From the NCBI RefSeq assembly GCF_017656475.1, contig NZ_JACDNT010000012.1:1-57906 (forward strand): a DNA stretch of 57,906 nt, written 5' to 3'. The notes below the pieces were generated by a model that did no database searches, was not told the origin of the DNA, and saw only the letters and a program-made list of their open reading frames with translations. Positions within the stretch are counted from its first letter, which is position 1. Every line of letters starts with the position of its first letter. Positions 1 to 57,906 of this stretch are shown one piece after another. The position numbers were made by a program, and so were the translations under genes. The DNA comes from Archaeoglobus sp. Its GTDB lineage: Archaea > Halobacteriota > Archaeoglobi > Archaeoglobales > Archaeoglobaceae.

Positions 1-1
1 T

Positions 2-70
2 TATGCTGTACTACAACCGATTGAGGTGGTGTTTGTGTTAAGTGGACAGGTCCCTGAAAACGTGAGGTAA
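2..70 (+). CDS. Possible 3' end of a gene cut by the window edge
   Basis: An open frame enters from the left edge and ends at a TAA (68-70), giving 22 residues (YAVLQPIEVVFVLSGQVPENVR). The composition is protein-like, but the piece is too short to assign a family. It converges on the membrane-protein gene to its right. It could be the tail of a real gene or a chance frame; I cannot decide from this window. Confidence 0.3.
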   Translation, partial: YAVLQPIEVVFVLSGQVPENVR

Positions 71-161
71 TTTTTAAGAAAACTTCCGAGGTTCGTTTGA
101 AGTATCGAGAATAACGTCATCCAACCAAGCTGTAAGCTTAAACGACTACCTTAGCCAAAGG
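71..161. other. Intergenic stretch
   Basis: Lies between two convergent 3' ends. It holds T-rich runs usable as terminators (for example near 71-77) but no clear hairpin or gene. Confidence 0.4.
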
Positions 162-914
162 TTAGCGCCTTCTCCTCGTATACAGCTCTACAGCCAGCCA
201 GAGCGGAAGGAAAAAGATTCCAAGTACCGCAAAGATTTTTGCAATAAAAATGAAAAACTCAAGCGTCTTTCCTCTCAGCACAGAGTCTGCAAGCATGAAG
301 GCGAAGAACAAGTACGCGACAATACCTATTACCGCGTTATGTGCCAGTCTCGCTTTTTTGTCCTTGGCAAAGTCATCCCTGTCAAGAGTTGTTGAATGAC
401 TTACTAACTCTGGGAAATCTTTCCAGCCGTAGCCATTTTTGCGTAAGAGGAATGTGACGAAAAGGAACGAGACAGCAAATAAAGCAACTTCCGCTACCAG
501 AAGCTCCAAAATTCTTTCTTCAACCTGATATATGTGCAGATTTCTAAAAGTTACTACTGCCATCATACCAACAAATATTGTAGTAAAAAATACAATATGA
601 ATAAGACCAATATGTTTTCTCCCCTCAACACTTCTCAAAATCCTCCAACTGTAGCCATAGCTATAGGCCAAAATCAACGCGAAAACCCACGGTGCAAACA
701 TGTAAAAACCTACCATCAAAATGAATTCTCCAACAGCAAATAACACCTCTGCATCAAACTTCTCCTTGGGAGCTGCTGGTTTGGAGGACTCAAGAAGGTA
801 GTTGAAGCTGAAAGGGAAAGTCAGGGAAAGAATGAGTGAGAAAACAAGTACCTTCCTGAAGAGTGGTTTTAGCCTTTCCTCCTGTTCCCATTTTTCCACT
901 TCACTCTTTTTCAC
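162..914 (-). CDS. Six-helix membrane protein of unknown function
   Basis: The 250-residue product has about six hydrophobic segments (near residues 21-40, 58-84, 104-122, 138-157, 192-211 and 218-243). It has a charged N-terminus and a C-terminal Arg cluster (RRRR). No catalytic or transport motif is recognisable, so this is an integral membrane protein of unknown role. It stands alone, divergent from the HD-domain gene. Confidence 0.7.
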   Translation of the reverse strand: MKKSEVEKWEQEERLKPLFRKVLVFSLILSLTFPFSFNYLLESSKPAAPKEKFDAEVLFAVGEFILMVGFYMFAPWVFALILAYSYGYSWRILRSVEGRKHIGLIHIVFFTTIFVGMMAVVTFRNLHIYQVEERILELLVAEVALFAVSFLFVTFLLRKNGYGWKDFPELVSHSTTLDRDDFAKDKKARLAHNAVIGIVAYLFFAFMLADSVLRGKTLEFFIFIAKIFAVLGIFFLPLWLAVELYTRRRR

Positions 915-1178
915 CTTTCTCCTCTTAAGAAACAGAGGCCGTTAGAGAGGAGAGAGTGACAGCGAGAAGCAGGCTTTGAAGAGTTGAAAGACTTGAATGC
1001 CGAAATAGGAAAAACAAAACAATGACCTGAATAGCAGTGATGACTACCAACCTCATACTGAATGTTTTGCCAGAAATTTAAAATGTTTTGAGTCAGCACA
1101 TATAAGTGGTTTTGACTCGCTTACTATCCATATCCACCAGATAGGAAAAGGAAATAAATGGCATCGTAAACGCTTATC
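915..1178. promoter_or_regulatory. Divergent intergenic region with promoter of the HD-domain gene
   Basis: 264 bases between divergent genes. GAAATAAATGG at 1149-1159 is a TATA-like box about 25 bases before the ATG at 1179, as expected for a leaderless archaeal mRNA. A second TATA-like run (ACATATAAG) lies near 1098-1106. A leftward 62-codon frame over 911-1099 lacks family features and I do not call it. Confidence 0.5.
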
Positions 1179-1721
1179 ATGGAACCTCTCGAACTGCTGA
1201 AAAAGTACGTGAGTGATGAGAAGCTGATAAAACACTGCATCGCGACCGCTGCTGTGATGAGAGAACTTGCAAGGGAGCTTGGAGAGGATGAGGAAAAGTG
1301 GTGGACTATAGGCATTCTCCACGACATAGATTACGAGCAGACACAGGGAGACATGGAAAAACACGGGATTGTCGGAGCAGAAATACTGTTGAAAGAAGGG
1401 GTGGATGGAGAGATAGCCGAAGTTGTCAAGAGGCACAACCACATGCTCTTTGGTGACTACGAGAAACCGGTTGAGATTGCGTTACAGGCAGCCGACAGCG
1501 TTTCGGGGCTGGTTATTGCATGCGCTCTTGTAAAGAAAGGGAAGATAACCGAGGTAACGCCGAAGACTGTAAAGAAAAAGTTCAAGGAGAAGAGCTTCGC
1601 TGCTGGATGTGACAGAGACAGAATCAGGATGATTGAAAAGCTGGATATGCCGCTGGAGAAGCTATATGAGGTGGCGATAAGGGGATTGATTAGCGTTAAG
1701 GAGGAACTCGGTCTTTCCTGA
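1179..1721 (+). CDS. HD-domain (HDIG-like) phosphohydrolase family protein
   Basis: The 180-residue protein carries the metal-binding HD signature: His19 (LIKHC), then His48-Asp49 in ILHDIDYE, a paired His in KRHNHM and a later Asp in ALQAADS. HD proteins are metal-dependent phosphohydrolases acting on nucleotides or phosphoesters; the substrate here is unknown. A TATA-like box about 25 bases upstream suggests a leaderless start. The 3' end overlaps the convergent Trm10 gene by 26 bases. Confidence 0.85.
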   Translation: MEPLELLKKYVSDEKLIKHCIATAAVMRELARELGEDEEKWWTIGILHDIDYEQTQGDMEKHGIVGAEILLKEGVDGEIAEVVKRHNHMLFGDYEKPVEIALQAADSVSGLVIACALVKKGKITEVTPKTVKKKFKEKSFAAGCDRDRIRMIEKLDMPLEKLYEVAIRGLISVKEELGLS

Positions 1722-2739
1722 GTTTAACCTTTAACCTGAAACATCTCTTCCTTTCATCCCACTCCAAGCTCTTTATCTGCTCCATAACTTTTTCAGAAAC
1801 GACAAAGAACTTCTGCTCCCTGCAAACCTCGTAAAAATCTTTTTTGGTTATGTTGAGCCACTCTCTGAACTCATCAAAGACGTTTTTTTCAACAACTCTA
1901 ACCGTTTTCCCTCCCAAACATACCCTCACCGTTTTGTCGTGTAGCTCCTTCCTCAGCCTCCACTTTGCCACAAGTGGTGGTTGCACAGCCCTTATTGCCT
2001 TCTCCACATCCTCTCCGTCCAGCTCAACCCTGAGCAGAATTTCGGCGATATTGTTAATTCTGTCCGGAACACCCACAACGTCTCCTCTGAGCTCTATCCT
2101 CCTGTAGTCAACTTCTACTCCTGCCCTCTCAAGAGCTCTCCCTATTTTTGACGTGTAGCCCTTCTTTGTCCCGGTTTTATCCACTATACCGCCAATAATG
2201 AAGCACTTCGCCCCTGTTCTATCATAAAGCTCATCTCCGTTCGGGTCGAGAAGGACAACCTTTCTAATCTCATTTTCCCTCAAAAATTCCTCCGTTGTTC
2301 TCCAAAAACGCCCGAATCCAACGTCCCTGCAGGTTACAACAAGTTTATCGTCCCACATGTACTCTCTGATAACACCGAGAGTTTGCTTAACCTGAAGCTC
2401 TATCTTCCACCTCTCTTTTTCTGTATGCTCGTCATAAAATCGGCAGTCCACAACAACAAACGGAAACGGATACTGTGTCAGCTCATCCTTGCTTAGCAGA
2501 ATTTCAGACTCACATTTCCCGACATATGCTTGCGGGGGTAAGTTAACAAAACGTCCATCGAGGGTGAAAGAATGCTGCAACCCCCCATCACTCCTGCAAA
2601 CCTCAGCCTTACCATTTGCCACGTAAAGAGCCATCTTTGCAATTGGGTCTGGTGAGGACATCACCTTCTTCAGTCTAGTCCCTATTCTCTCCACTCCTCT
2701 CTTCCTAAGCTCAGAGATGAAGACGTCTTTGAGGCGCAT
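1696..2739 (-). CDS. trm10: Archaeal Trm10-type tRNA position-9 N1-methyltransferase
   Basis: The 347-residue protein has the SPOUT-fold core of archaeal Trm10: VVLLDPNGDE, then KCFIIGGIVDKTGTKKGYTS, then VVGVPDRINNIAEILLRV. These loops form the knotted S-adenosylmethionine pocket. The family methylates N1 of purine 9 in tRNA (G9 and/or A9 in archaea); which base is used here cannot be told from sequence. TTTTAAC near 2760-2768 lies about 25 bases from the ATG and fits a leaderless promoter divergent from icd. Confidence 0.85.
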   Translation of the reverse strand: MRLKDVFISELRKRGVERIGTRLKKVMSSPDPIAKMALYVANGKAEVCRSDGGLQHSFTLDGRFVNLPPQAYVGKCESEILLSKDELTQYPFPFVVVDCRFYDEHTEKERWKIELQVKQTLGVIREYMWDDKLVVTCRDVGFGRFWRTTEEFLRENEIRKVVLLDPNGDELYDRTGAKCFIIGGIVDKTGTKKGYTSKIGRALERAGVEVDYRRIELRGDVVGVPDRINNIAEILLRVELDGEDVEKAIRAVQPPLVAKWRLRKELHDKTVRVCLGGKTVRVVEKNVFDEFREWLNITKKDFYEVCREQKFFVVSEKVMEQIKSLEWDERKRCFRLKVKLRKDRVPP

Positions 2740-2812
2740 TGAATGAAGGTTCGCACTTGAGTTAAAAGCTTTAGTAGCGGAAGAATTTTATATACGTCCA
2801 CAACCTTCCGAC
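2740..2812. promoter_or_regulatory. Divergent promoter between trm10 and icd
   Basis: A strong TATA box TTTTATATAC (2786-2795) sits about 22 bases before the icd ATG at 2813, so the mRNA is probably leaderless. On the other strand CTTTTAACTC (2760-2769) serves trm10 with similar spacing. Confidence 0.65.
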
Positions 2813-4051
2813 ATGCAGTACGAGAAGGTCAAACCTCCGGAGAATGGAGAGAAGATAAGATACGAAAATGGAAAACTCATCGTTCCGGATAACCCGATAA
2901 TCCCCTACTTTGAAGGAGATGGAATCGGCAAGGACGTGGTTCCGGCAGCCATCAAGGTTCTCGATGCGGCAGCGGAGAAAATAGGTAAGGAAGTGGTCTG
3001 GTTCCAGGTTTATGCAGGAGAAGATGCTTACAAGCTTTACGGCAACTACCTTCCCGAAGATACACTGAACGCAATAAGGGAGTTCAGAGTCGCGCTTAAA
3101 GGCCCCCTCACAACTCCTGTTGGGGGTGGGTTCAGAAGCCTGAATGTCACCATCAGACAGGTTCTCGACCTCTATGCCAATGTCAGGCCAGTTTACTACC
3201 TCAAAGGTGTGCCGAGCCCGATTAAGCATCCTGAAAAGGTGAACTTCGTAATTTTCAGAGAGAACACTGAAGACGTTTATGCAGGAATCGAGTGGCCGAG
3301 AGGCAGTGAAGAAGCTTTGAAGCTCATAAAATTCCTCAGGGAAGAGCTCGGAGTAACCATTAGAGAGGATTCCGGAATCGGAATAAAGCCAATAAGCGAA
3401 TTTGCAACGAAAAGGCTCGTGAGGATGGCCATAAGGTATGCCATCGAGAACGGCAGAGAAAGCGTTACTCTTGTACACAAGGGGAACATTATGAAGTACA
3501 CCGAGGGAGCGTTCAGGGACTGGGGCTATGAGGTGGCAAAGCAGGAGTTCGGAGATTACTGCATAACCGAGGTCGAGCTCTGGGATAAATATGGCGGAGA
3601 TCGGCCTGAGGGCAAGATTGTCGTTAAGGACAGAATTGCCGACAACATGTTCCAGCAGATTCTGACCAGAACTGATGAGTATGACGTCATCGCTCTGCCA
3701 AACCTCAACGGAGATTACCTCAGCGATGCGGCTGCGGCACTCGTAGGTGGGCTCGGAATAGCTCCGGGAAGCAACATTGGTGATGGTATAGGTGTTTTCG
3801 AGCCCGTTCATGGATCTGCTCCAAAGTATGCAGGACAGAACAAGGTTAACCCGACTGCTGAAATCCTCACTGGTGCACTGATGTTCGAGTACATTGGATG
3901 GAAAGATGCGAGTGAGATGATAAAGAGAGCAGTTGAGATAACGATAAGCAGTGGAATAGTAACCTACGACATCCACCGCCACATGGGTGGGACAAAGGTG
4001 GGGACAAGGGAGTTTGCTGAGGCAGTTGTGGAGAACCTGCAGTCACTATGA
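2813..4051 (+). CDS. icd: Isocitrate dehydrogenase (NADP type)
   Basis: A 412-residue protein of the isocitrate/isopropylmalate dehydrogenase family; catalyses oxidative decarboxylation of isocitrate to 2-oxoglutarate. Visible motifs: the substrate-binding loop SLNVTIRQ with the following arginines, [15 protein letters not shown], the catalytic [24 protein letters not shown] segment split over Tyr and Lys residues, [18 protein letters not shown] for metal binding, and [16 protein letters not shown] near the cofactor site. Length is typical. In Archaeoglobus it supplies 2-oxoglutarate for biosynthesis and oxidation. It overlaps the next gene by 4 bases (ATGA), so the three genes form an operon. 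Confidence 0.97.
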
Positions 4052-4986
4052 TCCAGATATACGGTGCCGGGATAGCTGGCACTTACCTTTACCACTTTTT
4101 ATCATCTGAAGGACTTGAAGTGGCTATTTACGACAGGAGAAAGGAGCCGGACTGCAGATGTGCATGGGGAATCGTTTACAGCGAGGCCAAGAGCTTTTAC
4201 TCAGAAATTGGCTTAAATTTCGACGATTATGTTATTCTTAAACCAGAATTTGTTGTGGCAAACGGCGTGTGGCTTAAAAACAGAGACATCGTAATCTTTG
4301 ACAAAAAAAAGCTCCTATCCAACCTCTGGGTAGAGATGGGTAAAGTTGAGGAGCCAGAAATTATAATTGATGCGACTGGAGTTGCCAGAGCGTACCTGCC
4401 GAAGATTGAGAATGATAGGGTTCTTCCAACAGTTCAAACCAAGGAGAAGCATGACGTAGAGCCGAACCTTTACATTCAGATGGAAAGAACAGGTTATGCA
4501 TGGGCTTTTCCACTCGGCGACGGATGGTGGCACATTGGGGCGGGAAATATCGAGAGGGGGGAGATTGAAAGACTGCTGGCTGAGCTGAGAGCCAAATACG
4601 GTTTCAACTCCACAAAGCCGGCTTGCAACTGCGTCGGAAAAGTTAGAATGCTTCCCCCTTCACGCTGCAAGCCGTTTGTCAGTGGCAATGTTGTAGGGGT
4701 TGGTGAGGCTATCGGATGCGTCAGTGGTGCTGGTGAAGGTAACGCTCCAGCACTCGCATCTGCAAGAATTCTTGCTGACTGCTTGCTGAACTCTGAACTC
4801 GAAAATTACGAGCAGAGAATACTGAAAGAGCTTGAGTGGGTCGAGAACGAGCAGAGGTTTGTGGATGCGATGTTACAGAACAGCTATCTCACTGCCATAA
4901 GACTTTTACCGAAAATAATATCGGTTGAGAGCAGAAGAACAGTTCAGCACTCGCTTGAAGAGATCAGAAAACTCATAGGAATATGA
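4048..4986 (+). CDS. Geranylgeranyl reductase family FAD flavoprotein
   Basis: The 312-residue protein starts with the FAD dinucleotide-binding motif [12 protein letters not shown] followed by the acidic strand end IYDRR. Near residue 220 it has [23 protein letters not shown], the second FAD contact of geranylgeranyl-reductase-like enzymes. Relatives saturate isoprenoid chains of archaeal lipids or quinones; at 312 residues it is shorter than typical digeranylgeranylglycerophospholipid reductase, so the substrate is uncertain. A Cys cluster (DCRCAW, ACNC) is present. It overlaps both neighbours by 4 bases. Confidence 0.8.
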
Positions 4987-5684
4987 AGAGGTTCAAATTC
5001 CAGTACAAGGAGACGATCGTAACTATCCTTACGGAGAGCGAGGAGTTCTACAAGATAGCGGTAAATGCAATTCTTGAAGCAAGGAGCGAGATTGAGAGCT
5101 ACATCCTCCACAATCCGGACTTCTTCACAAGCTACGAGCCTATCGATTGCTCAGGAGGTGAAATTATAAACAGAATGTGCAGGGCGGGTGAGATTGCTGG
5201 AGTGGGGCCGATGGCAGCAGTTGCGGGAACGATTGCGTCATATGCAGTTGAGAGGATGATCGAAGCTGGAGCGAAGCTTGCTGTGGTTGACAACGGCGGA
5301 GATATTGTCATCCACACGGACAGGGAGTTGTTGATTGGAATCTACCCCTCCAATTTGGCTTTCAAAGTTCAACCAGTAGACTACATGGCAATCTGTACCT
5401 CAAGTGGGAAAATAGGCCACTCAGTAAGCTTTGGGAAGGCAGATGCTGCCACAGTTATTTCAAGAGACGGGAGTGTGGCTGATGCTCTTGCCACTGCATT
5501 GGGGAACACAATTGGGGATTTTGGCAAGGACGAGCTTGAAAGGACGGTATCCGAATTTTACAAAAAATACTCCAAGTTTGCTGAAGGGATTCTCGTCATA
5601 AAAGACGATTTGATAGCCATGGCTGGTAATCTTCCACCCATCGTTTCTGCCAAGTCAGGAGAGGACCTGATCACTAAGGGGTAG
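4983..5684 (+). CDS. UPF0280 family protein (ApbE-like fold)
   Basis: The 233-residue protein matches the UPF0280 pattern: GVGPMAAVAGTIASYAVE, AVVDNGGDIVI, and the GHSVSFGKADAATVIS segment. The AVDNGGD and HSVSFGKADAAT motifs resemble those of ApbE FAD:protein FMN transferases. The biochemical role of UPF0280 is not established. It starts inside the stop region of the preceding flavoprotein gene (4-base overlap), which suggests a flavin-related job, but that is inference. Confidence 0.85.
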   Translation: MKRFKFQYKETIVTILTESEEFYKIAVNAILEARSEIESYILHNPDFFTSYEPIDCSGGEIINRMCRAGEIAGVGPMAAVAGTIASYAVERMIEAGAKLAVVDNGGDIVIHTDRELLIGIYPSNLAFKVQPVDYMAICTSSGKIGHSVSFGKADAATVISRDGSVADALATALGNTIGDFGKDELERTVSEFYKKYSKFAEGILVIKDDLIAMAGNLPPIVSAKSGEDLITKG

Positions 5685-5837
5685 TTTCACATTTTAATAT
5701 TTATCTTTAAAATACTACCAATCTTGAAATTTACTTTTCGTAATTAAATCTTTATAATTATTATCATAATGAGTAACAGTTAAATAACATGGATGGCAAC
5801 ATTATAATGATAGTGTAGATGATAACAATGAAAATAA
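5685..5837. promoter_or_regulatory. AT-rich promoter region before the small helical protein
   Basis: About 150 bases rich in A and T, with several TATA-like runs (ATTTTAATATTTATCTTTAA around 5691-5710, TCTTTATAATTATTATC around 5748-5764). It probably terminates the icd operon and contains the promoter of the next gene. Confidence 0.5.
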
Positions 5838-5847
5838 GGAGGTGATC
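5838..5847 (+). promoter_or_regulatory. Extended Shine-Dalgarno site
   Basis: GGAGGTGATC matches the 3' end of 16S rRNA over ten bases and lies just before ATG 5851. This decides the start at 5851 rather than the in-frame GTG at 5842, which lies within the site itself. Confidence 0.75.
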
Positions 5848-5850
5848 AAA

Positions 5851-6204
5851 ATGGTAACCGAGGCAGAATTTACAACAGCCCTTGCAAAGTTTGCAGAAAC
5901 TTCAGCCACAGCTTCTGCTGCCGCAGACAGAGTTATTGCCGTAGCCAACGTCGACCCGGGGAGAATATCGGAAGGATTTAACGTACTTCTCAACTGGGGG
6001 ATGAAGATTGCAGCGCTCTTATTTGAAGAAATTTCAAGAAATCCATCGCTAAATGCCAAGATGGTCGCATCACAGCAAATGCTCTTCGCCAACATCGACG
6101 TAATAGCATCCGTATTGATCAAGTTCGGCCCTTACATCAACAAGATTCTTGGAAACTTTGGCCTGTCGCTTGTCAAAATAATTGGGTTATTTTTGGGATT
6201 CTGA
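5851..6204 (+). CDS. Small Ala-rich helical protein of unknown function
   Basis: The 117-residue product has an Ala/Ser-rich amphipathic N-terminal half, a central hydrophobic segment (LNWGMKIAALLFEEI) and a very hydrophobic C-terminus ending GLSLVKIIGLFLGF. I do not recognise a family. It is a single gene with its own promoter region, an extended ribosome binding site and a hairpin terminator, so it is probably well expressed. A membrane-associated or secreted peptide-like role is possible but unproven. Confidence 0.7.
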   Translation: MVTEAEFTTALAKFAETSATASAAADRVIAVANVDPGRISEGFNVLLNWGMKIAALLFEEISRNPSLNAKMVASQQMLFANIDVIASVLIKFGPYINKILGNFGLSLVKIIGLFLGF

Positions 6205-6225
6205 TTTTTCCTTTTTGAGGAAAAA
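6205..6225 (+). terminator. Hairpin terminator
   Basis: TTTTTCC (6205-6211) and GGAAAAA (6219-6225) form a 7-bp stem with a TTTTTGA loop, directly after the stop codon of the small helical protein. Confidence 0.6.
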
Positions 6226-6254
6226 GTATTAAAGCCTCTTTTGAACTTTAATTC

Positions 6255-6485
6255 ATGGTAATCGGAGTAACTATGGTCAACGTTGCTCCCGGCAAGGAGA
6301 AAGATGTGTATCTTGCCGTTAAGGGCAAAAAGGGGGTTCGCGAGGTTTACCATGTCTTTGGTGAGTTCGATTTTGTTGTTATTATCGAGACAGACAGCCT
6401 TTCAGAGCTTAATAAGCTTGTAGACGAGATACGGAGTATAGAGGGTGTAACCAAAACACAGACGGTAATTGGAGCTGAAATATGA
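6255..6485 (+). CDS. Stand-alone Lrp/AsnC ligand-binding (RAM) domain protein
   Basis: The 76-residue protein is the C-terminal effector domain of Lrp/AsnC regulators without a DNA-binding domain: an alpha-beta ferredoxin-like fold with VREVYHVFGEFDFVVIIE and the closing strand TQTVIGAEI. Such proteins bind amino acids and form oligomers. A TATA-like GTATTAAAG (6226-6234) lies about 22 bases upstream of the ATG. It overlaps top6B by 4 bases (ATGA), so the two are co-translated. Confidence 0.85.
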   Translation: MVIGVTMVNVAPGKEKDVYLAVKGKKGVREVYHVFGEFDFVVIIETDSLSELNKLVDEIRSIEGVTKTQTVIGAEI

Positions 6486-8290
6486 GTGGAAAGCACAGAG
6501 AAATCAGTGTAGCTGAGTTCTTCGAGAAAAACAAACATATTCTGGGATACTCAAACCCGGCAAAGGCAATCATAACCGTCGTAAAGGAGGCTGTTGATAA
6601 CGCCCTCGACGCATGTGAGGAGGCTGGAATTCTGCCAGACATCTTCGTCCGAATCTCAAAGGTTGACGACCATTTCAAAATCGTCGTTGAAGACAATGGC
6701 CCGGGTATTCCAAAAGAGCAGATACCGAGGGTTTTCGGAAAGCTTCTTTACGGTTCAAGATTCCACGAGATAAGGCAGAGCAGGGGGCAGCAGGGTATCG
6801 GCATTTCTGCAGCTGTTCTCTATGCTCAGTTAACAACAGGAAAGCCGGCTATAATCATATCGAAAACACCTGATGAGGAGAAAGCAAAGAAGGTGGTTCT
6901 GTACATCAACACCAAGAAAAACGAGCCTGAAATTGTTGAAGAGGGAGAGGAAGAGTGGTATCTCCCAAGCGGCACGAAAATTGAACTGGAGATTGCAGGT
7001 AACTACGTTAGAGAGAGGAAGCAGAGCGTTTACGAGTATCTGAGGGAGACCTCTGTCATAAATCCACATGCAAAGATAACTTTCGTTGAACCTGATGGGA
7101 CGATAAACGAGTTTAAGAGAGTAACTGAAGATGTTCCACCACCTCCTAAGTCCATCAAACCTCACCCGCATGGGATAGAGCTTGGAACGCTGATGAACAT
7201 GCTGAAAGCGACTAAAGCAGCGACTTTACGGAAGTTTTTAAAGGACGAGTTTGTTAGAGTGGGAGACAAAATTGCCGATGATGTTTTGAAGAGAGGTGGT
7301 TTCAATGGAGATGAGGTTCCGCAGGAGATGGGGAGGGATGAGGCTGCGAGACTGCTAAATGCATTCCGGCAGACTGACTTCCTCCCACCACCAACGGACT
7401 GCCTTTCCCCTATAGGCGAGGCGATGATTGCCAAAAGCCTGATGGCAGAGTACCAGCCTGAGTTTGTGTATGCAGTAACAAGAAAACCCAAGGTTTACTC
7501 AGGTCACCCTTTCCTTGTAGAGGCTGGGATAGCGTATGGTGGTGAGATAAAGTCTGAAAAGGTCACACTGCTCAGATATGCTAACAAGATACCTCTTCTA
7601 TACCAGCAGGGAGGTTGTGCCCTGACAAAGGCTGTTGAAAGCGTTAACTGGAAGTCTTACGGTATGCTCCAGAATAAAGGAGAACTTCCATCTGCTCCTG
7701 CTGTCATACTTATACACCTCGCATCAACCAACATCCCTTATACATCAGAGTCAAAAGAGAGTGTGGCTGCAATTCCAGAGATAGTTGATGAAACCCGCCT
7801 TGCACTTCAGGAAGTTGGGAGAAGACTGAAGGAGTATCTCGACAGAAAGAGCAGACAGCAAAAGAAGAGGAAAAAGGAAGAAATGATTGGAAAGGTTTTA
7901 CCACTGATTGCTGAAAAGGTGTGTGAAATTCTCGATAAGGAGCCACTCGAAATTGACAGAATTGTTGCGAGAATAATGGGTTATCTGCATGTTGAAAGAG
8001 TTGTGTATGAAAAGGACGGTGTCAAGGAGGTTACTATAAGAGTCTCCAATTTTACTCGTTCTAAGAGAAGTATAAAGCTGTATGAGATGTGTTCTGGAGA
8101 GGTCAAGGCTGACGGAGCTAAGATTTCCGGGACAGGTTACTCAACGGTTATGTGGAACGTAGAGGTGAAACCAGAAGAGGAGGTTGAGTTAACCTACCAG
8201 CTAAAAGGAAAGATTATTAACAAAAATCCGCTCGTTGAAGGAGTTGAAGAGGATTTGCTTAGCGGAGCGGAAGTTATGAATTTTCTTTAA
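6482..8290 (+). CDS. top6B: DNA topoisomerase VI subunit B
   Basis: The 602-residue protein is the ATPase subunit of archaeal type IIB topoisomerase. It has the GHKL ATP-binding motifs: VKEAVDNALDACEEAG (motif N), VEDNGPGIP, GRQ-type loop RGQQGIGISAAVLYAQ, followed by the H2TH-like middle domain and the transducer domain containing the SESKESVAAIPEI region. It binds ATP, dimerises and drives strand passage by subunit A. The subunit A gene is not in this window. It overlaps the RAM-domain gene upstream, and its 3' end overlaps the convergent regulator by 17 bases. Confidence 0.97.
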   Translation: MSGKHREISVAEFFEKNKHILGYSNPAKAIITVVKEAVDNALDACEEAGILPDIFVRISKVDDHFKIVVEDNGPGIPKEQIPRVFGKLLYGSRFHEIRQSRGQQGIGISAAVLYAQLTTGKPAIIISKTPDEEKAKKVVLYINTKKNEPEIVEEGEEEWYLPSGTKIELEIAGNYVRERKQSVYEYLRETSVINPHAKITFVEPDGTINEFKRVTEDVPPPPKSIKPHPHGIELGTLMNMLKATKAATLRKFLKDEFVRVGDKIADDVLKRGGFNGDEVPQEMGRDEAARLLNAFRQTDFLPPPTDCLSPIGEAMIAKSLMAEYQPEFVYAVTRKPKVYSGHPFLVEAGIAYGGEIKSEKVTLLRYANKIPLLYQQGGCALTKAVESVNWKSYGMLQNKGELPSAPAVILIHLASTNIPYTSESKESVAAIPEIVDETRLALQEVGRRLKEYLDRKSRQQKKRKKEEMIGKVLPLIAEKVCEILDKEPLEIDRIVARIMGYLHVERVVYEKDGVKEVTIRVSNFTRSKRSIKLYEMCSGEVKADGAKISGTGYSTVMWNVEVKPEEEVELTYQLKGKIINKNPLVEGVEEDLLSGAEVMNFL

Positions 8291-8585
8291 CAACATCAAA
8301 AATGCTTTTGATCACTCCCAACATCTTTTCTCCTTTGTCGGTCAACTCATACTTCCCCGCCTTTTTGCTCACCAGCCCCAACTCCATTAGTGCTTTTAGG
8401 CTGCGGTCAACAATTCCGGGATTAAGGTTCGTTTCTGCCATAATCTGTGAGAACTTTTTTGGACCGTCTTCAAGGGATAGAATTACAAAATTAACACCAC
8501 TCCTCGATATGACTTTAAGAGCTTCCTCAACTTTTTTCAAGTCAGTGTCATTCTCCTCCACACATACTTTGTTGTTCATTAGCAT
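8274..8585 (-). CDS. Winged-helix transcriptional regulator
   Basis: The 103-residue protein has a winged-helix fold: helix 1 KVISRSGVNFVILSLEDGP, recognition helix NPGIVDRSLKALMELGLV, and wing SKKAGKYELTDKGEKML. ATGs at 8585 and 8579 are both possible starts. It is divergent from the COG2509 flavoprotein gene, and a 13-bp palindrome lies between them, so it may control that gene and itself. Confidence 0.8.
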   Translation of the reverse strand: MLMNNKVCVEENDTDLKKVEEALKVISRSGVNFVILSLEDGPKKFSQIMAETNLNPGIVDRSLKALMELGLVSKKAGKYELTDKGEKMLGVIKSIFDVVKENS

Positions 8586-8604
8586 ATAAAATTGTTATGA
8601 ATGG

Positions 8605-8617
8605 GTTCCAAGGGAAC
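8605..8617. promoter_or_regulatory. Palindromic operator candidate
   Basis: GTTCCAAGGGAAC (8605-8617) has arms GTTCC/GGAAC around a 3-base centre. It lies between the divergent regulator and flavoprotein genes, just upstream of the TATA-like box AAGCTTAAAAG (8622-8632) that precedes ATG 8659. Confidence 0.5.
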
Positions 8618-8658
8618 AACAAAGCTTAAAAGACCTCTTGCCCCTAACCAAGAAATGT

Positions 8659-10059
8659 ATGAAATTTGACGTCATAATTGTAGGAGCAGGACCGGGAGGG
8701 ATGTTTGCCTCGTACAAGCTTGCAGGAAAGCTCAAAACTGCTATTTTTGAGATGGGCAGAGACATTTCAAGAAGAAAGTGTCCTAGCGATCTTTTCGAGA
8801 GCTACTGTACAAAGTGCAACCCGTGCAACATTACCTCAGGAGTTGGGGGGGCTGGTGGCTTATCTGACGGAAAGCTGAATTACGTCCATCCTGAGTATCC
8901 CTCAAGCTTCTCTGTTGGCGGTGACTTCGACTTTCTTGATCCCAACTACCTTATCGAAAAGATGAAAGAGGTTGATGATATTTTCCTCAAACACGGTGCT
9001 CCGGATGAGCTTTACGGAGACGACCTCAATAAAATTGAAGATTTTCTTAAGAAAGCCAACGCTGCTGGAATAGAGTTTGTCCCCCTGAGGCAGAGACATG
9101 TTGGCAGTGATGAACTTCCGAAGGTTGTTAAAAGCATCGAAGACAAGCTAAAGAAGGACGGTGTTAAAATATACACTCGCAAGACAGTTGTGGATATCGA
9201 TCCAAAGAGAAAGGTTGTAAGAACGGAAAAAGGAGAGGAGTTTGGTTACGATTATCTGATAATCGCCGTTGGCAGAAGTGGGGCGAACTGGCTCGAAAAG
9301 TGGGCCAAGGAATACAACCTTGAGGTAGCTGAAAACTCGAAGGCCATTGACGTTGGAGTCAGAGTTGAGGTGCCGGCATCGATAATGGATGATATAACCT
9401 CCGCAATTTACGATCCAAAGCTGAGAGTTGTAACGAAAAGGCATGACGACTACATGAGGACTTTTTGCACCTGTCCGAGGGGATGGGTGATAAGGGAAGA
9501 CTACGGCGATTTTTGTTTGGTAAATGGCCACAGCAAGGCTAAGGAGAAGACCAGCAACACAAACTTCGCTCTTCTGGGTCACTACGAGTTCACCGAACCA
9601 TTTGACGAGCCCAACGAATGGGGAAGGGATCTGGCAAGGATAACGACAAAGCTTGGAGGAGGAAATCCCATAGTACAGAGGTTGAAAGACCTGAGACTCG
9701 GAAGAAGGAGTACGGAAAGCAGAATAAAGAACAACAGGCTCGTTCAGCCCACACTAAAAACGGCAATCCCGGGAGACATAAGCCTTGCCTATCCTGGAAG
9801 AGCTATTGACGATATTCTTGATGCCCTTGAGAGGCTCGATAAGGTGATTCCCGGTGTTGCTGACGATTCAACTCTTCTCTATGCTCCCGAAGTGAAGTTC
9901 TACTCCCTCAAGCTGAAAGTAGATGAGTGGATGAGGACGAACATACCATACATTTACGCAATTGGTGATGGAGCGGGTGTGAGCAGGGGTATTGTTGGGG
10001 CTGCTGTGACAGGTTTGATCGCTGCAGAGGGCATTCTCAGGGAGAGAGGGATGGAATGA
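8659..10059 (+). CDS. FAD-dependent dehydrogenase, COG2509 family
   Basis: The 466-residue flavoprotein has an N-terminal FAD motif (VIIVGAGPGGMFASYKLA), a conserved Cys-rich segment (KCPSDLFESYCTKCNPCN) followed by SGVGGAGGLSDGKLNY, and a C-terminal FAD contact (YAIGDGAGVSRGIVGAAVTG). This is the arrangement of COG2509 dehydrogenases, whose substrates are not known. I chose ATG 8659 because the FAD motif starts right after it and a TATA-like box lies 25-30 bases upstream; the TTG at 8638 is in frame but unsupported. The stop is directly followed by the tldD ATG. Confidence 0.85.
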   Translation: MKFDVIIVGAGPGGMFASYKLAGKLKTAIFEMGRDISRRKCPSDLFESYCTKCNPCNITSGVGGAGGLSDGKLNYVHPEYPSSFSVGGDFDFLDPNYLIEKMKEVDDIFLKHGAPDELYGDDLNKIEDFLKKANAAGIEFVPLRQRHVGSDELPKVVKSIEDKLKKDGVKIYTRKTVVDIDPKRKVVRTEKGEEFGYDYLIIAVGRSGANWLEKWAKEYNLEVAENSKAIDVGVRVEVPASIMDDITSAIYDPKLRVVTKRHDDYMRTFCTCPRGWVIREDYGDFCLVNGHSKAKEKTSNTNFALLGHYEFTEPFDEPNEWGRDLARITTKLGGGNPIVQRLKDLRLGRRSTESRIKNNRLVQPTLKTAIPGDISLAYPGRAIDDILDALERLDKVIPGVADDSTLLYAPEVKFYSLKLKVDEWMRTNIPYIYAIGDGAGVSRGIVGAAVTGLIAAEGILRERGME

Positions 10060-11337
10060 ATGAAGTTCTGGGACATCAGGAAAGTTGAAAATTTTTCCCT
10101 CAACCTTCAGCTTGAGAATGGTAAGCTGGAGAAGCCAAGATACAGCAAATCATCCAGCAAGGGTTTCAGGGTTCTCAAGAACGGGTTCTGGGGGGTTTTT
10201 GAGGGGAATGTTAACGACAACGAAGGGCTAAAGGAGGCTGAAAAAAACGCATTCACGCAGGGAGATGGGGACATAGAGGAGATCGTCAGTAGAGGAAGCT
10301 ACAGAATGAGGGTAAAAAGAGATCCTCAGGATGTCTCTATCGAAGAGAAGGTGGAGTTGCTGAAAGACCTTGAGAAAATAATCAGGGATGTCTGCGTAAG
10401 CACGAAAGTCGCTTACTTTGAGAACAGAAGAAATTTCCAGTACAGAGATTCGTGCGGGTCAGAAGTCGAATATGAGGTTTTGAGAACCGGAATCTCTATA
10501 ATGGGCGTTGGTAAGGGTAAGAGCCTGCAGTTTCTCTCGAAAAGGCAGATGAGAGTTGGCGGTTACGAAGTGCTGGATGGTGTTGATGACAAAGCTTACG
10601 AAATCGTTGAAATTTTGCCGAAGCTCGTCGATGCGTCATCTCCACCATCAGGCCAGATGAACGTCGTAATGGATTCCAGCCTGGCGGGAGTCTTTGTCCA
10701 CGAGGCTTTTGGCCATGCCGTCGAAGCTGACCACGTGCTTCAGGGAGCAACAGTTCTCAAAGGAAAGCTGAACCAGAAGGTGGCTGATGAGAGCGTAACG
10801 ATAATCGACGATCCTACTCTCCCGGAATTCGGCTTCTTCCCCTTCGACGATGAGGGTGTAAGGGCAGAGAAAAAGGAGATAGTCAGGAGCGGAGTCCTCA
10901 AGAGCTTCTTGCACAGCAGAGAGACCGCGAAAAAACTTGGCGGTGTCGCCGGAAATGCCCGGAGTCAGGGTGTTGACGTGCCGATTGTCAGGATGAGCAA
11001 CACATACATTGACAGCCACGAGTACAGCTTTGATGAGCTTGTTGAAGAATGCAGTGAGGGAGTTTACCTGATTGGGTCGAGGGGTGGGGAGACCAATCCT
11101 GCAACGGGTTACTTCCACTTCAATGCTCAGTATGGGTATCTCATCAGGAATGGAGAGCTTGCTGAGATGGTCAGGGATGTCTCCCTCTCTGGAAACACTC
11201 TGGAAATTCTGAAAGATGTTAAAATTGGCAGAGAAATTGACTTTGACCCCGGATTTTGCGGTAAGGCAGGTCAGCTTGTTCCCGTGTCTGATGGATCTCC
11301 TCATGTGCTTTGCAGAGCGACGGTTGGTGGGGCGTGA
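10060..11337 (+). CDS. tldD: TldD family metalloprotease subunit
   Basis: The 425-residue protein has the zinc-binding HExxxH motif of TldD in VHEAFGHAVEAD and the typical GGETNPATGYFHFNAQYGYLI ending region. With TldE it forms a heterodimeric metalloprotease that cleaves small unfolded peptides. It begins immediately after the flavoprotein stop and ends with a TGATG overlap with tldE, so the three genes are one operon. A link between the flavoprotein and peptide processing is possible but not shown. Confidence 0.92.
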   Translation: MKFWDIRKVENFSLNLQLENGKLEKPRYSKSSSKGFRVLKNGFWGVFEGNVNDNEGLKEAEKNAFTQGDGDIEEIVSRGSYRMRVKRDPQDVSIEEKVELLKDLEKIIRDVCVSTKVAYFENRRNFQYRDSCGSEVEYEVLRTGISIMGVGKGKSLQFLSKRQMRVGGYEVLDGVDDKAYEIVEILPKLVDASSPPSGQMNVVMDSSLAGVFVHEAFGHAVEADHVLQGATVLKGKLNQKVADESVTIIDDPTLPEFGFFPFDDEGVRAEKKEIVRSGVLKSFLHSRETAKKLGGVAGNARSQGVDVPIVRMSNTYIDSHEYSFDELVEECSEGVYLIGSRGGETNPATGYFHFNAQYGYLIRNGELAEMVRDVSLSGNTLEILKDVKIGREIDFDPGFCGKAGQLVPVSDGSPHVLCRATVGGA

Positions 11338-12512
11338 TGGAGTGGGAAATATTTGAGTTTAAAACAAGATTCATATCGGCAGAGGTCGAAGCTGGGAAGC
11401 TCAAGTATGTGAGCTCCGGTCTCGATCGCGGTTTCTCAGCAAGGGTGATTTTAAACGGAAGAGTGGGGTTCGCTTCGGCATCAACGAAAGATGAGGCTCT
11501 GTCTCTGGCTGAAAAGATAGCGAAAGTGTCAGAGGATGAACTTGATGACTTCCCCTGTGAGAAACCTGTAAGAGTTGAAGGAATTTACGACAGAAGGGTG
11601 GAAGAAGTAAATTCCGAGTATATCATGGAGGAGTTCGAAAGGCTAAGGAGTGCTGCAGATAAGGTGAACATAGCAGCTGCAAGAATCGAGCACGCAGTTG
11701 AAGAGGTGAGAATAACCAACTCCTTCGGTCTTGAAAGCTACGAAAAAGCAACGTCTTCATCCTTCATGGTCGAGGCCGTTTTTCAGGAGGGCAGTGCCTA
11801 CGAAGTTTGCGAAAGTAGAAGCATCGAACTTGATATTGAGGGGACTGTGAAAAGGGCCGAAAGGCTTGCGGTGGATTCTGCGTCAGCGGTCAAAATCGAC
11901 AGCGGGTTTTATGATGTGGTTCTTCAGCCAATTGCTGTCCACCAGCTACTCTCAAACACACTCTACCCCTCGCTTTCAGCGGAGAATGTCGAGAAAGGAA
12001 GGAGTGCTGTTAAGCTCGGTGATGAATTTGGGAGAATAACAATTATCGATGATCCCACTGTTGAAGGCGGTTTAATGAGCTGTGGATTTGACGATGAGGG
12101 AGTTTCAGCAAGAAAAACAGTTCTAATCGATAACGGTGTTGTTAAGAGCTACTACACAGACTGGAAACACTCCAAAAAGTACGGCATTACCGGAAATGGG
12201 TTCAGAGTTGAGGAAGGCAGCTTTCCCTCACCGGTGGTCAGCAATGTGGTTCTAAAAACAGAAAAAGCTGAGGATGACAACTGTCTCGTAATCCACTCCT
12301 TAGTGGGCTCCCATACTGCAAATCCTGTTAGCGGCGAATTCAGTCTTGAGTGCAATAACGCTTACTTCAAAGGAAAGGCTGTCAAAGGGGCGATGATATA
12401 CGGAAACGTTTTCGATTTGCTGAAAAAGGTTGAAGGTGGTTTGGAAGAAGTAAGACAGGTGGAGAACACAATCACAAAGTCACTGCGCTTTGAGGGTATG
12501 AGAGTTATCTGA
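11337..12512 (+). CDS. tldE: TldE/PmbA family subunit
   Basis: The 391-residue protein is the non-catalytic partner of TldD: it shares the fold (IIDDPTVEGGLMSCGFDDEGVSA, GSHTANPVSGEFSLECNNAYF) but lacks the HExxxH zinc site. The ATG at 11337 overlaps the tldD stop (TGATG), which supports translational coupling and equal stoichiometry. The 3' end overlaps the convergent Ig-like protein gene by 8 bases. Confidence 0.9.
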   Translation: MEWEIFEFKTRFISAEVEAGKLKYVSSGLDRGFSARVILNGRVGFASASTKDEALSLAEKIAKVSEDELDDFPCEKPVRVEGIYDRRVEEVNSEYIMEEFERLRSAADKVNIAAARIEHAVEEVRITNSFGLESYEKATSSSFMVEAVFQEGSAYEVCESRSIELDIEGTVKRAERLAVDSASAVKIDSGFYDVVLQPIAVHQLLSNTLYPSLSAENVEKGRSAVKLGDEFGRITIIDDPTVEGGLMSCGFDDEGVSARKTVLIDNGVVKSYYTDWKHSKKYGITGNGFRVEEGSFPSPVVSNVVLKTEKAEDDNCLVIHSLVGSHTANPVSGEFSLECNNAYFKGKAVKGAMIYGNVFDLLKKVEGGLEEVRQVENTITKSLRFEGMRVI

Positions 12513-12942
12513 ACATTCTTGTGATGAACATCGCGATGAACATCAGGAAAATCAATGCAATAATCAGCAAAAACACGTCTCTTGCTAACCTTCCCAATTT
12601 CAACTTCTGTTCTTTCTCAATAACCTGAAAATCGAGTGATTTGCTGGAACTCTCATATCCAGCTTTGCCCTTAAACCTTACTTCCAGCTTGTGCCTTCCC
12701 TTGTATGGTGCAGGGAATGCGAAACTGAACATCCCGAACTCGTTCGTCTCAACCTTCCCAAGCTCTCTTCCGTCAACGTAGATTGTAACCTGAGCTTTTT
12801 CTAATGGAATCCAAGATTTTTTCTCCTCATCATAGTACGTGAGCCAGCCCTCCACCGTCACAGCTTCATCCTCTGCTGGGGCAGCATCGAGAAAGTGGGC
12901 CGAAATCCTCGTTTTACGGGATGATAAATCTGAAGAAAACAT
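12505..12942 (-). CDS. Ig-like domain protein with C-terminal membrane anchor
   Basis: The 145-residue protein has a beta-sandwich domain of carboxypeptidase-regulatory/Ig-like type (VTVEGWLTYYDEEKKSWIPLEKAQVTIYVDGRELGKVETNEFGMFSFAF) and one C-terminal membrane helix (VFLLIIALIFLMFIAMFI). No N-terminal signal peptide is clear. It overlaps the pilus platform gene upstream by 29 bases and probably belongs to the same secretion apparatus, perhaps as a surface or assembly component. Confidence 0.7.
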   Translation of the reverse strand: MFSSDLSSRKTRISAHFLDAAPAEDEAVTVEGWLTYYDEEKKSWIPLEKAQVTIYVDGRELGKVETNEFGMFSFAFPAPYKGRHKLEVRFKGKAGYESSSKSLDFQVIEKEQKLKLGRLARDVFLLIIALIFLMFIAMFITRMFR

Positions 12943-14758
12943 ACACTACCACCACCAAGATGAACACGTGCTTTAAACCTGCCTCAATCCTTCCCTCACC
13001 CATCTGACCGGCCATTATACCTGAGAAGAATGCGACGAGCAGTGAAGTCTGCATGAAAGTGTCCTTGACAGCTTTGAGGTCGATTTTTGCTGTGAACTGA
13101 GTAACCTCAACCGATGCAAAGACTGTGAGCATATTCTGAATCAGAATGTAAGCCGTGTAAAGGAAAACGGCAAACGCAAGATAAATAATAATGGTGTACA
13201 TGCTCATCTGAGCCTTTATCCTGTCTCTAACCTCTATTTCCAGTTCAGTGTACATGGAGGCGGTGTTTAAGGCATCCCTTATGCTCGGTGTTGATTCAAT
13301 TGCCTTCACGAGCAGGGTGATGGCCTTTGCCACAATTTGACTTCTAATTCTGCTTTCAATTTTTTCCAGAGCAGAGGTAATAAGCTCACCCCACTCGACT
13401 TCCCTCTTGATTTTTCTTATCTCCCTACCGAGAATGCCAAGTTCGCTTTCCGATAGATGTCTCAACGCCTCAACGACGTTTAACCCAGCCTCATTTAGGG
13501 ATGCGAGCTGCTTCATAAATTCCGGAAGCTCTCTCTCCATTTTTGAAAGCAATCTCCTCTTGTATTCGATGAATACTATTGACGGAAAAATTACGACTGA
13601 AAGCGTGATGAAAATTAGCAGGTCGAGGTCTATTTTACCGTGAAAGTAAACGAATATAAATATAGCCGGAACAAGGAGATAGAAGGAAAGTGCACGAAGT
13701 GTTAGCAGATACGGCTCTTCGATGAAAGGCATCTTCAAAAAGTCGATTATTCTTCTCAACCTTAGCCTCCAGATTTCAATCTTAAATCCGGTTTCTCTGT
13801 CTGCAATATTGAAGAAAATATCGCTTCCCCTTCTTTTTTTGTGCTCAGCAAAACCCACAGGCTCACTCGGCATTGAAGATTTAATCAACCACATTAGCAG
13901 TAGCGAGCCGAGGGGTATGAAAGAGAACATAACTATCCTGAAAATTTCCATTGTCCCGGAGCCTATCATCTGGAAAACCACAAGAACTGTGAGGAAAAAC
14001 AGCGGAGCGACAATGAATAGGGCAAGGTATATCTCGGCGTAAACCTGAAGGGTTTCAAAGAAGAGAGCATAGTAAGTTTCCCTTTCGGTAAGCAACTGCT
14101 CCGATTTTGCCCTTAAATATTCCACTATGTCCCCTCCACCCTCATAGACGTTGATAAAATTCTCCATAAACACCTTCAGCTTCTCTGACGGTGTTGTATC
14201 TGAGACATATCTCATGGCAGTTATCATGTCATATCCAAATACATCCACAAGTGTTACGATTTTATCGAATTCTCTGCTGATTTCGCCGAAAATTTCCCTG
14301 TTCTCTGCTACGAATTTGAATATTGAAATAAGAGGTACTCCACCCTTCGCCATTCCCAGCATCATGTTCACGGCATGGGGAAGAGCGGATTCTATCTTAC
14401 TCCTCCTCATATTGGAGACATAGAAGGGATACGAAAGAATCAAATATCTCGTGAAGCCAAAAGCCAGGATTGCGAAGCCCGCAATAAGGGCGAGTTCGAA
14501 CTCCCAGTAAGGTATCGCAAAACCCCTGACGACTAAATTCCCACTTGGTTTTATAAGTTCTGAGAAGAGAAAACCGAGAAGACTGCCGGGGATTATTGAA
14601 AGCAGCGGGTAAAAAAGGGCGATAGAAAGAAGCTCCGGTACGGTCATTTTTAACCTCGCACCTTCTATTGCAGAAGATAGGCCCAAATAATTCCCCGGTT
14701 TTCTTCTATACCTTCTCCTGTAAAACCTCTTGAGTGCTAATGGAGCGTAAAGAGTCAT
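12914..14758 (-). CDS. Type IV pilus/secretion membrane platform protein (tandem T2SSF/TadC domains)
   Basis: The 614-residue integral membrane protein has two copies of the T2SSF domain: one near residues 120-280 (ALPHAVNMMLGMAKGGVPLISIFKFV) and one near 380-560 (ELPEFMKQLASLNEAGLNVVEALRHL), each followed by hydrophobic helices. This is the inner-membrane platform on which the ATPase acts in archaeal type IV pili. It overlaps the ATPase gene by 4 bases. No pilin gene or prepilin peptidase is seen nearby. Confidence 0.88.
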   Translation of the reverse strand: MTLYAPLALKRFYRRRYRRKPGNYLGLSSAIEGARLKMTVPELLSIALFYPLLSIIPGSLLGFLFSELIKPSGNLVVRGFAIPYWEFELALIAGFAILAFGFTRYLILSYPFYVSNMRRSKIESALPHAVNMMLGMAKGGVPLISIFKFVAENREIFGEISREFDKIVTLVDVFGYDMITAMRYVSDTTPSEKLKVFMENFINVYEGGGDIVEYLRAKSEQLLTERETYYALFFETLQVYAEIYLALFIVAPLFFLTVLVVFQMIGSGTMEIFRIVMFSFIPLGSLLLMWLIKSSMPSEPVGFAEHKKRRGSDIFFNIADRETGFKIEIWRLRLRRIIDFLKMPFIEEPYLLTLRALSFYLLVPAIFIFVYFHGKIDLDLLIFITLSVVIFPSIVFIEYKRRLLSKMERELPEFMKQLASLNEAGLNVVEALRHLSESELGILGREIRKIKREVEWGELITSALEKIESRIRSQIVAKAITLLVKAIESTPSIRDALNTASMYTELEIEVRDRIKAQMSMYTIIIYLAFAVFLYTAYILIQNMLTVFASVEVTQFTAKIDLKAVKDTFMQTSLLVAFFSGIMAGQMGEGRIEAGLKHVFILVVVVYVFFRFIIP

Positions 14759-16290
14759 ACGCCTTCCTCCATTTTTGTCATTGCCAGTTCAGGATTGCGG
14801 TAGTATGCGTGAATATGTTTGGTAACATCCTTGTAGTTCTTGATCCCTTTACTCAACATGAGTTCAAGGTACCTCTTTCTGTCGAGCAGTTCCTCGTAAA
14901 CTTCCTGCACGCTCAAACCCAGGAAATCCGCTATCTTCTCAAGCTTTTTTGGCATGCTAATCTCGATATGCTTATCCTGCTTAGGGTCCCACTTCACGAA
15001 TTGATTCACCAAGAGGTTTTTGTCTGCAGGATCTATACCGAGGATTTCATTTACCTCCTTGGTCCTCCTCAGCCTTGTTGCCCCCCTAACCCACATAGTC
15101 TGGACGAGAGCAATATCGAGGAACTGAAGCATGCTTCTCGGCACCTTTAATGGCTCAGATTCGAGCCTGTAAACCATCTGGTTGATGTCTCCAGCGTGAA
15201 GTGTTGAGTAGCTGGCATGGCCTGTTGACATTGCCTGGAAAAGTGTTTGTGCTTCTCTTCCTCTGACTTCACCGACAATAATGTAGTCCGGTCTCTGCCT
15301 TAACGCTGCCTTCAGCAAGTCGTACATATCTATTTCACCCTCACCCATCCCTGTCCTGGTAACTTCTGCGACCCAGTTTTCGTGGTAGAGCTTTATCTCC
15401 CTTGTATCCTCAATTGAGATGACCTTGGCATCCGGAGGGATGAACATCATAATTGCGTTTAATGTGGTCGTCTTCCCGCTCGCAGTTTCTCCGACAATGA
15501 TTGCAGAAAACTTGTGCTCTATTGCCATCCAAAGATATGCAAGAACAACTGAAGGGACCGTTCCCTTTTCTATCAAATCTATCGGTGTCAGCGGCTCAAC
15601 CGTGAACTTCCTTATGGTAAAACTTGAACCGTGAGGAGTCACTTCGGTGCCAAAAGTAGCCTGCAATCTGCTTCCGTCAGGGAGAGTGGCATCGACTATG
15701 GGGCTGGCTACAGATATGTGCTTTCCACTTCTCTGTGTTAGCCTTAAAACCATTTTATCGAGCTTTTCCTGGTCGAGGACGATGTTTGTCTCCAGATTCC
15801 CGTATTTCTGATGGTAAATGAAAATGGGGATTCCGTAACCATCGCATGAGATGTCCTCAACATTGGTGTCCTCCATTAGAGGGTCTATCAAACCATACCC
15901 AAAAAAGTCACGGAAGAAATAATATAGCATCCTCGAATAGAAATCATCAGTGAATTTCATCGCATACTCCTTAGCAAGCTTTTTAATTGCCTTTACAAGC
16001 ACTTCTCCCCGCTCTTCAAGTTCGACAGAAACATCCTGCAGCACAAGTACTTTTTTAAGGTCATCATAAATGGCAGAAATGATCTCTGCTTCCTCTTTGC
16101 TTACTGTTGGTTCGAGAGCAAAGTAAACGTTTCTGAACTCGTCCTCTTTCTCAAGAATTATCGCCTTCGTGAAGGGCTCCTGGACCCAGTATTCCTCCAC
16201 AACTCTAATATTGCCACCAAATTCAGGAGTCTCAAGTAAGTTTTCCGTTGTGATGTACTTTCTCAGTATATCGTAGTGACTCTTTGCCAT
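14755..16290 (-). CDS. Type II/IV secretion system ATPase (GspE/TadA/VirB11 family)
   Basis: The 511-residue ATPase powers assembly of a type IV pilus-like structure. Motifs: Walker A GETASGKTT, Asp box around VISIEDTREIKL, Walker B IIVGEVRGREA and His box STGHASYSTLHAG. It lacks the Zn-binding C-terminal CxxC typical of bacterial GspE, as usual for archaeal members. TATA-like CATATATTTA (16312-16321) lies about 22 bases upstream of the ATG, so the mRNA is probably leaderless and covers the platform and Ig-like genes too. Confidence 0.92.
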   Translation of the reverse strand: MAKSHYDILRKYITTENLLETPEFGGNIRVVEEYWVQEPFTKAIILEKEDEFRNVYFALEPTVSKEEAEIISAIYDDLKKVLVLQDVSVELEERGEVLVKAIKKLAKEYAMKFTDDFYSRMLYYFFRDFFGYGLIDPLMEDTNVEDISCDGYGIPIFIYHQKYGNLETNIVLDQEKLDKMVLRLTQRSGKHISVASPIVDATLPDGSRLQATFGTEVTPHGSSFTIRKFTVEPLTPIDLIEKGTVPSVVLAYLWMAIEHKFSAIIVGETASGKTTTLNAIMMFIPPDAKVISIEDTREIKLYHENWVAEVTRTGMGEGEIDMYDLLKAALRQRPDYIIVGEVRGREAQTLFQAMSTGHASYSTLHAGDINQMVYRLESEPLKVPRSMLQFLDIALVQTMWVRGATRLRRTKEVNEILGIDPADKNLLVNQFVKWDPKQDKHIEISMPKKLEKIADFLGLSVQEVYEELLDRKRYLELMLSKGIKNYKDVTKHIHAYYRNPELAMTKMEEGV

Positions 16291-16359
16291 TGATTAACGT
16301 TATATTCTTCTAAATATATGCTTTTCTTGCAAATCTACAAGTCATCTAACAATTGCTAA

Positions 16360-16635
16360 TTACAGGTCGGGCAAATCCCATCGATTGCTTGGGTCTCCTT
16401 CCACATATTTCTCAACTAATTTCCTTTCAAGGTCGACGTTGAATAGATTTGCAAGGGAGATTACCATGAACAAAACGTCAACAAGCTCTTCCTCGACATT
16501 TTCGTTTTTTCTCACCGCTTCAGCCAGTTCTCCAACTTCTTCGAAAAGAACTGCCAGAAGAAAAAGGGGGCCGCTCTTCGAATCGATTTCATAATATTTT
16601 TCCCTAAAAATTTTTTGAAAATCTCTGAGTTCCAT
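16360..16635 (-). CDS. MazG-like nucleotide pyrophosphohydrolase
   Basis: The 91-residue protein has the metal-binding pattern of MazG/all-alpha NTP pyrophosphatases: FEEVGELAEAV on one helix and EEELVDVLFMVISLANL on the next. These enzymes hydrolyse (d)NTPs to monophosphates. It follows qmoC by 11 bases and could be co-transcribed with the qmo genes, although a functional link is not evident. Confidence 0.85.
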   Translation of the reverse strand: MELRDFQKIFREKYYEIDSKSGPLFLLAVLFEEVGELAEAVRKNENVEEELVDVLFMVISLANLFNVDLERKLVEKYVEGDPSNRWDLPDL

Positions 16636-16646
16636 AAAAATTAAAA

Positions 16647-17786
16647 TTACTGTTGAGGTTCCCTTCCCACGCTCTTTGCCCAGGTGTAGGCCAAGGTTCT
16701 GTAGAGAAGGTGGGCGAATTTAGAGTAGGGGGCGTATGCAATGAGGGTGAACACCAGAACTAAATGAGCCAAGTACATGTAGTATGCAGCAGCACTCCCC
16801 GTATATCTCAAAGCTTCGATGCCCACGCCAGTAAGTCCAACTGCAAATATTGTCCCGAGGAATAGCCAATCGAAGTAGGTGCCGTAACCCACTCTTTCAT
16901 CGCTGAACCTCGCAACAATTGCCCAGAGTGAGCCAGCTATCAGCAGAATGGCTCCAATATTCCCTATGATTTTGACTGGGTCAGTGGGTGGTAATGCGAG
17001 CTCTTCAACGCCCAAGCCATAGAGGTAGACGATGTCACCAAGAGTGGCAATGCCGAGGATTATGAAGCCCCAGAAAATCATGAAGTGCGCAAAATAGCGG
17101 TATCTTGCCGTTCCACACTCGGCAAACCGTGAATGCTTAAGGATGTCAATTATAGACCAGAAAAGGCATTCTATGAATCTCGGACTTGCCTTCACCACTT
17201 CTAACTCCGCATTCTCGCCAAGCCTGTACTCGTAAACCTTTGAGACCTCTGAGTTTATTCCGCTCCAGAACCTGTATGCTCCTATAGCTGCAACGAGTAA
17301 AGCCCAGCCTCCGACAAGGAAACCTGCAAGTTCAATGTGTAAGTGCGGGATGAAGTTTCCTATTACAATCTCACCTTCAGGTATTTTTGGTGAGGCAATG
17401 CTCAGGTAGAGCAGTGTGAGGATTATCGGGATGGCAAAGTAAACGACTATACCCGCTGGCTTCATCAGTATCTTTGCAAAAAAGTTGGGGAAAGCGAGCT
17501 CCTGAATAACCTTGGCCCTTATCGCTCCAAGAACCTCTCCGGGCTTTGCCCCTCTTGGACAGTACTCACTGCAGTCGTTGCACTGGTGGCAGAGCCAGAC
17601 ATCTCCGTCCTTTATCAGCTTGTCCTTCAGACCCCACTGTGCCCAGATCATCTCCTTTCTCGGGAATGGGGCTTCCTCAGGGCTTTGCGGGCATACAACG
17701 CTGCATGTTGCGCACTGGTAACATTTCTTAAGTGTTTTACCCCCGAATCCAACAACATCCTTTACAAATTGCGTATCAACCTCCAT
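16647..17786 (-). CDS. qmoC: QmoC, membrane subunit of the quinone-interacting oxidoreductase
   Basis: The 379-residue protein has two [4Fe-4S] motifs of HdrC type (CYQCATCSVVCP near residue 22 and CHQCNDCSEYCP near residue 66), then six membrane helices like HdrE/cytochrome b with His residues for haem. It anchors the Qmo complex and passes electrons from menaquinol towards APS reductase in sulfate reduction. The site GAGGTGGAGT before its ATG overlaps the end of qmoB, so translation is coupled. Confidence 0.93.
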   Translation of the reverse strand: MEVDTQFVKDVVGFGGKTLKKCYQCATCSVVCPQSPEEAPFPRKEMIWAQWGLKDKLIKDGDVWLCHQCNDCSEYCPRGAKPGEVLGAIRAKVIQELAFPNFFAKILMKPAGIVVYFAIPIILTLLYLSIASPKIPEGEIVIGNFIPHLHIELAGFLVGGWALLVAAIGAYRFWSGINSEVSKVYEYRLGENAELEVVKASPRFIECLFWSIIDILKHSRFAECGTARYRYFAHFMIFWGFIILGIATLGDIVYLYGLGVEELALPPTDPVKIIGNIGAILLIAGSLWAIVARFSDERVGYGTYFDWLFLGTIFAVGLTGVGIEALRYTGSAAAYYMYLAHLVLVFTLIAYAPYSKFAHLLYRTLAYTWAKSVGREPQQ

Positions 17787-17794
17787 ACTCCACC

Positions 17795-20038
17795 TCAGAA
17801 CCCCTTATACGGGTTCGCTCCAATTTCCATGATCTGGTTGACGAAGTTGTCGATGATTTCTGTAATCTTGTCCCACTCGTTTATGGAGATCTCTACAACC
17901 TGCACTCTCTCTTTCTCCAGCATCAGCCTCTCAAGCGTTTCTGCAACATTCTCCATTCTTCTGTTTGCAAGCTCACTCCCTCTAATGAAGTGGCACTGGT
18001 AGTCCTCGCCATACTTACAGCCTATCAGCAGAATGCCGTCAATACCCTTCGAAAGCGCATCAGCAATGAAGACCGTGTTAACTGAACCGAGGCACCTTAC
18101 GGGGATAATTCTTGCAAGCGGGCTCCACTTCTTGCCATTCAAAGCCGCCATGTCCAACGCTGGCAGAGCATCGTTCTCGCAGGCGAACACTATGAAGCGG
18201 AACTTATCCTCAGCACCCTCATCCCAGTTTGGATCCGGGACGTATATGGACTTGACCGCTGACGCCATCTGGTCGATGCTGTAGGTCTTGAAGCTGATAA
18301 TTCTCTCTGGACAGGCTCCAAAGCAGATACCACATCTCCTGCATCTAAGCGGATTTGGCATTGGTGTACCCTTCTCATCTTCGTCGAGGGCTCCAAATGG
18401 GCACTCTTCCGTACACCTCTTACACTGCGTACAGCGCTGGAGGAAGAAATTCGGGAAGTCGATGTCTCCTGTTCTCGGGAATGTTGTCTTACCCTCTGCA
18501 ACAAGCTCAACCGCCTGAATTGCCTTGAGCGCAGCACCCTTGGCGTCTTCAATGCACGATGCAATCTCCATCGGTGCTCTCACGGCTCCTGCAGCGTAAA
18601 TACCAAGCCTTCTGCTCTCGTACGGGAAGCAAATGTAGTTTGAGTCCGGGAAGCCGTATTTCAGCGTGGGTAGTTCAGGACCCTGCCTGTACTGGAGGTT
18701 GAGGATGTGTCCTGCCTGCTTTATGACCTCGATATCTTCTTCACTCTTTATCGGATGTGGCTCAGCGATGTGCTTGTACGGAACAGTTTTCTCATCTGGG
18801 AACTCCTCTTTCACTGTGTAGAGTCCCTTGAGCGTCGAAACCATTCCGGTTGCGAGAACGACGAGGTCGGCTTTAATGGCGATATCTTCTCCCAGCAGCG
18901 TGTTTGTAACGATTACTGTTAGCTTTCCACCCTCCTCCTTTATCTCCTTGATATCACCTTTTGTTAGGTAGATACCGTCATCCTGCTGCATCTCCTTGTA
19001 GAAGTCTTCCCACAGTCCCGGAGTTCTCATGTCCTTGTAAATTATGAAGGCATTACCGTTGGTAAACTCCCTAACATATTTTGCCTGCTTGAGGCTTACA
19101 AGGCAGCAGACTGATGAGCAGTAGGGCAGGTGGTTCTCATCCCTCTGTCCAGCACACTGGATGAACACCACATTCTTAGCTTCACTTCCATCTGACTTTC
19201 TGATGATTTTGCCCTCTCTGGCCATCTCCTCAAATTCGATGTTTGTAACAACATCGGCAAACTTCCCGTAGCCCAGTTCTTCCAAAGCTGTGGCGTCGTA
19301 GGGCTTCCACCCAGTGGCGACAACGATGCCGCCAGCCCTGAACTGCACCTTCTCTCCGTTCTGGTTTAACACAACATCAAACATTCCGGGCTGGCCGCTG
19401 ATTGAATCAATCTGGGCAGAGGTGTAGATTTCTATGTTCTCATTCGCCTTTACCTCTTCAATGAGCTTGAATACCGGATTCTCCTCAATTTTTGTGTATG
19501 GAGGCTCAATTGGCAGAGTCTTGTAGTATTTAGCAACCCATCCACCAAGCTCTGGCTCCTTCTCCACCAAATAAGCCTTGTAACCTGCCTTCGCAACCTC
19601 AAGTGCCGCTGTTAGTCCAGTAACACCACCACCAACAATTAGGATGTCTTTCGAAATCTCTTCGATATAGGGTTCAGGCTTCTCAGCCTTCTGGGCTTTT
19701 GTAATCGCGATTCTCAGGTAGTCCTCAGCAAGCTCCTGAGCGTGCTCGTCGATGTCGTGGCTCCAAACAACACCTTCTCTTAGGCTCGCTCTTTCAACAT
19801 ACTTGTCATCGAACGTGAACAGTGCGGTTTTTACACGGGGTGAGCATGCAGCTATAACAAGCGCATCAAGCTCAGCAGCATCGTTTTTCAGCATTTCGAC
19901 TCCTTCCTGTGAGCAGAGGTGCGGATGAACCTTTGGCTCGATTCCAAACTCTTCCTTTGCAACATTTTTCAGCCTCTCAATGTCCAGCTTATCAATATCA
20001 CAACCGGTACAGATGTAAACACCAACTTTCTCCATCAT
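17795..20038 (-). CDS. qmoB: QmoB, HdrA-like flavoprotein with MvhD-like tail
   Basis: About 747 residues. An N-terminal section with a Cys (YICTGCDID), an FAD domain (ILIVGGGVTGLTAALEVAKAG), a CCLVSLKQA segment as in HdrA, two [4Fe-4S] motifs (CTQCKRCTEECP and CRRCGICFGACP), and a C-terminal MvhD/HdrD-type domain (FACENDALPALD, VRCLGSVNTVF, IGCKYGEDYQCHF). It moves electrons within the Qmo complex. GGAGGTGA at 20040-20047 overlaps the qmoA stop and sets the start at 20038 or 20035. Confidence 0.93.
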   Translation of the reverse strand: MMEKVGVYICTGCDIDKLDIERLKNVAKEEFGIEPKVHPHLCSQEGVEMLKNDAAELDALVIAACSPRVKTALFTFDDKYVERASLREGVVWSHDIDEHAQELAEDYLRIAITKAQKAEKPEPYIEEISKDILIVGGGVTGLTAALEVAKAGYKAYLVEKEPELGGWVAKYYKTLPIEPPYTKIEENPVFKLIEEVKANENIEIYTSAQIDSISGQPGMFDVVLNQNGEKVQFRAGGIVVATGWKPYDATALEELGYGKFADVVTNIEFEEMAREGKIIRKSDGSEAKNVVFIQCAGQRDENHLPYCSSVCCLVSLKQAKYVREFTNGNAFIIYKDMRTPGLWEDFYKEMQQDDGIYLTKGDIKEIKEEGGKLTVIVTNTLLGEDIAIKADLVVLATGMVSTLKGLYTVKEEFPDEKTVPYKHIAEPHPIKSEEDIEVIKQAGHILNLQYRQGPELPTLKYGFPDSNYICFPYESRRLGIYAAGAVRAPMEIASCIEDAKGAALKAIQAVELVAEGKTTFPRTGDIDFPNFFLQRCTQCKRCTEECPFGALDEDEKGTPMPNPLRCRRCGICFGACPERIISFKTYSIDQMASAVKSIYVPDPNWDEGAEDKFRFIVFACENDALPALDMAALNGKKWSPLARIIPVRCLGSVNTVFIADALSKGIDGILLIGCKYGEDYQCHFIRGSELANRRMENVAETLERLMLEKERVQVVEISINEWDKITEIIDNFVNQIMEIGANPYKGF

Positions 20039-20039
20039 T

Positions 20040-21254
20040 TCACCTCCTTGCAAGCTGAATAGCTTTCAGCGCCGCTGCCGTTGCCGATTCGTTGGCTGAA
20101 GCAACCTCCATTGGCATCGCTGCAACACCTACTGGAATTATACCCGGCTTTGCCTTGACAAACCCGTACTCGTCAAGCTCAATTCCCGGAATGGGCTCAA
20201 TAGCTGGCTGCATTCCCGTAGCGAGGACAACCATGTCGACTTCCTTCTTGCTTTTAACACCGCTTAGCGTGTCCTCGGCAGTTACAACGAGCTTCCCGTC
20301 AACCTCCTCAACCTTGGCAACCTTGCCCTTGATGAGTTCGATATTTTCGTCAGCCTTAACTTTTGCAAAGAAGTCCTCATATCTTCCAAATGCTCTGATG
20401 TCGATGTAGAAGATGTAGATTTTCGCATCCGGATACTGCTCTCTCACATAAGTCGCCTGCTTCAAGCTTGCTAAGCAGCAGACTGCAGAGCAGTATGGCA
20501 GGTGGTTCTCATCCCTGCTCCCGGCACACTGGACAAATGCGATGGTTTCAATTGGCTTTCCATCTAATGTTTGGATGACACCCCCAGTCGGGCCGTTTGG
20601 AGAAGCCAGCCTTTCCATCTCCATGTTCGTTATGACGTTCTTGTACACTCCATAGCCAAGATTGTCAAGTTTGGTTGCATCGTAGGGCTTCCAGCCGGTT
20701 GCCACGATAATAGATGAAACGTTTAGAGTCAGCTCCTTCTCCTCCTCGTTCAGGTCAATGGCGTTGTACTTGCATGCCGAAACGCACTCTCCGCATTTAT
20801 CGCAGTAGTTGTCGTCGATGTAATACTGGAACGGCATTGCCATGATGTTGGGCAGGTCGATCGCCTTCTTCTTCTTCAGTCCGAAGTTGTATTCATCCGG
20901 AGCTTCAATTGGACAGACCTCTTTGCAGGCTCCACAAGCCGTGCAGTTCTCATTGACATATCTCGGCTTGATTTTCACCTTTACCGTAAAATTCCCCGGC
21001 TCTCCGCTTATCTCCTGAACTTCAGCGTTGGTGAAGTATTTCAGCTTCGGTGTGCTCTTCATTCTCTTGAAGAGGATTTCAAGTCCGCAGAATGGTGGAC
21101 AGAGTTTCGGAAAGTACTTGTTCAACTGGGACACTCTTCCTCCAAGATATGGGTTCTTTTCCACGAGAATCACATCATACCCCGTCTCGGCAGCTTCTAT
21201 AGCAGCAGTCAGTCCAGAAATTCCGCCTCCTATAACAAGTATCTCGCCAGCCAT
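20040..21254 (-). CDS. qmoA: QmoA, HdrA-like flavoprotein
   Basis: The 404-residue flavoprotein has an FAD motif (ILVIGGGISGLTAAIEAAETG), the HdrA-type PKLCPPFCGLEI segment, two ferredoxin motifs (CTACGACKEVCP and CDKCGECVSACK), and CCLASLKQA. It is the first gene of qmoABC. I chose ATG 21254 because AGGTG lies 6 bases before it. In sulfate reducers Qmo links the menaquinone pool to APS reductase; the sat-apr genes are not in this window. Confidence 0.93.
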   Translation of the reverse strand: MAGEILVIGGGISGLTAAIEAAETGYDVILVEKNPYLGGRVSQLNKYFPKLCPPFCGLEILFKRMKSTPKLKYFTNAEVQEISGEPGNFTVKVKIKPRYVNENCTACGACKEVCPIEAPDEYNFGLKKKKAIDLPNIMAMPFQYYIDDNYCDKCGECVSACKYNAIDLNEEEKELTLNVSSIIVATGWKPYDATKLDNLGYGVYKNVITNMEMERLASPNGPTGGVIQTLDGKPIETIAFVQCAGSRDENHLPYCSAVCCLASLKQATYVREQYPDAKIYIFYIDIRAFGRYEDFFAKVKADENIELIKGKVAKVEEVDGKLVVTAEDTLSGVKSKKEVDMVVLATGMQPAIEPIPGIELDEYGFVKAKPGIIPVGVAAMPMEVASANESATAAALKAIQLARR

Positions 21255-21387
21255 AGCTAACACCTGATTGCGTATTTCAACCTCTGGCTTGAAAAGAAGT
21301 TAATAAATGTATCGAAATTAAGCCACGTTCGAAATTCAGGATTTTTGGAAACCGAAAACATTTTTAAGATTCAATTGTTTATATACT
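21255..21387. promoter_or_regulatory. Divergent promoter between qmoABC and the DUF22 gene
   Basis: 133 bases between divergent genes. TTTTTAAGA (21361-21369) lies about 22 bases before the GTG at 21388, and AATAAATGTATCG around 21303-21315 could serve the qmo side. ATTGTTTATATACTG directly precedes the GTG. Confidence 0.5.
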
Positions 21388-22593
21388 GTGGTGAGAGCTA
21401 AGCTTCTGTCATGGCATGATGGAGTGGGCAGCAGAACTTTTGAATTTGATGTTGATATCGAACCAAGAAGTTATACAATTTCACGAGTTAGCCAGCTAAT
21501 CCCTATAATCGCAAGTGAGGATCTCACGGTATGCAAGGGAGAGGTGGCTGTCATTGGTATCAGATTAATTGAAGTACCTGAAAACACTATTGTAAGCCCT
21601 TTAACGGCTGTAAACCACGCAAACGGTTTTGTTGTCGATGTAATCGAGTGCGGGCTTCCCGGGATGGTTGAGGATGAGAAGTGCATAAATCACGCCATCT
21701 TCATCCCCACAAGGTCTGGAGATGTAAAAGAGGGCGATTTGATCGGAATACTACGGATCAACTTTGTCAGGACTGGACTGCTTTCCAGAGTGATCCCATC
21801 AAAACCAAAAGTTGAGACCAAAAACGTCAGGGCTTTCTTAACATGGATAGAAGATGGAGTTTTTTACCGAGAGAACGTAACAGGGACCTTCAGCGGTTAT
21901 TTCGAGAGTGATATCTGCAATCTAACACCTGTTGTGGCAAAGGAGAGGGCAAAGATTGGAAGGGGCGAGGCTGCGGTTGTTGAGATTGAAAAGATAAATG
22001 TAGAAGGTGGAAGTATAATCTCACCCTACGGTCTGACTGCAAATGCCTTTGCGCAGCTTCTAAATCTTGTAGGAGATAAAGTAAGGAAGTTTGAAGAGAA
22101 AAGGAGTTTTAGTGAGGCTGTTTTGCTCGGTTTTGGGAATGGAGTTGTGGAAGAGGGGGAGGTCTTAGGTCTCCTCTGCGTGGCGGGTGGAAATGGAGGA
22201 GAGAACAGCGGGTTTCTGCAATTTTCTCAGAAGTCAGGAGGTGGAGTTGTGAAGACACTTCAGGAATTTAACAGCGGAAGGCTTAAGGTAGGGAGAAAAG
22301 GTGAGTGGAAACCGGCCATCTCCGCTGAGACTAAAAAGCTTAAAAGGGGTGCTGCGGAAATCATCAAAATCAGGCCAATTGACATCTCTGACCACTCCAC
22401 GATCAGCCCTCTTGGCATTATGAGGCAGGCGTACGGAACGATGGTAGGAGGGATTGCGAGGGAGCCATGGAATCTTGAGAGCAAGAAGACTATCAGAGAA
22501 GTTGTTTTCCTTCCGATAATGGATGGTGAAGTTAAAGAGGGGCAGCTTGTCGGTGTTTTCAATGTTACGAGGGTTGCTGAAGGTAAGCTTTAA
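21388..22593 (+). CDS. Protein with three DUF22 repeats
   Basis: The 401-residue protein contains three related ~125-residue units, marked by IVSPLTAVNHANG (near residue 70), IISPYGLTANAFA (near 211) and TISPLGIMRQAYG (near 335), and by closing strands DVKEGDLIGI, VVEEGEVLGL and EVKEGQLVGV. This matches the archaeal DUF22 family, of unknown function. The start is a GTG at 21388. It is divergent from qmoABC. Confidence 0.8.
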   Translation: MVRAKLLSWHDGVGSRTFEFDVDIEPRSYTISRVSQLIPIIASEDLTVCKGEVAVIGIRLIEVPENTIVSPLTAVNHANGFVVDVIECGLPGMVEDEKCINHAIFIPTRSGDVKEGDLIGILRINFVRTGLLSRVIPSKPKVETKNVRAFLTWIEDGVFYRENVTGTFSGYFESDICNLTPVVAKERAKIGRGEAAVVEIEKINVEGGSIISPYGLTANAFAQLLNLVGDKVRKFEEKRSFSEAVLLGFGNGVVEEGEVLGLLCVAGGNGGENSGFLQFSQKSGGGVVKTLQEFNSGRLKVGRKGEWKPAISAETKKLKRGAAEIIKIRPIDISDHSTISPLGIMRQAYGTMVGGIAREPWNLESKKTIREVVFLPIMDGEVKEGQLVGVFNVTRVAEGKL

Positions 22594-22617
22594 TTTCCAT
22601 TCATCTTTTCTCAAACC

Positions 22618-23202
22618 GTGAAGGTTTATCTTGGAGGGGAGGCCGAGGTCAAAATTCTGGATGATGTTGTTATTAAAACAAGAATTCCAAAGAGGTACAG
22701 GATAGGGGTACTTGACAGGGAGCTGAGGCTGCGGAGGACTAGGATGGAGGCGAAGATAATCTCTGCAGCAAGAAGGGCCGGAGTTCCCACACCTATTGTG
22801 CTTGATGTCGAGGAAGATACGATTATCATGGAGAGAATTCACGGGACAGCAGTCAAAAATGCAATGAGCGAAGAAGTTAGCAGGGAGGTGGGAAGACTGA
22901 CGGCAAAACTCCACAAAGCGAATATAATTCACGGAGACATAACGCCAATGAATCTGATTCTGAGTGATGGAAGAATTTACTTCGTCGATTTTGGGCTCGC
23001 GTTCTTCGACAACAAGGTGGAGCCGATGGGTGTCGATGTCCACGTTTACTTTGAATCGCTGAAGGCAAGTTTTGAAGATTGGAAAAAGCTCAGAGATGCG
23101 TTTATTGAAGGTTATCTGGATGAGGGAGGCAAAGAAGAGGTTTTGGTAAGAGCGAAGGAAATAGAGGAAAGAGGGAGATATGTTGAGAGAGTTAGTATGT
23201 GA
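22618..23202 (+). CDS. bud32: Bud32 kinase/ATPase of the KEOPS complex
   Basis: The 194-residue small protein kinase-like ATPase has IHGDITPMNLIL (catalytic loop), YFVDFGLAF (DFG-like motif) and the closing Bud32 pattern of Arg residues. It works with Kae1 in making N6-threonylcarbamoyladenosine on tRNA. Here it is a separate gene rather than a Kae1-Bud32 fusion. It begins with GTG 25 bases after the DUF22 gene, so the two are probably co-transcribed. Confidence 0.9.
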   Translation: MKVYLGGEAEVKILDDVVIKTRIPKRYRIGVLDRELRLRRTRMEAKIISAARRAGVPTPIVLDVEEDTIIMERIHGTAVKNAMSEEVSREVGRLTAKLHKANIIHGDITPMNLILSDGRIYFVDFGLAFFDNKVEPMGVDVHVYFESLKASFEDWKKLRDAFIEGYLDEGGKEEVLVRAKEIEERGRYVERVSM

Positions 23203-23267
23203 TTCTCTGGCAATTTCCTGTATAAAATTTCCCGTAAAAACTATATGTTGGTAGAAAAAGAAAGCAC

Positions 23268-24347
23268 ATGGTTGGTGCAGAACCCCATATGCAAGAGGAC
23301 CCCTTAATTGCCGCCGGTCTCTTCATAATCCTTCTTCTTGTATTGATTCTCCCGTTCAGAGTCAGAAAAGTTGAGGAGAATCTTGAGCCATTCTTTTTAA
23401 TAATGGGGATTGCTGCCGTAACAGTAAGTGGTCTGTGGAGCACGAAACTCATTGTCGAAGCTCTCGAAACACCTGTTAAGATTACCGAATTTATGGGAAT
23501 TCCGATAGGCATATTTCAGGTTGTGCTGATTGTAGGATTGATAATCCACTACTACAATAAGCAGGTTTACTCTTTTCTTGTTGGAGTCCTAAAGAAAATG
23601 GGTATCAGGGCATTTGCCTTCCTTGTAGTGACAGTTTTCGGCCTAATTTCCAGCATAATATCTGTTATAGTCTCCGCTGTAATACTTGCTGAAATTGCAC
23701 TTGTGATGCCCTTGGAAAGAAAATCAAAAATCGAGTTTGTGGTTATAGCGTGTTTCGCTGTAGGTTTAGGAGCCGCACTCACACCAATAGGTGAGCCTCT
23801 CTCCACAATCGTAGTCAAGAAGCTCAACGAGGACTTCTTCTACCTCGTAGAACTTGTTGGAGAGTACATAATTCCTTCAGTTATCATTCTGGGCATTTAC
23901 TCAGCGATTAGAGTGGGTGGCGTTTCCGTTAAAGAGATAGAAATCCCCGAATACACAGAGACTTTGAGAACTGTTGTTGTAAGGGCGATAAGAGTTTATG
24001 TCTTCATCGCAGCATTGGTGCTGCTCGGAGAAGGATTTGCGCCAATCATTGACTGGTACATATCAAAGATTCCGCCTGAGATAATATACTGGGTGAACAT
24101 GGTTTCAGCAATTCTCGATAACGCAACCCTCGCTGCTGCAGAAATAGGTCCCCAGCTTACAGAACTGCAGATAAAGGGTGCTCTGATGGGTCTTATAATC
24201 TCAGGAGGTATGCTGATTCCGGGAAACATTCCGAACATCGTTGCTGCCGGGAGGCTGAGAATTACGATGAGCGAGTGGGCAAAAATAGGCGTCCCGCTTG
24301 GACTGCTCATGATGGGTGTTTTCTTCGTGATAATCTATCTGCTGTGA
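23268..24347 (+). CDS. DUF1646 family membrane transporter
   Basis: The 359-residue protein has about ten hydrophobic segments and the hallmark GLGAALTPIGEPLSTIVV loop and LDNATLAAAEIGP loop of DUF1646, which belongs to the ion transporter superfamily. The substrate is unknown, with a cation or organic ion possible. TATA-like AACTATATG near 23237-23245 is about 25 bases upstream of the ATG. Confidence 0.8.
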   Translation: MVGAEPHMQEDPLIAAGLFIILLLVLILPFRVRKVEENLEPFFLIMGIAAVTVSGLWSTKLIVEALETPVKITEFMGIPIGIFQVVLIVGLIIHYYNKQVYSFLVGVLKKMGIRAFAFLVVTVFGLISSIISVIVSAVILAEIALVMPLERKSKIEFVVIACFAVGLGAALTPIGEPLSTIVVKKLNEDFFYLVELVGEYIIPSVIILGIYSAIRVGGVSVKEIEIPEYTETLRTVVVRAIRVYVFIAALVLLGEGFAPIIDWYISKIPPEIIYWVNMVSAILDNATLAAAEIGPQLTELQIKGALMGLIISGGMLIPGNIPNIVAAGRLRITMSEWAKIGVPLGLLMMGVFFVIIYLL

Positions 24348-24385
24348 AAAGGTAACCTTATAAACAACGCGGAGATGGGAGGGGA

Positions 24386-25201
24386 GTGAAGCGCCTCTAC
24401 GCCGACCTCGGACTGGCTCTGGTCGCTCTGATCTGGGGATCCACGTTTCCGGTAGTAAAGATAGCCCTCGACAGCATGTCCCCATTTGCTTTCAACACCG
24501 TTAGATTCTTCATTGCATGTCTTTTCTTCCTTCCCTTCCTGAAAGGGTGGGATTTCAAGGATGGATTTAAAATAGGCGTTGTCTCCTTCCTTGGCTATAC
24601 CTTTCAGACAGTGGGGCTTGACTACACCACCGCAACGAATGCTGGCTTCATAACCTCAACCTATGTGGTTCTTGCTCCAATCATCTCGTGGCTCGTCTAC
24701 AAGGACGTGTTCGACAGAAGAGACGTTTCAGGTGTTTTGCTGGCTTTCATCGGATTCTATTTCCTCTCAGGTTATTCAGGATTCAATATTGGAGACATTC
24801 TTATGCTCTTCTGCGCTCTCTTCTTTGGAGCGGAGATAGCCATGATTTCCCACTACTCTCGCATAACAAATCCGACAATGCTCGCATTCTGGCAGGCTTT
24901 TGCCATATTTATCCTCTCCGCCCCGTTTGCTGTATTCATCACCACAAAATTTGAAATAAACACAACCGTAATTATTTGTCTTCTCATAACCGCATTCTTC
25001 GCAACTTTCGTTGCAAAAATGTTGCAGAACTGGCTCCAGAGCTACACTAAGTCCTCTGATGCCGCCGTGATTCTGTCTCTCGAAGGAGTTTTTGCCCACC
25101 TATTCAGCGTTTTGGTTCTGGCAGAGATATTAACACCGCTGCAGTACTTTGGAGCATTTTTAATATTGCTTGCGGTAATCATCGTTTCTCTCAGAATATA
25201 G
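24386..25201 (+). CDS. EamA/DMT family transporter
   Basis: The 271-residue protein has ten predicted membrane helices in two EamA halves: LVALIWGSTFPVVKIALD with the family Trp and Pro near the start, and a second half with FVAKMLQNWLQSYTKSSDAAVILSLEGVFA. These proteins export metabolites; the substrate is unknown. The GTG at 24386 is about 22 bases after the TATA-like CCTTATAAAC (24356-24365). Confidence 0.88.
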   Translation: MKRLYADLGLALVALIWGSTFPVVKIALDSMSPFAFNTVRFFIACLFFLPFLKGWDFKDGFKIGVVSFLGYTFQTVGLDYTTATNAGFITSTYVVLAPIISWLVYKDVFDRRDVSGVLLAFIGFYFLSGYSGFNIGDILMLFCALFFGAEIAMISHYSRITNPTMLAFWQAFAIFILSAPFAVFITTKFEINTTVIICLLITAFFATFVAKMLQNWLQSYTKSSDAAVILSLEGVFAHLFSVLVLAEILTPLQYFGAFLILLAVIIVSLRI

Positions 25202-25277
25202 CCGTGAAAAATGAGAAATTTTGATTTATCGCAATCTTCATATAGTTTGAAAACAAAGATAAAATTAAGGTGATAGT

Positions 25278-25604
25278 ATGGGCGTGCACAGAATAACGAG
25301 TGAGGCTGCGAAGTATTACGCTCAGAGAGAAAAAATTGTGGGGGCAGGAGTTTCCCTTCTCGGTGAAGCCAGTATGAATCTAGATAAATTGACTAAGGAA
25401 CAGCTTGAAAAACTTGGGGATTTAGCTGCAAAGCTCCTACCACACTCTCCGGGCTATGCGGGCAAGATGATGCCGATAGTCGCGAGACTGTTCTGGAGAC
25501 TTGCCGGAGTGGGGGAGAAGGAGTTTGGGTTCGCAGAGCTTGACGAGCTTGAAAAGGAGATAGAAAAACTGAAAGAGGAGCTTGAGTTCAACTCTCAGCA
25601 ATAA
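25278..25604 (+). CDS. Small helical protein of unknown function
   Basis: The 108-residue protein is mostly helical with a C-terminal Glu/Lys coiled-coil-like helix (LDELEKEIEKLKEELEF). AGGTGATAGT precedes the ATG at good spacing. No family recognised. It overlaps the convergent methyltransferase gene by 17 bases. Confidence 0.65.
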   Translation: MGVHRITSEAAKYYAQREKIVGAGVSLLGEASMNLDKLTKEQLEKLGDLAAKLLPHSPGYAGKMMPIVARLFWRLAGVGEKEFGFAELDELEKEIEKLKEELEFNSQQ

Positions 25605-26151
25605 AGCAAACAAAGTCCTTTTCATCGTATTTTAGCCTTCTTCTCCTTATTTCTTTGACTTTGAAGCCTGTGTCCTGAAGCATGTCTATTACTTCTTTTT
25701 CAGTGTAGAATCTCGCTTTTTGGTAGAACGGACTGTCCTTTCTGGCGTATTCTCTCCCCAACCTTGAGTCTGCGGGAACTATACACGTAACGAGTATGCC
25801 ATTTAGGACTCTCTTAATTTCTCTGAGAACCCTATATGGATTGTCGAGGAAGCAGAGCGTAAAAACGAGATAAACTGAGCGGAATGATTTGTCTTTGAAT
25901 GGAAGGTTGGCAGCATCTCCCCAGACGCATTCAACTCCTCTTTTCCTCGCAATTTTGAGCATCTGGAGTGAAATGTCTATTCCAATATCAATCCCTATTA
26001 TTGCGAATCTTCCGGTTCCCACTCCAATTTCCAATGAAGGTGAGACTGGCTTTGGGAGCAGTTCCAGCTCAGCCTCGTAAAGCTCCCTGTTTTTGTCGTA
26101 CCAAGCATCATACCTTTCGGCGTTTCTGTCAAAGATGTCCATAGTTTTCAC
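25588..26151 (-). CDS. Class I SAM-dependent methyltransferase
   Basis: The 187-residue protein has motif I LEIGVGTGRFAII, the acidic loop (IDIGIDIS), VWGDAANLPFKDKSF (motif II/III) and the tail of the Methyltransf_11 fold. The substrate is unknown; it is shorter than most small-molecule methyltransferases. Its start is about 75 bases from the divergent PiT permease gene. Confidence 0.85.
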   Translation of the reverse strand: MKTMDIFDRNAERYDAWYDKNRELYEAELELLPKPVSPSLEIGVGTGRFAIIGIDIGIDISLQMLKIARKRGVECVWGDAANLPFKDKSFRSVYLVFTLCFLDNPYRVLREIKRVLNGILVTCIVPADSRLGREYARKDSPFYQKARFYTEKEVIDMLQDTGFKVKEIRRRRLKYDEKDFVCFIAES

Positions 26152-26229
26152 TTAAACTCCAGAATTTATGTCTTTTCGCGCTTCTCTCTCTCGGAAAAAA
26201 ATAAGTATGGTCTGGCGTTAAGAAACTCA

Positions 26230-27174
26230 ATGGACGTAACCATCGCCCTCATTGCAGCGCTTGCGATAGCCTTTGCGATTGGCTCTAACGATACCTGTAA
26301 CTCTTTTGGGATTTGCGTAGGATGCGGTCTGCTTACGATAAAGAGAGCATCTTACATTCTTTTCCTGCTGGTTTTTGCCGGAATGCTGTTTGGCAGTGGT
26401 AGAGTAATGGATACTGTGGGCAGGGAGCTTGTTGAGCTTAACGAAATTGTGGTCTCCGTCTCACTGATAATTTCCTCGGCGGCAATTGTTGTTGCAAACT
26501 ACCTCCGCACTCCCGTTTCAAGCCATCAGGCAATCGTCATGAGCCTCATCGGCTCGGCATTCGCTCTTGGGAACAGAATTGATGTTAATACTGTAGCCAA
26601 AATCATCCTCTCGTGGATTGTCTCACCTTTTGGGGCACTTTTCCTCTCCATATTTATTTACTGGGTCATGGAGAATACTCTATCAAAGCTTCCCGCGTTG
26701 AAAGTTGAGAGGGTTCTGAGAGTACTATTGTTCGTTGGAGCAACGATAATTGGATTCAACACCGGAGCGAATGAGCTTGCAACAGCTCTCGCCCCCATAG
26801 TGGCGTTTGGAGCGATGAATGTCTTCGAAGCTGCCCTGCTTGGCTCTGCAATGCTTTTCCTCGGTGCATGGATAGTCAGTGTTAGAGTTGCAGAGGTTGT
26901 GGGAAAAGGGATTACTGCTCTCGACCCCTTCACGGGATTTGCTGCACAGTTTGCTGCTGGACTGACAGTTTTGCTTTTCACAGCCATTGGAATGCCAGTC
27001 TCAACAACCTACTGCACTGTTGGTGCTGTAACGGGAGTTGGCTTATACAAGAGTGTCAGGGGAGTTAAGTTTGCCTTCCTGAAAAGAATTGTTGCGAGCT
27101 GGATTCTTACACCATTTGCATCCTTCACTGTCAGCTTTGCTGTAACCCTGCTTCTCTCTCAACAAGTTTTTTGA
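26230..27174 (+). CDS. pit: PiT family inorganic phosphate permease
   Basis: The 314-residue permease has the two PiT signatures: FAIGSNDTCNSFGICVG near the N-terminus and GFNTGANELATALAPIVAFG in the second half. It has about ten membrane helices and imports phosphate with protons or sodium. TATA-like AAAAAATAAG lies about 25 bases upstream. A PhoU-type regulator lies 1.3 kb downstream on the other strand. Confidence 0.92.
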   Translation: MDVTIALIAALAIAFAIGSNDTCNSFGICVGCGLLTIKRASYILFLLVFAGMLFGSGRVMDTVGRELVELNEIVVSVSLIISSAAIVVANYLRTPVSSHQAIVMSLIGSAFALGNRIDVNTVAKIILSWIVSPFGALFLSIFIYWVMENTLSKLPALKVERVLRVLLFVGATIIGFNTGANELATALAPIVAFGAMNVFEAALLGSAMLFLGAWIVSVRVAEVVGKGITALDPFTGFAAQFAAGLTVLLFTAIGMPVSTTYCTVGAVTGVGLYKSVRGVKFAFLKRIVASWILTPFASFTVSFAVTLLLSQQVF

Positions 27175-27835
27175 ATCTGAGCGCATCGTCAAACATGTGC
27201 ACGTTGTTGAACATCACATACCCGTCCCTGTCAATCATTCTCAACAGGTTTTCAAGCTCCTCGTCGGTATATTTATGCTTGTAATCAAATCCATGAAGCC
27301 TGTAGTAGCATATTTCTCCGTAAAGCTGCTTGGACACGAAGGGGTCAACGACGTGGATTAAATCCAGCTCCCCACATATTTTCCTTATATTCTCCCCACA
27401 CCAGCCCCTCGGCTCAAAGCAAAAGGTGAACTTCCTCTCAATGCTGCCAAAAAAGGTTCGCATATTTTCTATGTTTTCCTCAGTGTCTCTGAAGCTCCTT
27501 GGTGTTTGGAAGACGATTATTTTCGCCTTCAAGGCTTCTGCAATCTCTCTCGTTTTTTCCCATGCCATAAAAACAACTTCTGTTGGTTTGAAAAACCCGC
27601 AGTTCTCGAATTTAATCCCCGCCTTTCTGTAGGTGGGGCTGTTTGGGGGGTGAGTGATTACCTGCCACGCCTTGATGGTGAATTCAAAAACTTCAGGTGC
27701 GGATTTCCTCCATTTCTCGGCTGTTTTAACTTCTGGTGGCTTGTAAAACGTCTTCTGGACTTCTACAACATTGAACGTTTCGAAGTACTTTTTCATCGAA
27801 ACGGGGAAGCCGCAGCATCCCACTTTCAACTCCAT
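27131..27835 (-). CDS. DUF72 family protein
   Basis: The 234-residue protein has the TIM-barrel-like DUF72 pattern: VGCCGFPVSMKKYFETFNVVEVQKTFYKPP at the start, FCFEPRGWCGENI in the middle and YYRLHGFDYKHKYTDEEL near the end. The function is unknown. Its 3' end overlaps pit by 44 bases. Confidence 0.85.
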   Translation of the reverse strand: MELKVGCCGFPVSMKKYFETFNVVEVQKTFYKPPEVKTAEKWRKSAPEVFEFTIKAWQVITHPPNSPTYRKAGIKFENCGFFKPTEVVFMAWEKTREIAEALKAKIIVFQTPRSFRDTEENIENMRTFFGSIERKFTFCFEPRGWCGENIRKICGELDLIHVVDPFVSKQLYGEICYYRLHGFDYKHKYTDEELENLLRMIDRDGYVMFNNVHMFDDALRFKKLVEREAGLQQS

Positions 27836-27909
27836 GTTGTTTAATTATCCGGCAGCTACAAAAGATTGTCCTTGGAAAAAGATATATACATCTGACATCA
27901 AGTGTCAAC

Positions 27910-28533
27910 ATGGAGGTAATCACAAATCCGGACAGTTTTTTGAGAAAAAGGCTGGATAAGGGATTTGGCGAGGCATTGGCGATTGTTATTGTTGCTGCTG
28001 TTATTTCATCCCTTGCTTCCTACGTAGTTGCCCCAGTAGTGCTTGAGAACGTGCGAGAGCGAATTTCAGAGGTAGGGACTCTTACCGAGGAACAGATCGA
28101 AGCAATGCTTAACATGACATATTATGGAATGCTAATCTCTCCCTTCATCACAACACTCGTCTTATGGCTGATAATCTCAGTTGTTCTCCACATACTCTCA
28201 GCACTTTTCGGTGGGGAGGGGAGTTTCGGCAATCTCGCAAAGCTTGTGGCTTATTCCTACATCCCGGTCATAATCCTTAGCCCGATATCGATTTACCTCA
28301 GCTACGAAACGACTCAGCAGGTGCTTTACGGACTGAAAAGCTCCCTTCTGCCAAACACGATTTTGGGAATTGCTACGACATTGTGGCAGGCAGTTTACTG
28401 GACTTTTGCTGTCAAAAATGCAAGAAATCTGGATTTAAGAAACTCAGCGATTGCAGCGGGGATAGTATTCATCGCATACATCCTGCTGACTATGTCTTCG
28501 CTGATTTTCTCATTTCTCTCAGGGACTCCCTGA
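27910..28533 (+). CDS. Yip1-domain membrane protein
   Basis: The 207-residue protein has five predicted membrane helices in the arrangement of the Yip1 family, with an N-terminal cytoplasmic segment (NPDSFLRKRLDKGFGEALAIV), and a central LSALFGGEGSFGNLAKLVAYSYIPVI motif. Its role in archaea is unknown. TATA-like AAAAAGATATATACA (27876-27890) lies 20-30 bases before the ATG. The 3' end overlaps the PhoU gene by 44 bases. Confidence 0.8.
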   Translation: MEVITNPDSFLRKRLDKGFGEALAIVIVAAVISSLASYVVAPVVLENVRERISEVGTLTEEQIEAMLNMTYYGMLISPFITTLVLWLIISVVLHILSALFGGEGSFGNLAKLVAYSYIPVIILSPISIYLSYETTQQVLYGLKSSLLPNTILGIATTLWQAVYWTFAVKNARNLDLRNSAIAAGIVFIAYILLTMSSLIFSFLSGTP

Positions 28534-29476
28534 CTGACTTGTTGAAGGCTATCTCACCTATGGACTTCATGTGTCTGCAGGCGCTTAAAATAGTCTCAAC
28601 TGCCAGTCTGTAATAGACTCCACCCTCCATGTTGCTCAAAAGCAATTCCTCAAGCTCCTCAAGCTTTTCTATTGTTTCCTCGGAAAGCTCAACATCAGAG
28701 TTGAAGTATGCCTTTGCTAGGGAATCAAAAATTTTGCCAAGCGTTTCAAAGTAGCCTCTTGCCCTCTTAAGCTCCTCCGGAGTCATTTCAACAGCGTAGG
28801 TCGAGAAGTTGTAAAGTGAGTCGGCAATTTCTTCAATCAGCTTTGCAACGGTTCTTATTCCCAATATCAGCCTTAGTTCATTCCACTTACTCGGACTTGA
28901 GAACTCTCTGACTAGCCTGTGTTCCTGCCTGACTGCCAGCAGATAAAGTCTGTCTGAATCCTTTTCGAGGTTTTCAATGTCCTTCAGAACTTCCCTGTCT
29001 CCCTTTTCTATGGCTTCTATTATCGTCTCTATCATGCTCTGTATAATCTGGCTCATTCTCCTTACAACGCCATAGACATCGAAATCCGTTGAAGTTAGGC
29101 ACTTCAGCACAACTTTGCCCTCTGTTGCATCAATTATTTCCATTCCAATCAAATCTTTCACTATCTCCCCTATTTTGCTGACCATCCTCGCGTTTATCCT
29201 ATCATCGCTGATGACTATTTCATCAATCCCCTGCAGGTAAAGAGCGTAAATGAACCTCCGCACGAACTTTTCGTCGAGCCTGAACAATTTTTCAATGTGA
29301 ACGCTTGTTACTCTGGAAAACTCTCGAAAAGATTTTGGATAAAGAGTTATCACGCTATCCTCAACCTGCAGGTAGATGTCGTCGCCCTGCTTTAACTCGT
29401 TATCCTTTACCCAGTTCTTCGGCAGACTTACCATGTAGCTTGAACCGCCTATTAACTGAAGTTTTCTGACTTCCAT
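28490..29476 (-). CDS. AbrB-PhoU phosphate regulatory protein
   Basis: The 328-residue protein starts with a SpoVT/AbrB swapped-hairpin DNA-binding domain (LIGGSSYMVSLPKNWVKDNELKQGDDIYLQ), followed by two PhoU helical domains (RMSQIIQSMIETIIEAIEKGD and similar repeats). This fusion is common in archaea and is thought to regulate phosphate uptake. The nearby pit gene supports that. Confidence 0.88.
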   Translation of the reverse strand: MEVRKLQLIGGSSYMVSLPKNWVKDNELKQGDDIYLQVEDSVITLYPKSFREFSRVTSVHIEKLFRLDEKFVRRFIYALYLQGIDEIVISDDRINARMVSKIGEIVKDLIGMEIIDATEGKVVLKCLTSTDFDVYGVVRRMSQIIQSMIETIIEAIEKGDREVLKDIENLEKDSDRLYLLAVRQEHRLVREFSSPSKWNELRLILGIRTVAKLIEEIADSLYNFSTYAVEMTPEELKRARGYFETLGKIFDSLAKAYFNSDVELSEETIEKLEELEELLLSNMEGGVYYRLAVETILSACRHMKSIGEIAFNKSVRESLREMRKSAKT

Positions 29477-29572
29477 TGATACGTACTCCTATTAAGTGAT
29501 TAAAATACCTTTCCTTTTCTTGATGTTCCACTAATAGATAACTATAAATTCAGAACCACCATAAAATATAAC

Positions 29573-30442
29573 ATGTATAAGTACTATGAGCTTAAGGAGC
29601 TTGAAAGTAAGGCTCCAAAACTCTTCGGCATTCCGACGGGGACCAAGCTTGATGAGCTCTTCTACAGGGTTGAGAGAGAAGGTGATAGGTACGTTAAAAA
29701 ACCCCTTGGAGGTATTCCTCACCTCGCGGTAATGAATATTACTGGAGTTCCCGATACAGGGAAATCACTGCTGGCTGAGCAGTTCGCCATAACCCAGGCT
29801 GGAAACGGTTACAGAGTTCTCTACGTGACGGTTGAGAGTCCAGCGCATTTCCTCTATACGGCAATGAAGGAAAGGTGTGAGGCGATGGGTGTAGACTTCA
29901 GCAAGGTGGAAAGCAACGTTGTCGTTATAGATGCGAGTGAAAGCGATGAGCTTAGAGAGAACCCAAAAGCCCTCATGGAGACCATGGCCTACGCGATCAG
30001 AGAGAAGAAGATTACCAACACCATAATAGACAGCATCACAGGTCTCTACGAGCATAAAGAGATGATGGCAAGACAGATAGTAAGGCAGTTCTTCAACTTC
30101 ATGAAGAAGCATCGCCAGACGGGAATTTTCGTCTCACAGAAGAGATCTGCACAGGCGAGTGAGAGTGCAGAAGCTGCTGGTGGACTGGCTGTCGCGCACA
30201 TTGTTGATGGAACAATTGTTCTCGACAAGAAGCTGATAGAATCTCGCTGGGATGTTAGCCTTTACGGTCTCCCCCTGGGTAGCGTTCTCAGAACAATAAG
30301 GATTGACGGATGCAGAATTGCTCCTCACGATTCAAGAGTATGGGTTTTCGAAATCAGCGAGATTGGAACAATTGAAATTGTAGCCCCACTGAGCGAGTAC
30401 ATCAAGAAGAGGGGGAAGAAAGACCTTGAAGAGGAAAAATAA
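29573..30442 (+). CDS. KaiC-like RecA-superfamily ATPase
   Basis: The 289-residue single-domain ATPase has a Walker A motif GVPDTGKSLLAEQFA near residue 61, a Walker B-like strand TNTIIDSITGLYEH and the KaiC-type GLAVAHIVDGTIVL. It matches archaeal KaiC family proteins that neighbour F420 genes. The biological role is not established. ACTATAAATTC near 29541-29551 is a TATA box about 25 bases upstream. The next gene, a near-KaiC protein, starts 16 bases later. Confidence 0.85.
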   Translation: MYKYYELKELESKAPKLFGIPTGTKLDELFYRVEREGDRYVKKPLGGIPHLAVMNITGVPDTGKSLLAEQFAITQAGNGYRVLYVTVESPAHFLYTAMKERCEAMGVDFSKVESNVVVIDASESDELRENPKALMETMAYAIREKKITNTIIDSITGLYEHKEMMARQIVRQFFNFMKKHRQTGIFVSQKRSAQASESAEAAGGLAVAHIVDGTIVLDKKLIESRWDVSLYGLPLGSVLRTIRIDGCRIAPHDSRVWVFEISEIGTIEIVAPLSEYIKKRGKKDLEEEK

Positions 30443-30457
30443 TGGGGGGTGGTGGAT

Positions 30458-31063
30458 ATGGGATTTGAGGTTATTGCCAGGCCAAAAGGTGGAAATATAG
30501 ATAAAATGGCAGAGAAAGTGTTCTATGAGAGCATAAACCTCCTCGGTGGTTTGAAGAAGCTAATCGAGTACAGGAATCTCACCTGGCTGCCGAGTCTTGC
30601 TGAAGCGGCATATGTTGTTGTGCTGAAAAACGAGGCCATGAAAACGTACGGAGAGATTGCCAGGGAGCTTGGGATAACAGAGCAGACGGCAAAGAACATC
30701 GCCACGGCAGATGAAGAGGAGGTTAAGAAGTACCTCGAAGGAGAGCTTGAGGACAGGCCGAAGGAGCACATTGCTGGTGGGATAGCAAAACTCGCCTACA
30801 AAAAGCTGAAGGAGGAGGGCAGGCTTGATACAGAGGAGGTCGAGATAAAGCATGAAGAGCTTGAGGTTCTGGACATAGACTGGGCGGTGCACGTGCTTGC
30901 GAGAATTAAGGGATTGGATTTCCCAGTAGAGAAGGATAAGCTGCTCGAAAGGCTTAAGGGGATGGTAATAAAGGGCAAGAGCATTGAGGAGATTCTTGAG
31001 AAGATTAACTATCCGGTAAAGTCCCCTGCACAGCTTTTGCACGAAATAAAACTGCACATTTAA
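30458..31063 (+). CDS. KaiC-associated HTH protein
   Basis: About 201 residues. The N-terminal ~75 residues contain a helix-turn-helix (YGEIARELGITEQTAKNIATAD), typical of the probable regulatory domain found next to archaeal KaiC genes (near_KaiC family). The C-terminal part is helical and acidic. ATG 30458 is preceded by a G-rich site overlapping the end of the KaiC gene; an in-frame GTG at 30449 is an alternative. Confidence 0.75.
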   Translation: MGFEVIARPKGGNIDKMAEKVFYESINLLGGLKKLIEYRNLTWLPSLAEAAYVVVLKNEAMKTYGEIARELGITEQTAKNIATADEEEVKKYLEGELEDRPKEHIAGGIAKLAYKKLKEEGRLDTEEVEIKHEELEVLDIDWAVHVLARIKGLDFPVEKDKLLERLKGMVIKGKSIEEILEKINYPVKSPAQLLHEIKLHI

Positions 31064-31099
31064 TCCCAAATCTTTTTTTAACCTCTGTTTACTTGAGTT

Positions 31100-32074
31100 G
31101 TGGAAATCGTAACCTACTCTAAAAACGTTTTCATCCCCCTCACAAGAAATTGCAGAAACCGCTGCGACTATTGCGGATTCAGAAGCGAAGAGATAAACAT
31201 AATGAGTGAAGAAGAGGTAAGAAGTGTTCTGTCAGCGGCTAAGGGTGCCAAGGAGGCTTTGTTCACCTTTGGAGAGAGGCCAGACGAGGCTTACCCTGAA
31301 TTCAGAAAGGCACTCAACGAAATGGGTTACAAAACCATGCTCGAATACATACTTGAAATGAACAGAGTCGCTTTGGATATGGGCTTCTTACCTCATACAA
31401 ACGCCGGCATTCTCAGCAAGGAGGAGATGCGGAAGCTAAAGCCATACAACGCCAGTATGGGCCTAATGCTTGAGCAGGCTGTAGAGCTTGAATGTCATGC
31501 GAACAGCCCTGGAAAGAGGCCAGAAGTCAGGATAAAGATGATTAGAGATGCGGGAAAGCTTCAAATTCCATTTACGACCGGAATTCTTATTGGGATAGGG
31601 GAAAAGAGGGAAGATAGACTTTACTCTCTCGAAGTTATTGCAGACCTCCACGAAAACTACGGGCACATTCAGGAGGTGATTATCCAGAATTTTAAGCCAA
31701 AGAAAGGTACGCCAATGGAAAATCACCCTCCACCCACTGCCGAGGAGATGCTGGATGCGGTAAAGGCCGCAAGAGAGATACTGCCCGAAGAAGTTGCTGT
31801 GCAGATTCCACCAAATTTAGTTGATGACATCTACCCCTTCATAAAGGCTGGAGCTAACGATGTTGGTGGGATTTCCAGCGTCACTCACGACTACATAAAT
31901 CCAGAGTCGCCGTGGCCTGAGATTGAAAGACTTGAAAAAGCTCTCCGTGGGGAGTTTATACTTAAAGAGAGGCTGCCCATTTATCCAAAATTCGTAAAGC
32001 TTAAATGGTATGCTGAGACCATAGAGCCGTTAATTGAAAGGTATTCGGACGCTGATGGTTATGCTCGCCCTTGA
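31100..32074 (+). CDS. cofG: CofG, FO synthase subunit 1 (radical SAM)
   Basis: The 324-residue radical SAM enzyme has the cluster motif [12 protein letters not shown] (CxxxCxxC) and later [16 protein letters not shown]. With CofH it makes the 7,8-didemethyl-8-hydroxy-5-deazariboflavin (FO) chromophore of coenzyme F420. It starts with GTG. Its end overlaps the start of cofH, so the two form an operon. Confidence 0.95.
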
Positions 32075-33065
32075 CGATTTGCTAAGGAATCCTTATGAAA
32101 CTCTCAGAGTTGCTGATGAGCTGAGAAGGGAACTGGTTGGAGATACTGTAACTTATGTGGTTAACAGGAACATAAATTTCACAGACATCTGTATCAACGA
32201 CTGCAAGTTCTGCTCCTTCCGTAACAGAAGAAAGTATCTGCTGAGTCTCGAGGAAATCAAGCAGAAAGTCGAGGAAGCAGTTGAATTCGGTTGCACGGAG
32301 CTTTGCATACAGGGCGGTTTGTTACCAAATGCTGACATTGACTTTTACGTTTCAATCCTTCAGGCTGTAAGAGAAGTTGATAAAAAAATACACATTCACG
32401 CCTTCTCACCTATGGAGGTTGTGCATGCGGCGAGGAACAGCAATATGGCCGTGGAAGACGTTTTGAAAGAGCTTAAAAAAGAGGGTTTGGGCTCTATGCC
32501 CGGCACAGCTGCGGAAATTCTCGACGACAGGATAAGGTCGTTCATCTGCCCCAAGAAGCTCAAAACGGCTGAGTGGGTTGAGGTCATAAAAACCGCCCAC
32601 AGAGTGGGAATACCGACAACGGCAACGATAATGTACGGTCACATCGACACGTGGGAGAATAGAATAAACCACCTTCTCCTTATTAAGAAAATACAGCAAG
32701 AAACCGGAGGGATTACCGAACTCATTCCCCTGCCCTTTATGTCCAAAAACAACGAGCTCGGAAAGTATTCGAAGGGGAGTTCGGGATTTGATGACCTTCT
32801 GATGATTGCCATTTCAAGAATTCTCCTCTACCCTGAAATCAGAAACATACAGGCGTCCTGGGTGAAGATGGGTCAGAAGTTGGCTCAGGCGGCGCTTCAT
32901 GTAGGTGCGAACGATCTGGGAGGAACTCTGATGGAAGAGAACATCTCCAAATCAGCCGGAGCAACTTCTGGTGAATTCATGCTACCAGAGGAGCTGAGAG
33001 AGCTGATAAAGGTGGCAGGAAGAATTCCGAAACAGAGAGATACGCTCTACAACATTTTGGAGTAG
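32055..33065 (+). CDS. cofH: CofH, FO synthase subunit 2 (radical SAM)
   Basis: About 336 residues. It has the radical SAM motif [14 protein letters not shown] (CxxxCxxC) and the signatures [17 protein letters not shown] and [15 protein letters not shown]. It couples 5-amino-6-ribitylaminouracil to tyrosine in FO synthesis. Starts ATG 32055 and 32061 are both possible, both inside the cofG end. Confidence 0.95.
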
Positions 33066-33154
33066 CCTCAGACTCTCCCTTTCATCATTTCTCAGGTCGC
33101 CCATCAGTCATCATCGGCCATTTTATTGTCTGCAAAACGGTTTATCTTTTTTAT
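33066..33154. other. Intergenic stretch with T-rich terminators
   Basis: Lies between convergent cofH and phosphoesterase genes. T-rich runs (CATTTTATTG and TTTATCTTTTTTATC around 33119-33155) can terminate transcription from the left. Confidence 0.4.
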
Positions 33155-33682
33155 CTAAAACGAGAACTGCTCGGCAACGACTTCTCCGTTAAGCAGCCTG
33201 TATAATTTCCCCTGTATTCTGCCTCCCTTGACTTCCAGAATGATAAAGGACGGTATTGTTGAAAAAGCTCCGCCGCCCCAAACGCCCGTCATCGATCCGG
33301 GGTTCAGCAGAATTTTATTTCCATAATAAATGTCAGGAAGATGAGTGTGACCTGAAATCAGCACGTCAACACCCATCTCAGTTGCAATCTCTTCGAGCTG
33401 TTCTCTGTTACCTCTTGGATAAACCTGATGCCCGTGAACAACTCCAAAACGAAAATCCTCGACCCTGAACTTAGCTGATTGCGGGAGTGCGAGATGATCC
33501 ATGTTTCCCCTAACAGCTATCACCGTTTCTGCAAGCCTCTCACCGAATCTCAAGACTCTCTCTGATGTGAGGTCTCCGGTGATAACAACGATATCGAAGC
33601 CTTCGAGATACTCCACGAACTCCCTTGGAATCTCCTTTGCCCTTTCCGGGATGTGCGTGTCACCAAAAATTAGGATTTTCAT
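33155..33682 (-). CDS. YfcE/MJ0936-type metallophosphoesterase
   Basis: The 175-residue calcineurin-like enzyme has GDTHIPERA, VITGDLTS, VRGNMDH, VVHGHQVYP and ISGHTHLPDI, the full set of metal ligands of this small phosphodiesterase group. The substrate is unknown. It overlaps the lysA end by 4 bases, so both are in one operon. Confidence 0.9.
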   Translation of the reverse strand: MKILIFGDTHIPERAKEIPREFVEYLEGFDIVVITGDLTSERVLRFGERLAETVIAVRGNMDHLALPQSAKFRVEDFRFGVVHGHQVYPRGNREQLEEIATEMGVDVLISGHTHLPDIYYGNKILLNPGSMTGVWGGGAFSTIPSFIILEVKGGRIQGKLYRLLNGEVVAEQFSF

Positions 33683-34938
33683 AGCAGCCAGTCAGGCAAT
33701 TTCTGCTTTGCGATTAAATCACCGTAACTCTCCCTCTCCCTGATTACATTCCATTTATCGCCATTTACAAGAACTTCTGCGCATCTTGGTCTTCCGTTGT
33801 ACTGACTGCTCATCACGAAGCCATAAGCACCAGCATCGAAAACCGCTATCAAATCACCAGCTTCAACTTTTGGGAGCTTCCTGTCTTTCGCCAAAATATC
33901 CCCGCTCTCACATATCGGTCCAACAACGGTGTAGGTTTCCTCAGCCTCCGCGTTCATCTTGTTCGCCACAGCCACTCTGTGGTAGGAGCCATACATTGCA
34001 GGCCTTATCAGAATGTTGAAACCTGCATCAACAGCAACAAAGTTCTTATAGCCCCTCTTTACGGCATTAACCCTCGTAATTAGCACTGTGGTGTTGCCGA
34101 CAATGCTCCTTCCCGGCTCAAGCCAGAGCTGTGGGTCGGAGTTTAGCTCAGCCTTTCTTTTCTCAAATTCCGGAAGTATTGCGTTTGCGAAGTCTTTTGG
34201 TGTGGGAGCACCTTTACCCTCGTAATCAATTCCGAGGCCACCACCCATGTCAACAAAGCGTAGATCAACACCCAATTGCTCTATTTCCTTTGCAATGTCC
34301 ATCACTTTGTTCAAGGCATGCACGAATGGGGAGAGGTCGAGAATCTGGCTGCCGATGTGGCAGTGTATTCCTGCAGGGACAACACCGTCGAGTTTTAGTG
34401 CCAGTTCATATGCCTCCCTCACCATTTCGTGCGGAATGCCGAACTTTGACTCTTTTAGCCCTGTAGCAATCTTTGGATGAGTTTTTGGATCGACATCCGG
34501 ATTTACGCGGAAGGCTATCTCAACCTCCTTTCCACTCTCTCTTGCAATCTCAGAAATCGTTCTAAGTTCATCCAAGCTATCAACGCTGAATTTAACTCCG
34601 GCAGTTATTCCCATTTCAATCTCTTTCCTGCTCTTTGAATTTCCGTTGAAGAGAACTTTCTTTTTGTCAAACCCTGCGAGGGAGGCGAGGTATAGTTCTC
34701 CGTCACTAAAGACGTCGGCTCCAAAGCCGTGAGAAGCAATTATTTTCATCAGAGCGAGGTTGTTGTTCGCCTTTACCGCGTAAAGCAAGCCCTCGTTTGG
34801 AAAAGCGCTCTTGTAAGCGTTCAGGTTGTTTTCGAGTATGGCTTTGGATGTGATGTAAACGGGAGTGCCCGTCTCCTCGACTATTTCCGTGACTTTCACA
34901 TTCTCAATAGTCAGAATCCCATCACTGCTTAAGAACAT
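33679..34938 (-). CDS. lysA: Diaminopimelate decarboxylase
   Basis: The 419-residue PLP enzyme of the alanine racemase-like fold makes lysine from meso-diaminopimelate. Motifs: YAVKANNN (PLP lysine), HCHIGSQI, VDMGGGLGIDY, EPGRSIVG and CESGDILAKDR (catalytic Cys). Length and motifs are normal. Confidence 0.95.
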   Translation of the reverse strand: MFLSSDGILTIENVKVTEIVEETGTPVYITSKAILENNLNAYKSAFPNEGLLYAVKANNNLALMKIIASHGFGADVFSDGELYLASLAGFDKKKVLFNGNSKSRKEIEMGITAGVKFSVDSLDELRTISEIARESGKEVEIAFRVNPDVDPKTHPKIATGLKESKFGIPHEMVREAYELALKLDGVVPAGIHCHIGSQILDLSPFVHALNKVMDIAKEIEQLGVDLRFVDMGGGLGIDYEGKGAPTPKDFANAILPEFEKRKAELNSDPQLWLEPGRSIVGNTTVLITRVNAVKRGYKNFVAVDAGFNILIRPAMYGSYHRVAVANKMNAEAEETYTVVGPICESGDILAKDRKLPKVEAGDLIAVFDAGAYGFVMSSQYNGRPRCAEVLVNGDKWNVIRERESYGDLIAKQKLPDWLL

Positions 34939-34969
34939 GAAATTAAAAGAACGAATAGGTTAAAAATAG

Positions 34970-35428
34970 TTACTTTGAAATCTCAATTTTGAGTCTTTCT
35001 GGATTGTACTTCCAGTCCGCTGGCAGCACTCCCTTCTCCTTATAATAGCTTGAGAGCCTCCAGATTTTGGCCTCGATTAACTGCAACCCTCTCCTGTTGT
35101 GCTTGTCCTTCCTGTGGACTTCAAGATGTGCCCTGAGCTTCAGTGCCTTCTTTATGAGAGCCTTAAGATCCTCAGGATACTTTATCTCAACTCCGTGCTC
35201 TTTCAGAATTTTCTGGATCTTCTTCCCCGTAACCTGCTTCACTGACGGAATGCCGTAGCGGTCTCTTAGAATCATTCCGATCATGCTCGGCTCGTATCCC
35301 TCATTGTAAAGCTCCAGTACCTTCTTTTCAACCTCTTCTGGAGACATGTCCACCCATTCCGGTGGTGAGTCTCTATAGATTCTTTTTGATCCTGATTTAC
35401 CTCTCCTTCTTGCATGAATTCTTGCCAT
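34970..35428 (-). CDS. rpsO: Ribosomal protein S15 (archaeal type)
   Basis: The 152-residue archaeal S15 (uS15) begins [16 protein letters not shown], typical of archaeal/eukaryal S13/S15 proteins, and contains the RNA-binding helices [20 protein letters not shown]. It binds 16S rRNA early in 30S assembly. ATG 35428 was chosen because GAGGTGA lies 5 bases before it. Confidence 0.95.
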
Positions 35429-35437
35429 GATCGTCAC

Positions 35438-35641
35438 CTCTCAGCCCTCTTCTTGGGATTGGAATATATAACTTGCGTTCCAAGAGCCTTTAAGTGTACT
35501 CAGACCTAAAGTCAGAACTTATTAATTGTTTTGCGAATACCGTCCCACGCCAATGCTCTCGTAAACCATCATAAACATCTCCATCAAAAAAGGATTTATA
35601 TCCTGACGGCAAACCCTGAGTGCAGATCTGCTTACCTTGCT
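35438..35641. promoter_or_regulatory. Intergenic region with tRNA-His promoter
   Basis: 204 bases between rpsO and tRNA-His. TTTATATC (35595-35602) is a TATA box about 40 bases before the tRNA. A second run, GGAATATATAAC (35459-35470), is placed for rpsO on the other strand. Confidence 0.6.
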
Positions 35642-35714
35642 GGCCCGGATGGGGTAGTGGTCATCCTCTGGGACTGTGGATCCCAGGAGCCGGGTTCGAA
35701 TCCCGGTCCGGGCC
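35642..35714 (+). tRNA. tRNA-His (anticodon GTG)
   Basis: Folds as a cloverleaf: acceptor stem GCCCGGA (35643-35649) pairs with TCCGGGC (35707-35713), anticodon stem TGGGA/TCCCA around the loop CTGTGGA (anticodon GTG), and T arm CCGGG-TTCGAAT-CCCGG. An extra G at 35642 opposite C at 35714 is the G-1:C73 pair diagnostic of tRNA-His. CCA is not completely encoded. Its 3' end is the left attachment site of the integrated element. Confidence 0.95.
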
Positions 35715-35715
35715 C
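35704..35715 (+). repeat. Left attachment site (attL core)
   Basis: CGGTCCGGGCCC at the 3' end of tRNA-His; the same 12 bases recur at 57841-57852 in the same orientation. It is adjacent to the integrase gene, as is usual for tRNA-targeting tyrosine recombinases. Confidence 0.8.
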
Positions 35716-35735
35716 ATATAATAGGGTTGGAGGCA

Positions 35736-35748
35736 CGGGGACAAATTT
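35736..35748 (+). repeat. Arm-type site candidate, left
   Basis: CGGGGACAAATTT lies 20 bases inside the attL core. An inverted near-copy lies inside attR (57789-57801) and a shorter one at 57583-57594. With the element circular, these copies would flank the core in opposite orientations, as integrase arm sites do. Confidence 0.5.
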
Positions 35749-35753
35749 GCAGG

Positions 35754-35763
35754 GTTTAAATAG
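35754..35763 (+). promoter_or_regulatory. TATA box of the integrase gene
   Basis: GTTTAAATAG lies about 23 bases before ATG 35786, implying a leaderless mRNA. The arm-type site candidate sits just upstream, so integrase binding could feed back on its own expression. Confidence 0.55.
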
Positions 35764-35785
35764 CTCTTCTAACAGAAGTAAAAAC

Positions 35786-37009
35786 ATGATTATGGTGGAC
35801 ATGGAGACCTGGAGGAGCATAGACTACGAGGGCGCACTCAAGAGGGAGCTTAGGCTCCTCGAAAGGAGCCCAATTTCCGAGAAGAACAAGAAGTTGATTC
35901 TGAGGTACATGAACCACAGGTTTGCGAGGGGAATCAGCATAGCGAGGGTGCAGAGGGAGATGAAGTCCCTTAGGCTGCTGTGCGAGAAGTTCGATGCAGA
36001 CCTTGAGAACCTCGACGAGGACAGTGTTGAAGATCTTCTCGCATCCGTCGAGTTGAGTTATGACAAACTCAACACCATAAACGAGTACAAGAAGGCTCTA
36101 AAGTACTTCCTGAAATTTCGGGGAAAAGAGGAGCTGGCGAACAAAATCAAGAGAAAGGAGCCACAGGACAACGAGCTGACGAGGGACGACCTTCTGAGTG
36201 TCGATGAGGTGCTGAAGCTCGTGAGTGTGGCGATGAACGACAGGGATCCAGCACTCATCATGTGCCACCTCGACCTCGCATGCAGACCAGAGGAGGTCCT
36301 CACCCTCACAGTGGGGGACTTCGTGAGGGACCCATGGGGCATAAGGGTCGAGATGCGGAGGAGCAAGACCTTCCGCCGGTCGCCCCACCTGAGCTTCTCG
36401 TTGCCTTATGTCTCCAGGTGGTTGAGTATTCATCCCCTCAAGAATGATCCAAATGCTCCGATGTGGCTTGACCTCAACAAGTTCCGCAATGGTGTGGTGA
36501 TGCCGATAGATAACGCTGCTTACGATCGCATCCTCGACAGACTGTTCAAAAGGGCTGGGATAAGGAAGAGGAAGCGCTTTTCCCCCTACAACTTCAGGCA
36601 CACAGGGATAACGCTCTGGTCGGTGCTTCTGACGGAGCAGCAGTTGAGCAAGAGGAGCGGACACATTCCAGGCTCGAGGCATCTGAGGAGGTATGCGAAG
36701 CTCGTCGATGCAGATGCCGATAAGAAGATCCTCAAGGAGCTGGGGCTGATCAATGGAGATGAGATGGAGCCTGACGTGAAGCGCCTGCAGCCGGTAAAGT
36801 GCGGCATCTGCGGGGAGTTCAACGAGCCCTTCAGGCAGAGGTGTTGGAAGTGCAAGGCGGCTCTGGACCCCGCAAAGCTGGCCATGGAGTTCGGAGACGA
36901 GGAGATAATCGAGGCAGTGATGGACGACAGCTTAGAGAGGCTGATTGAAGAGAAGATAAAGAATATGCTTGTTGAGATTCTTAAAGCTGAAGGAGAAATC
37001 AAATCTTAA
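35786..37009 (+). CDS. int: Tyrosine recombinase (integrase) with C-terminal zinc ribbon
   Basis: The 407-residue integrase has an N-terminal SAM-like helical domain (residues ~15-125) and a catalytic domain: Arg167 (ACRPEEVL), Lys194, Tyr268-x-x-Arg271 (PYNFRHTG), His293 (SGHIPG) and nucleophile Tyr303 (LRRYAKL). The usual first His of HxxR is Tyr here. Near residues 339-356 there is a CxxC-x10-CxxC zinc ribbon, followed by an acidic helix. ATG 35786 lies 23 bases after a TATA box; frames further upstream run through the tRNA and are ignored. The gene is intact and does not carry the att site inside it. Confidence 0.92.
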   Translation: MIMVDMETWRSIDYEGALKRELRLLERSPISEKNKKLILRYMNHRFARGISIARVQREMKSLRLLCEKFDADLENLDEDSVEDLLASVELSYDKLNTINEYKKALKYFLKFRGKEELANKIKRKEPQDNELTRDDLLSVDEVLKLVSVAMNDRDPALIMCHLDLACRPEEVLTLTVGDFVRDPWGIRVEMRRSKTFRRSPHLSFSLPYVSRWLSIHPLKNDPNAPMWLDLNKFRNGVVMPIDNAAYDRILDRLFKRAGIRKRKRFSPYNFRHTGITLWSVLLTEQQLSKRSGHIPGSRHLRRYAKLVDADADKKILKELGLINGDEMEPDVKRLQPVKCGICGEFNEPFRQRCWKCKAALDPAKLAMEFGDEEIIEAVMDDSLERLIEEKIKNMLVEILKAEGEIKS

Positions 37010-37112
37010 TTTTTTGTTCTTTGAGCTTCATTGCCGCCTTCAGGACTTTCTCCTCCGGTACTCCATACTCCTCCGAAACCCTCTTTACGGCCCGGAGGAC
37101 TATTTCTCTCAT
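36999..37112 (-). CDS. Tiny basic protein, 37 residues
   Basis: A 37-residue frame beginning MREIVLRAVKRVSEEYGVPE, with a helical, coiled-coil-like composition rich in Lys and Glu. It starts 3 bases after the stop of the 79-residue gene at 37115 and overlaps the integrase 3' end by 11 bases. It fits the tight leftward gene order, but is too short to be sure. Confidence 0.45.
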   Translation of the reverse strand: MREIVLRAVKRVSEEYGVPEEKVLKAAMKLKEQKIKI

Positions 37113-37114
37113 CT

Positions 37115-37354
37115 TCAAGTCACTCTCACCTCCCTAACGATTTTAGCCCTATAGAGGTGCCCTACAAAGATCATTAGCTGGATTGAGTCCATACCGAGCC
37201 TAAGTGCTGCCTCCTGGATGGTGTTGCTGTTGATTATCCCGACGACCTCTTTGAGGTCAACTCCCTCAACCGACTCCAGGTTCCTTCTGACGAACTTGTA
37301 CAGCCCCTCGTTGTGCTTCTTCTCGATTCGTATCTTTCCGTCTCTGTCAATCAT
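37115..37354 (-). CDS. Small protein, possible wHTH-like
   Basis: The 79-residue protein has alternating helices (LYKFVRRNLESVEGVDLKEVVGIINSNTIQEAALRLG) that could form a helix-turn-helix, with a C-terminal strand (AKIVREVRV). No family recognised. It overlaps the upstream gene by 8 bases. Confidence 0.6.
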   Translation of the reverse strand: MIDRDGKIRIEKKHNEGLYKFVRRNLESVEGVDLKEVVGIINSNTIQEAALRLGMDSIQLMIFVGHLYRAKIVREVRVT

Positions 37355-37586
37355 CCTTCTCCCTCCCCACCAGAGTTCCCACCGCCAGGCCGAGGACGGC
37401 CCCCGTGGAGAAGCCCACCAGATACGTCGTCAGGTCTGGAAATTCCACCCTGAGGTCGCACGTGTAAACGGGCTGGTGCACGCTCTGCCAGATGGTGATT
37501 GCAAGGCTTATCGCTGCGATAATCAATGCAATGGGTATGAACGTCCAAGTTGCCGTCAGGCACCACTCGGGCTCTCTACAGGTCAT
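37347..37586 (-). CDS. Small membrane protein, two helices
   Basis: The 79-residue protein has two hydrophobic segments (FIPIALIIAAISLAITIW and TYLVGFSTGAVLGLAVGTLVG). The ATG at 37586 overlaps the preceding stop (ATGA). Function unknown. Confidence 0.65.
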   Translation of the reverse strand: MTCREPEWCLTATWTFIPIALIIAAISLAITIWQSVHQPVYTCDLRVEFPDLTTYLVGFSTGAVLGLAVGTLVGREKDD

Positions 37587-37912
37587 CCCACCACCCACGC
37601 CTCCAGTGTCGCCTGCCCCTTATGCCCCCTCATCCACTTCTCAACGTCGAAGAGCAGCTCCGTTCCGTTATCCCTGCAGACTCTCAGCAACTCCTCCGGG
37701 CTGACTCCCAGGCTGACCGCATATTCGAATGCCTCTTTCGTCACCCTCTCGCAGTCCCTGAACATCTTCCAGAGTGGTATGCCGACGCTCACGGCGTATT
37801 CAAGGCCGTCCTTGTCCAGCTTGCCCACATGCTCTCGGTTGAAGTGCTCGTACTCTGCGGATTTTGAAGAGAAGGTTCTGCCGCATACAGGGCATGTGTG
37901 CTTACGGGGCAT
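37583..37912 (-). CDS. C2H2 zinc-finger protein
   Basis: The 109-residue protein starts with a classical C2H2 finger (HTCPVCGRTFSSKSAEYEHFNREH, residues ~5-28; Cys-x2-Cys-x12-His-x4-His). The rest has two similar helical units (KDGLEYAVSVGIPLWKMFRDC and KEAFEYAVSLGVSPEELLRVC), suggesting an internal duplication. Such fingers occur in archaeal viruses as DNA-binding regulators. Confidence 0.8.
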   Translation of the reverse strand: MPRKHTCPVCGRTFSSKSAEYEHFNREHVGKLDKDGLEYAVSVGIPLWKMFRDCERVTKEAFEYAVSLGVSPEELLRVCRDNGTELLFDVEKWMRGHKGQATLEAWVVG

Positions 37913-37922
37913 TGTGGATCAC

Positions 37923-38531
37923 CTACTTCACGAAGTCCAGCAAGCTCCTCATACCCTGGGCAACTCTTGCATCGTTCAGCAGCCTTTCAGCAGCACTTCT
38001 GAGCTCTCTTTCAGCCAGGTATCTGAACATCTCAACGAGGTGGCCTCTCTCAAATCTCGCAGGGATGAGGATCTTGACGAAGTCTTCATCCCATATTACC
38101 CAGCCTATTCCGTAGTCTATCAGCTCAAGAAGGGTAGCTGTGTCTGGGATCACCATGTTGGTGGCAACCCACATGTAGTCGACGTAGGACGATCTCGCCA
38201 CGGCCTGGGTGACGACCTTCCTGAAATCGGTCTCCTTGAACTCTATACCTATCCATCTTTCGTATTTTCTTTTGTTCACCCATTTGAGCTTGATCAGAAG
38301 ATCGAACTCGAGTTTCTCGTCATGAGCGGTGTACCAGAACCTCGGAAGCAGCTCCTCCTCCCAGTCGTATGCCTTCACATCTGCGAGGTGATATTTTATA
38401 ATCCATTCTGCGACCTCGTAAGCCTTCCGCTCTTCTTGGTTGCCGTTTTCCTCGAGCCACCGTCTGTACTCCTCCAGGTTCATGCCACCACCCGGTGCAG
38501 GAGTCTCACGGGGCACCTCACCACTTCCCAT
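37923..38531 (-). CDS. PD-(D/E)XK nuclease-like protein
   Basis: The 202-residue protein has a pattern of the restriction-endonuclease-like fold: an acidic residue in EKLEFDLLIKL, then WIGIEFKET (ExK) on the next strand, and a helix with QAVARSSYVDYMWVAT. This suggests a metal-dependent nuclease, perhaps for Holliday junctions or host DNA. ATG 38531 has AGGAGG at 7-base spacing, and ATG 38483 is an alternative. It overlaps its upstream neighbour by 14 bases. Confidence 0.65.
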   Translation of the reverse strand: MGSGEVPRETPAPGGGMNLEEYRRWLEENGNQEERKAYEVAEWIIKYHLADVKAYDWEEELLPRFWYTAHDEKLEFDLLIKLKWVNKRKYERWIGIEFKETDFRKVVTQAVARSSYVDYMWVATNMVIPDTATLLELIDYGIGWVIWDEDFVKILIPARFERGHLVEMFRYLAERELRSAAERLLNDARVAQGMRSLLDFVK

Positions 38532-38781
38532 AGACCATCCTCCTCTTCTCTACAGGGCTGAAGATCCTCTGGTGGCAGGAGCGGCACAACGGAAGGTTGG
38601 CCAGCCACACCGGATCCCTCACCCTGCGGCCGCAGTAGGTGCACTCGAAGCCCGTCTTGTGGAGTTCGTCCTGGAGGATGTCGAGGACACGCTTCTGCTC
38701 CGTAGGCTGGAGGTGGCGGAACAGCCGGACTATGTTCGAGGTAGGCCCCACCTCTGGATCCTGGACACATGCGGACCTCAT
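38518..38781 (-). CDS. Small zinc-ribbon protein
   Basis: The 87-residue protein has a helical N-terminal half and a CxxC-x18-CxxC pair (ECTYCGRRV and LCRSCHQRI), with a His next to the last Cys, recalling HNH-type zinc sites but lacking a clear catalytic core. It overlaps both neighbours (4 and 14 bases), so it belongs to the same operon. Confidence 0.7.
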   Translation of the reverse strand: MRSACVQDPEVGPTSNIVRLFRHLQPTEQKRVLDILQDELHKTGFECTYCGRRVRDPVWLANLPLCRSCHQRIFSPVEKRRMVYGKW

Positions 38782-39452
38782 GGCTGCTCAACCCCTTTTA
38801 CCTCCGGAAACTCCTGAATCTTCTCAGGCCAGCGGAGGTTGTCTTTAAGGAAAACGGGCTTTCTGTGTAACCTCGCCTCGATAATTATACTATCGACCCA
38901 TTCTGGCTTTGGTGGTTTGTACGGGTTGGTCTGAGCGCCGATGATGACCCAATCAATGTGTGCCCAGATCCAACCACTGATGTAAACCGGACCGAGAAGA
39001 GGCTCGAAGCTCACGAAGTTGATAGTTCTGCCATTCTCCTCGTACCTCGGCAGGTCGAATATGCGGTCCTGATCTTCGTAGCTTGTAACTGTGGTGCCGA
39101 GCCAGCAGTTCTCTGGGAACCTGAACTCTCTGTACCTTGCCGGATTCTTGGTCAGAAACTGAAATATGTGCTGCGGGTTGTCTTCAGCGACCTTGATTAC
39201 GGCCTCAATCCACTTTGCAGGAACCCAGTTGCCGAAGAGGTCGCCCATCGAGCAGACGAAAATTTTTGACGGTTTTTTGAGCTTGTAAGGTTCCTCTAAC
39301 CTCTCAGGGTGGAATGTGGGCTTATACCCATTTGGGAATATGGACCTAAAGCGGTTGGCGATCTTTCTGCCGTAGCAGTAGGGGCATCCGTGGAGGCAGC
39401 CGGTCACGGGGTTCCAGGTGAAGTCTGTCCACTCGATTTTGGTGCGGTTCAT
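38778..39452 (-). CDS. Phage Gp37/Gp68 (DUF5131) family protein
   Basis: The 224-residue protein begins KIEWTDFTWNPVTGC and contains the cluster motif GCLHGCPYCYG (CxxxCxxC), followed by VCSMGDLFG, FLTKNP and VSFEPLLGPV. This is the signature of the Gp37/Gp68 family found in phages and archaea, a radical-SAM-like fold of unknown reaction. It overlaps the exonuclease gene by 4 bases. Confidence 0.85.
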   Translation of the reverse strand: MNRTKIEWTDFTWNPVTGCLHGCPYCYGRKIANRFRSIFPNGYKPTFHPERLEEPYKLKKPSKIFVCSMGDLFGNWVPAKWIEAVIKVAEDNPQHIFQFLTKNPARYREFRFPENCWLGTTVTSYEDQDRIFDLPRYEENGRTINFVSFEPLLGPVYISGWIWAHIDWVIIGAQTNPYKPPKPEWVDSIIIEARLHRKPVFLKDNLRWPEKIQEFPEVKGVEQP

Positions 39453-40039
39453 GGCTCCTCAACCTCCCCTCCATTTACCTCCACCATCTGCAGCGGTCCC
39501 ACATTGTACCTCACCTGGAGGTTGTGGAGGGCCAGCTCCTGGAGCCTCCTGAAGAGGCGGTAGGTGGTTTCGACGTCCTTCCGGCAGTGATCCTCGACCT
39601 CGTCCCACCTGCCCTGCCTGACGAGCTCTGGGACATCCGCTCCTGTAACATCGTCCTCCACCCTAATATCCAGGAAAGAGGCGATTTCTGAGAGCTTGCA
39701 GTACCTCCTGTTGGTGAGGAGGTAGCGCTGCACGATGTGCATGAGGTCGATCCGGTAGCAGTCCCTTAGCACGTGCACGGGCAGGGAGTGTTTGAGGCCC
39801 CTCGCCGTCAGAAACGGCAGGTCGAAGCCCGTGATGTTGTAGCCCACCAGCACCGGGTTGGGCCACCTCGAGAGCTCCAGAAGGATGTGCTCAACCAGGG
39901 CCCTCTCCGTGTTGTCCTCTGCCGTGTGGACCTCCAGGGCACTAGGCGTTCTCATCCCTACGGCGACGATCTCGTCCTCCAGGGGGTTGAGGCCGGTGGT
40001 TTCGATGTCGAGGATTATGGCGGTGAGGGAGAGGATCAT
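39449..40039 (-). CDS. DnaQ-like 3'-5' exonuclease
   Basis: The 196-residue protein has the exonuclease motifs ILDIETTGLNP (Exo I), GYNITGFDLPFL (Exo II) and HCRKDVETTYRLF (Exo III). The spacing of Exo III fits the DEDDy group seen in family B polymerases, but His replaces the usual Tyr. It probably trims or proofreads DNA during element replication. It lies two bases after PCNA and is likely recruited by it. No polymerase domain is attached. Confidence 0.85.
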   Translation of the reverse strand: MILSLTAIILDIETTGLNPLEDEIVAVGMRTPSALEVHTAEDNTERALVEHILLELSRWPNPVLVGYNITGFDLPFLTARGLKHSLPVHVLRDCYRIDLMHIVQRYLLTNRRYCKLSEIASFLDIRVEDDVTGADVPELVRQGRWDEVEDHCRKDVETTYRLFRRLQELALHNLQVRYNVGPLQMVEVNGGEVEEP

Positions 40040-40041
40040 GA

Positions 40042-40773
40042 TCAGCCCTCCGTTTCGATCCTCGGGGCCAGGATGTACTCCACCCTGACGTCGTCTCCGT
40101 CGAGGACGAACCTCGCCGGGTAGTCGTTGCCAAGGTGGATCGTCAGCACATCCTTCGGCTTTGCGGCCTTGCAGAACTCCTTGAGGTACTCGACGGCGAA
40201 CATGCTCCTCGCCTCCCCTCCGTTGTAGTCCACTAATTTGTCGGAGGGGAAGGTGGCCCTGATCGAGTCCATGTCCCCCTGCGCCTCCATCACGAATGCT
40301 TCTCCGTCTGTCTGCAGCACCACCGCGTCCGAGATCTTCTCCGCCAGACCCACGACCTTCTTGAAGTCCTCCAGGGCTATTTCCACCACGGCCGGGAGCT
40401 CAAGGTTGGGGACCTTGGGCTCCCTCCTGATGGACTCCGGCTTCAGCAGAGGGAGGGTGTAGGAGATCCTGCCGTTGCTGAGTGTGATCCTGTCTCCTAT
40501 CTCGAGGTCGATGATGTCTCTGGAGGAGAAGGCCCTGATGGTGTTCTTCAGCCTGTCGAGGTCCAGACCTGCGGTGAGTTTGCCATTGAAGCTTTCGAAG
40601 GCCGAACCCCGGACGTCGATGATGACCATCGCCACATTCTCCGGGTTCACCGCCCTGATGTGCAGGCCCTCGTCGAAGTGGGCCCTGACCTCCCAGGCGA
40701 TCACGCTCGCTGCTTTGACCACGTCGGCGAGGATGCCAGCCCTCAATCTGCCCTTAAAGCCCAGGACCTGCAT
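40042..40773 (-). CDS. pcn: Sliding clamp (PCNA)
   Basis: The 243-residue protein has the two-domain clamp fold: an N-terminal domain with the usual AVNPENVAMVIIDV region, an interdomain connector, and a C-terminal half ending FVLDGDDVRVEYILAPRIE. Length is typical of archaeal PCNA. It encircles DNA and tethers polymerases and nucleases. As an extra-chromosomal copy it could redirect host DNA polymerase to the element. Its ATG overlaps a TGATG junction (see the repeated cassette). Confidence 0.93.
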   Translation of the reverse strand: MQVLGFKGRLRAGILADVVKAASVIAWEVRAHFDEGLHIRAVNPENVAMVIIDVRGSAFESFNGKLTAGLDLDRLKNTIRAFSSRDIIDLEIGDRITLSNGRISYTLPLLKPESIRREPKVPNLELPAVVEIALEDFKKVVGLAEKISDAVVLQTDGEAFVMEAQGDMDSIRATFPSDKLVDYNGGEARSMFAVEYLKEFCKAAKPKDVLTIHLGNDYPARFVLDGDDVRVEYILAPRIETEG

Positions 40774-40790
40774 CAGGCATCAGCCACCTC
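40771..40790 (-). repeat. Repeated stop-start cassette, copy 1
   Basis: Minus-strand GAGGTGGCTGATGCCTGATG combines a ribosome binding site, a TGA stop and the ATG of PCNA. Near-copies lie at 40978-40997, 41265-41284 and 41408-41427. Confidence 0.6.
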
Positions 40791-40797
40791 TTCCACC

Positions 40798-40980
40798 TCA
40801 TCCTCTCTGCCCTCCTTCAGAAGAGCCAGGTGGCCACTTGAGTTCAACCCATTTCTTAATCGACGGATTGAACGGGCAGATTGGCTTTTTTTCAGTATTA
40901 AACTCTGGAACAATCAGAATGCACGGATTTTCTGGATCACAATCGTAGCATACAAAAATTCGAGTTGAAAAGGCAAACAT
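40798..40980 (-). CDS. Small Cys-containing protein, 60 residues
   Basis: A 60-residue frame with VCYDCDPENPCILIV and ICPF, a possible metal site of Cys residues. It starts by TGATG overlap with the gene upstream. In another frame the same stretch runs to a TGA that overlaps the PCNA start and would end EDEVEEVADA, like the ends of the genes upstream; a frameshift in this gene is therefore possible. Confidence 0.5.
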   Translation of the reverse strand: MFAFSTRIFVCYDCDPENPCILIVPEFNTEKKPICPFNPSIKKWVELKWPPGSSEGGQRG

Positions 40981-40997
40981 CAGGCATCAGCCTCCTC
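40978..40997 (-). repeat. Repeated stop-start cassette, copy 2
   Basis: Minus-strand GAGGAGGCTGATGCCTGATG: the end of the 95-residue gene and the start of the 60-residue gene. Confidence 0.6.
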
Positions 40998-41267
40998 AAA
41001 CTTTCTGAAATCGCCAGCGATAAACTCCACATCCTTGAAAACGACGAATGCGTAAGTTGGGTTGCTAAGGAATAGTCTGAGATCTCTGTTATTGCTGAAA
41101 ACTTTCTCTGAGAAGGCAAAACCGATTCGGAAGTATTTTTTGCGTTTAGATGGAGCTGATAACTGCCCTTCTAAATCTTCTGATATCACCACGTACTTGT
41201 AGCCGTCCTTTTTCATCTTCTGCAGTAGATCAATAAACTCATCCACGGTGCCAACCATCGTCGTCAT
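40980..41267 (-). CDS. Unknown 95-residue protein
   Basis: Begins MTTMVGTVDEFIDLLQKM, with beta strands YKYVVISED and YAFVVFKDVEF, and ends FEEADA. Mixed alpha-beta, no recognised family. Start and stop both lie in the repeated TGATG junctions. Confidence 0.6.
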   Translation of the reverse strand: MTTMVGTVDEFIDLLQKMKKDGYKYVVISEDLEGQLSAPSKRKKYFRIGFAFSEKVFSNNRDLRLFLSNPTYAFVVFKDVEFIAGDFRKFEEADA

Positions 41268-41284
41268 CACGCATCAGCCTCCTC
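41265..41284 (-). repeat. Repeated stop-start cassette, copy 3
   Basis: Minus-strand GAGGAGGCTGATGCGTGATG joins the 47-residue Cys-rich gene to the 95-residue gene. Confidence 0.6.
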
Positions 41285-41410
41285 CTCTAAAAGCTCCTCA
41301 TCGACTTCAGGAGTCACGCATCTCCGTGCCCTAATCTCAATAATCTCTGCTTCACAGAAACCTCTGTCATTGTAGCGGCAATCTACATTGTTGCATTCAA
41401 CAGCAGGCAT
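41267..41410 (-). CDS. DUF1540-like Cys-rich small protein
   Basis: A 47-residue gene. It encodes PAVECNNVDCRYNDRGFCEA then EIIEIRARRC: the Cys pattern (C-x4-C-x7-C and a later Cys) resembles DUF1540, a small metal-binding domain. It ends EEEADA and overlaps the next ATG by one base (TGATG). Confidence 0.65.
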   Translation of the reverse strand: MPAVECNNVDCRYNDRGFCEAEIIEIRARRCVTPEVDEELLEEEADA

Positions 41411-41427
41411 CAGGCATCACCTCATGG
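41408..41427 (-). repeat. Repeated stop-start cassette, copy 4
   Basis: Minus-strand CCATGAGGTGATGCCTGATG, a slightly divergent copy with a 2-base gap relative to the others, used by the 47-residue gene. Confidence 0.5.
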
Positions 41428-41623
41428 CCAAACAAACCTCTTTACCACACAATCGCCCAAGCCCTCCCACAGGGATGTACCAGGCACATCTTGGTCCGAT
41501 GCAGACGGGTTCTTGCACCTTGGCTGGAACGCCGGCTATTGTGTAGGCGAGGGCTCTGAGCGGGCAGATCTTTGGCTCTGGCCTCTTTTGTTCGCTTAAA
41601 CCAGACACAACAACCTCCTCCAT
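41417..41623 (-). CDS. Cys-rich small protein
   Basis: The 68-residue protein has four spaced Cys groups (KICPLRALAY, VCIGPRCAWYIP, LCGKEVC), likely a zinc or iron-sulfur site. This pattern (CPLRA...GPRCAWY) occurs in small archaeal proteins of unknown role. It overlaps the gene upstream by TGATG. Confidence 0.65.
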   Translation of the reverse strand: MEEVVVSGLSEQKRPEPKICPLRALAYTIAGVPAKVQEPVCIGPRCAWYIPVGGLGRLCGKEVCLAMR

Positions 41624-41937
41624 CACACCACACCTCCAAAAAAGCTCTCAAGCCGCCTGATGTTGTCCTCACTTAGGAGAAGACCCGCCTCGTGCTCCAG
41701 GTGCCTCAGGACGTCCTCGGCTGTCAGGCGGTGCCAGGTCCAGATTGTCCTCCAGCCGCCATTCCAGCGGCGCTCCAGAAAGTCCACCCTGCAGCCCTGC
41801 TTGCGTTTGTAGCGGCGGATGCGAAGCAGTTCGAGGCCGTTCCAGGTGCGGCCGAGGTTCAGGGTCAGTTCCTCATTCCGTTCCAGTTTTGGGGTCATGG
41901 TTTCAAACCTCCCTATTGGTTTCAGTTTTACTAACAT
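41623..41937 (-). CDS. Unknown basic protein, first gene of the PCNA operon
   Basis: About 104 residues, rich in Arg, Lys and Trp, with a beta-rich core (LELLRIRRYKRKQGCRVDFLERRWNGGWRTIWTW), reminiscent of small DNA-binding folds but not assigned. A minus-strand TATA TTAAATAAG (41958-41966) is about 22 bases before ATG 41937. An internal ATG at 41898 has GGAGG 9 bases before it and could be the real start. Confidence 0.6.
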   Translation of the reverse strand: MLVKLKPIGRFETMTPKLERNEELTLNLGRTWNGLELLRIRRYKRKQGCRVDFLERRWNGGWRTIWTWHRLTAEDVLRHLEHEAGLLLSEDNIRRLESFFGGVV

Positions 41938-42058
41938 TATTTGTTTTTGCAACTCATCTTATTTAATGGTTGCGGTTTTGCAACCACTATTCAAAATTGA
42001 AACTAAAAATTAAAATACTTCGATAAAATATTTTACCAAAAGTCGGCGAGGAGATAGT
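41938..42058. promoter_or_regulatory. Divergent control region with palindromic operator
   Basis: TATTTAATGGTTGCGGTTTT from 41961, followed by GCAACC, contains the hairpin-like palindrome GGTTGC-n6-GCAACC (41968-41985). An extra TTTGCAAC lies at 41946-41953. The block from 41959 to 42000 closely matches the region at 44766-44807. It drives the leftward PCNA operon and, through ATTAAAATAC around 42010-42020, the rightward 42059 gene. Confidence 0.65.
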
Positions 42059-42580
42059 ATGCCTTATGAAACCGTCTTTGATCTGATTACAAAATCAATA
42101 AATCCCTTCATAAACGAGATTTCCAGCACCTTGACCTTTGGGCCATCCTCGACCACATACAGGGTCGATACTGTCACATTCAGACGAAGAGACAGGTCTT
42201 ACAGGATTATCGATATGTTCGAGATGTGGAGGGAAGAGGTATTTAGAAAATATGGTCAGAAGAGGGTAGAGGAGCTTTCAGCGGAGGATATCAAAGACAT
42301 TGTTAAGAGCTACTATAATTTGTTTCTTTACCTGACAAGATGGTTTTGGTCCAAAGAGGGGTTGGCAAAACTATGGTGGTTTGGTAAACACCTTGAAAAA
42401 GAGCTGAATTCCGACCACCAGATATTTACAGAAGAGACTCTGCTTGAATTGGCATTTAGCAATACTAAAATCCCAGACAACCATCCTGTGGAAGAAAAAA
42501 CAAAGAATATCCCCATCATTGCAGGTATATCTTTGGTGGTCGGAGTAGTTGTAGGTATTCTTATCGGATTCCTCATTTGA
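42059..42580 (+). CDS. Tail-anchored protein of unknown function
   Basis: The 173-residue protein is mostly helical and charged (FRRRDRSYRIIDMFEMWREEVFRKYG), with one C-terminal membrane helix (IPIIAGISLVVGVVVGILIGFLI) and no signal peptide, so it would face the cytoplasm. GAGGAGAT lies 3 bases before the ATG. It is one of the few rightward genes in the element. Confidence 0.7.
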   Translation: MPYETVFDLITKSINPFINEISSTLTFGPSSTTYRVDTVTFRRRDRSYRIIDMFEMWREEVFRKYGQKRVEELSAEDIKDIVKSYYNLFLYLTRWFWSKEGLAKLWWFGKHLEKELNSDHQIFTEETLLELAFSNTKIPDNHPVEEKTKNIPIIAGISLVVGVVVGILIGFLI

Positions 42581-42583
42581 TGT

Positions 42584-42654
42584 ATCGGTCAGCAGGGTAA
42601 TGGAACCCCCGGAATACGGTCAACAAAGTGTCGGAGGTAATAGCTGGGGCGCTG
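42584..42654 (+). repeat. 71-bp direct repeat, left copy
   Basis: Contains CGGTCAGCAGGGTAATGGAA, then CCCCC and a GGTAATAGCT block. It is about 80-85% identical to 43403-43473 and lies just beyond the antitoxin 3' end. Confidence 0.75.
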
Positions 42655-42681
42655 ACTTCCCAGCCACATCAATCTCGCGGC

Positions 42682-43104
42682 TCAAATAGCTATCACCACC
42701 TCGTTGTACTTCAACTCCACCCTCTTCGCCCTCCCACTGTTGTGCAGCTCTATCAATCCAACCCTCTCGAGATCCTTCACATCCAGATAAACGTTCTTGA
42801 CGTCCCTTCCGACCTTCTCCGCCAGCTCCCTTATCGACTTGGGCTTGTACTTCTTTATCGCCTCAAGGATCTGCAGCTTCTGCGGAGTGAGGAATGAAAC
42901 GTCCGTTACAACTATCTCCCCCTCCTCCACCTCCACATCGGGGTTGGCGAGGAGGTGCTTCCAGTCCTCGTAGTCCATCAGCGCCACGTAGTCATCGGGA
43001 TGATCCTTCAGATACCTCTCAAGCCTCTCCAGACTACCGTACTTCCTCTCAAACTCCTTAACGAGCTCCTCCGCCCTGACCTTCCTCACGAACCTTATCC
43101 GCAT
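42682..43104 (-). CDS. TumA-like antitoxin with winged helix
   Basis: The 140-residue protein has an N-terminal region linking to the toxin (RVEELVKEFERKYGSLERLERYLKD-type helices) and a C-terminal wHTH (LTPQKLQILEAIKKYKPKSIRELAEKVGRDVKNVYLDVKDLERVGLIEL). This matches antitoxins of the TumE/TumA class. It overlaps the toxin gene by 10 bases and follows it, the order seen in that family. Confidence 0.75.
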   Translation of the reverse strand: MRIRFVRKVRAEELVKEFERKYGSLERLERYLKDHPDDYVALMDYEDWKHLLANPDVEVEEGEIVVTDVSFLTPQKLQILEAIKKYKPKSIRELAEKVGRDVKNVYLDVKDLERVGLIELHNSGRAKRVELKYNEVVIAI

Positions 43105-43346
43105 AGCTCCTCCCTCAGCTTGTCCAGCTTTACTTTCCCATACCTCTCGATGTGCCTTACCACGATCTCAACAACCTCGTAAACGTCATCGGTCTTTATC
43201 GGCTCCCTCTCTGGGTGGATGTGGGGATACCCGTGGTGATAGTTGTCGATCAGGACGTTGTCCTCCTTCACCACCACGGCCCAACCTTTTTGGGGAACAA
43301 TTCTGTAAAGCACTGTTCGCCCCTTGACCTTTATCTCCCTTTCCAT
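43095..43346 (-). CDS. TumE-like (DUF6516) toxin
   Basis: The 83-residue protein fits the TumE/DUF6516 toxin pattern: KGRTVLYRIVPQKGWAVVVKEDNVLIDNYHHGYPHIHPERE, with a His/Tyr cluster and a C-terminal helical half (VEIVVRHIERYGKVKLDKLREEL). ATG 43346 starts directly after a palindrome; TATA CATATATATAG lies 20-30 bases upstream. Confidence 0.75.
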   Translation of the reverse strand: MEREIKVKGRTVLYRIVPQKGWAVVVKEDNVLIDNYHHGYPHIHPEREPIKTDDVYEVVEIVVRHIERYGKVKLDKLREELCG

Positions 43347-43347
43347 T

Positions 43348-43395
43348 GTTGGTTAATACACCAACATATATATAGCTTTTTTGGTTTTTTACCAA
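43348..43395 (-). promoter_or_regulatory. Toxin-antitoxin promoter with two palindromes
   Basis: GTTGG-n8-CCAAC (43348-43365) abuts the toxin ATG and TTGGT-n5-ACCAA (43381-43395) lies on the other side of the TATA run CATATATATAG (43365-43375). The arrangement suggests autoregulation by the antitoxin. Confidence 0.65.
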
Positions 43396-43402
43396 CATAA
43401 AG

Positions 43403-43473
43403 ATCGGTCAGCAGGGTAATGGAACCCCCAGAATGCGGTCAGCAAGGTGGTGGGGGTAATAGCTTGGCGGTAT
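43403..43473 (+). repeat. 71-bp direct repeat, right copy
   Basis: Near-copy of 42584-42654. Each copy also has an internal CGGTCARCA half-repeat. Together the two copies bracket the toxin-antitoxin operon. Confidence 0.75.
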
Positions 43474-43689
43474 AGAAAATCCCGAAAGAAAGACTGTAAT
43501 GGGATTTTCCCTCCTTTAATAGAATATCTACTTAAAAGAAACCTATTAAGAATAGGGTTCACATAAAATTTGGAATAGCCAAAATTTATTTTTTGCCTTG
43601 AATCGTAATGGTTTTAGTTCCATTCACATTAAATTTATGATAAGTTGATAATATTATCTTAATCTTATGAAAATAGACGATAGAGCAAG
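43474..43689. other. AT-rich dyad cluster, possible origin or terminator region
   Basis: 216 bases with no gene. Features: AAAATCCC/GGGATTTT (43476-43483 and 43501-43508); an imperfect 11-bp hairpin ATAAAATTTGG/CCAAAATTTAT (43563-43589) followed by T6; AATGG/CCATT (43607-43624); a perfect GATAATATTATC palindrome (43647-43658) flanked by ATAAG/CTTAT. It could be an origin, a double terminator, or both. Confidence 0.5.
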
Positions 43690-44568
43690 CTAGGCCAAAG
43701 CTCTCTCCTCGTAGAGAACGCGGTCAAGAACGGAGAGGTGGGACCTGAGCATCCTCATCCTCTCGGCAACGATGCCGAAAGCTTCCCTGTCTCTCAAACT
43801 CATCTCCTGCCTGTTCAGACGCTTCGAAAACAGGTTCCTCAAAAACCTCAAGAGCAGGATGAACCAGTACCTCTTCCTGTCGTCGAAAACCAAGGCAGCC
43901 CTCTTGCTCCTGCTGTAGCCCTTCCGCCTGAACGCACCCCTCACACCCCTCGTGTAGCGGCCTATAAGCACGTAGGTCTCGTTAGCGGCCCTCTTCTTGT
44001 GCTGCCCCGCCCTGCCCCTCACACCCTTAACCTGCCTCACGAGCTGGTTGAGGTTCTCCTGCGCCTTCGAGGGCGGTATGTACCACCTCCTCCTTCTCAC
44101 CGTCAATGCAACCATGTGGACCTCGTACTTGGTGATGGGGATGAAGAGCACCAGGGTGTCAGTGAAGCCGTCCCCCTTCTTGCCCGGCGAGAGGTGGATG
44201 TAGTCCCCGGGTCTCTGGATCCCGGCGGCGGAGAGCATCTGCAAAAACAGCATCTGCATCTTTGAGGAAACATCTTCGAAATCAAAAGAAAAGGGAGGTA
44301 AGAACCTTCCAGAACGCCACACAGGCTCGAAGATCTCCCTGTTCAGTTCCAGAATCTCCGCTATCTGTGAAGGTTCGCAGTCTTCGAGCCCGCGCCCCAG
44401 GTAGTACCTCAGGGCATCCACGAGGGCCTTGGGGAACCTTATCCCCCGCGCCCTCACGAGCTCGACCATCTGGTCCAGCTCCGCACACTCCTCGATGTCC
44501 CTGATAGCATCTATTAAGTCGTCGAATGATGGTCCTTGGTGGGTGGTTGAGGCGTCAGCTGCTGTCAT
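43690..44568 (-). CDS. Unknown 292-residue protein, operon partner of the CopG-like gene
   Basis: Basic protein with an acidic N-terminal helical part and a very basic C-terminal half (AFRRKGYSRSKRAALVFDDRKRYW). The central part is beta-rich (DTLVLFIPITKYEVHMVALTVRRRRWYI). No HUH replication motif, nuclease or ATPase motif is visible. It follows the CopG-like gene with a 14-base overlap and abuts the dyad cluster, so a replication or partition role is possible but unproven. Confidence 0.65.
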   Translation of the reverse strand: MTAADASTTHQGPSFDDLIDAIRDIEECAELDQMVELVRARGIRFPKALVDALRYYLGRGLEDCEPSQIAEILELNREIFEPVWRSGRFLPPFSFDFEDVSSKMQMLFLQMLSAAGIQRPGDYIHLSPGKKGDGFTDTLVLFIPITKYEVHMVALTVRRRRWYIPPSKAQENLNQLVRQVKGVRGRAGQHKKRAANETYVLIGRYTRGVRGAFRRKGYSRSKRAALVFDDRKRYWFILLLRFLRNLFSKRLNRQEMSLRDREAFGIVAERMRMLRSHLSVLDRVLYEERALA

Positions 44569-44740
44569 GTGCTTTCAAAAGTCCCCTATTGGTAAGATCT
44601 TCACGAATCAAGGCCCTAATGTACTCACTGATCGACTTTGCCCCCAGTATTGGCGATTCATTCTCTATTAACTGTTCTATGAGATCCTTCCATTGTGCAG
44701 GTACGTCAGACCAAACTCGATCGAAACCTTTACGCACCAT
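44555..44740 (-). CDS. CopG/RHH-like DNA-binding protein
   Basis: The 61-residue protein has the size and helix pattern of ribbon-helix-helix regulators (MVRKGFDRVWSDVPAQWKDLI, then KSISEYIRALIREDL). ATG 44740 lies 25 bases from a minus-strand TATA CTTAAATAG. It starts exactly at the copy of the shared operator, so it is a candidate autoregulator. Confidence 0.6.
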   Translation of the reverse strand: MVRKGFDRVWSDVPAQWKDLIEQLIENESPILGAKSISEYIRALIREDLTNRGLLKAHDSS

Positions 44741-44807
44741 TGCAACCTTTATTCAGTAATTACACCTATTTAAGGGTTGTGATTCTGCAACTTTTATTCA
44801 ATTTTGA
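44741..44807. promoter_or_regulatory. Shared operator, second copy
   Basis: CTATTTAAGGGTTGTGATTC from 44766, then TGCAACTTTTATTCAATTTT, aligns with the 41959-42000 block. A further TGCAACCTTTATTCA lies at 44741-44755. It lies between the CopG-like gene and the rightward regulator. Confidence 0.65.
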
Positions 44808-44843
44808 CAATCAAATCTTTATTATTGGTTTCAAAGATGAAGT

Positions 44844-45167
44844 ATGGTTGAAGAATTGGTAAAAGGTTTAGCAAAATCAGGTGCAATTAAAATCCTCAGA
44901 GCACTAAAAGATGATGGCAAACGATTGACGGATCTTGTTAGAGAAGTTGATCTTGATAAATCGACGGTATGGCGTCGTTTAGAGGAGTTTGAGAAAAAGT
45001 TATTCTTGGTTTATGTAGAATACAATAGAGAACTAAAAGCTCCAATTTATAAATTAACACCATTCGGCCTCAAAATCCTCCAAAAGCTGGAAGAGCTGGA
45101 GCAGATCTACGAGGAGGAGATGCGGAAGGCCCCACCCAGGGGGAAGGATTTTATCGAGAAGGGTTGA
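44844..45167 (+). CDS. Winged-helix transcriptional regulator
   Basis: The 107-residue protein has a clear wHTH (KILRALKDDGKRLTDLVREVDLDKSTVWRRLEEFEKKLFL) with a wing and dimerisation helix (QKLEELEQIYEEEMRK). It is leaderless (TATA TCTTTATTAT about 22 bases upstream) and sits next to the shared operator copy. It is a good candidate for the element's master switch. Confidence 0.8.
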   Translation: MVEELVKGLAKSGAIKILRALKDDGKRLTDLVREVDLDKSTVWRRLEEFEKKLFLVYVEYNRELKAPIYKLTPFGLKILQKLEELEQIYEEEMRKAPPRGKDFIEKG

Positions 45168-45197
45168 GGGGATAGGAGCTGGTAAAGAAAAGAAAAA

Positions 45198-45983
45198 TTA
45201 AGCAAGAAATTCTTCGATACTCGGTTGTATGAGCTTTTCAATGTCTGACTTCCTTGGGTAGACGACTGAAATTATCAGCCAAGTATTGTAGAGATTGTGA
45301 GTTCCCAGAACGAAGTATAGGTGCTTCTTCTTCGGTAAATCCTCGTAAAACCTCTCCCTGACTTTAAAGGAGGCTACTTCTGGACCGTGCCTTTTCAAGG
45401 TGTTTAAATACAACATTCCTAGTTCCCAGTCCTCGCACATAATTCTGTGCTCTATGTGACAGTCCTGACAGCAATGAAAAACATACCTAAATTTCTTGTC
45501 AATGGGATCTATTTTCACCGCACTCTTACCATCAGTAAGAGTTATTTGCTTAGACATTTTTACGAGTTTTGCGCCGTATTCACTCTCTTCCCAGAAGAAA
45601 TCCTTTATTATCGGTTTAACCACGCAAAGTGAAACCTCACTATCGGGTTTTTCTTGGGTTTCGTCGAGGTTCACGAGCTTCTCGTCCAGGCGTCTCTTAA
45701 TCTCCCTATAATCTTCCTCCTCGAGAACTTTTATCGAGTTCCAGTCTATTTTTCTACTTTCAGGCCTCCTGTCTGAGGGTTTATCATCCTCCAGTTTGTA
45801 CTCGATCCATGTTTTCTTCTTGAATTTTTGCTGACTTCCTCTCCAGAATAGCTGCCATGGAACGGGGTATATCCTTCTCCACTCGTTATCCTCGGTGAGA
45901 CCGGCAATACAAACAAGATGTTCGTACTTCTTACTTACGACAGGGTACGTTTTGGCCAAAACCAGCAATCTTTCGGTTTTCAA
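45198..45983 (-). CDS. Dual OB-domain-like protein
   Basis: The 261-residue protein resembles proteins called dual OB domain that pair with DUF488: YPVVSKKYEHLVCIAGLTEDNEWRRIYPVPW at the start, then KTWIEYKLEDDKPSDRRPESRK, and a Cys/His cluster (FHCCQDCHIEHRIMCEDWE) that may bind zinc. A nucleic-acid-binding role is likely but not shown. It overlaps the DUF488 gene by 4 bases. Confidence 0.6.
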   Translation of the reverse strand: MKTERLLVLAKTYPVVSKKYEHLVCIAGLTEDNEWRRIYPVPWQLFWRGSQQKFKKKTWIEYKLEDDKPSDRRPESRKIDWNSIKVLEEEDYREIKRRLDEKLVNLDETQEKPDSEVSLCVVKPIIKDFFWEESEYGAKLVKMSKQITLTDGKSAVKIDPIDKKFRYVFHCCQDCHIEHRIMCEDWELGMLYLNTLKRHGPEVASFKVRERFYEDLPKKKHLYFVLGTHNLYNTWLIISVVYPRKSDIEKLIQPSIEEFLA

Positions 45984-46594
45984 AGGTGTATCACCTCAAA
46001 ACCGTCTCTCTCAAGAAACTCGGCAATTATCGATCTGTGACACTCGCGCCAATCAGCCTCAAAACACATGAGAGCGCTGGTTTTCGTGGAGACGTAAGAC
46101 TCTAACCTCTTTAGCTCTTCCGTACGCTCCTCCAAATATTTTCGGTACAATCTCGCAAACTCGGAGAAACTCATTAACTTGGATCGCAAATCGTGCCGCA
46201 ACTCCTTGGGAGCTCCGAGGGATGTTAGGGATATGTACTCTATACCCGCCAGTCTAAGCTCTTTTTCCAGTGCCCTCTTTGAGAACCCATTTTTTCTACT
46301 GAGAGGTAGTTCCCTAACGTCTATCAGCCTCACGATATTGTGCTCGAGGAGCTCGTCTATAAACTCGTCAACCGTCTTACCCTCGTAGCCGATGGTGTAT
46401 ACTTTACCAACTCCACTCCTCTTTCCAAGAAGCTCGGAAGCAGGTTTGAATGGGTCTTTCTCCACTATTAACTTGCCTTTAGAGTATTCCATGAGTACTT
46501 CATCTCCTTTTTTTAAGTCCCAGGTCTCAGCGACTTCCTTAGGAAGGGCAATGTAAAAAGTACCCTTGTGGTACTGGACCTTTCTTCTATACAT
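45980..46594 (-). CDS. AbrB-DUF488 fusion protein
   Basis: About 204 residues. An N-terminal SpoVT/AbrB domain (KGTFYIALPKEVAETWDLKKGDEVLMEYSKGKLIVEK) is fused to a DUF488 domain (VYTIGYEGKTVDEFIDELLEHNIVRLIDVRELPLSRKNGFSK, then LMCFEADWRECHRSIIAEFL). ATG 46594 was chosen; TATA AAATATTTATCC lies 30-40 bases upstream. An AbrB fusion to DUF488 is unusual. Confidence 0.8.
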   Translation of the reverse strand: MYRRKVQYHKGTFYIALPKEVAETWDLKKGDEVLMEYSKGKLIVEKDPFKPASELLGKRSGVGKVYTIGYEGKTVDEFIDELLEHNIVRLIDVRELPLSRKNGFSKRALEKELRLAGIEYISLTSLGAPKELRHDLRSKLMSFSEFARLYRKYLEERTEELKRLESYVSTKTSALMCFEADWRECHRSIIAEFLERDGFEVIHL

Positions 46595-46672
46595 GTTCTC
46601 ACCGTTACCCCAAGGAATCCCCAAGGATAAATATTTTTCTCTTTTTAAATTTGCTTTTTCAACAACACGATC

Positions 46673-46942
46673 TCAGAACGTCTTCTCGTACCACTCCGCA
46701 ACGGCCTTCTTCACCCTCTCCGGCGTGACGAACCAGATTATCTCCTCGAACAGATCGTCCAGCAGGTCCTGCCCCATCTCTATCCTGCAGCTCCTGAAGT
46801 CCATGTAGAACAGCCCGTACAGCCGCCCGACGGCCTCCCTCACGGGGACCAGCTTCGCATCTACGTCGACCTTCTCTTGCTGGCCTTTCATCCTCAGGAT
46901 CACCTTCAGCCTGTAGTCCTCCCTCTCGAGCTCCTCAACCAT
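46673..46942 (-). CDS. Unknown acidic 89-residue protein
   Basis: Mixed alpha-beta (LKVILRMKGQQEKVDVDAKLVPVREAVGRLYGLFYMDF) with a helical C-terminus. It overlaps its upstream neighbour by 8 bases. ATG 46942 has GGTGAG nearby. No family recognised. Confidence 0.6.
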   Translation of the reverse strand: MVEELEREDYRLKVILRMKGQQEKVDVDAKLVPVREAVGRLYGLFYMDFRSCRIEMGQDLLDDLFEEIIWFVTPERVKKAVAEWYEKTF

Positions 46943-47135
46943 CCCTCTCACCCCTCAACCAATCGTAGAACCTCTCAGCCACCTCCACAACCTTGCCAGC
47001 GTTTTTGTCCGGGCTGCTGAGCCTCGACTGTTCCGAGACCGTGACCACCTCGACAGCCAGCTTCAGTGCCGTGTGCCGGGCTATCCGTTCCTGCTTCTCC
47101 CTATACATCTTCTCAATCCGCTCCTCCCGGCTCAT
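46935..47135 (-). CDS. Small helical protein, 66 residues
   Basis: MSREERIEKMYREKQERIARHTALKLAVEVVTVSEQ and a C-terminal helix (VVEVAERFYDWLRGERDG). ATG 47135 sits about 25 bases after a minus-strand TATA CTTTATAC, fitting a leaderless start. Unknown function. Confidence 0.55.
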   Translation of the reverse strand: MSREERIEKMYREKQERIARHTALKLAVEVVTVSEQSRLSSPDKNAGKVVEVAERFYDWLRGERDG

Positions 47136-47183
47136 GAATATCTCTACCCACGCGGGTATAAAGCTTTGAACCCCCGGATGCAA

Positions 47184-47228
47184 GTGAAAAATCCTTTACA
47201 CGTAGAAATTTGTTTTACTTCAGTCAAA
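47184..47228. other. Short intergenic gap
   Basis: Nothing recognisable beyond promoter-like T-rich sequence. Confidence 0.3.
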
Positions 47229-47570
47229 CTACCCAAGAGCAGGGATGTGAACCTCCCCCTTGAGGTGCCTCACCACGGCCGAGATCCTCTGCAGCGTCGC
47301 AATGTCCAGCTCCCTCATCACGTTGTGGAGCGTCGATTTTCTGGGCGGGTTCCTGTAGGTCCAGCCATGCTGCCTCAGCAGTTCGAGGTTCTCCTGGCAC
47401 CACCTCTCCGCCTGCCTCAGGCTCCACCCTTCCTTGAGGGTCAAGTACACCACGGCCACGAGCAGGGTGCGTGGGTAGGGACGTCTCCCCCTCTTCTCCT
47501 GGTGATGACCCGACCCACCGAGAACCATCTCACACGCCTGGAGGATGACCTCGAACTCACTCTCAGCCAT
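47229..47570 (-). CDS. N-terminal transposase-like domain protein
   Basis: The 113-residue protein resembles only the N-terminal helical part of archaeal IS transposases (RRPYPRTLLVAVVYLTLKEGWSLRQAERWCQENLELLRQHG, then PPRKSTLHNVMRELD). The catalytic DDE domain is absent and no IS ends are seen. It is either a truncated remnant or a domain reused as a DNA-binding protein. Start ATG 47570. Confidence 0.6.
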   Translation of the reverse strand: MAESEFEVILQACEMVLGGSGHHQEKRGRRPYPRTLLVAVVYLTLKEGWSLRQAERWCQENLELLRQHGWTYRNPPRKSTLHNVMRELDIATLQRISAVVRHLKGEVHIPALG

Positions 47571-47630
47571 GCACCAGCACCCCCTCAGACGCAATCTGAC
47601 CTGTCCAAAAAATAGAATTTGTGATTGTCC

Positions 47631-47900
47631 CTACATCTTCTTCAACTTCTTGATTCCCTCATCTACGACCTTAATTGCCCTCTCCCTCTTCTTCCCCTTG
47701 AAGTCCCTGTCCCTCATGACCACGAGTTTCATCAGGTTCATCCTGCTCGCAGCCCTTCTCCTGCTGATCCTCCCACTCTTGCGGTCGGAAAGAATAGCCT
47801 CAACTATGTCCTCAACCTCAACGACCTCATCAAGCCCCTTCTTCCCCCTGTCCTTCACCCTCTTGCCCAAATACACGTTTTTTCTCCTTCCCAAAACCAT
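47631..47900 (-). CDS. Small basic protein, 89 residues
   Basis: Very basic (MVLGRRKNVYLGKRVKDRGKKG at the start, ending DEGIKKLKKM), with helical KSGRISRRRAASRMNLMKLVVMRDRD. Perhaps a nucleic-acid-binding protein. The start overlaps the gene upstream by 71 bases. Confidence 0.55.
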   Translation of the reverse strand: MVLGRRKNVYLGKRVKDRGKKGLDEVVEVEDIVEAILSDRKSGRISRRRAASRMNLMKLVVMRDRDFKGKKRERAIKVVDEGIKKLKKM

Positions 47901-48003
47901 CACCCCCGTAAGACCTTAACAACTCCTCACACATGGCAAAGAATAACCCAAAAAATTCAGGGTGAACCTTGAAGCTGAACGGCGGCAGCTCCACCCTCAT
48001 CAT
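47830..48003 (-). CDS. Small protein overlapping the basic protein gene
   Basis: 57 residues: MMRVELPPFSFKVHPEFFGL, then a Glu/Gly-rich tail. Its ATG overlaps the preceding stop (ATGATGA context at 48000-48003). It shares 71 bases with the next gene in another frame, which is unusual, so either the tail or one of the genes may be wrong. Confidence 0.45.
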   Translation of the reverse strand: MMRVELPPFSFKVHPEFFGLFFAMCEELLRSYGGDGFGKEKKRVFGQEGEGQGEEGA

Positions 48004-48311
48004 TGCGGACGCCCCACTATCACCTTCATGAAGCCGAACGTCAGCACCAGAGCTGCAAACACTATCACAACCCTGCTTACGTCCCAGGGCAGCAGCACAT
48101 AGCAGGCGGAGGCAAACACAAGGGCGAAGACCATCGGCAATTCCTCTCCCTCCGTCTTTATGTACAGCAAAAACTCGATTATGACGAACAGCACCAGGAG
48201 GAAGAAGCCCTGGAAGATGGTGTTCCACACGTAGTAGGATGCCGCTATCAGATCCCCCTGCTGGAGAGCATCCTGGGCTTTAGTGAGATTGAGCAAGGGC
48301 TGCCAGGGCAT
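48000..48311 (-). CDS. Small membrane protein, about three helices
   Basis: The 103-residue protein has an amphipathic N-terminus (MPWQPLLNLTKAQDALQQG) and hydrophobic segments (GFFLLVLFVIIEFLLYI, FALVFASACYVLL, VIVFAALVLTFGFM). ATG 48311 follows GGGGTGAT. Likely part of the virion membrane or its assembly site. Confidence 0.65.
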   Translation of the reverse strand: MPWQPLLNLTKAQDALQQGDLIAASYYVWNTIFQGFFLLVLFVIIEFLLYIKTEGEELPMVFALVFASACYVLLPWDVSRVVIVFAALVLTFGFMKVIVGRPQ

Positions 48312-48315
48312 GTTA

Positions 48316-48672
48316 TCACCCCTCGGGATTCCTACCCAGGAAAGCCAATATGGCGGCAATGTAGCTGATGTAGCAGATTGCGGTGAAGATCTCCTTTATC
48401 GGTGTGGGAACGCCTATGATGTTCAGCGTGTTCATCACCAGAACCCCATTGACAAACACGTACCCAAACACGGTGGTAAACTTCGTCAAGGCCGAGATCC
48501 AATCGCCGAATGGGAATAAAGATGGACTGTAATCGGCCTGGACACTGCTCTCGTTTTGCAGCAGGCCCATGACTTTCTCGTCGCCCGTAATACTACCAAA
48601 TCCAAACGAACTCACGAGAGTCAGCATTATGTTGAATATTAGGAAGAAAGAGGCGATGTAATAAGCTCTCAC
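48316..48672 (-). CDS. Small membrane protein, three or four helices
   Basis: The 118-residue protein has an N-terminal signal-anchor-like helix (YYIASFFLIFNIMLTLV) and further segments (FGYVFVNGVLVMNTLNIIGV, FTAICYISYIAAILAFLG). It overlaps the LamG gene end by 4 bases. Unknown function, probably structural. Confidence 0.65.
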   Translation of the reverse strand: MRAYYIASFFLIFNIMLTLVSSFGFGSITGDEKVMGLLQNESSVQADYSPSLFPFGDWISALTKFTTVFGYVFVNGVLVMNTLNIIGVPTPIKEIFTAICYISYIAAILAFLGRNPEG

Positions 48673-50897
48673 CTTCCACCACCTCCAATCCTCACCAGGG
48701 CCGCGTAGACCACTATTGTGGCGACGATAATTGAGGGGATCCTCAGCAGTCCGAACCAGTAGAGCAGCATGGCCATCCCTGCAAAAACGGCAACCCCAAC
48801 GGTCCTGTTCTTGTAGCTGAAAAGCCCTCCAACCGCCAGCAACACAAAGCAGCTCATGAGGTTGTATGCAAGGTCGAGGTTCTTGGAGGCAATGACGGGC
48901 ATGAAGGATGTCACTATCTGGTCAAACAGCTGGGTTGACAGTGCAGCCCCGGGACGGAACACCTTGAAGTCGCTGATGGTCCCGTACTTTGCGTGTTCGG
49001 CCTCAAAAACTGCCTTATAGGCCTCTTTTACGTCTGTTGTGGCGTAAACGAATGATGCGTTGCTCTCAGTGGACTCAGAGTAGTAGAGCTGATTGCCCTT
49101 CATGTCGTAAACCCAGAACCTGACAAGCGTGGTCTGTCCAAGCTTATCGGTGTAGATCAACCCCACTGAGTCCGTAGTGGTGTTGTCTGCCCCAACAGAC
49201 CTGTTGAAGGAGAAGGCCCAGTTCACGTCAACCCACATAGGTTGCTCAATCGTTGGGTTCCTTATCTCTAGGATCTTTGTCTCACTCATTGATGGTACAA
49301 ACCAGCCTATGATCCTCTCCTCCTGATCGTTTCTCACGCATATCTGATACCTCTGGCCCGCAGTGAGGTACGTGCTCACATCTCCAAAAGCATCAAACTC
49401 ATCCTCGTGAATCGTCTCGAGGTTGCTGCCCATGAGCTTCTTCAGCACCAGGATGGCGTTGCCGAACTGTCCGGTGTAGTCAACGAGGCTAAACACAACC
49501 TGAACCACATTTTCGCTTGGAAGCCACATGCTTCTCTCAACCAGACCGTTACCCAGACTCACGAGAATCTGTCTGTATACGCTACCGTCTGTTTTTACCC
49601 AGTAGTTTCCAGGCGCGGGCAAATCAGCATTGAACAGTACCGCCTCCTTCGTCACCTCGTCCGTGGTTAAATCAATCGAGTAGTTGGCATTGAAAACCGT
49701 AGCGTTGGCGGCGATTTTCTCGCCGCTTTCGTCGTAGAATTTCACGCGGAGTGCTTCGTACATAGACTTTTGTTCAGTAGCGGTTAAATCTCTTGTATAA
49801 AAGCGAACCTCATCAACTATTCCTTTTAAATGCCTTGATCCATCGTTTCTGTCGCCCCAGCGCCCAATAACGAACGCTTCTCTCTTAATTGTCGGTTCAC
49901 CGTCCGGTTTCCATGTTGTTACAAGCTCGCCATTTACATAAGCATCGACCGTTTTCGTATCTTCGTGCCAAACACCAACGATAAAATACCAGCCCGGTTT
50001 GGTGAAAACTCCCGGAATCCGTATCGTGGAAACTGGCGACCTAACCGCGATATATAAATCGTCTCCTGCCTGAGATACGCCGAAACTCCATTCCCAAACG
50101 TACGGAATTCCGAATAAACCAGCCCATTGCGTTGTATCTTCAATATAAACCCATCCGGCGATTGTTAGGCTCTTATTCTCGTAGTCGATTGCAGTGAGAT
50201 TTACTGCTGCATTGACATAATCGTCTTCCCCATCAAAGCTCAACCCATAGCCATACCTGCCCTCCACGCTCGTTGCACCGTAAATAGTGCCGTCGTTGCC
50301 GTTTCCGCTGTCGTCTTCAACCACATCCACGAACTTGACATTATCCACATAAAACGTACAGCTGTAATCATCATCCTCGTACAGTGTCCATGTTCCGATT
50401 TCAACTGTGTCCACACTATCATTGACCGTTATCTCAACTGAGTGCTCCCCCACCTCTGAGCTCGACCACACCACATTGCCGTTTATCTTCACCCGTGCGG
50501 GGTGAGCGCTGCTGCACGATGTTATTTTAATGTCTAATGTCATTTTGTCGACGTAGCGGTTTATGCTCCTTGAGATCTTGCCCCATCTGTCATAGTTCGT
50601 GCCTGTGTCGTAGTGACCTGTTATTTTAATTGAGTACGACCCGTCGGAGGCCCAATCCGTTGACCGCTCTGGTGTTGTGCCGTAGTACGTTGATGCACTC
50701 CAGCCCTCCATATCACTCTCCCAGCTGAAGTGCAAATAGCCTCCACCCTCATTTCCATCCTCAAAGCTGAACCTGAGCACTAACGAAGGATCGTCAGCGA
50801 GAGGGGGCGTGGGGATGGCTGCCTGCACCGTTGCTGTTGCGATGAGCAGCAAAAGCAGCGAGATCAGTACTACCCTAACCTTTCCACCAGACCTCAT
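48669..50897 (-). CDS. Secreted, membrane-anchored LamG (concanavalin A-like) protein
   Basis: 742 residues. Signal peptide at residues 1-26 (VLISLLLLLIATATVQA-A). The LamG domain starts near 38 (PSLVLRFSFEDGN), is interrupted at about 52-193 by a second beta-rich, CBM-like domain (HFSWESDMEGWSASTYYGTT), and resumes at DDSGNGNDGTIYGATS through about residue 385 (LKGIVDEVRFYTRDLTATE). A further beta-rich region follows and at least three C-terminal membrane helices (residues ~660-740). LamG proteins occur in spindle-shaped viruses of Thermococcales, presumably in host recognition; this is inference here. Confidence 0.85.
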   Translation of the reverse strand: MRSGGKVRVVLISLLLLLIATATVQAAIPTPPLADDPSLVLRFSFEDGNEGGGYLHFSWESDMEGWSASTYYGTTPERSTDWASDGSYSIKITGHYDTGTNYDRWGKISRSINRYVDKMTLDIKITSCSSAHPARVKINGNVVWSSSEVGEHSVEITVNDSVDTVEIGTWTLYEDDDYSCTFYVDNVKFVDVVEDDSGNGNDGTIYGATSVEGRYGYGLSFDGEDDYVNAAVNLTAIDYENKSLTIAGWVYIEDTTQWAGLFGIPYVWEWSFGVSQAGDDLYIAVRSPVSTIRIPGVFTKPGWYFIVGVWHEDTKTVDAYVNGELVTTWKPDGEPTIKREAFVIGRWGDRNDGSRHLKGIVDEVRFYTRDLTATEQKSMYEALRVKFYDESGEKIAANATVFNANYSIDLTTDEVTKEAVLFNADLPAPGNYWVKTDGSVYRQILVSLGNGLVERSMWLPSENVVQVVFSLVDYTGQFGNAILVLKKLMGSNLETIHEDEFDAFGDVSTYLTAGQRYQICVRNDQEERIIGWFVPSMSETKILEIRNPTIEQPMWVDVNWAFSFNRSVGADNTTTDSVGLIYTDKLGQTTLVRFWVYDMKGNQLYYSESTESNASFVYATTDVKEAYKAVFEAEHAKYGTISDFKVFRPGAALSTQLFDQIVTSFMPVIASKNLDLAYNLMSCFVLLAVGGLFSYKNRTVGVAVFAGMAMLLYWFGLLRIPSIIVATIVVYAALVRIGGGGR

Positions 50898-51096
50898 ATG
50901 CCAGAGCCGCTATAAACCCCGCAAATGACACACCAAGCACAAGCGCCATTGGAATAAAGTTAAAGCCCCTGTCCACAGCATCAATCGCCTCCTGCGGTGT
51001 GCCCATCTGCTCGCTCACTGTCCCAACTTGGGTGAAGACAGGATAGACAAGCAGGAACATTATTCCGAATGCCACGAAGAACAGGAACAGCACCAT
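50875..51096 (-). CDS. Small two-helix membrane protein (capsid-like candidate)
   Basis: About 73 residues from ATG 51096 with two hydrophobic segments (residues 1-22 VLFLFFVAFGIMFLLVYPVF and 50-70 ALVLGVSFAGFIAALAYEV). In-frame ORF extends to 51237 but would overlap the 785-residue gene by 119 bases, so I prefer the shorter form. It overlaps the LamG start by 23 bases. Two-helix proteins of this size form the capsids of spindle-shaped viruses; assignment is by analogy only. Confidence 0.6.
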   Translation of the reverse strand: MVLFLFFVAFGIMFLLVYPVFTQVGTVSEQMGTPQEAIDAVDRGFNFIPMALVLGVSFAGFIAALAYEVWWKG

Positions 51097-51118
51097 GAGC
51101 GTGAAGACAATCCCTGAT

Positions 51119-53476
51119 TCACTTCTTTTTCTTGCTGGTCCTCCCACTTCTTTTCTTACCTCTACTGCTCTTCCCTCCAATCCTACCCTTAATCTTTCTA
51201 ACATACTTCTTCCCCTCCACGGCCAGAATATCCTCAAACCGCAAGACAGGATTCTTGACCTTAATTCTGTGCCTCCCCGACTTCTTGCTGCGCCTACTTT
51301 TTTTCTCCTCCCTGCCGATGTTGAATTTTGGCCTCAATTCCATTTTTGGAATCTCTATAAGCTCCTTAGGCTCCTGCTTCGTGAGTTGCCTGAGTTTCTG
51401 AGCTTCATTCAGTGCAAATTTCTGCCCTTCGCCGAGTCTTGCGATCTGCCCTATCGTGCTAATTTTTATCTTAAGCCCCTCGGCCACCTTCTCCAGCTCC
51501 CCTGTGTCTAGCTTGAATTCCTGTCCGATCCCCTGACCGATTCCCATCTCGAGCTTATTCAGCTGCTTGAAGAACACCCTCTTGGATACATGCTCCAAAC
51601 TCGAGAAAACCGATTTAGTGTCGAAGAAAACAGGAACCTTGCTCCCTACATCAAACTTGTTTGCAAGCTTTATTTCCTCCCTGAGCTTCTTCAAGTCCTT
51701 GAGTTCCTCTCTCAGCTTCTCTTTTTGCCTGATCTTCTCCGTTTTTACCTCTTCCTTTACCTCTTCCTTGAGGATCTGAATCTGACTCTGCCTGCCCTTT
51801 GTAATCCTTGTCTTGCCCTCTTTCTCCAGCTTGGCGAACTCCTTCTCTCTCTGCTCCCACCTCTTCCTTAGCTCTCTGCTGAGATCTCCCTTCTCTCCCA
51901 TTTTCTTAATCTCTGTCCTCCTGAGGTCAATCTTGCCTATCTCCTTGAACTCCAGTCCCTCTTTCTCAAACTTCTCCCAGAGCTTCTCCGGTAGCTTCTC
52001 AGCCTCAACCTCGCTTTCAACCCTGAAGCTCCTCTTACCTCTATACTGTGTTTCAATCTTTGCAAGCTCCCCTGACTCTGAGAGGTCTATAATCTGTGTA
52101 TTTTTCAGCCATTCCTGCCTCTCAAGCCTAATCTCCTCAGCCCAACCGAGATCTTCAGCTAACTTCTTTAGTTCTGCAAGCTGTTTGGGTGTAAGTTTTT
52201 TCAGCTTCTCATCAGCAAATTTGGCCTCAATCAACCCTATGTCGCTTCTTGATAAAGGTCTGATATCTCCCTTGAGATTGCTTACTCCAAGCTCAATATT
52301 CTTGTACGTCTTAGCAGCCTCAAGCAACACCTGTGATAGTGGTTTCTCCTCGACAAGCTCCAGTTTAGGCCTGAGAATTCCCTTCTGATATAGTGGCTCC
52401 GTAACCCTCCACTTCACGTCCTGAACCTTCAGCTTCCCTACCTCTACGGCAATCTTGCTTTTTTCAGCTACCCTTCTGAATGCGACACCGGCAGGCTCTG
52501 CAAGCTTCAACGCTCCTGCCTTTGCCAGTCCTGCACCCTTTGCTGTAGCTCTGCCGGCAACTTCTGCAATGGCGAACTCTCCTACAATCTGACCTGCGAT
52601 GAAGGGGCTTCCATGTACGGCCTTACGCATGCGAGGTGTCAGCCCCTTGAACCAATCAATGGTGCCTTCAGCAACCTCCTTCCCACCCTCAATCGGATTT
52701 TGTATTATCTTCTGCCCGGCGATTGCAAGTCCGAGACCCATCCCTGCAGCCCCTGAGGCCAAACCCAAACCCAGCTGCTCGACTGCGGCCTTTCCTCTCT
52801 CAACGGACCATGGCTTGGTTTTGTCAACGGCCTTCTCACCCCTCACTCTCTGCTGAAAGCTCCATTCTTCCAGCCTTATCGCCTGCTCCTCCAAAGGAGA
52901 GAGTTCAACTCCATGCTTTTCAAGCTCTTTAATCGTATCTTCAGCGCCGAAAGGCATCTTACCTTTGCGAAATTCCTCAATTCTCTTCCATTCCTCTTCG
53001 GTTGCTCTCGGTGGTTTGACAAGCTCTTCCTGTTCAAATCTATATTCCTGCAAGGTTACTTTTCCACCATACTTCTGCTCGATTACGCTTGCAGCCTCTT
53101 CTGGAGACTTGCCCTGTGCGATGAGCTGTCTGAATTCCTGGTTCGCTTGCTCCTCCTTGCTCACAACTGGTTCAGAAGGTCTCGCCTCAGGAATCTCAGC
53201 TCTGGTTGGCTTAGCCTGTGGTGTTGATTTATGACTCCTGTGGCGTCTGCTTGAGGAGCTGCTTGATGATCTACTCGAAGATGAGCTGCTTGAGCTTGGT
53301 CTGGCTTCAGGAATTTCAGCCCGTGTAGGCTTAGCCTGTGGAGTTGATGGTGTGGATGGTTGAGAAGGTCTTGCCTCCTTTATCTCTGCCCTTGTTGGTT
53401 TGGCTTGGGATGAGCTTGACTCAGTTTTTTGTTCAACTCCGTATCTTCCTCTATTACCCGAAGCTGAAAGGGCCAT
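51119..53476 (-). CDS. Large repeat-containing structural-like protein
   Basis: 785 residues. The N-terminus carries three copies of QAKPTRAEI(P/K)EARPS at residues 24-38, 47-61 and 87-101, with a poly-Ser tract between copies 2 and 3. A helical acidic region follows, then Gly/Ala-rich hydrophobic segments (~236-260 and ~288-333), a long charged helical region (~360-700), and a very basic tail (SGRHRIKVK; GKSSRGKKRSGRTSKKKK). Probably an internal virion or assembly protein that binds DNA through its tail. It is the largest element gene. Confidence 0.75.
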   Translation of the reverse strand: MALSASGNRGRYGVEQKTESSSSQAKPTRAEIKEARPSQPSTPSTPQAKPTRAEIPEARPSSSSSSSSRSSSSSSSRRHRSHKSTPQAKPTRAEIPEARPSEPVVSKEEQANQEFRQLIAQGKSPEEAASVIEQKYGGKVTLQEYRFEQEELVKPPRATEEEWKRIEEFRKGKMPFGAEDTIKELEKHGVELSPLEEQAIRLEEWSFQQRVRGEKAVDKTKPWSVERGKAAVEQLGLGLASGAAGMGLGLAIAGQKIIQNPIEGGKEVAEGTIDWFKGLTPRMRKAVHGSPFIAGQIVGEFAIAEVAGRATAKGAGLAKAGALKLAEPAGVAFRRVAEKSKIAVEVGKLKVQDVKWRVTEPLYQKGILRPKLELVEEKPLSQVLLEAAKTYKNIELGVSNLKGDIRPLSRSDIGLIEAKFADEKLKKLTPKQLAELKKLAEDLGWAEEIRLERQEWLKNTQIIDLSESGELAKIETQYRGKRSFRVESEVEAEKLPEKLWEKFEKEGLEFKEIGKIDLRRTEIKKMGEKGDLSRELRKRWEQREKEFAKLEKEGKTRITKGRQSQIQILKEEVKEEVKTEKIRQKEKLREELKDLKKLREEIKLANKFDVGSKVPVFFDTKSVFSSLEHVSKRVFFKQLNKLEMGIGQGIGQEFKLDTGELEKVAEGLKIKISTIGQIARLGEGQKFALNEAQKLRQLTKQEPKELIEIPKMELRPKFNIGREEKKSRRSKKSGRHRIKVKNPVLRFEDILAVEGKKYVRKIKGRIGGKSSRGKKRSGRTSKKKK
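53174..53407 (-). repeat. Three coding repeats in the 785-residue gene
   Basis: Encodes residues 24-101, with three copies of a 15-residue motif, unequal spacing and a serine tract; the repeats are near-identical at protein level. Confidence 0.8.
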
Positions 53477-53485
53477 TACAACACC

Positions 53486-54448
53486 TCATACAAACTCCTC
53501 AACCATCTCTTCTGGAATCCTCTCTCGTCCTACTATGTTCTTAAGCCTCAGATTGACCTTGTAATCGACATAGTCCAGCTCTCCGACCTCAAACACGCTG
53601 AAGAGAACAGCCTTGTCTCTGAGCATGACTGGCCTGACCGACTCAATCGCAGCCTGCCCCACCTTGAGGCGTTTGATAACCCCGCTCTTTATTGTGCTGT
53701 TTGATACAGGGTCTGCACCAGCCATGTAGATGTAGTACATGACCAGGGGCTTGATGCGATGGTCAAGGAACACGTTGGCGTTGTGGGCGGCCATGAAGAG
53801 GCTCACCTTCCCACTTCTAAGCTTCATAACCCTCTTGCAGAACCAGCCCTGCACGTGCCACCTAAGCCCGGGAGGCATGTGCTGCAGGATGTCTCCAGCC
53901 TCGTCCCACATCAGCGTGTAGGGCTTGATGTTGTCTCTGTGGAGCAAAACCCATGCGACCTCGAACCAGAACCAGCTTGGATCCCAGGCAATGTTCTTCA
54001 GGTACTTGTCGAAGCTCTTGTTTGCCTCTATCTCTACACCCCTTATGAACTCCACGGAGGGTTCGAACTGGGTGGGCTCCCATATGACGTTAAGTCTACC
54101 TCTCTTCAGCGATCTGACAAGCTCTTCGGCGTCGTAGTAGGTCTTTGTCTTAACATCGAGATCCTCCACACCGCTCTCCGTTACCTTCTCCACACTGAGC
54201 TCGTCCTCCTCGTGGTGGTACAGCACCACCTCACCGGGGTAGTTCTTGAACTGTGGATCGTCTGGGTGGTCTCTGAACATCACATAGTCATTATCTGCCA
54301 TCGCCGCAGCAGAGAGGAGCATAAAGGTCGTCTTCCTGCTGCCCATAGGCCCAACAACCACCGCTGTTTTACCCTCTAAACTGTGATCGTACAGGTCGGC
54401 AAGGAGTGGGTTGGCGTACTCAGTTTTAATGCGCCCCAACCTTGCCAC
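53486..54448 (-). CDS. P-loop ATPase, packaging/Zot-like
   Basis: The 320-residue protein has Walker A GPMGSRKTT (residues 33-41), a Walker B with acidic pair LMWDEAGD (179-186) and a sensor-like AAHNAN (220-225). This recalls the FtsK/HerA-like and Zot-type ATPases of filamentous and membrane-containing archaeal and bacterial viruses, which move DNA. It is the only recognisable motor in the element and likely packages DNA or assembles the virion. Confidence 0.8.
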   Translation of the reverse strand: MARLGRIKTEYANPLLADLYDHSLEGKTAVVVGPMGSRKTTFMLLSAAAMADNDYVMFRDHPDDPQFKNYPGEVVLYHHEEDELSVEKVTESGVEDLDVKTKTYYDAEELVRSLKRGRLNVIWEPTQFEPSVEFIRGVEIEANKSFDKYLKNIAWDPSWFWFEVAWVLLHRDNIKPYTLMWDEAGDILQHMPPGLRWHVQGWFCKRVMKLRSGKVSLFMAAHNANVFLDHRIKPLVMYYIYMAGADPVSNSTIKSGVIKRLKVGQAAIESVRPVMLRDKAVLFSVFEVGELDYVDYKVNLRLKNIVGRERIPEEMVEEFV

Positions 54449-54839
54449 CTCCGAGCTTTGACCTAACGAAGGAGCCTACCCACTCGTCCAGCTTCACCAG
54501 CTCGTAGTCAACCTTGACGAGGTTCTCCTTTGCCATAATCTTCTTTAGGTCCCTGAGCACCTGATGCGACAGCAGCCAGGCGTTGCTGAGGTCCGAAGCT
54601 TTACCAGAAACGCTGGCTTTAACCAGGTGCTCCATCGCATCGTAAAGCGTGTTTTCAAGCCTCTCCAACTCGTCCCTGTAAGCGTCGTACTTCCCGTACT
54701 CGTGCAGGAGAGTGATCACATCGCTGAGCATGTCCGCCACATTCTGGATGAACTGGCTCACCTTGTCCACGAGGTCGAAGCCCCTGAAATCAAAGTTGAG
54801 AAAAATTTGAACTCCGAGCTTTTCCTTCAGGACGTCCAC
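54426..54839 (-). CDS. Helical protein, GTG start
   Basis: 137 residues, mostly helical with coiled-coil-like stretches (VDKVSQFIQNVADMLSDVITLLHEYG). The GTG at 54839 follows GAGGTGAT with good spacing. It overlaps the ATPase gene by 23 bases and probably works with it. Confidence 0.65.
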   Translation of the reverse strand: MDVLKEKLGVQIFLNFDFRGFDLVDKVSQFIQNVADMLSDVITLLHEYGKYDAYRDELERLENTLYDAMEHLVKASVSGKASDLSNAWLLSHQVLRDLKKIMAKENLVKVDYELVKLDEWVGSFVRSKLGGGKVGAH

Positions 54840-54848
54840 ACCATCACC

Positions 54849-55598
54849 TCACTTCATCCCAATTGGTGGATTAGTCACGGTGTCAACCGCCTTGCCCACA
54901 TTCTGAACTGCCTGAACCGCATTGTTAACAGTCCCGTGGGAGATTAAGAGGTAGCCCGTGAACAGAACGGCGAGTATCATGGCAATGGCAACCGCAGCCT
55001 TGAGCACATCCATCTGCCTTAACTTCTCCATCTTCACGTCCAGCTTGGCAGATTCAATCCTAACTCTAAACTCTCTTGCAGAAATCCCCTGTACAACATA
55101 CTCAACAAGCGCCCTCGGATTGACGAAGCTCCTTAAGGTCTGTATAATACTCTCATCGTCTTCTGCCATTTTAACAAGTTCGCCAGCATCAGCGTTGAGC
55201 ACCCTAAGGCTCCTTTCAGCCTCATCTACCTCCACAACCTTCCTTATGCCAAGCTTAGATAGCAGCGACGCTGTTTTGCTCAGTCTCGGTGGTATGAGAT
55301 AAGCCACCTCAGGGAGCCCAATAGCGAATCTAACACCTCCAAGCTTCCCAACGCTCCCTGGCTGAACGAGCCAGCTGTAACGCTTTGTGTTGTAGGTCTC
55401 ATCCTCCTCTCTTGCAACCTCAAACCTAACCTCGTCGTCCTTGTGCCAGACGGCAACCACAGGTCTGCGAGTTATCTTGCCCTTAACATAGGGCAGGACA
55501 GGCTTCGCCATCGCTAGAATGAAGAGCATGAAAAACACAAGGAAGACGTTGAGCATCATGCTGATCTGGAAGAGGTTGATCAACTCCTGGACGTTCAT
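54849..55598 (-). CDS. Membrane protein with N- and C-terminal helices
   Basis: About 249 residues: N-terminal helix (SMMLNVFLVFFMLFILAM), a soluble alpha-beta middle (KGKITRRPVVAVWHKDDEVRFEV), and a C-terminal helix (AVAIAMILAVLFTGYLLIS). The start overlaps the upstream stop (TAATG at 55598). No family recognised; it may be a scaffold in the virion envelope. Confidence 0.65.
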   Translation of the reverse strand: MNVQELINLFQISMMLNVFLVFFMLFILAMAKPVLPYVKGKITRRPVVAVWHKDDEVRFEVAREEDETYNTKRYSWLVQPGSVGKLGGVRFAIGLPEVAYLIPPRLSKTASLLSKLGIRKVVEVDEAERSLRVLNADAGELVKMAEDDESIIQTLRSFVNPRALVEYVVQGISAREFRVRIESAKLDVKMEKLRQMDVLKAAVAIAMILAVLFTGYLLISHGTVNNAVQAVQNVGKAVDTVTNPPIGMK

Positions 55599-56041
55599 TA
55601 CCATCCCCCTCCGAACAGGCCTCCGAGCCTTGCCCTGAGACTTCCTCCCTTGCCACCAGTCATTATGCTGATCTCCCTGCTCTGCCTCGTCTCCATTTCT
55701 CTCTCGAAGCCTTTCAGCGATCTCTTAACAAGTGCGTGGAAGAGGTCCCTCGCAATTTCCACCTTGTAGTCATCCACAAATGTATAATCCGTCGGACTCC
55801 AACCTCTCGTAGCAAGATATGCAAGAACTCTTTGATCAAAGCGATGTAAAAGCCGCTCAATATCCCTGTCATCGTAGTAGGTAAGCTGATGTACTTTCGC
55901 GAATACAAACACGTCCTTTATCCATGGTGGGATATCCTCATTCTCAAGGATGTACTTAAGATTAAGTTCGTCGCTATCATCTATCGCGGACATTCTAACC
56001 GCTGCCGAAACGGCCTTTTCCCTCAGCTCCTCCTCATCCAT
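55598..56041 (-). CDS. Acidic helical protein
   Basis: About 147 residues; helical (EEELREKAVSAAVRMSAIDD) with a basic Gly-rich tail (GGKGGSLRARLGGLFGGGW) that may contact membrane or DNA. ATG 56041 was chosen over the in-frame upstream Met because it fits the overlap with the preceding gene. Confidence 0.6.
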   Translation of the reverse strand: MDEEELREKAVSAAVRMSAIDDSDELNLKYILENEDIPPWIKDVFVFAKVHQLTYYDDRDIERLLHRFDQRVLAYLATRGWSPTDYTFVDDYKVEIARDLFHALVKRSLKGFEREMETRQSREISIMTGGKGGSLRARLGGLFGGGW

Positions 56042-56333
56042 GTGCCTCACCCCTGGCAACCCTTATGGGAGCGGAAGTAGCACAAACAACAAACCTCACA
56101 AGCTGCAGAACTGCGAGGGCTACAGACACATACATGGTCGTTATGTCGGAGAAGCTCTGAACAGTTCCGGAAGAGTCCAGAACCTCAATCACACCCGCAT
56201 TTCTCGCCAAGAGAAGGAACAGAATCATGCTTATCACTGCAAATACTGCACTCGTCTCACTAACTCTTAGCCAGCTGAGGATCAGCAGTGTTATGGCTAT
56301 TCCGTAGTGCAGTATGAATAGCTCAACAAGCAT
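56034..56333 (-). CDS. Small membrane protein, three helices
   Basis: 99 residues with hydrophobic segments at ~4-22, ~30-46 and ~66-88, and a short charged C-terminus. It overlaps the downstream gene by 8 bases. Consistent with a virion membrane component. Confidence 0.65.
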   Translation of the reverse strand: MLVELFILHYGIAITLLILSWLRVSETSAVFAVISMILFLLLARNAGVIEVLDSSGTVQSFSDITTMYVSVALAVLQLVRFVVCATSAPIRVARGEAHG

Positions 56334-56386
56334 TTTCGACCCTCAAAGACCCTCAAAAATAGGAAGAGGTGTTTCTGGTCCTCCCG

Positions 56387-56737
56387 TCAATCCCTGAATA
56401 TCAGGAACGCTCCGAACAATGCGGTCATTATGATACCGATCACCCAGGCGTAGGGAGCCAGTGGAGCGGTTGTGAAGACAGTCTTTGCAGTGTTGTCCAC
56501 ATTCTGCATCACTTCACTCGCATTGGGATCGCTTGGCGTTGGCAGGGTGTCACCCACAGTGTAGTAGATGCCCGTACCGAACTTCAGGAGGATCAGGGCA
56601 CCAATGATGGCTCCAATTACTGTCATGAAGCCAACGATCTGGTTCGCAGAAAAGGCTCTCTCGTCTCTCTTAAACTCTTCCCTTCTGACGGCATACACCG
56701 CGGCCGCAAGCAGGCACACGACAAATACTTCAAGCAC
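56387..56737 (-). CDS. Small membrane protein, first gene of the structural operon
   Basis: 116 residues: an N-terminal helix (EVFVVCLLAAAVYAV), a second (IVGFMTVIGAIIGALILLKFGTG) and a C-terminal one (APYAWVIGIIMTALFGAFLI). The GTG at 56737 follows GGAGGTG at 8-base spacing. TATA around 56783-56792 lies upstream. Two central hydrophobic segments and small size again fit a spindle-virus-like capsid protein. Confidence 0.7.
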   Translation of the reverse strand: MLEVFVVCLLAAAVYAVRREEFKRDERAFSANQIVGFMTVIGAIIGALILLKFGTGIYYTVGDTLPTPSDPNASEVMQNVDNTAKTVFTTAPLAPYAWVIGIIMTALFGAFLIFRD

Positions 56738-56906
56738 CCCAACACCACCTCCGTATTTTTTGTAATTTTTGGAATAGGTTATATAAAATCAAAACTGTAA
56801 AGATTGACAAAGTAGATAGTTATAACTGGGCTAAATTAAGAAAGATTCAGAGGAATCGGCAGAACAAGGAAGGGAAAAAGCGGTTCATCTCAAAAAATCA
56901 AATTTT
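56738..56906. promoter_or_regulatory. Promoter of the structural operon
   Basis: 169 bases with a strong minus-strand TATA (TTTTATATAACC, 56780-56791) and GGAGGTG before the GTG. The right half contains no gene and T-rich runs that may end the 56907 gene. Confidence 0.6.
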
Positions 56907-57113
56907 TCAAATATTAAAAACCTGCTTTCGTCTGTTGTACAAGGTTTGTCTGGTCAACCCATACTTCTTAGCAACATGACTAATGCTGCTCTGCTGTACC
57001 TCAATTTCATATATTTCCCTCACGCAATCATCGCAGATCTTAACCTGCCTGTCAAGTTTTTTCCCGCATCTCACACACTTCCAGACGCCTTTCCAATACC
57101 CACCCGGTGGCAT
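56907..57113 (-). CDS. Zinc-ribbon plus helix-turn-helix protein
   Basis: 68 residues: a zinc ribbon (KCVRCGKKLDRQVKICDDC, CxxC-x12-CxxC) followed by a helix-turn-helix (SISHVAKKYGLTRQTLYNRRKQVF). Looks like a small DNA-binding regulator, perhaps for the structural operon just downstream. Its ATG overlaps the upstream stop (TAATG). Confidence 0.8.
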   Translation of the reverse strand: MPPGGYWKGVWKCVRCGKKLDRQVKICDDCVREIYEIEVQQSSISHVAKKYGLTRQTLYNRRKQVFNI

Positions 57114-57526
57114 TATCTCACCTCAAAACCCCACTTCTCAAGGAGCTTCTCATCCTCTGCAGGATCGTCAGGGTCGAGCTGGTAGAGCAGAGTTTTGTTT
57201 ACCGTATTGTTGTATGCGTAAAAGAGCAGCAGTGTGTTCACCTCCAGGCATTCATCGTTGAAGTCTTTGAGTTCCTCGATGTAGCTCTTCAATGTTCCAT
57301 TCAAGCACTCGGATTCGATCCACAGGCGATCTTGGCACTCCCAGTAGGCCTTTCTGAAAAACTGGGCCTCTTTAAACCACTCCATTTCTGTATTAAGCTC
57401 ACGGATGGTTTTGCTCTGCTCTTTGGCCATATCCACCACTGCCATCACGCCAAGGACAAATCCAAAAGCAAATGCCACACTAAATGTCAAAATGATGATG
57501 AACGAGGTTTTTGCAGGCTGCTGCAT
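57113..57526 (-). CDS. Signal-anchored coiled-coil protein
   Basis: About 137 residues from ATG 57526: an N-terminal membrane helix (SFIIILTFSVAFAFGFVLGVMAVV) and an extended, mostly helical extracytoplasmic region with a Cys pair (YWECQDRLWIESECLNG) that could form a disulfide. Likely a virion or host-envelope protein. Confidence 0.65.
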   Translation of the reverse strand: MQQPAKTSFIIILTFSVAFAFGFVLGVMAVVDMAKEQSKTIRELNTEMEWFKEAQFFRKAYWECQDRLWIESECLNGTLKSYIEELKDFNDECLEVNTLLLFYAYNNTVNKTLLYQLDPDDPAEDEKLLEKWGFEVR

Positions 57527-57582
57527 GCTATCCCCGCCCCGTTTCAATAAATAATGTGATAAAAGGAGTATATAAAATATGT

Positions 57583-57594
57583 AACTTTGTCCCC
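57583..57594 (-). repeat. Third copy of the arm-type motif
   Basis: AACTTTGTCCCC on the + strand, that is GGGGACAAAGTT on the minus strand, is close to the arm-type site candidates near the ends. Confidence 0.4.
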
Positions 57595-57752
57595 TATTCT
57601 TTGATGATGATTAATCCTGCCCTCGTGTCCACATCTATCTCCAAATAGTCTCCTTCACTCCATCCTAAGAGCTTCAAAACCGCGCTCGGTATAGTTACGC
57701 TTAGACTGTTTCCGGTCCGTTTCAACTTTACTTTTAATTTGTTAGCACTCAT
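57594..57752 (-). CDS. AbrB-family DNA-binding protein
   Basis: 52 residues with the swapped-hairpin AbrB pattern: KLKVKLKRTGNSLSVTIPSA followed by GWSEGDYLEIDVDTRAGLIII. TATA ACTTATACT lies about 25 bases upstream of ATG 57752. It sits at the very end of the element; its stop overlaps a copy of the GGGGACAAA motif. Possible regulator or antitoxin without a visible toxin. Confidence 0.75.
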   Translation of the reverse strand: MSANKLKVKLKRTGNSLSVTIPSAVLKLLGWSEGDYLEIDVDTRAGLIIIKE

Positions 57753-57788
57753 GTTTTACTTTTGTTCTAACGAGTATAAGTACCTTAG

Positions 57789-57801
57789 AAGTTTGTCCCC
57801 G
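57789..57801 (-). repeat. Arm-type site candidate, right
   Basis: CGGGGACAAACTT on the minus strand matches 12 of 13 bases of 35736-35748. It lies 39 bases inside the attR core. Confidence 0.5.
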
Positions 57802-57812
57802 AAAAATTTAAG

Positions 57813-57843
57813 CCGTGCACCCAACTCATGACTTTATGCACGG
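57813..57843. repeat. Inverted repeat next to attR
   Basis: CCGTGCA (57813-57819) and TGCACGG (57837-57843) form a 7-bp inverted repeat; the right arm extends 3 bases into the att core. GCACGG also occurs near attL (35733-35738). Confidence 0.5.
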
Positions 57844-57852
57844 TCCGGGCCC
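57841..57852 (+). repeat. Right attachment site (attR core)
   Basis: CGGTCCGGGCCC, identical to the tRNA-His 3' end at 35704-35715. After it come 54 bases of presumably chromosomal sequence with no recognisable gene. Confidence 0.8.
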
Positions 57853-57906
57853 TCTTATTTCGAGTTCTAATCCCTCTCATAACTTTCAGCACGGCGTCGA
57901 ATTTTA

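Follow-up and report, generated by a model that had tools for sequence, protein, structure and literature searches.

Integron gene-cassette arrays comprise small orphan genes that each end in a repeat and are gained and lost as units; the integron integrase acts on attC sites. In cluster K mycobacteriophages, the Start-Associated Sequence (SAS) is a short, one-directional Shine-Dalgarno repeat found just before the start codons of genes from many families. It lies in non-structural regions and is almost absent from the host (PMC3203893). SAS elements conform to the 13-bp consensus GGGATAGGAGCCC, are located 3-7 nt before the start and may include the stop of the preceding gene; 17-bp inverted repeats accompany half of the genes that have an SAS (PMC3203893). 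The PeSLs of T4-type phages (Arbiol 2010, Comeau 2014) are joints between small genes that consist of a promoter and a stem-loop, and they have been proposed to permit modular shuffling (as outlined in PMC4503421). In Haloferax volcanii, TGATG overlaps between genes lead to strict translational coupling by termination-reinitiation (PMC6728339).

The 20-nt cassette described here (consensus of 27 copies, RAGGAGGCTGATGCCTGATG) is proposed to be a portable terminator-initiator adapter of small-gene arrays in integrated elements of the heat-loving Archaeoglobi, which would serve both in translational coupling and as a patch for recombination; we put the probability of this reading at roughly 0.6. 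The nearest known thing is the SAS. The cassette works like an SAS, being likewise a short, one-directional Shine-Dalgarno repeat that precedes genes of many families and is rare in the host. However, it is not an SAS, because both its sequence and its architecture differ. The two consensus sequences have AGGAG alone in common; the cassette takes in the end of the gene before it as well as a pair of TGATG units and the start codon; and the 17-bp inverted repeats are absent here, with little information carried by the flanks of the 27 copies. Also, genes have been exchanged with breakpoints at the cassette, a feature that does not figure in the description of SAS.

PeSLs, to judge from the outline given of them, may be regarded as a functional analogue with respect to shuffling, in that module exchange at a repeat is also found at the cassette. 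However, a PeSL acts in transcription, whereas the cassette is a translation joint of archaeal elements. Its 20 nt form a hairpin of at most 4 bp and leave no room for a promoter, and the early promoter and terminator stem-loop by which PeSLs are outlined were not found in it. Termination-reinitiation gene pairs (PMC6728339) have a similar stop-start overlap with the Shine-Dalgarno sequence inside the upstream gene, as seen at 20 of the 27 copies, but each ordinary pair has its own sequence, whereas here one 20-mer is used across unrelated pairs. A search of the open-licence literature found no report of a comparable joint in archaeal elements.

The likeness to integrons lies in the array of small orphan genes, each with an end repeat and gained or lost as a unit. 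In contrast to attC, the joint is only 20 nt long, is partly coding and carries the start of the next gene. A recombinase acting on the 20-mer, as the integron integrase does on attC, would account for directly repeated sites that bound single-gene modules and for the gain and loss of modules as wholes, but is highly improbable: the unit lacks a conserved inverted repeat and covariation, and no recombinase was seen beside the arrays. The one integrase found, in an unsystematic look for such genes, is located at a tRNA gene.

The window (the whole stretch of DNA analyzed, 57,906 nucleotides) is one entire contig from the 2.04-Mb, 92-contig assembly of an Archaeoglobi genome. The stretch from tRNA-His to the contig end looks like an integrated mobile element (Table 1). 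The integrase gene adjoins the tRNA-His gene, and because the 3' end of this tRNA has no second copy within the window, the far end of the element does not seem to lie there. A second PCNA gene of the assembly, on contig C35, was taken to be that of the host. Other element genes encode a PolB-type exonuclease, a LamG protein and an ATPase resembling that of Pyrococcus/Thermococcus plasmids, for example the 12.2-kb plasmid of Pyrococcus sp. 12/1. Close relatives of the element PCNA occur in JAPDIY010000058 (locus L080, identical to L005; 89% identity) and JAPDIW010000028 (locus L096, identical to L006; 84%). Two adjacent genes at 45198-46624 on the minus strand match PDC-M19A (DUF488 with an N-terminus resembling MazE) and PDC-M19B, which form a candidate defence pair in PADLOC.

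Table 1. Coordinates of element genes and cassette copies in the window
Feature	Coordinates	Strand	Remarks
tRNA-His	35643-35715	+	Probable integration site of the element
Tyrosine integrase	35972-37009	+	Pfam PF00589, exactly at cut-off; start codon provisional
Element PCNA (sliding clamp)	40042-40773	-	Pfam PF02747; relatives 84-89% identical in L080 and L096
Cassette copy GAGGTGGCTGATGCCTGATG	40771-40790	-	Before PCNA; cassette also precedes PCNA in L080 and L096
60-aa gene, Cys-rich	40798-40980	-	Distant relatives in genus g2, behind derived cassette
Cassette copy, exact consensus	40978-40997	-	End of 95-aa gene (EEADA), start of 60-aa gene
95-aa gene	40980-41267	-	
Cassette copy GAGGAGGCTGATGCGTGATG	41265-41284	-	End of DUF1540 gene (EEADA), start of 95-aa gene
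DUF1540 gene, Cys-rich, 47 aa	41267-41410	-	Pfam PF07561; exchanged module
Partial copy, 12-nt core TGATGCCTGATG	41408-41419	-	Before DUF1540 gene, behind full GAGGTGAT Shine-Dalgarno
68-aa gene (ICPLRALAYTIAG family)	41417-41623	-	C-end frame-shifted relative to L096 homologue
Leader gene, 91 aa	41623-41898	-	Ends FGGVV, TGATG; relatives head arrays in genus

The minus-strand operon runs from the leader gene through the 68-aa gene, DUF1540, the 95-aa gene, the 60-aa gene and PCNA to the exonuclease gene. Upstream of the leader gene, an AT-rich stretch contains the inverted repeat TGGTTGCAAAACCGCAACCA (about 41968-41987, minus strand), which is possibly the operator of the operon. Judging by its shifted C-terminal end, the 68-aa gene appears to be either degraded or affected by an assembly error. 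The DUF1540 protein is 100% identical in L096, where its gene directly precedes PCNA, and relatives of the 95-aa gene were not found among the 60 genomes searched. Within the window's array, Pfam matches were obtained for DUF1540 and PCNA alone, and other arrays gave only weak zinc-ribbon matches. The array proteins of the window had no match in PADLOC, nor did the PCNA or leader protein in a viral contig collection.

The sequence GAGGAGGCTGATGCCTGATG is found on the minus strand of the window once exactly and twice with one mismatch (the copies at 40771 and 41265), against a chance expectation of 0.01. These are the only copies with at most two mismatches in the 2.04-Mb assembly. The earlier note had counted four near-identical copies, each encoding EEADA as the C-terminus of the preceding gene product. 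Three of the four stand; the site at 41408-41427 (CCATGAGGTGATGCCTGATG) has only its last 12 bases in common with the cassette and differs from it at 7 positions overall. The EEADA terminus holds for the copies at 41265 and 40978. It does not hold at 40771, where the TGA of the 60-aa gene (40798-40800) already lies 8 nt upstream and EEVADA is read in another frame, nor at 41408, where the upstream 68-aa frame terminates in ..AMR. The ribosome binding site and start codon that the same note had placed at each junction were seen at all four. Each site finishes with the ATG of the next gene (in order of coordinate, those for PCNA, the 60-aa protein, the 95-aa protein and DUF1540), behind a Shine-Dalgarno sequence of the GAGG/GGAGG type (GAGGTGG at 40771).

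Searched with up to two mismatches, 60 genomes yielded 11 copies in G005, 9 in G003, 3 in the genome of the window and 2 in G007, with 0 or 1 in each of the others. Screening 59 genomes from the class with at most one mismatch added a second genus, g2 (G063, G064, G066 and G008), for a total of 8 genomes in 2 of 16 genera. The reversed pattern had 0 matches in both searches. A 17-mer scan of the viral contig collection returned matches in 4 contigs, which is about the estimated chance level. It had been suggested that related elements would join the cassette to other small genes, and this is the case both on other contigs of the genus and in the second genus. Nor is the cassette missing from relatives that have the same genes, which had been named as a sign of coincidence: in both close relatives it directly precedes PCNA, behind a 39-aa Cys-rich gene (L080) or DUF1540 (L096), and in g2 relatives of the 60-aa gene have their start codon behind a derivative of the cassette, GGAGGCTGATGC. 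The view of the cassette as a module for adding small genes upstream of PCNA thus survives as to the module, but not as to its confinement there, for copies also lie on the downstream side of PCNA, and some loci that carry them have no PCNA gene close by.

Because all of its parts are ordinary for archaeal operons, a strong Shine-Dalgarno sequence and a stop-start overlap might in principle yield the cassette repeatedly by chance. Junctions were therefore counted in ten genomes by a search for GGAGG-N8-TGATG with no preset N8. In G000, G003 and G005, only CTGATGCC recurs within a genome among 45 occurrences, and always in array loci. In seven genomes of the second genus (93 occurrences), the 8-mers that recur within a genome are CTGATGCC, its variant CTGATGCT and a second one, TCGAGGGC. 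Host junctions of the same form have different spacers, and the cassette is near-absent from host operons. Convergence was rejected on these spacer counts and, given also the chance expectation for the window and the empty reversed-pattern control, is the least probable of the explanations considered.

The second type of cassette is GAGGAGGTCGAGGGCTGATG (tail EEVEG), with four copies in G066 and a single copy in both G029 and G008. In the g2 loci L114, L116 and L098, GAGGAGGTCGAGGGCTGATG is repeated between unrelated genes. The two types are probably one family, because GAGGAGGTCGATGCCTGATG (in L072) is intermediate between them.

Among the 27 copies, each of the 20 positions carries 0.9-2.0 bits of information, and conservation drops sharply at both edges, with mostly less than 0.4 bits outside. 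The 20 nt contain AGGAGG, a pair of TGATG units set 7 nt apart, and the ATG of the next gene. The stops of the TGATG units cover two of the three reading frames. When the upstream gene is in frame 0, its product ends in EEADA and the second TGA serves as its stop; when it is in frame 2, the first TGA does so (twice in L073, and in L079); only the third frame reads through the cassette (once each in L075 and L072). At 20 of the 27 copies, an upstream open frame of at least 25 codons ends in the cassette. The families joined in this way number about 30 unrelated ones (35 single-linkage clusters, a few with doubtful frames). An RNA hairpin was considered as the conserved feature and rejected: at -6.0 kcal/mol it is stable, but variants break it without compensation.

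Alternatively, EEADA might be a shared C-terminal protein signal, with a role in turnover or partner binding, for instance, and the DNA would be conserved for the sake of the peptide. An open frame able to read the tail does precede 20 of the 27 copies. However, intact copies exist behind genes in other frames and third codon positions are conserved, so it is the nucleotides and not the peptide that are conserved. The copies were collected by nucleotide search, which favors nucleotide conservation, and the out-of-frame copies are thus the stronger argument; the protein tag was rejected. The variant tails VDA, GDA and VEG also keep the DNA layout, and EADA tails with recoded DNA were not seen in the junction list of the arrays. 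A protein signal is thus highly improbable, and the EEADA tail is a by-product.

Gain, loss and exchange of genes end at the cassette. Several genes are followed, after the same cassette, by different partners, namely DUF1540, MKVREV, FEDVKR and the 208/220-aa family. DUF1540 plus cassette is followed by the 95-aa gene in the window and by PCNA in L096. Behind MKVREV plus cassette lies MPLYDKFG (L074) or MEFIELP (L080), where 91% identity over 700 nt ends in both cassettes. Behind FEDVKR plus cassette lies MPFITLK (L074) or MKRIITI (L096), both loci being in genome G003, and the FEDVKR block is 100% identical over 127 nt, ending on the last base of the cassette. Filled and empty sites are also found. 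Where DUF1540 directly precedes PCNA in L096, the window has two further modules of gene plus cassette in between (about 0.49 kb). L080 exceeds L096 by one module of 401 nt, situated between a 208/220-aa gene and a 59-aa gene; L097 has neither this module nor the 59-aa gene. The DUF1540 modules of the window and L096 are identical at 123 of 124 positions (99%), versus 82% for the preceding gene and 87% for PCNA. Identity shifts at the partial copy at 41408, which forms the upstream edge of the module, and at the cassette, a pattern that points to a single-module transfer.

The main rival holds that the cassette is only an optimized re-initiation signal under selection for translation. Illegitimate recombination would occur at any boundary, only recombinants that respect gene boundaries would survive, and the cassette would play no part in recombination. 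Homology breaks are indeed found at cassettes in 25 of 25 comparisons and at non-cassette stop-start junctions in 103 of 132 (these comparisons are not independent). Because most other junctions break too, gene-by-gene mosaicism is general in these elements, the cassette is not the sole exchange point, and exchanges may not need it; the idea that breakpoints are unique to the cassette was ruled out. Rather, the cassette is the most standardized joint of this general mosaicism. The Shine-Dalgarno sequence of the cassette pairs with nearly all of the archaeal anti-Shine-Dalgarno sequence, as generally known, at -13.2 kcal/mol with one bulged C. This strength also agrees with selection for translation, but pairing without the bulged C would be stronger (-17.0 kcal/mol), so the cassette is not the pairing optimum. 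Selection for translation alone also leaves unexplained why CTGATGCC occurs in unrelated genes when other junctions of host and elements use different spacers, and why cassettes occur in consecutive runs (13 neighbouring pairs versus 5.2 expected from within-locus shuffles, p=5e-5). We consider this explanation unlikely, although it is the one to be taken most seriously beside the adapter.

Some further joints were observed in these arrays. In L074 (G003:C2, oriented positions 5178-5525), a zinc-ribbon gene, which in L072 ends in the cassette, runs via a cassette-like DEEADAN stretch into a coiled-coil segment; this looks like a fusion of two genes through mutation of the cassette between them. 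At 490-1212 of L080, an antisense pair that resembles HicA/HicB has been inserted after the leader gene; next comes a duplicate of the leader end, TTTGGAGGTGTTGTGTGATG, another reused joint. The joint GGAGGTGATACCTTGATCC before the exonuclease gene is common to L080 (3105) and L096 (2070), where it lies behind two unrelated genes, encoding a 124-aa protein (L080) and a 238-aa protein resembling DNA methyltransferases (L096). In the window, PCNA is directly in that place.

In the adapter reading, the cassette looks like a ready-made socket for adding genes to an operon. Translation of any gene placed ahead of it would end near the start codon that follows, and the following gene would be translated by termination-reinitiation, via the Shine-Dalgarno sequence and the TGATG units. 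The Shine-Dalgarno pairing and the stop-start coupling known from Haloferax suggest that the leader's promoter would drive expression of an inserted gene, which would hand ribosomes on to the next gene. At the DNA level, the shared 20 nt, or the 12-nt core, could be a patch for homologous or microhomology-dependent recombination, by which whole genes would be inserted, deleted or exchanged while the Shine-Dalgarno sequence, stop and start are restored each time. From the sequences, we infer that the identity shared between cassettes is what drives the exchanges, and that the sequence persists through selection on expression. Against the adapter, the genes before some copies (in L075 and L072) have a frame that does not stop in the cassette, and, against a role in recombination, 20 bp is short for ordinary homologous recombination.

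A bolder version, which we regard as doubtful, is a gene-capture platform, in which a lineage-specific 20-nt adapter (type A, ..CTGATGCC.., or type B, ..TCGAGGGC..) is at once recombination joint and expression signal. If so, an ORF entering in either of two frames would be expressed at once behind the leader gene, and the arrays would be integron-like with a translation signal as the joint.

How viruses and plasmids extend operons while keeping expression intact is an open question. The cassette makes the present idea directly testable: it is a defined 20-mer that has stops in two frames, its filled and empty sites occur naturally, and single modules have been exchanged recently. For annotation, EEADA and EEVEG tails signal a junction rather than homology. 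The arrays gather dozens of unknown small proteins, many of them Cys-rich, in one recognizable place, and the cassette can be used as bait for further arrays.
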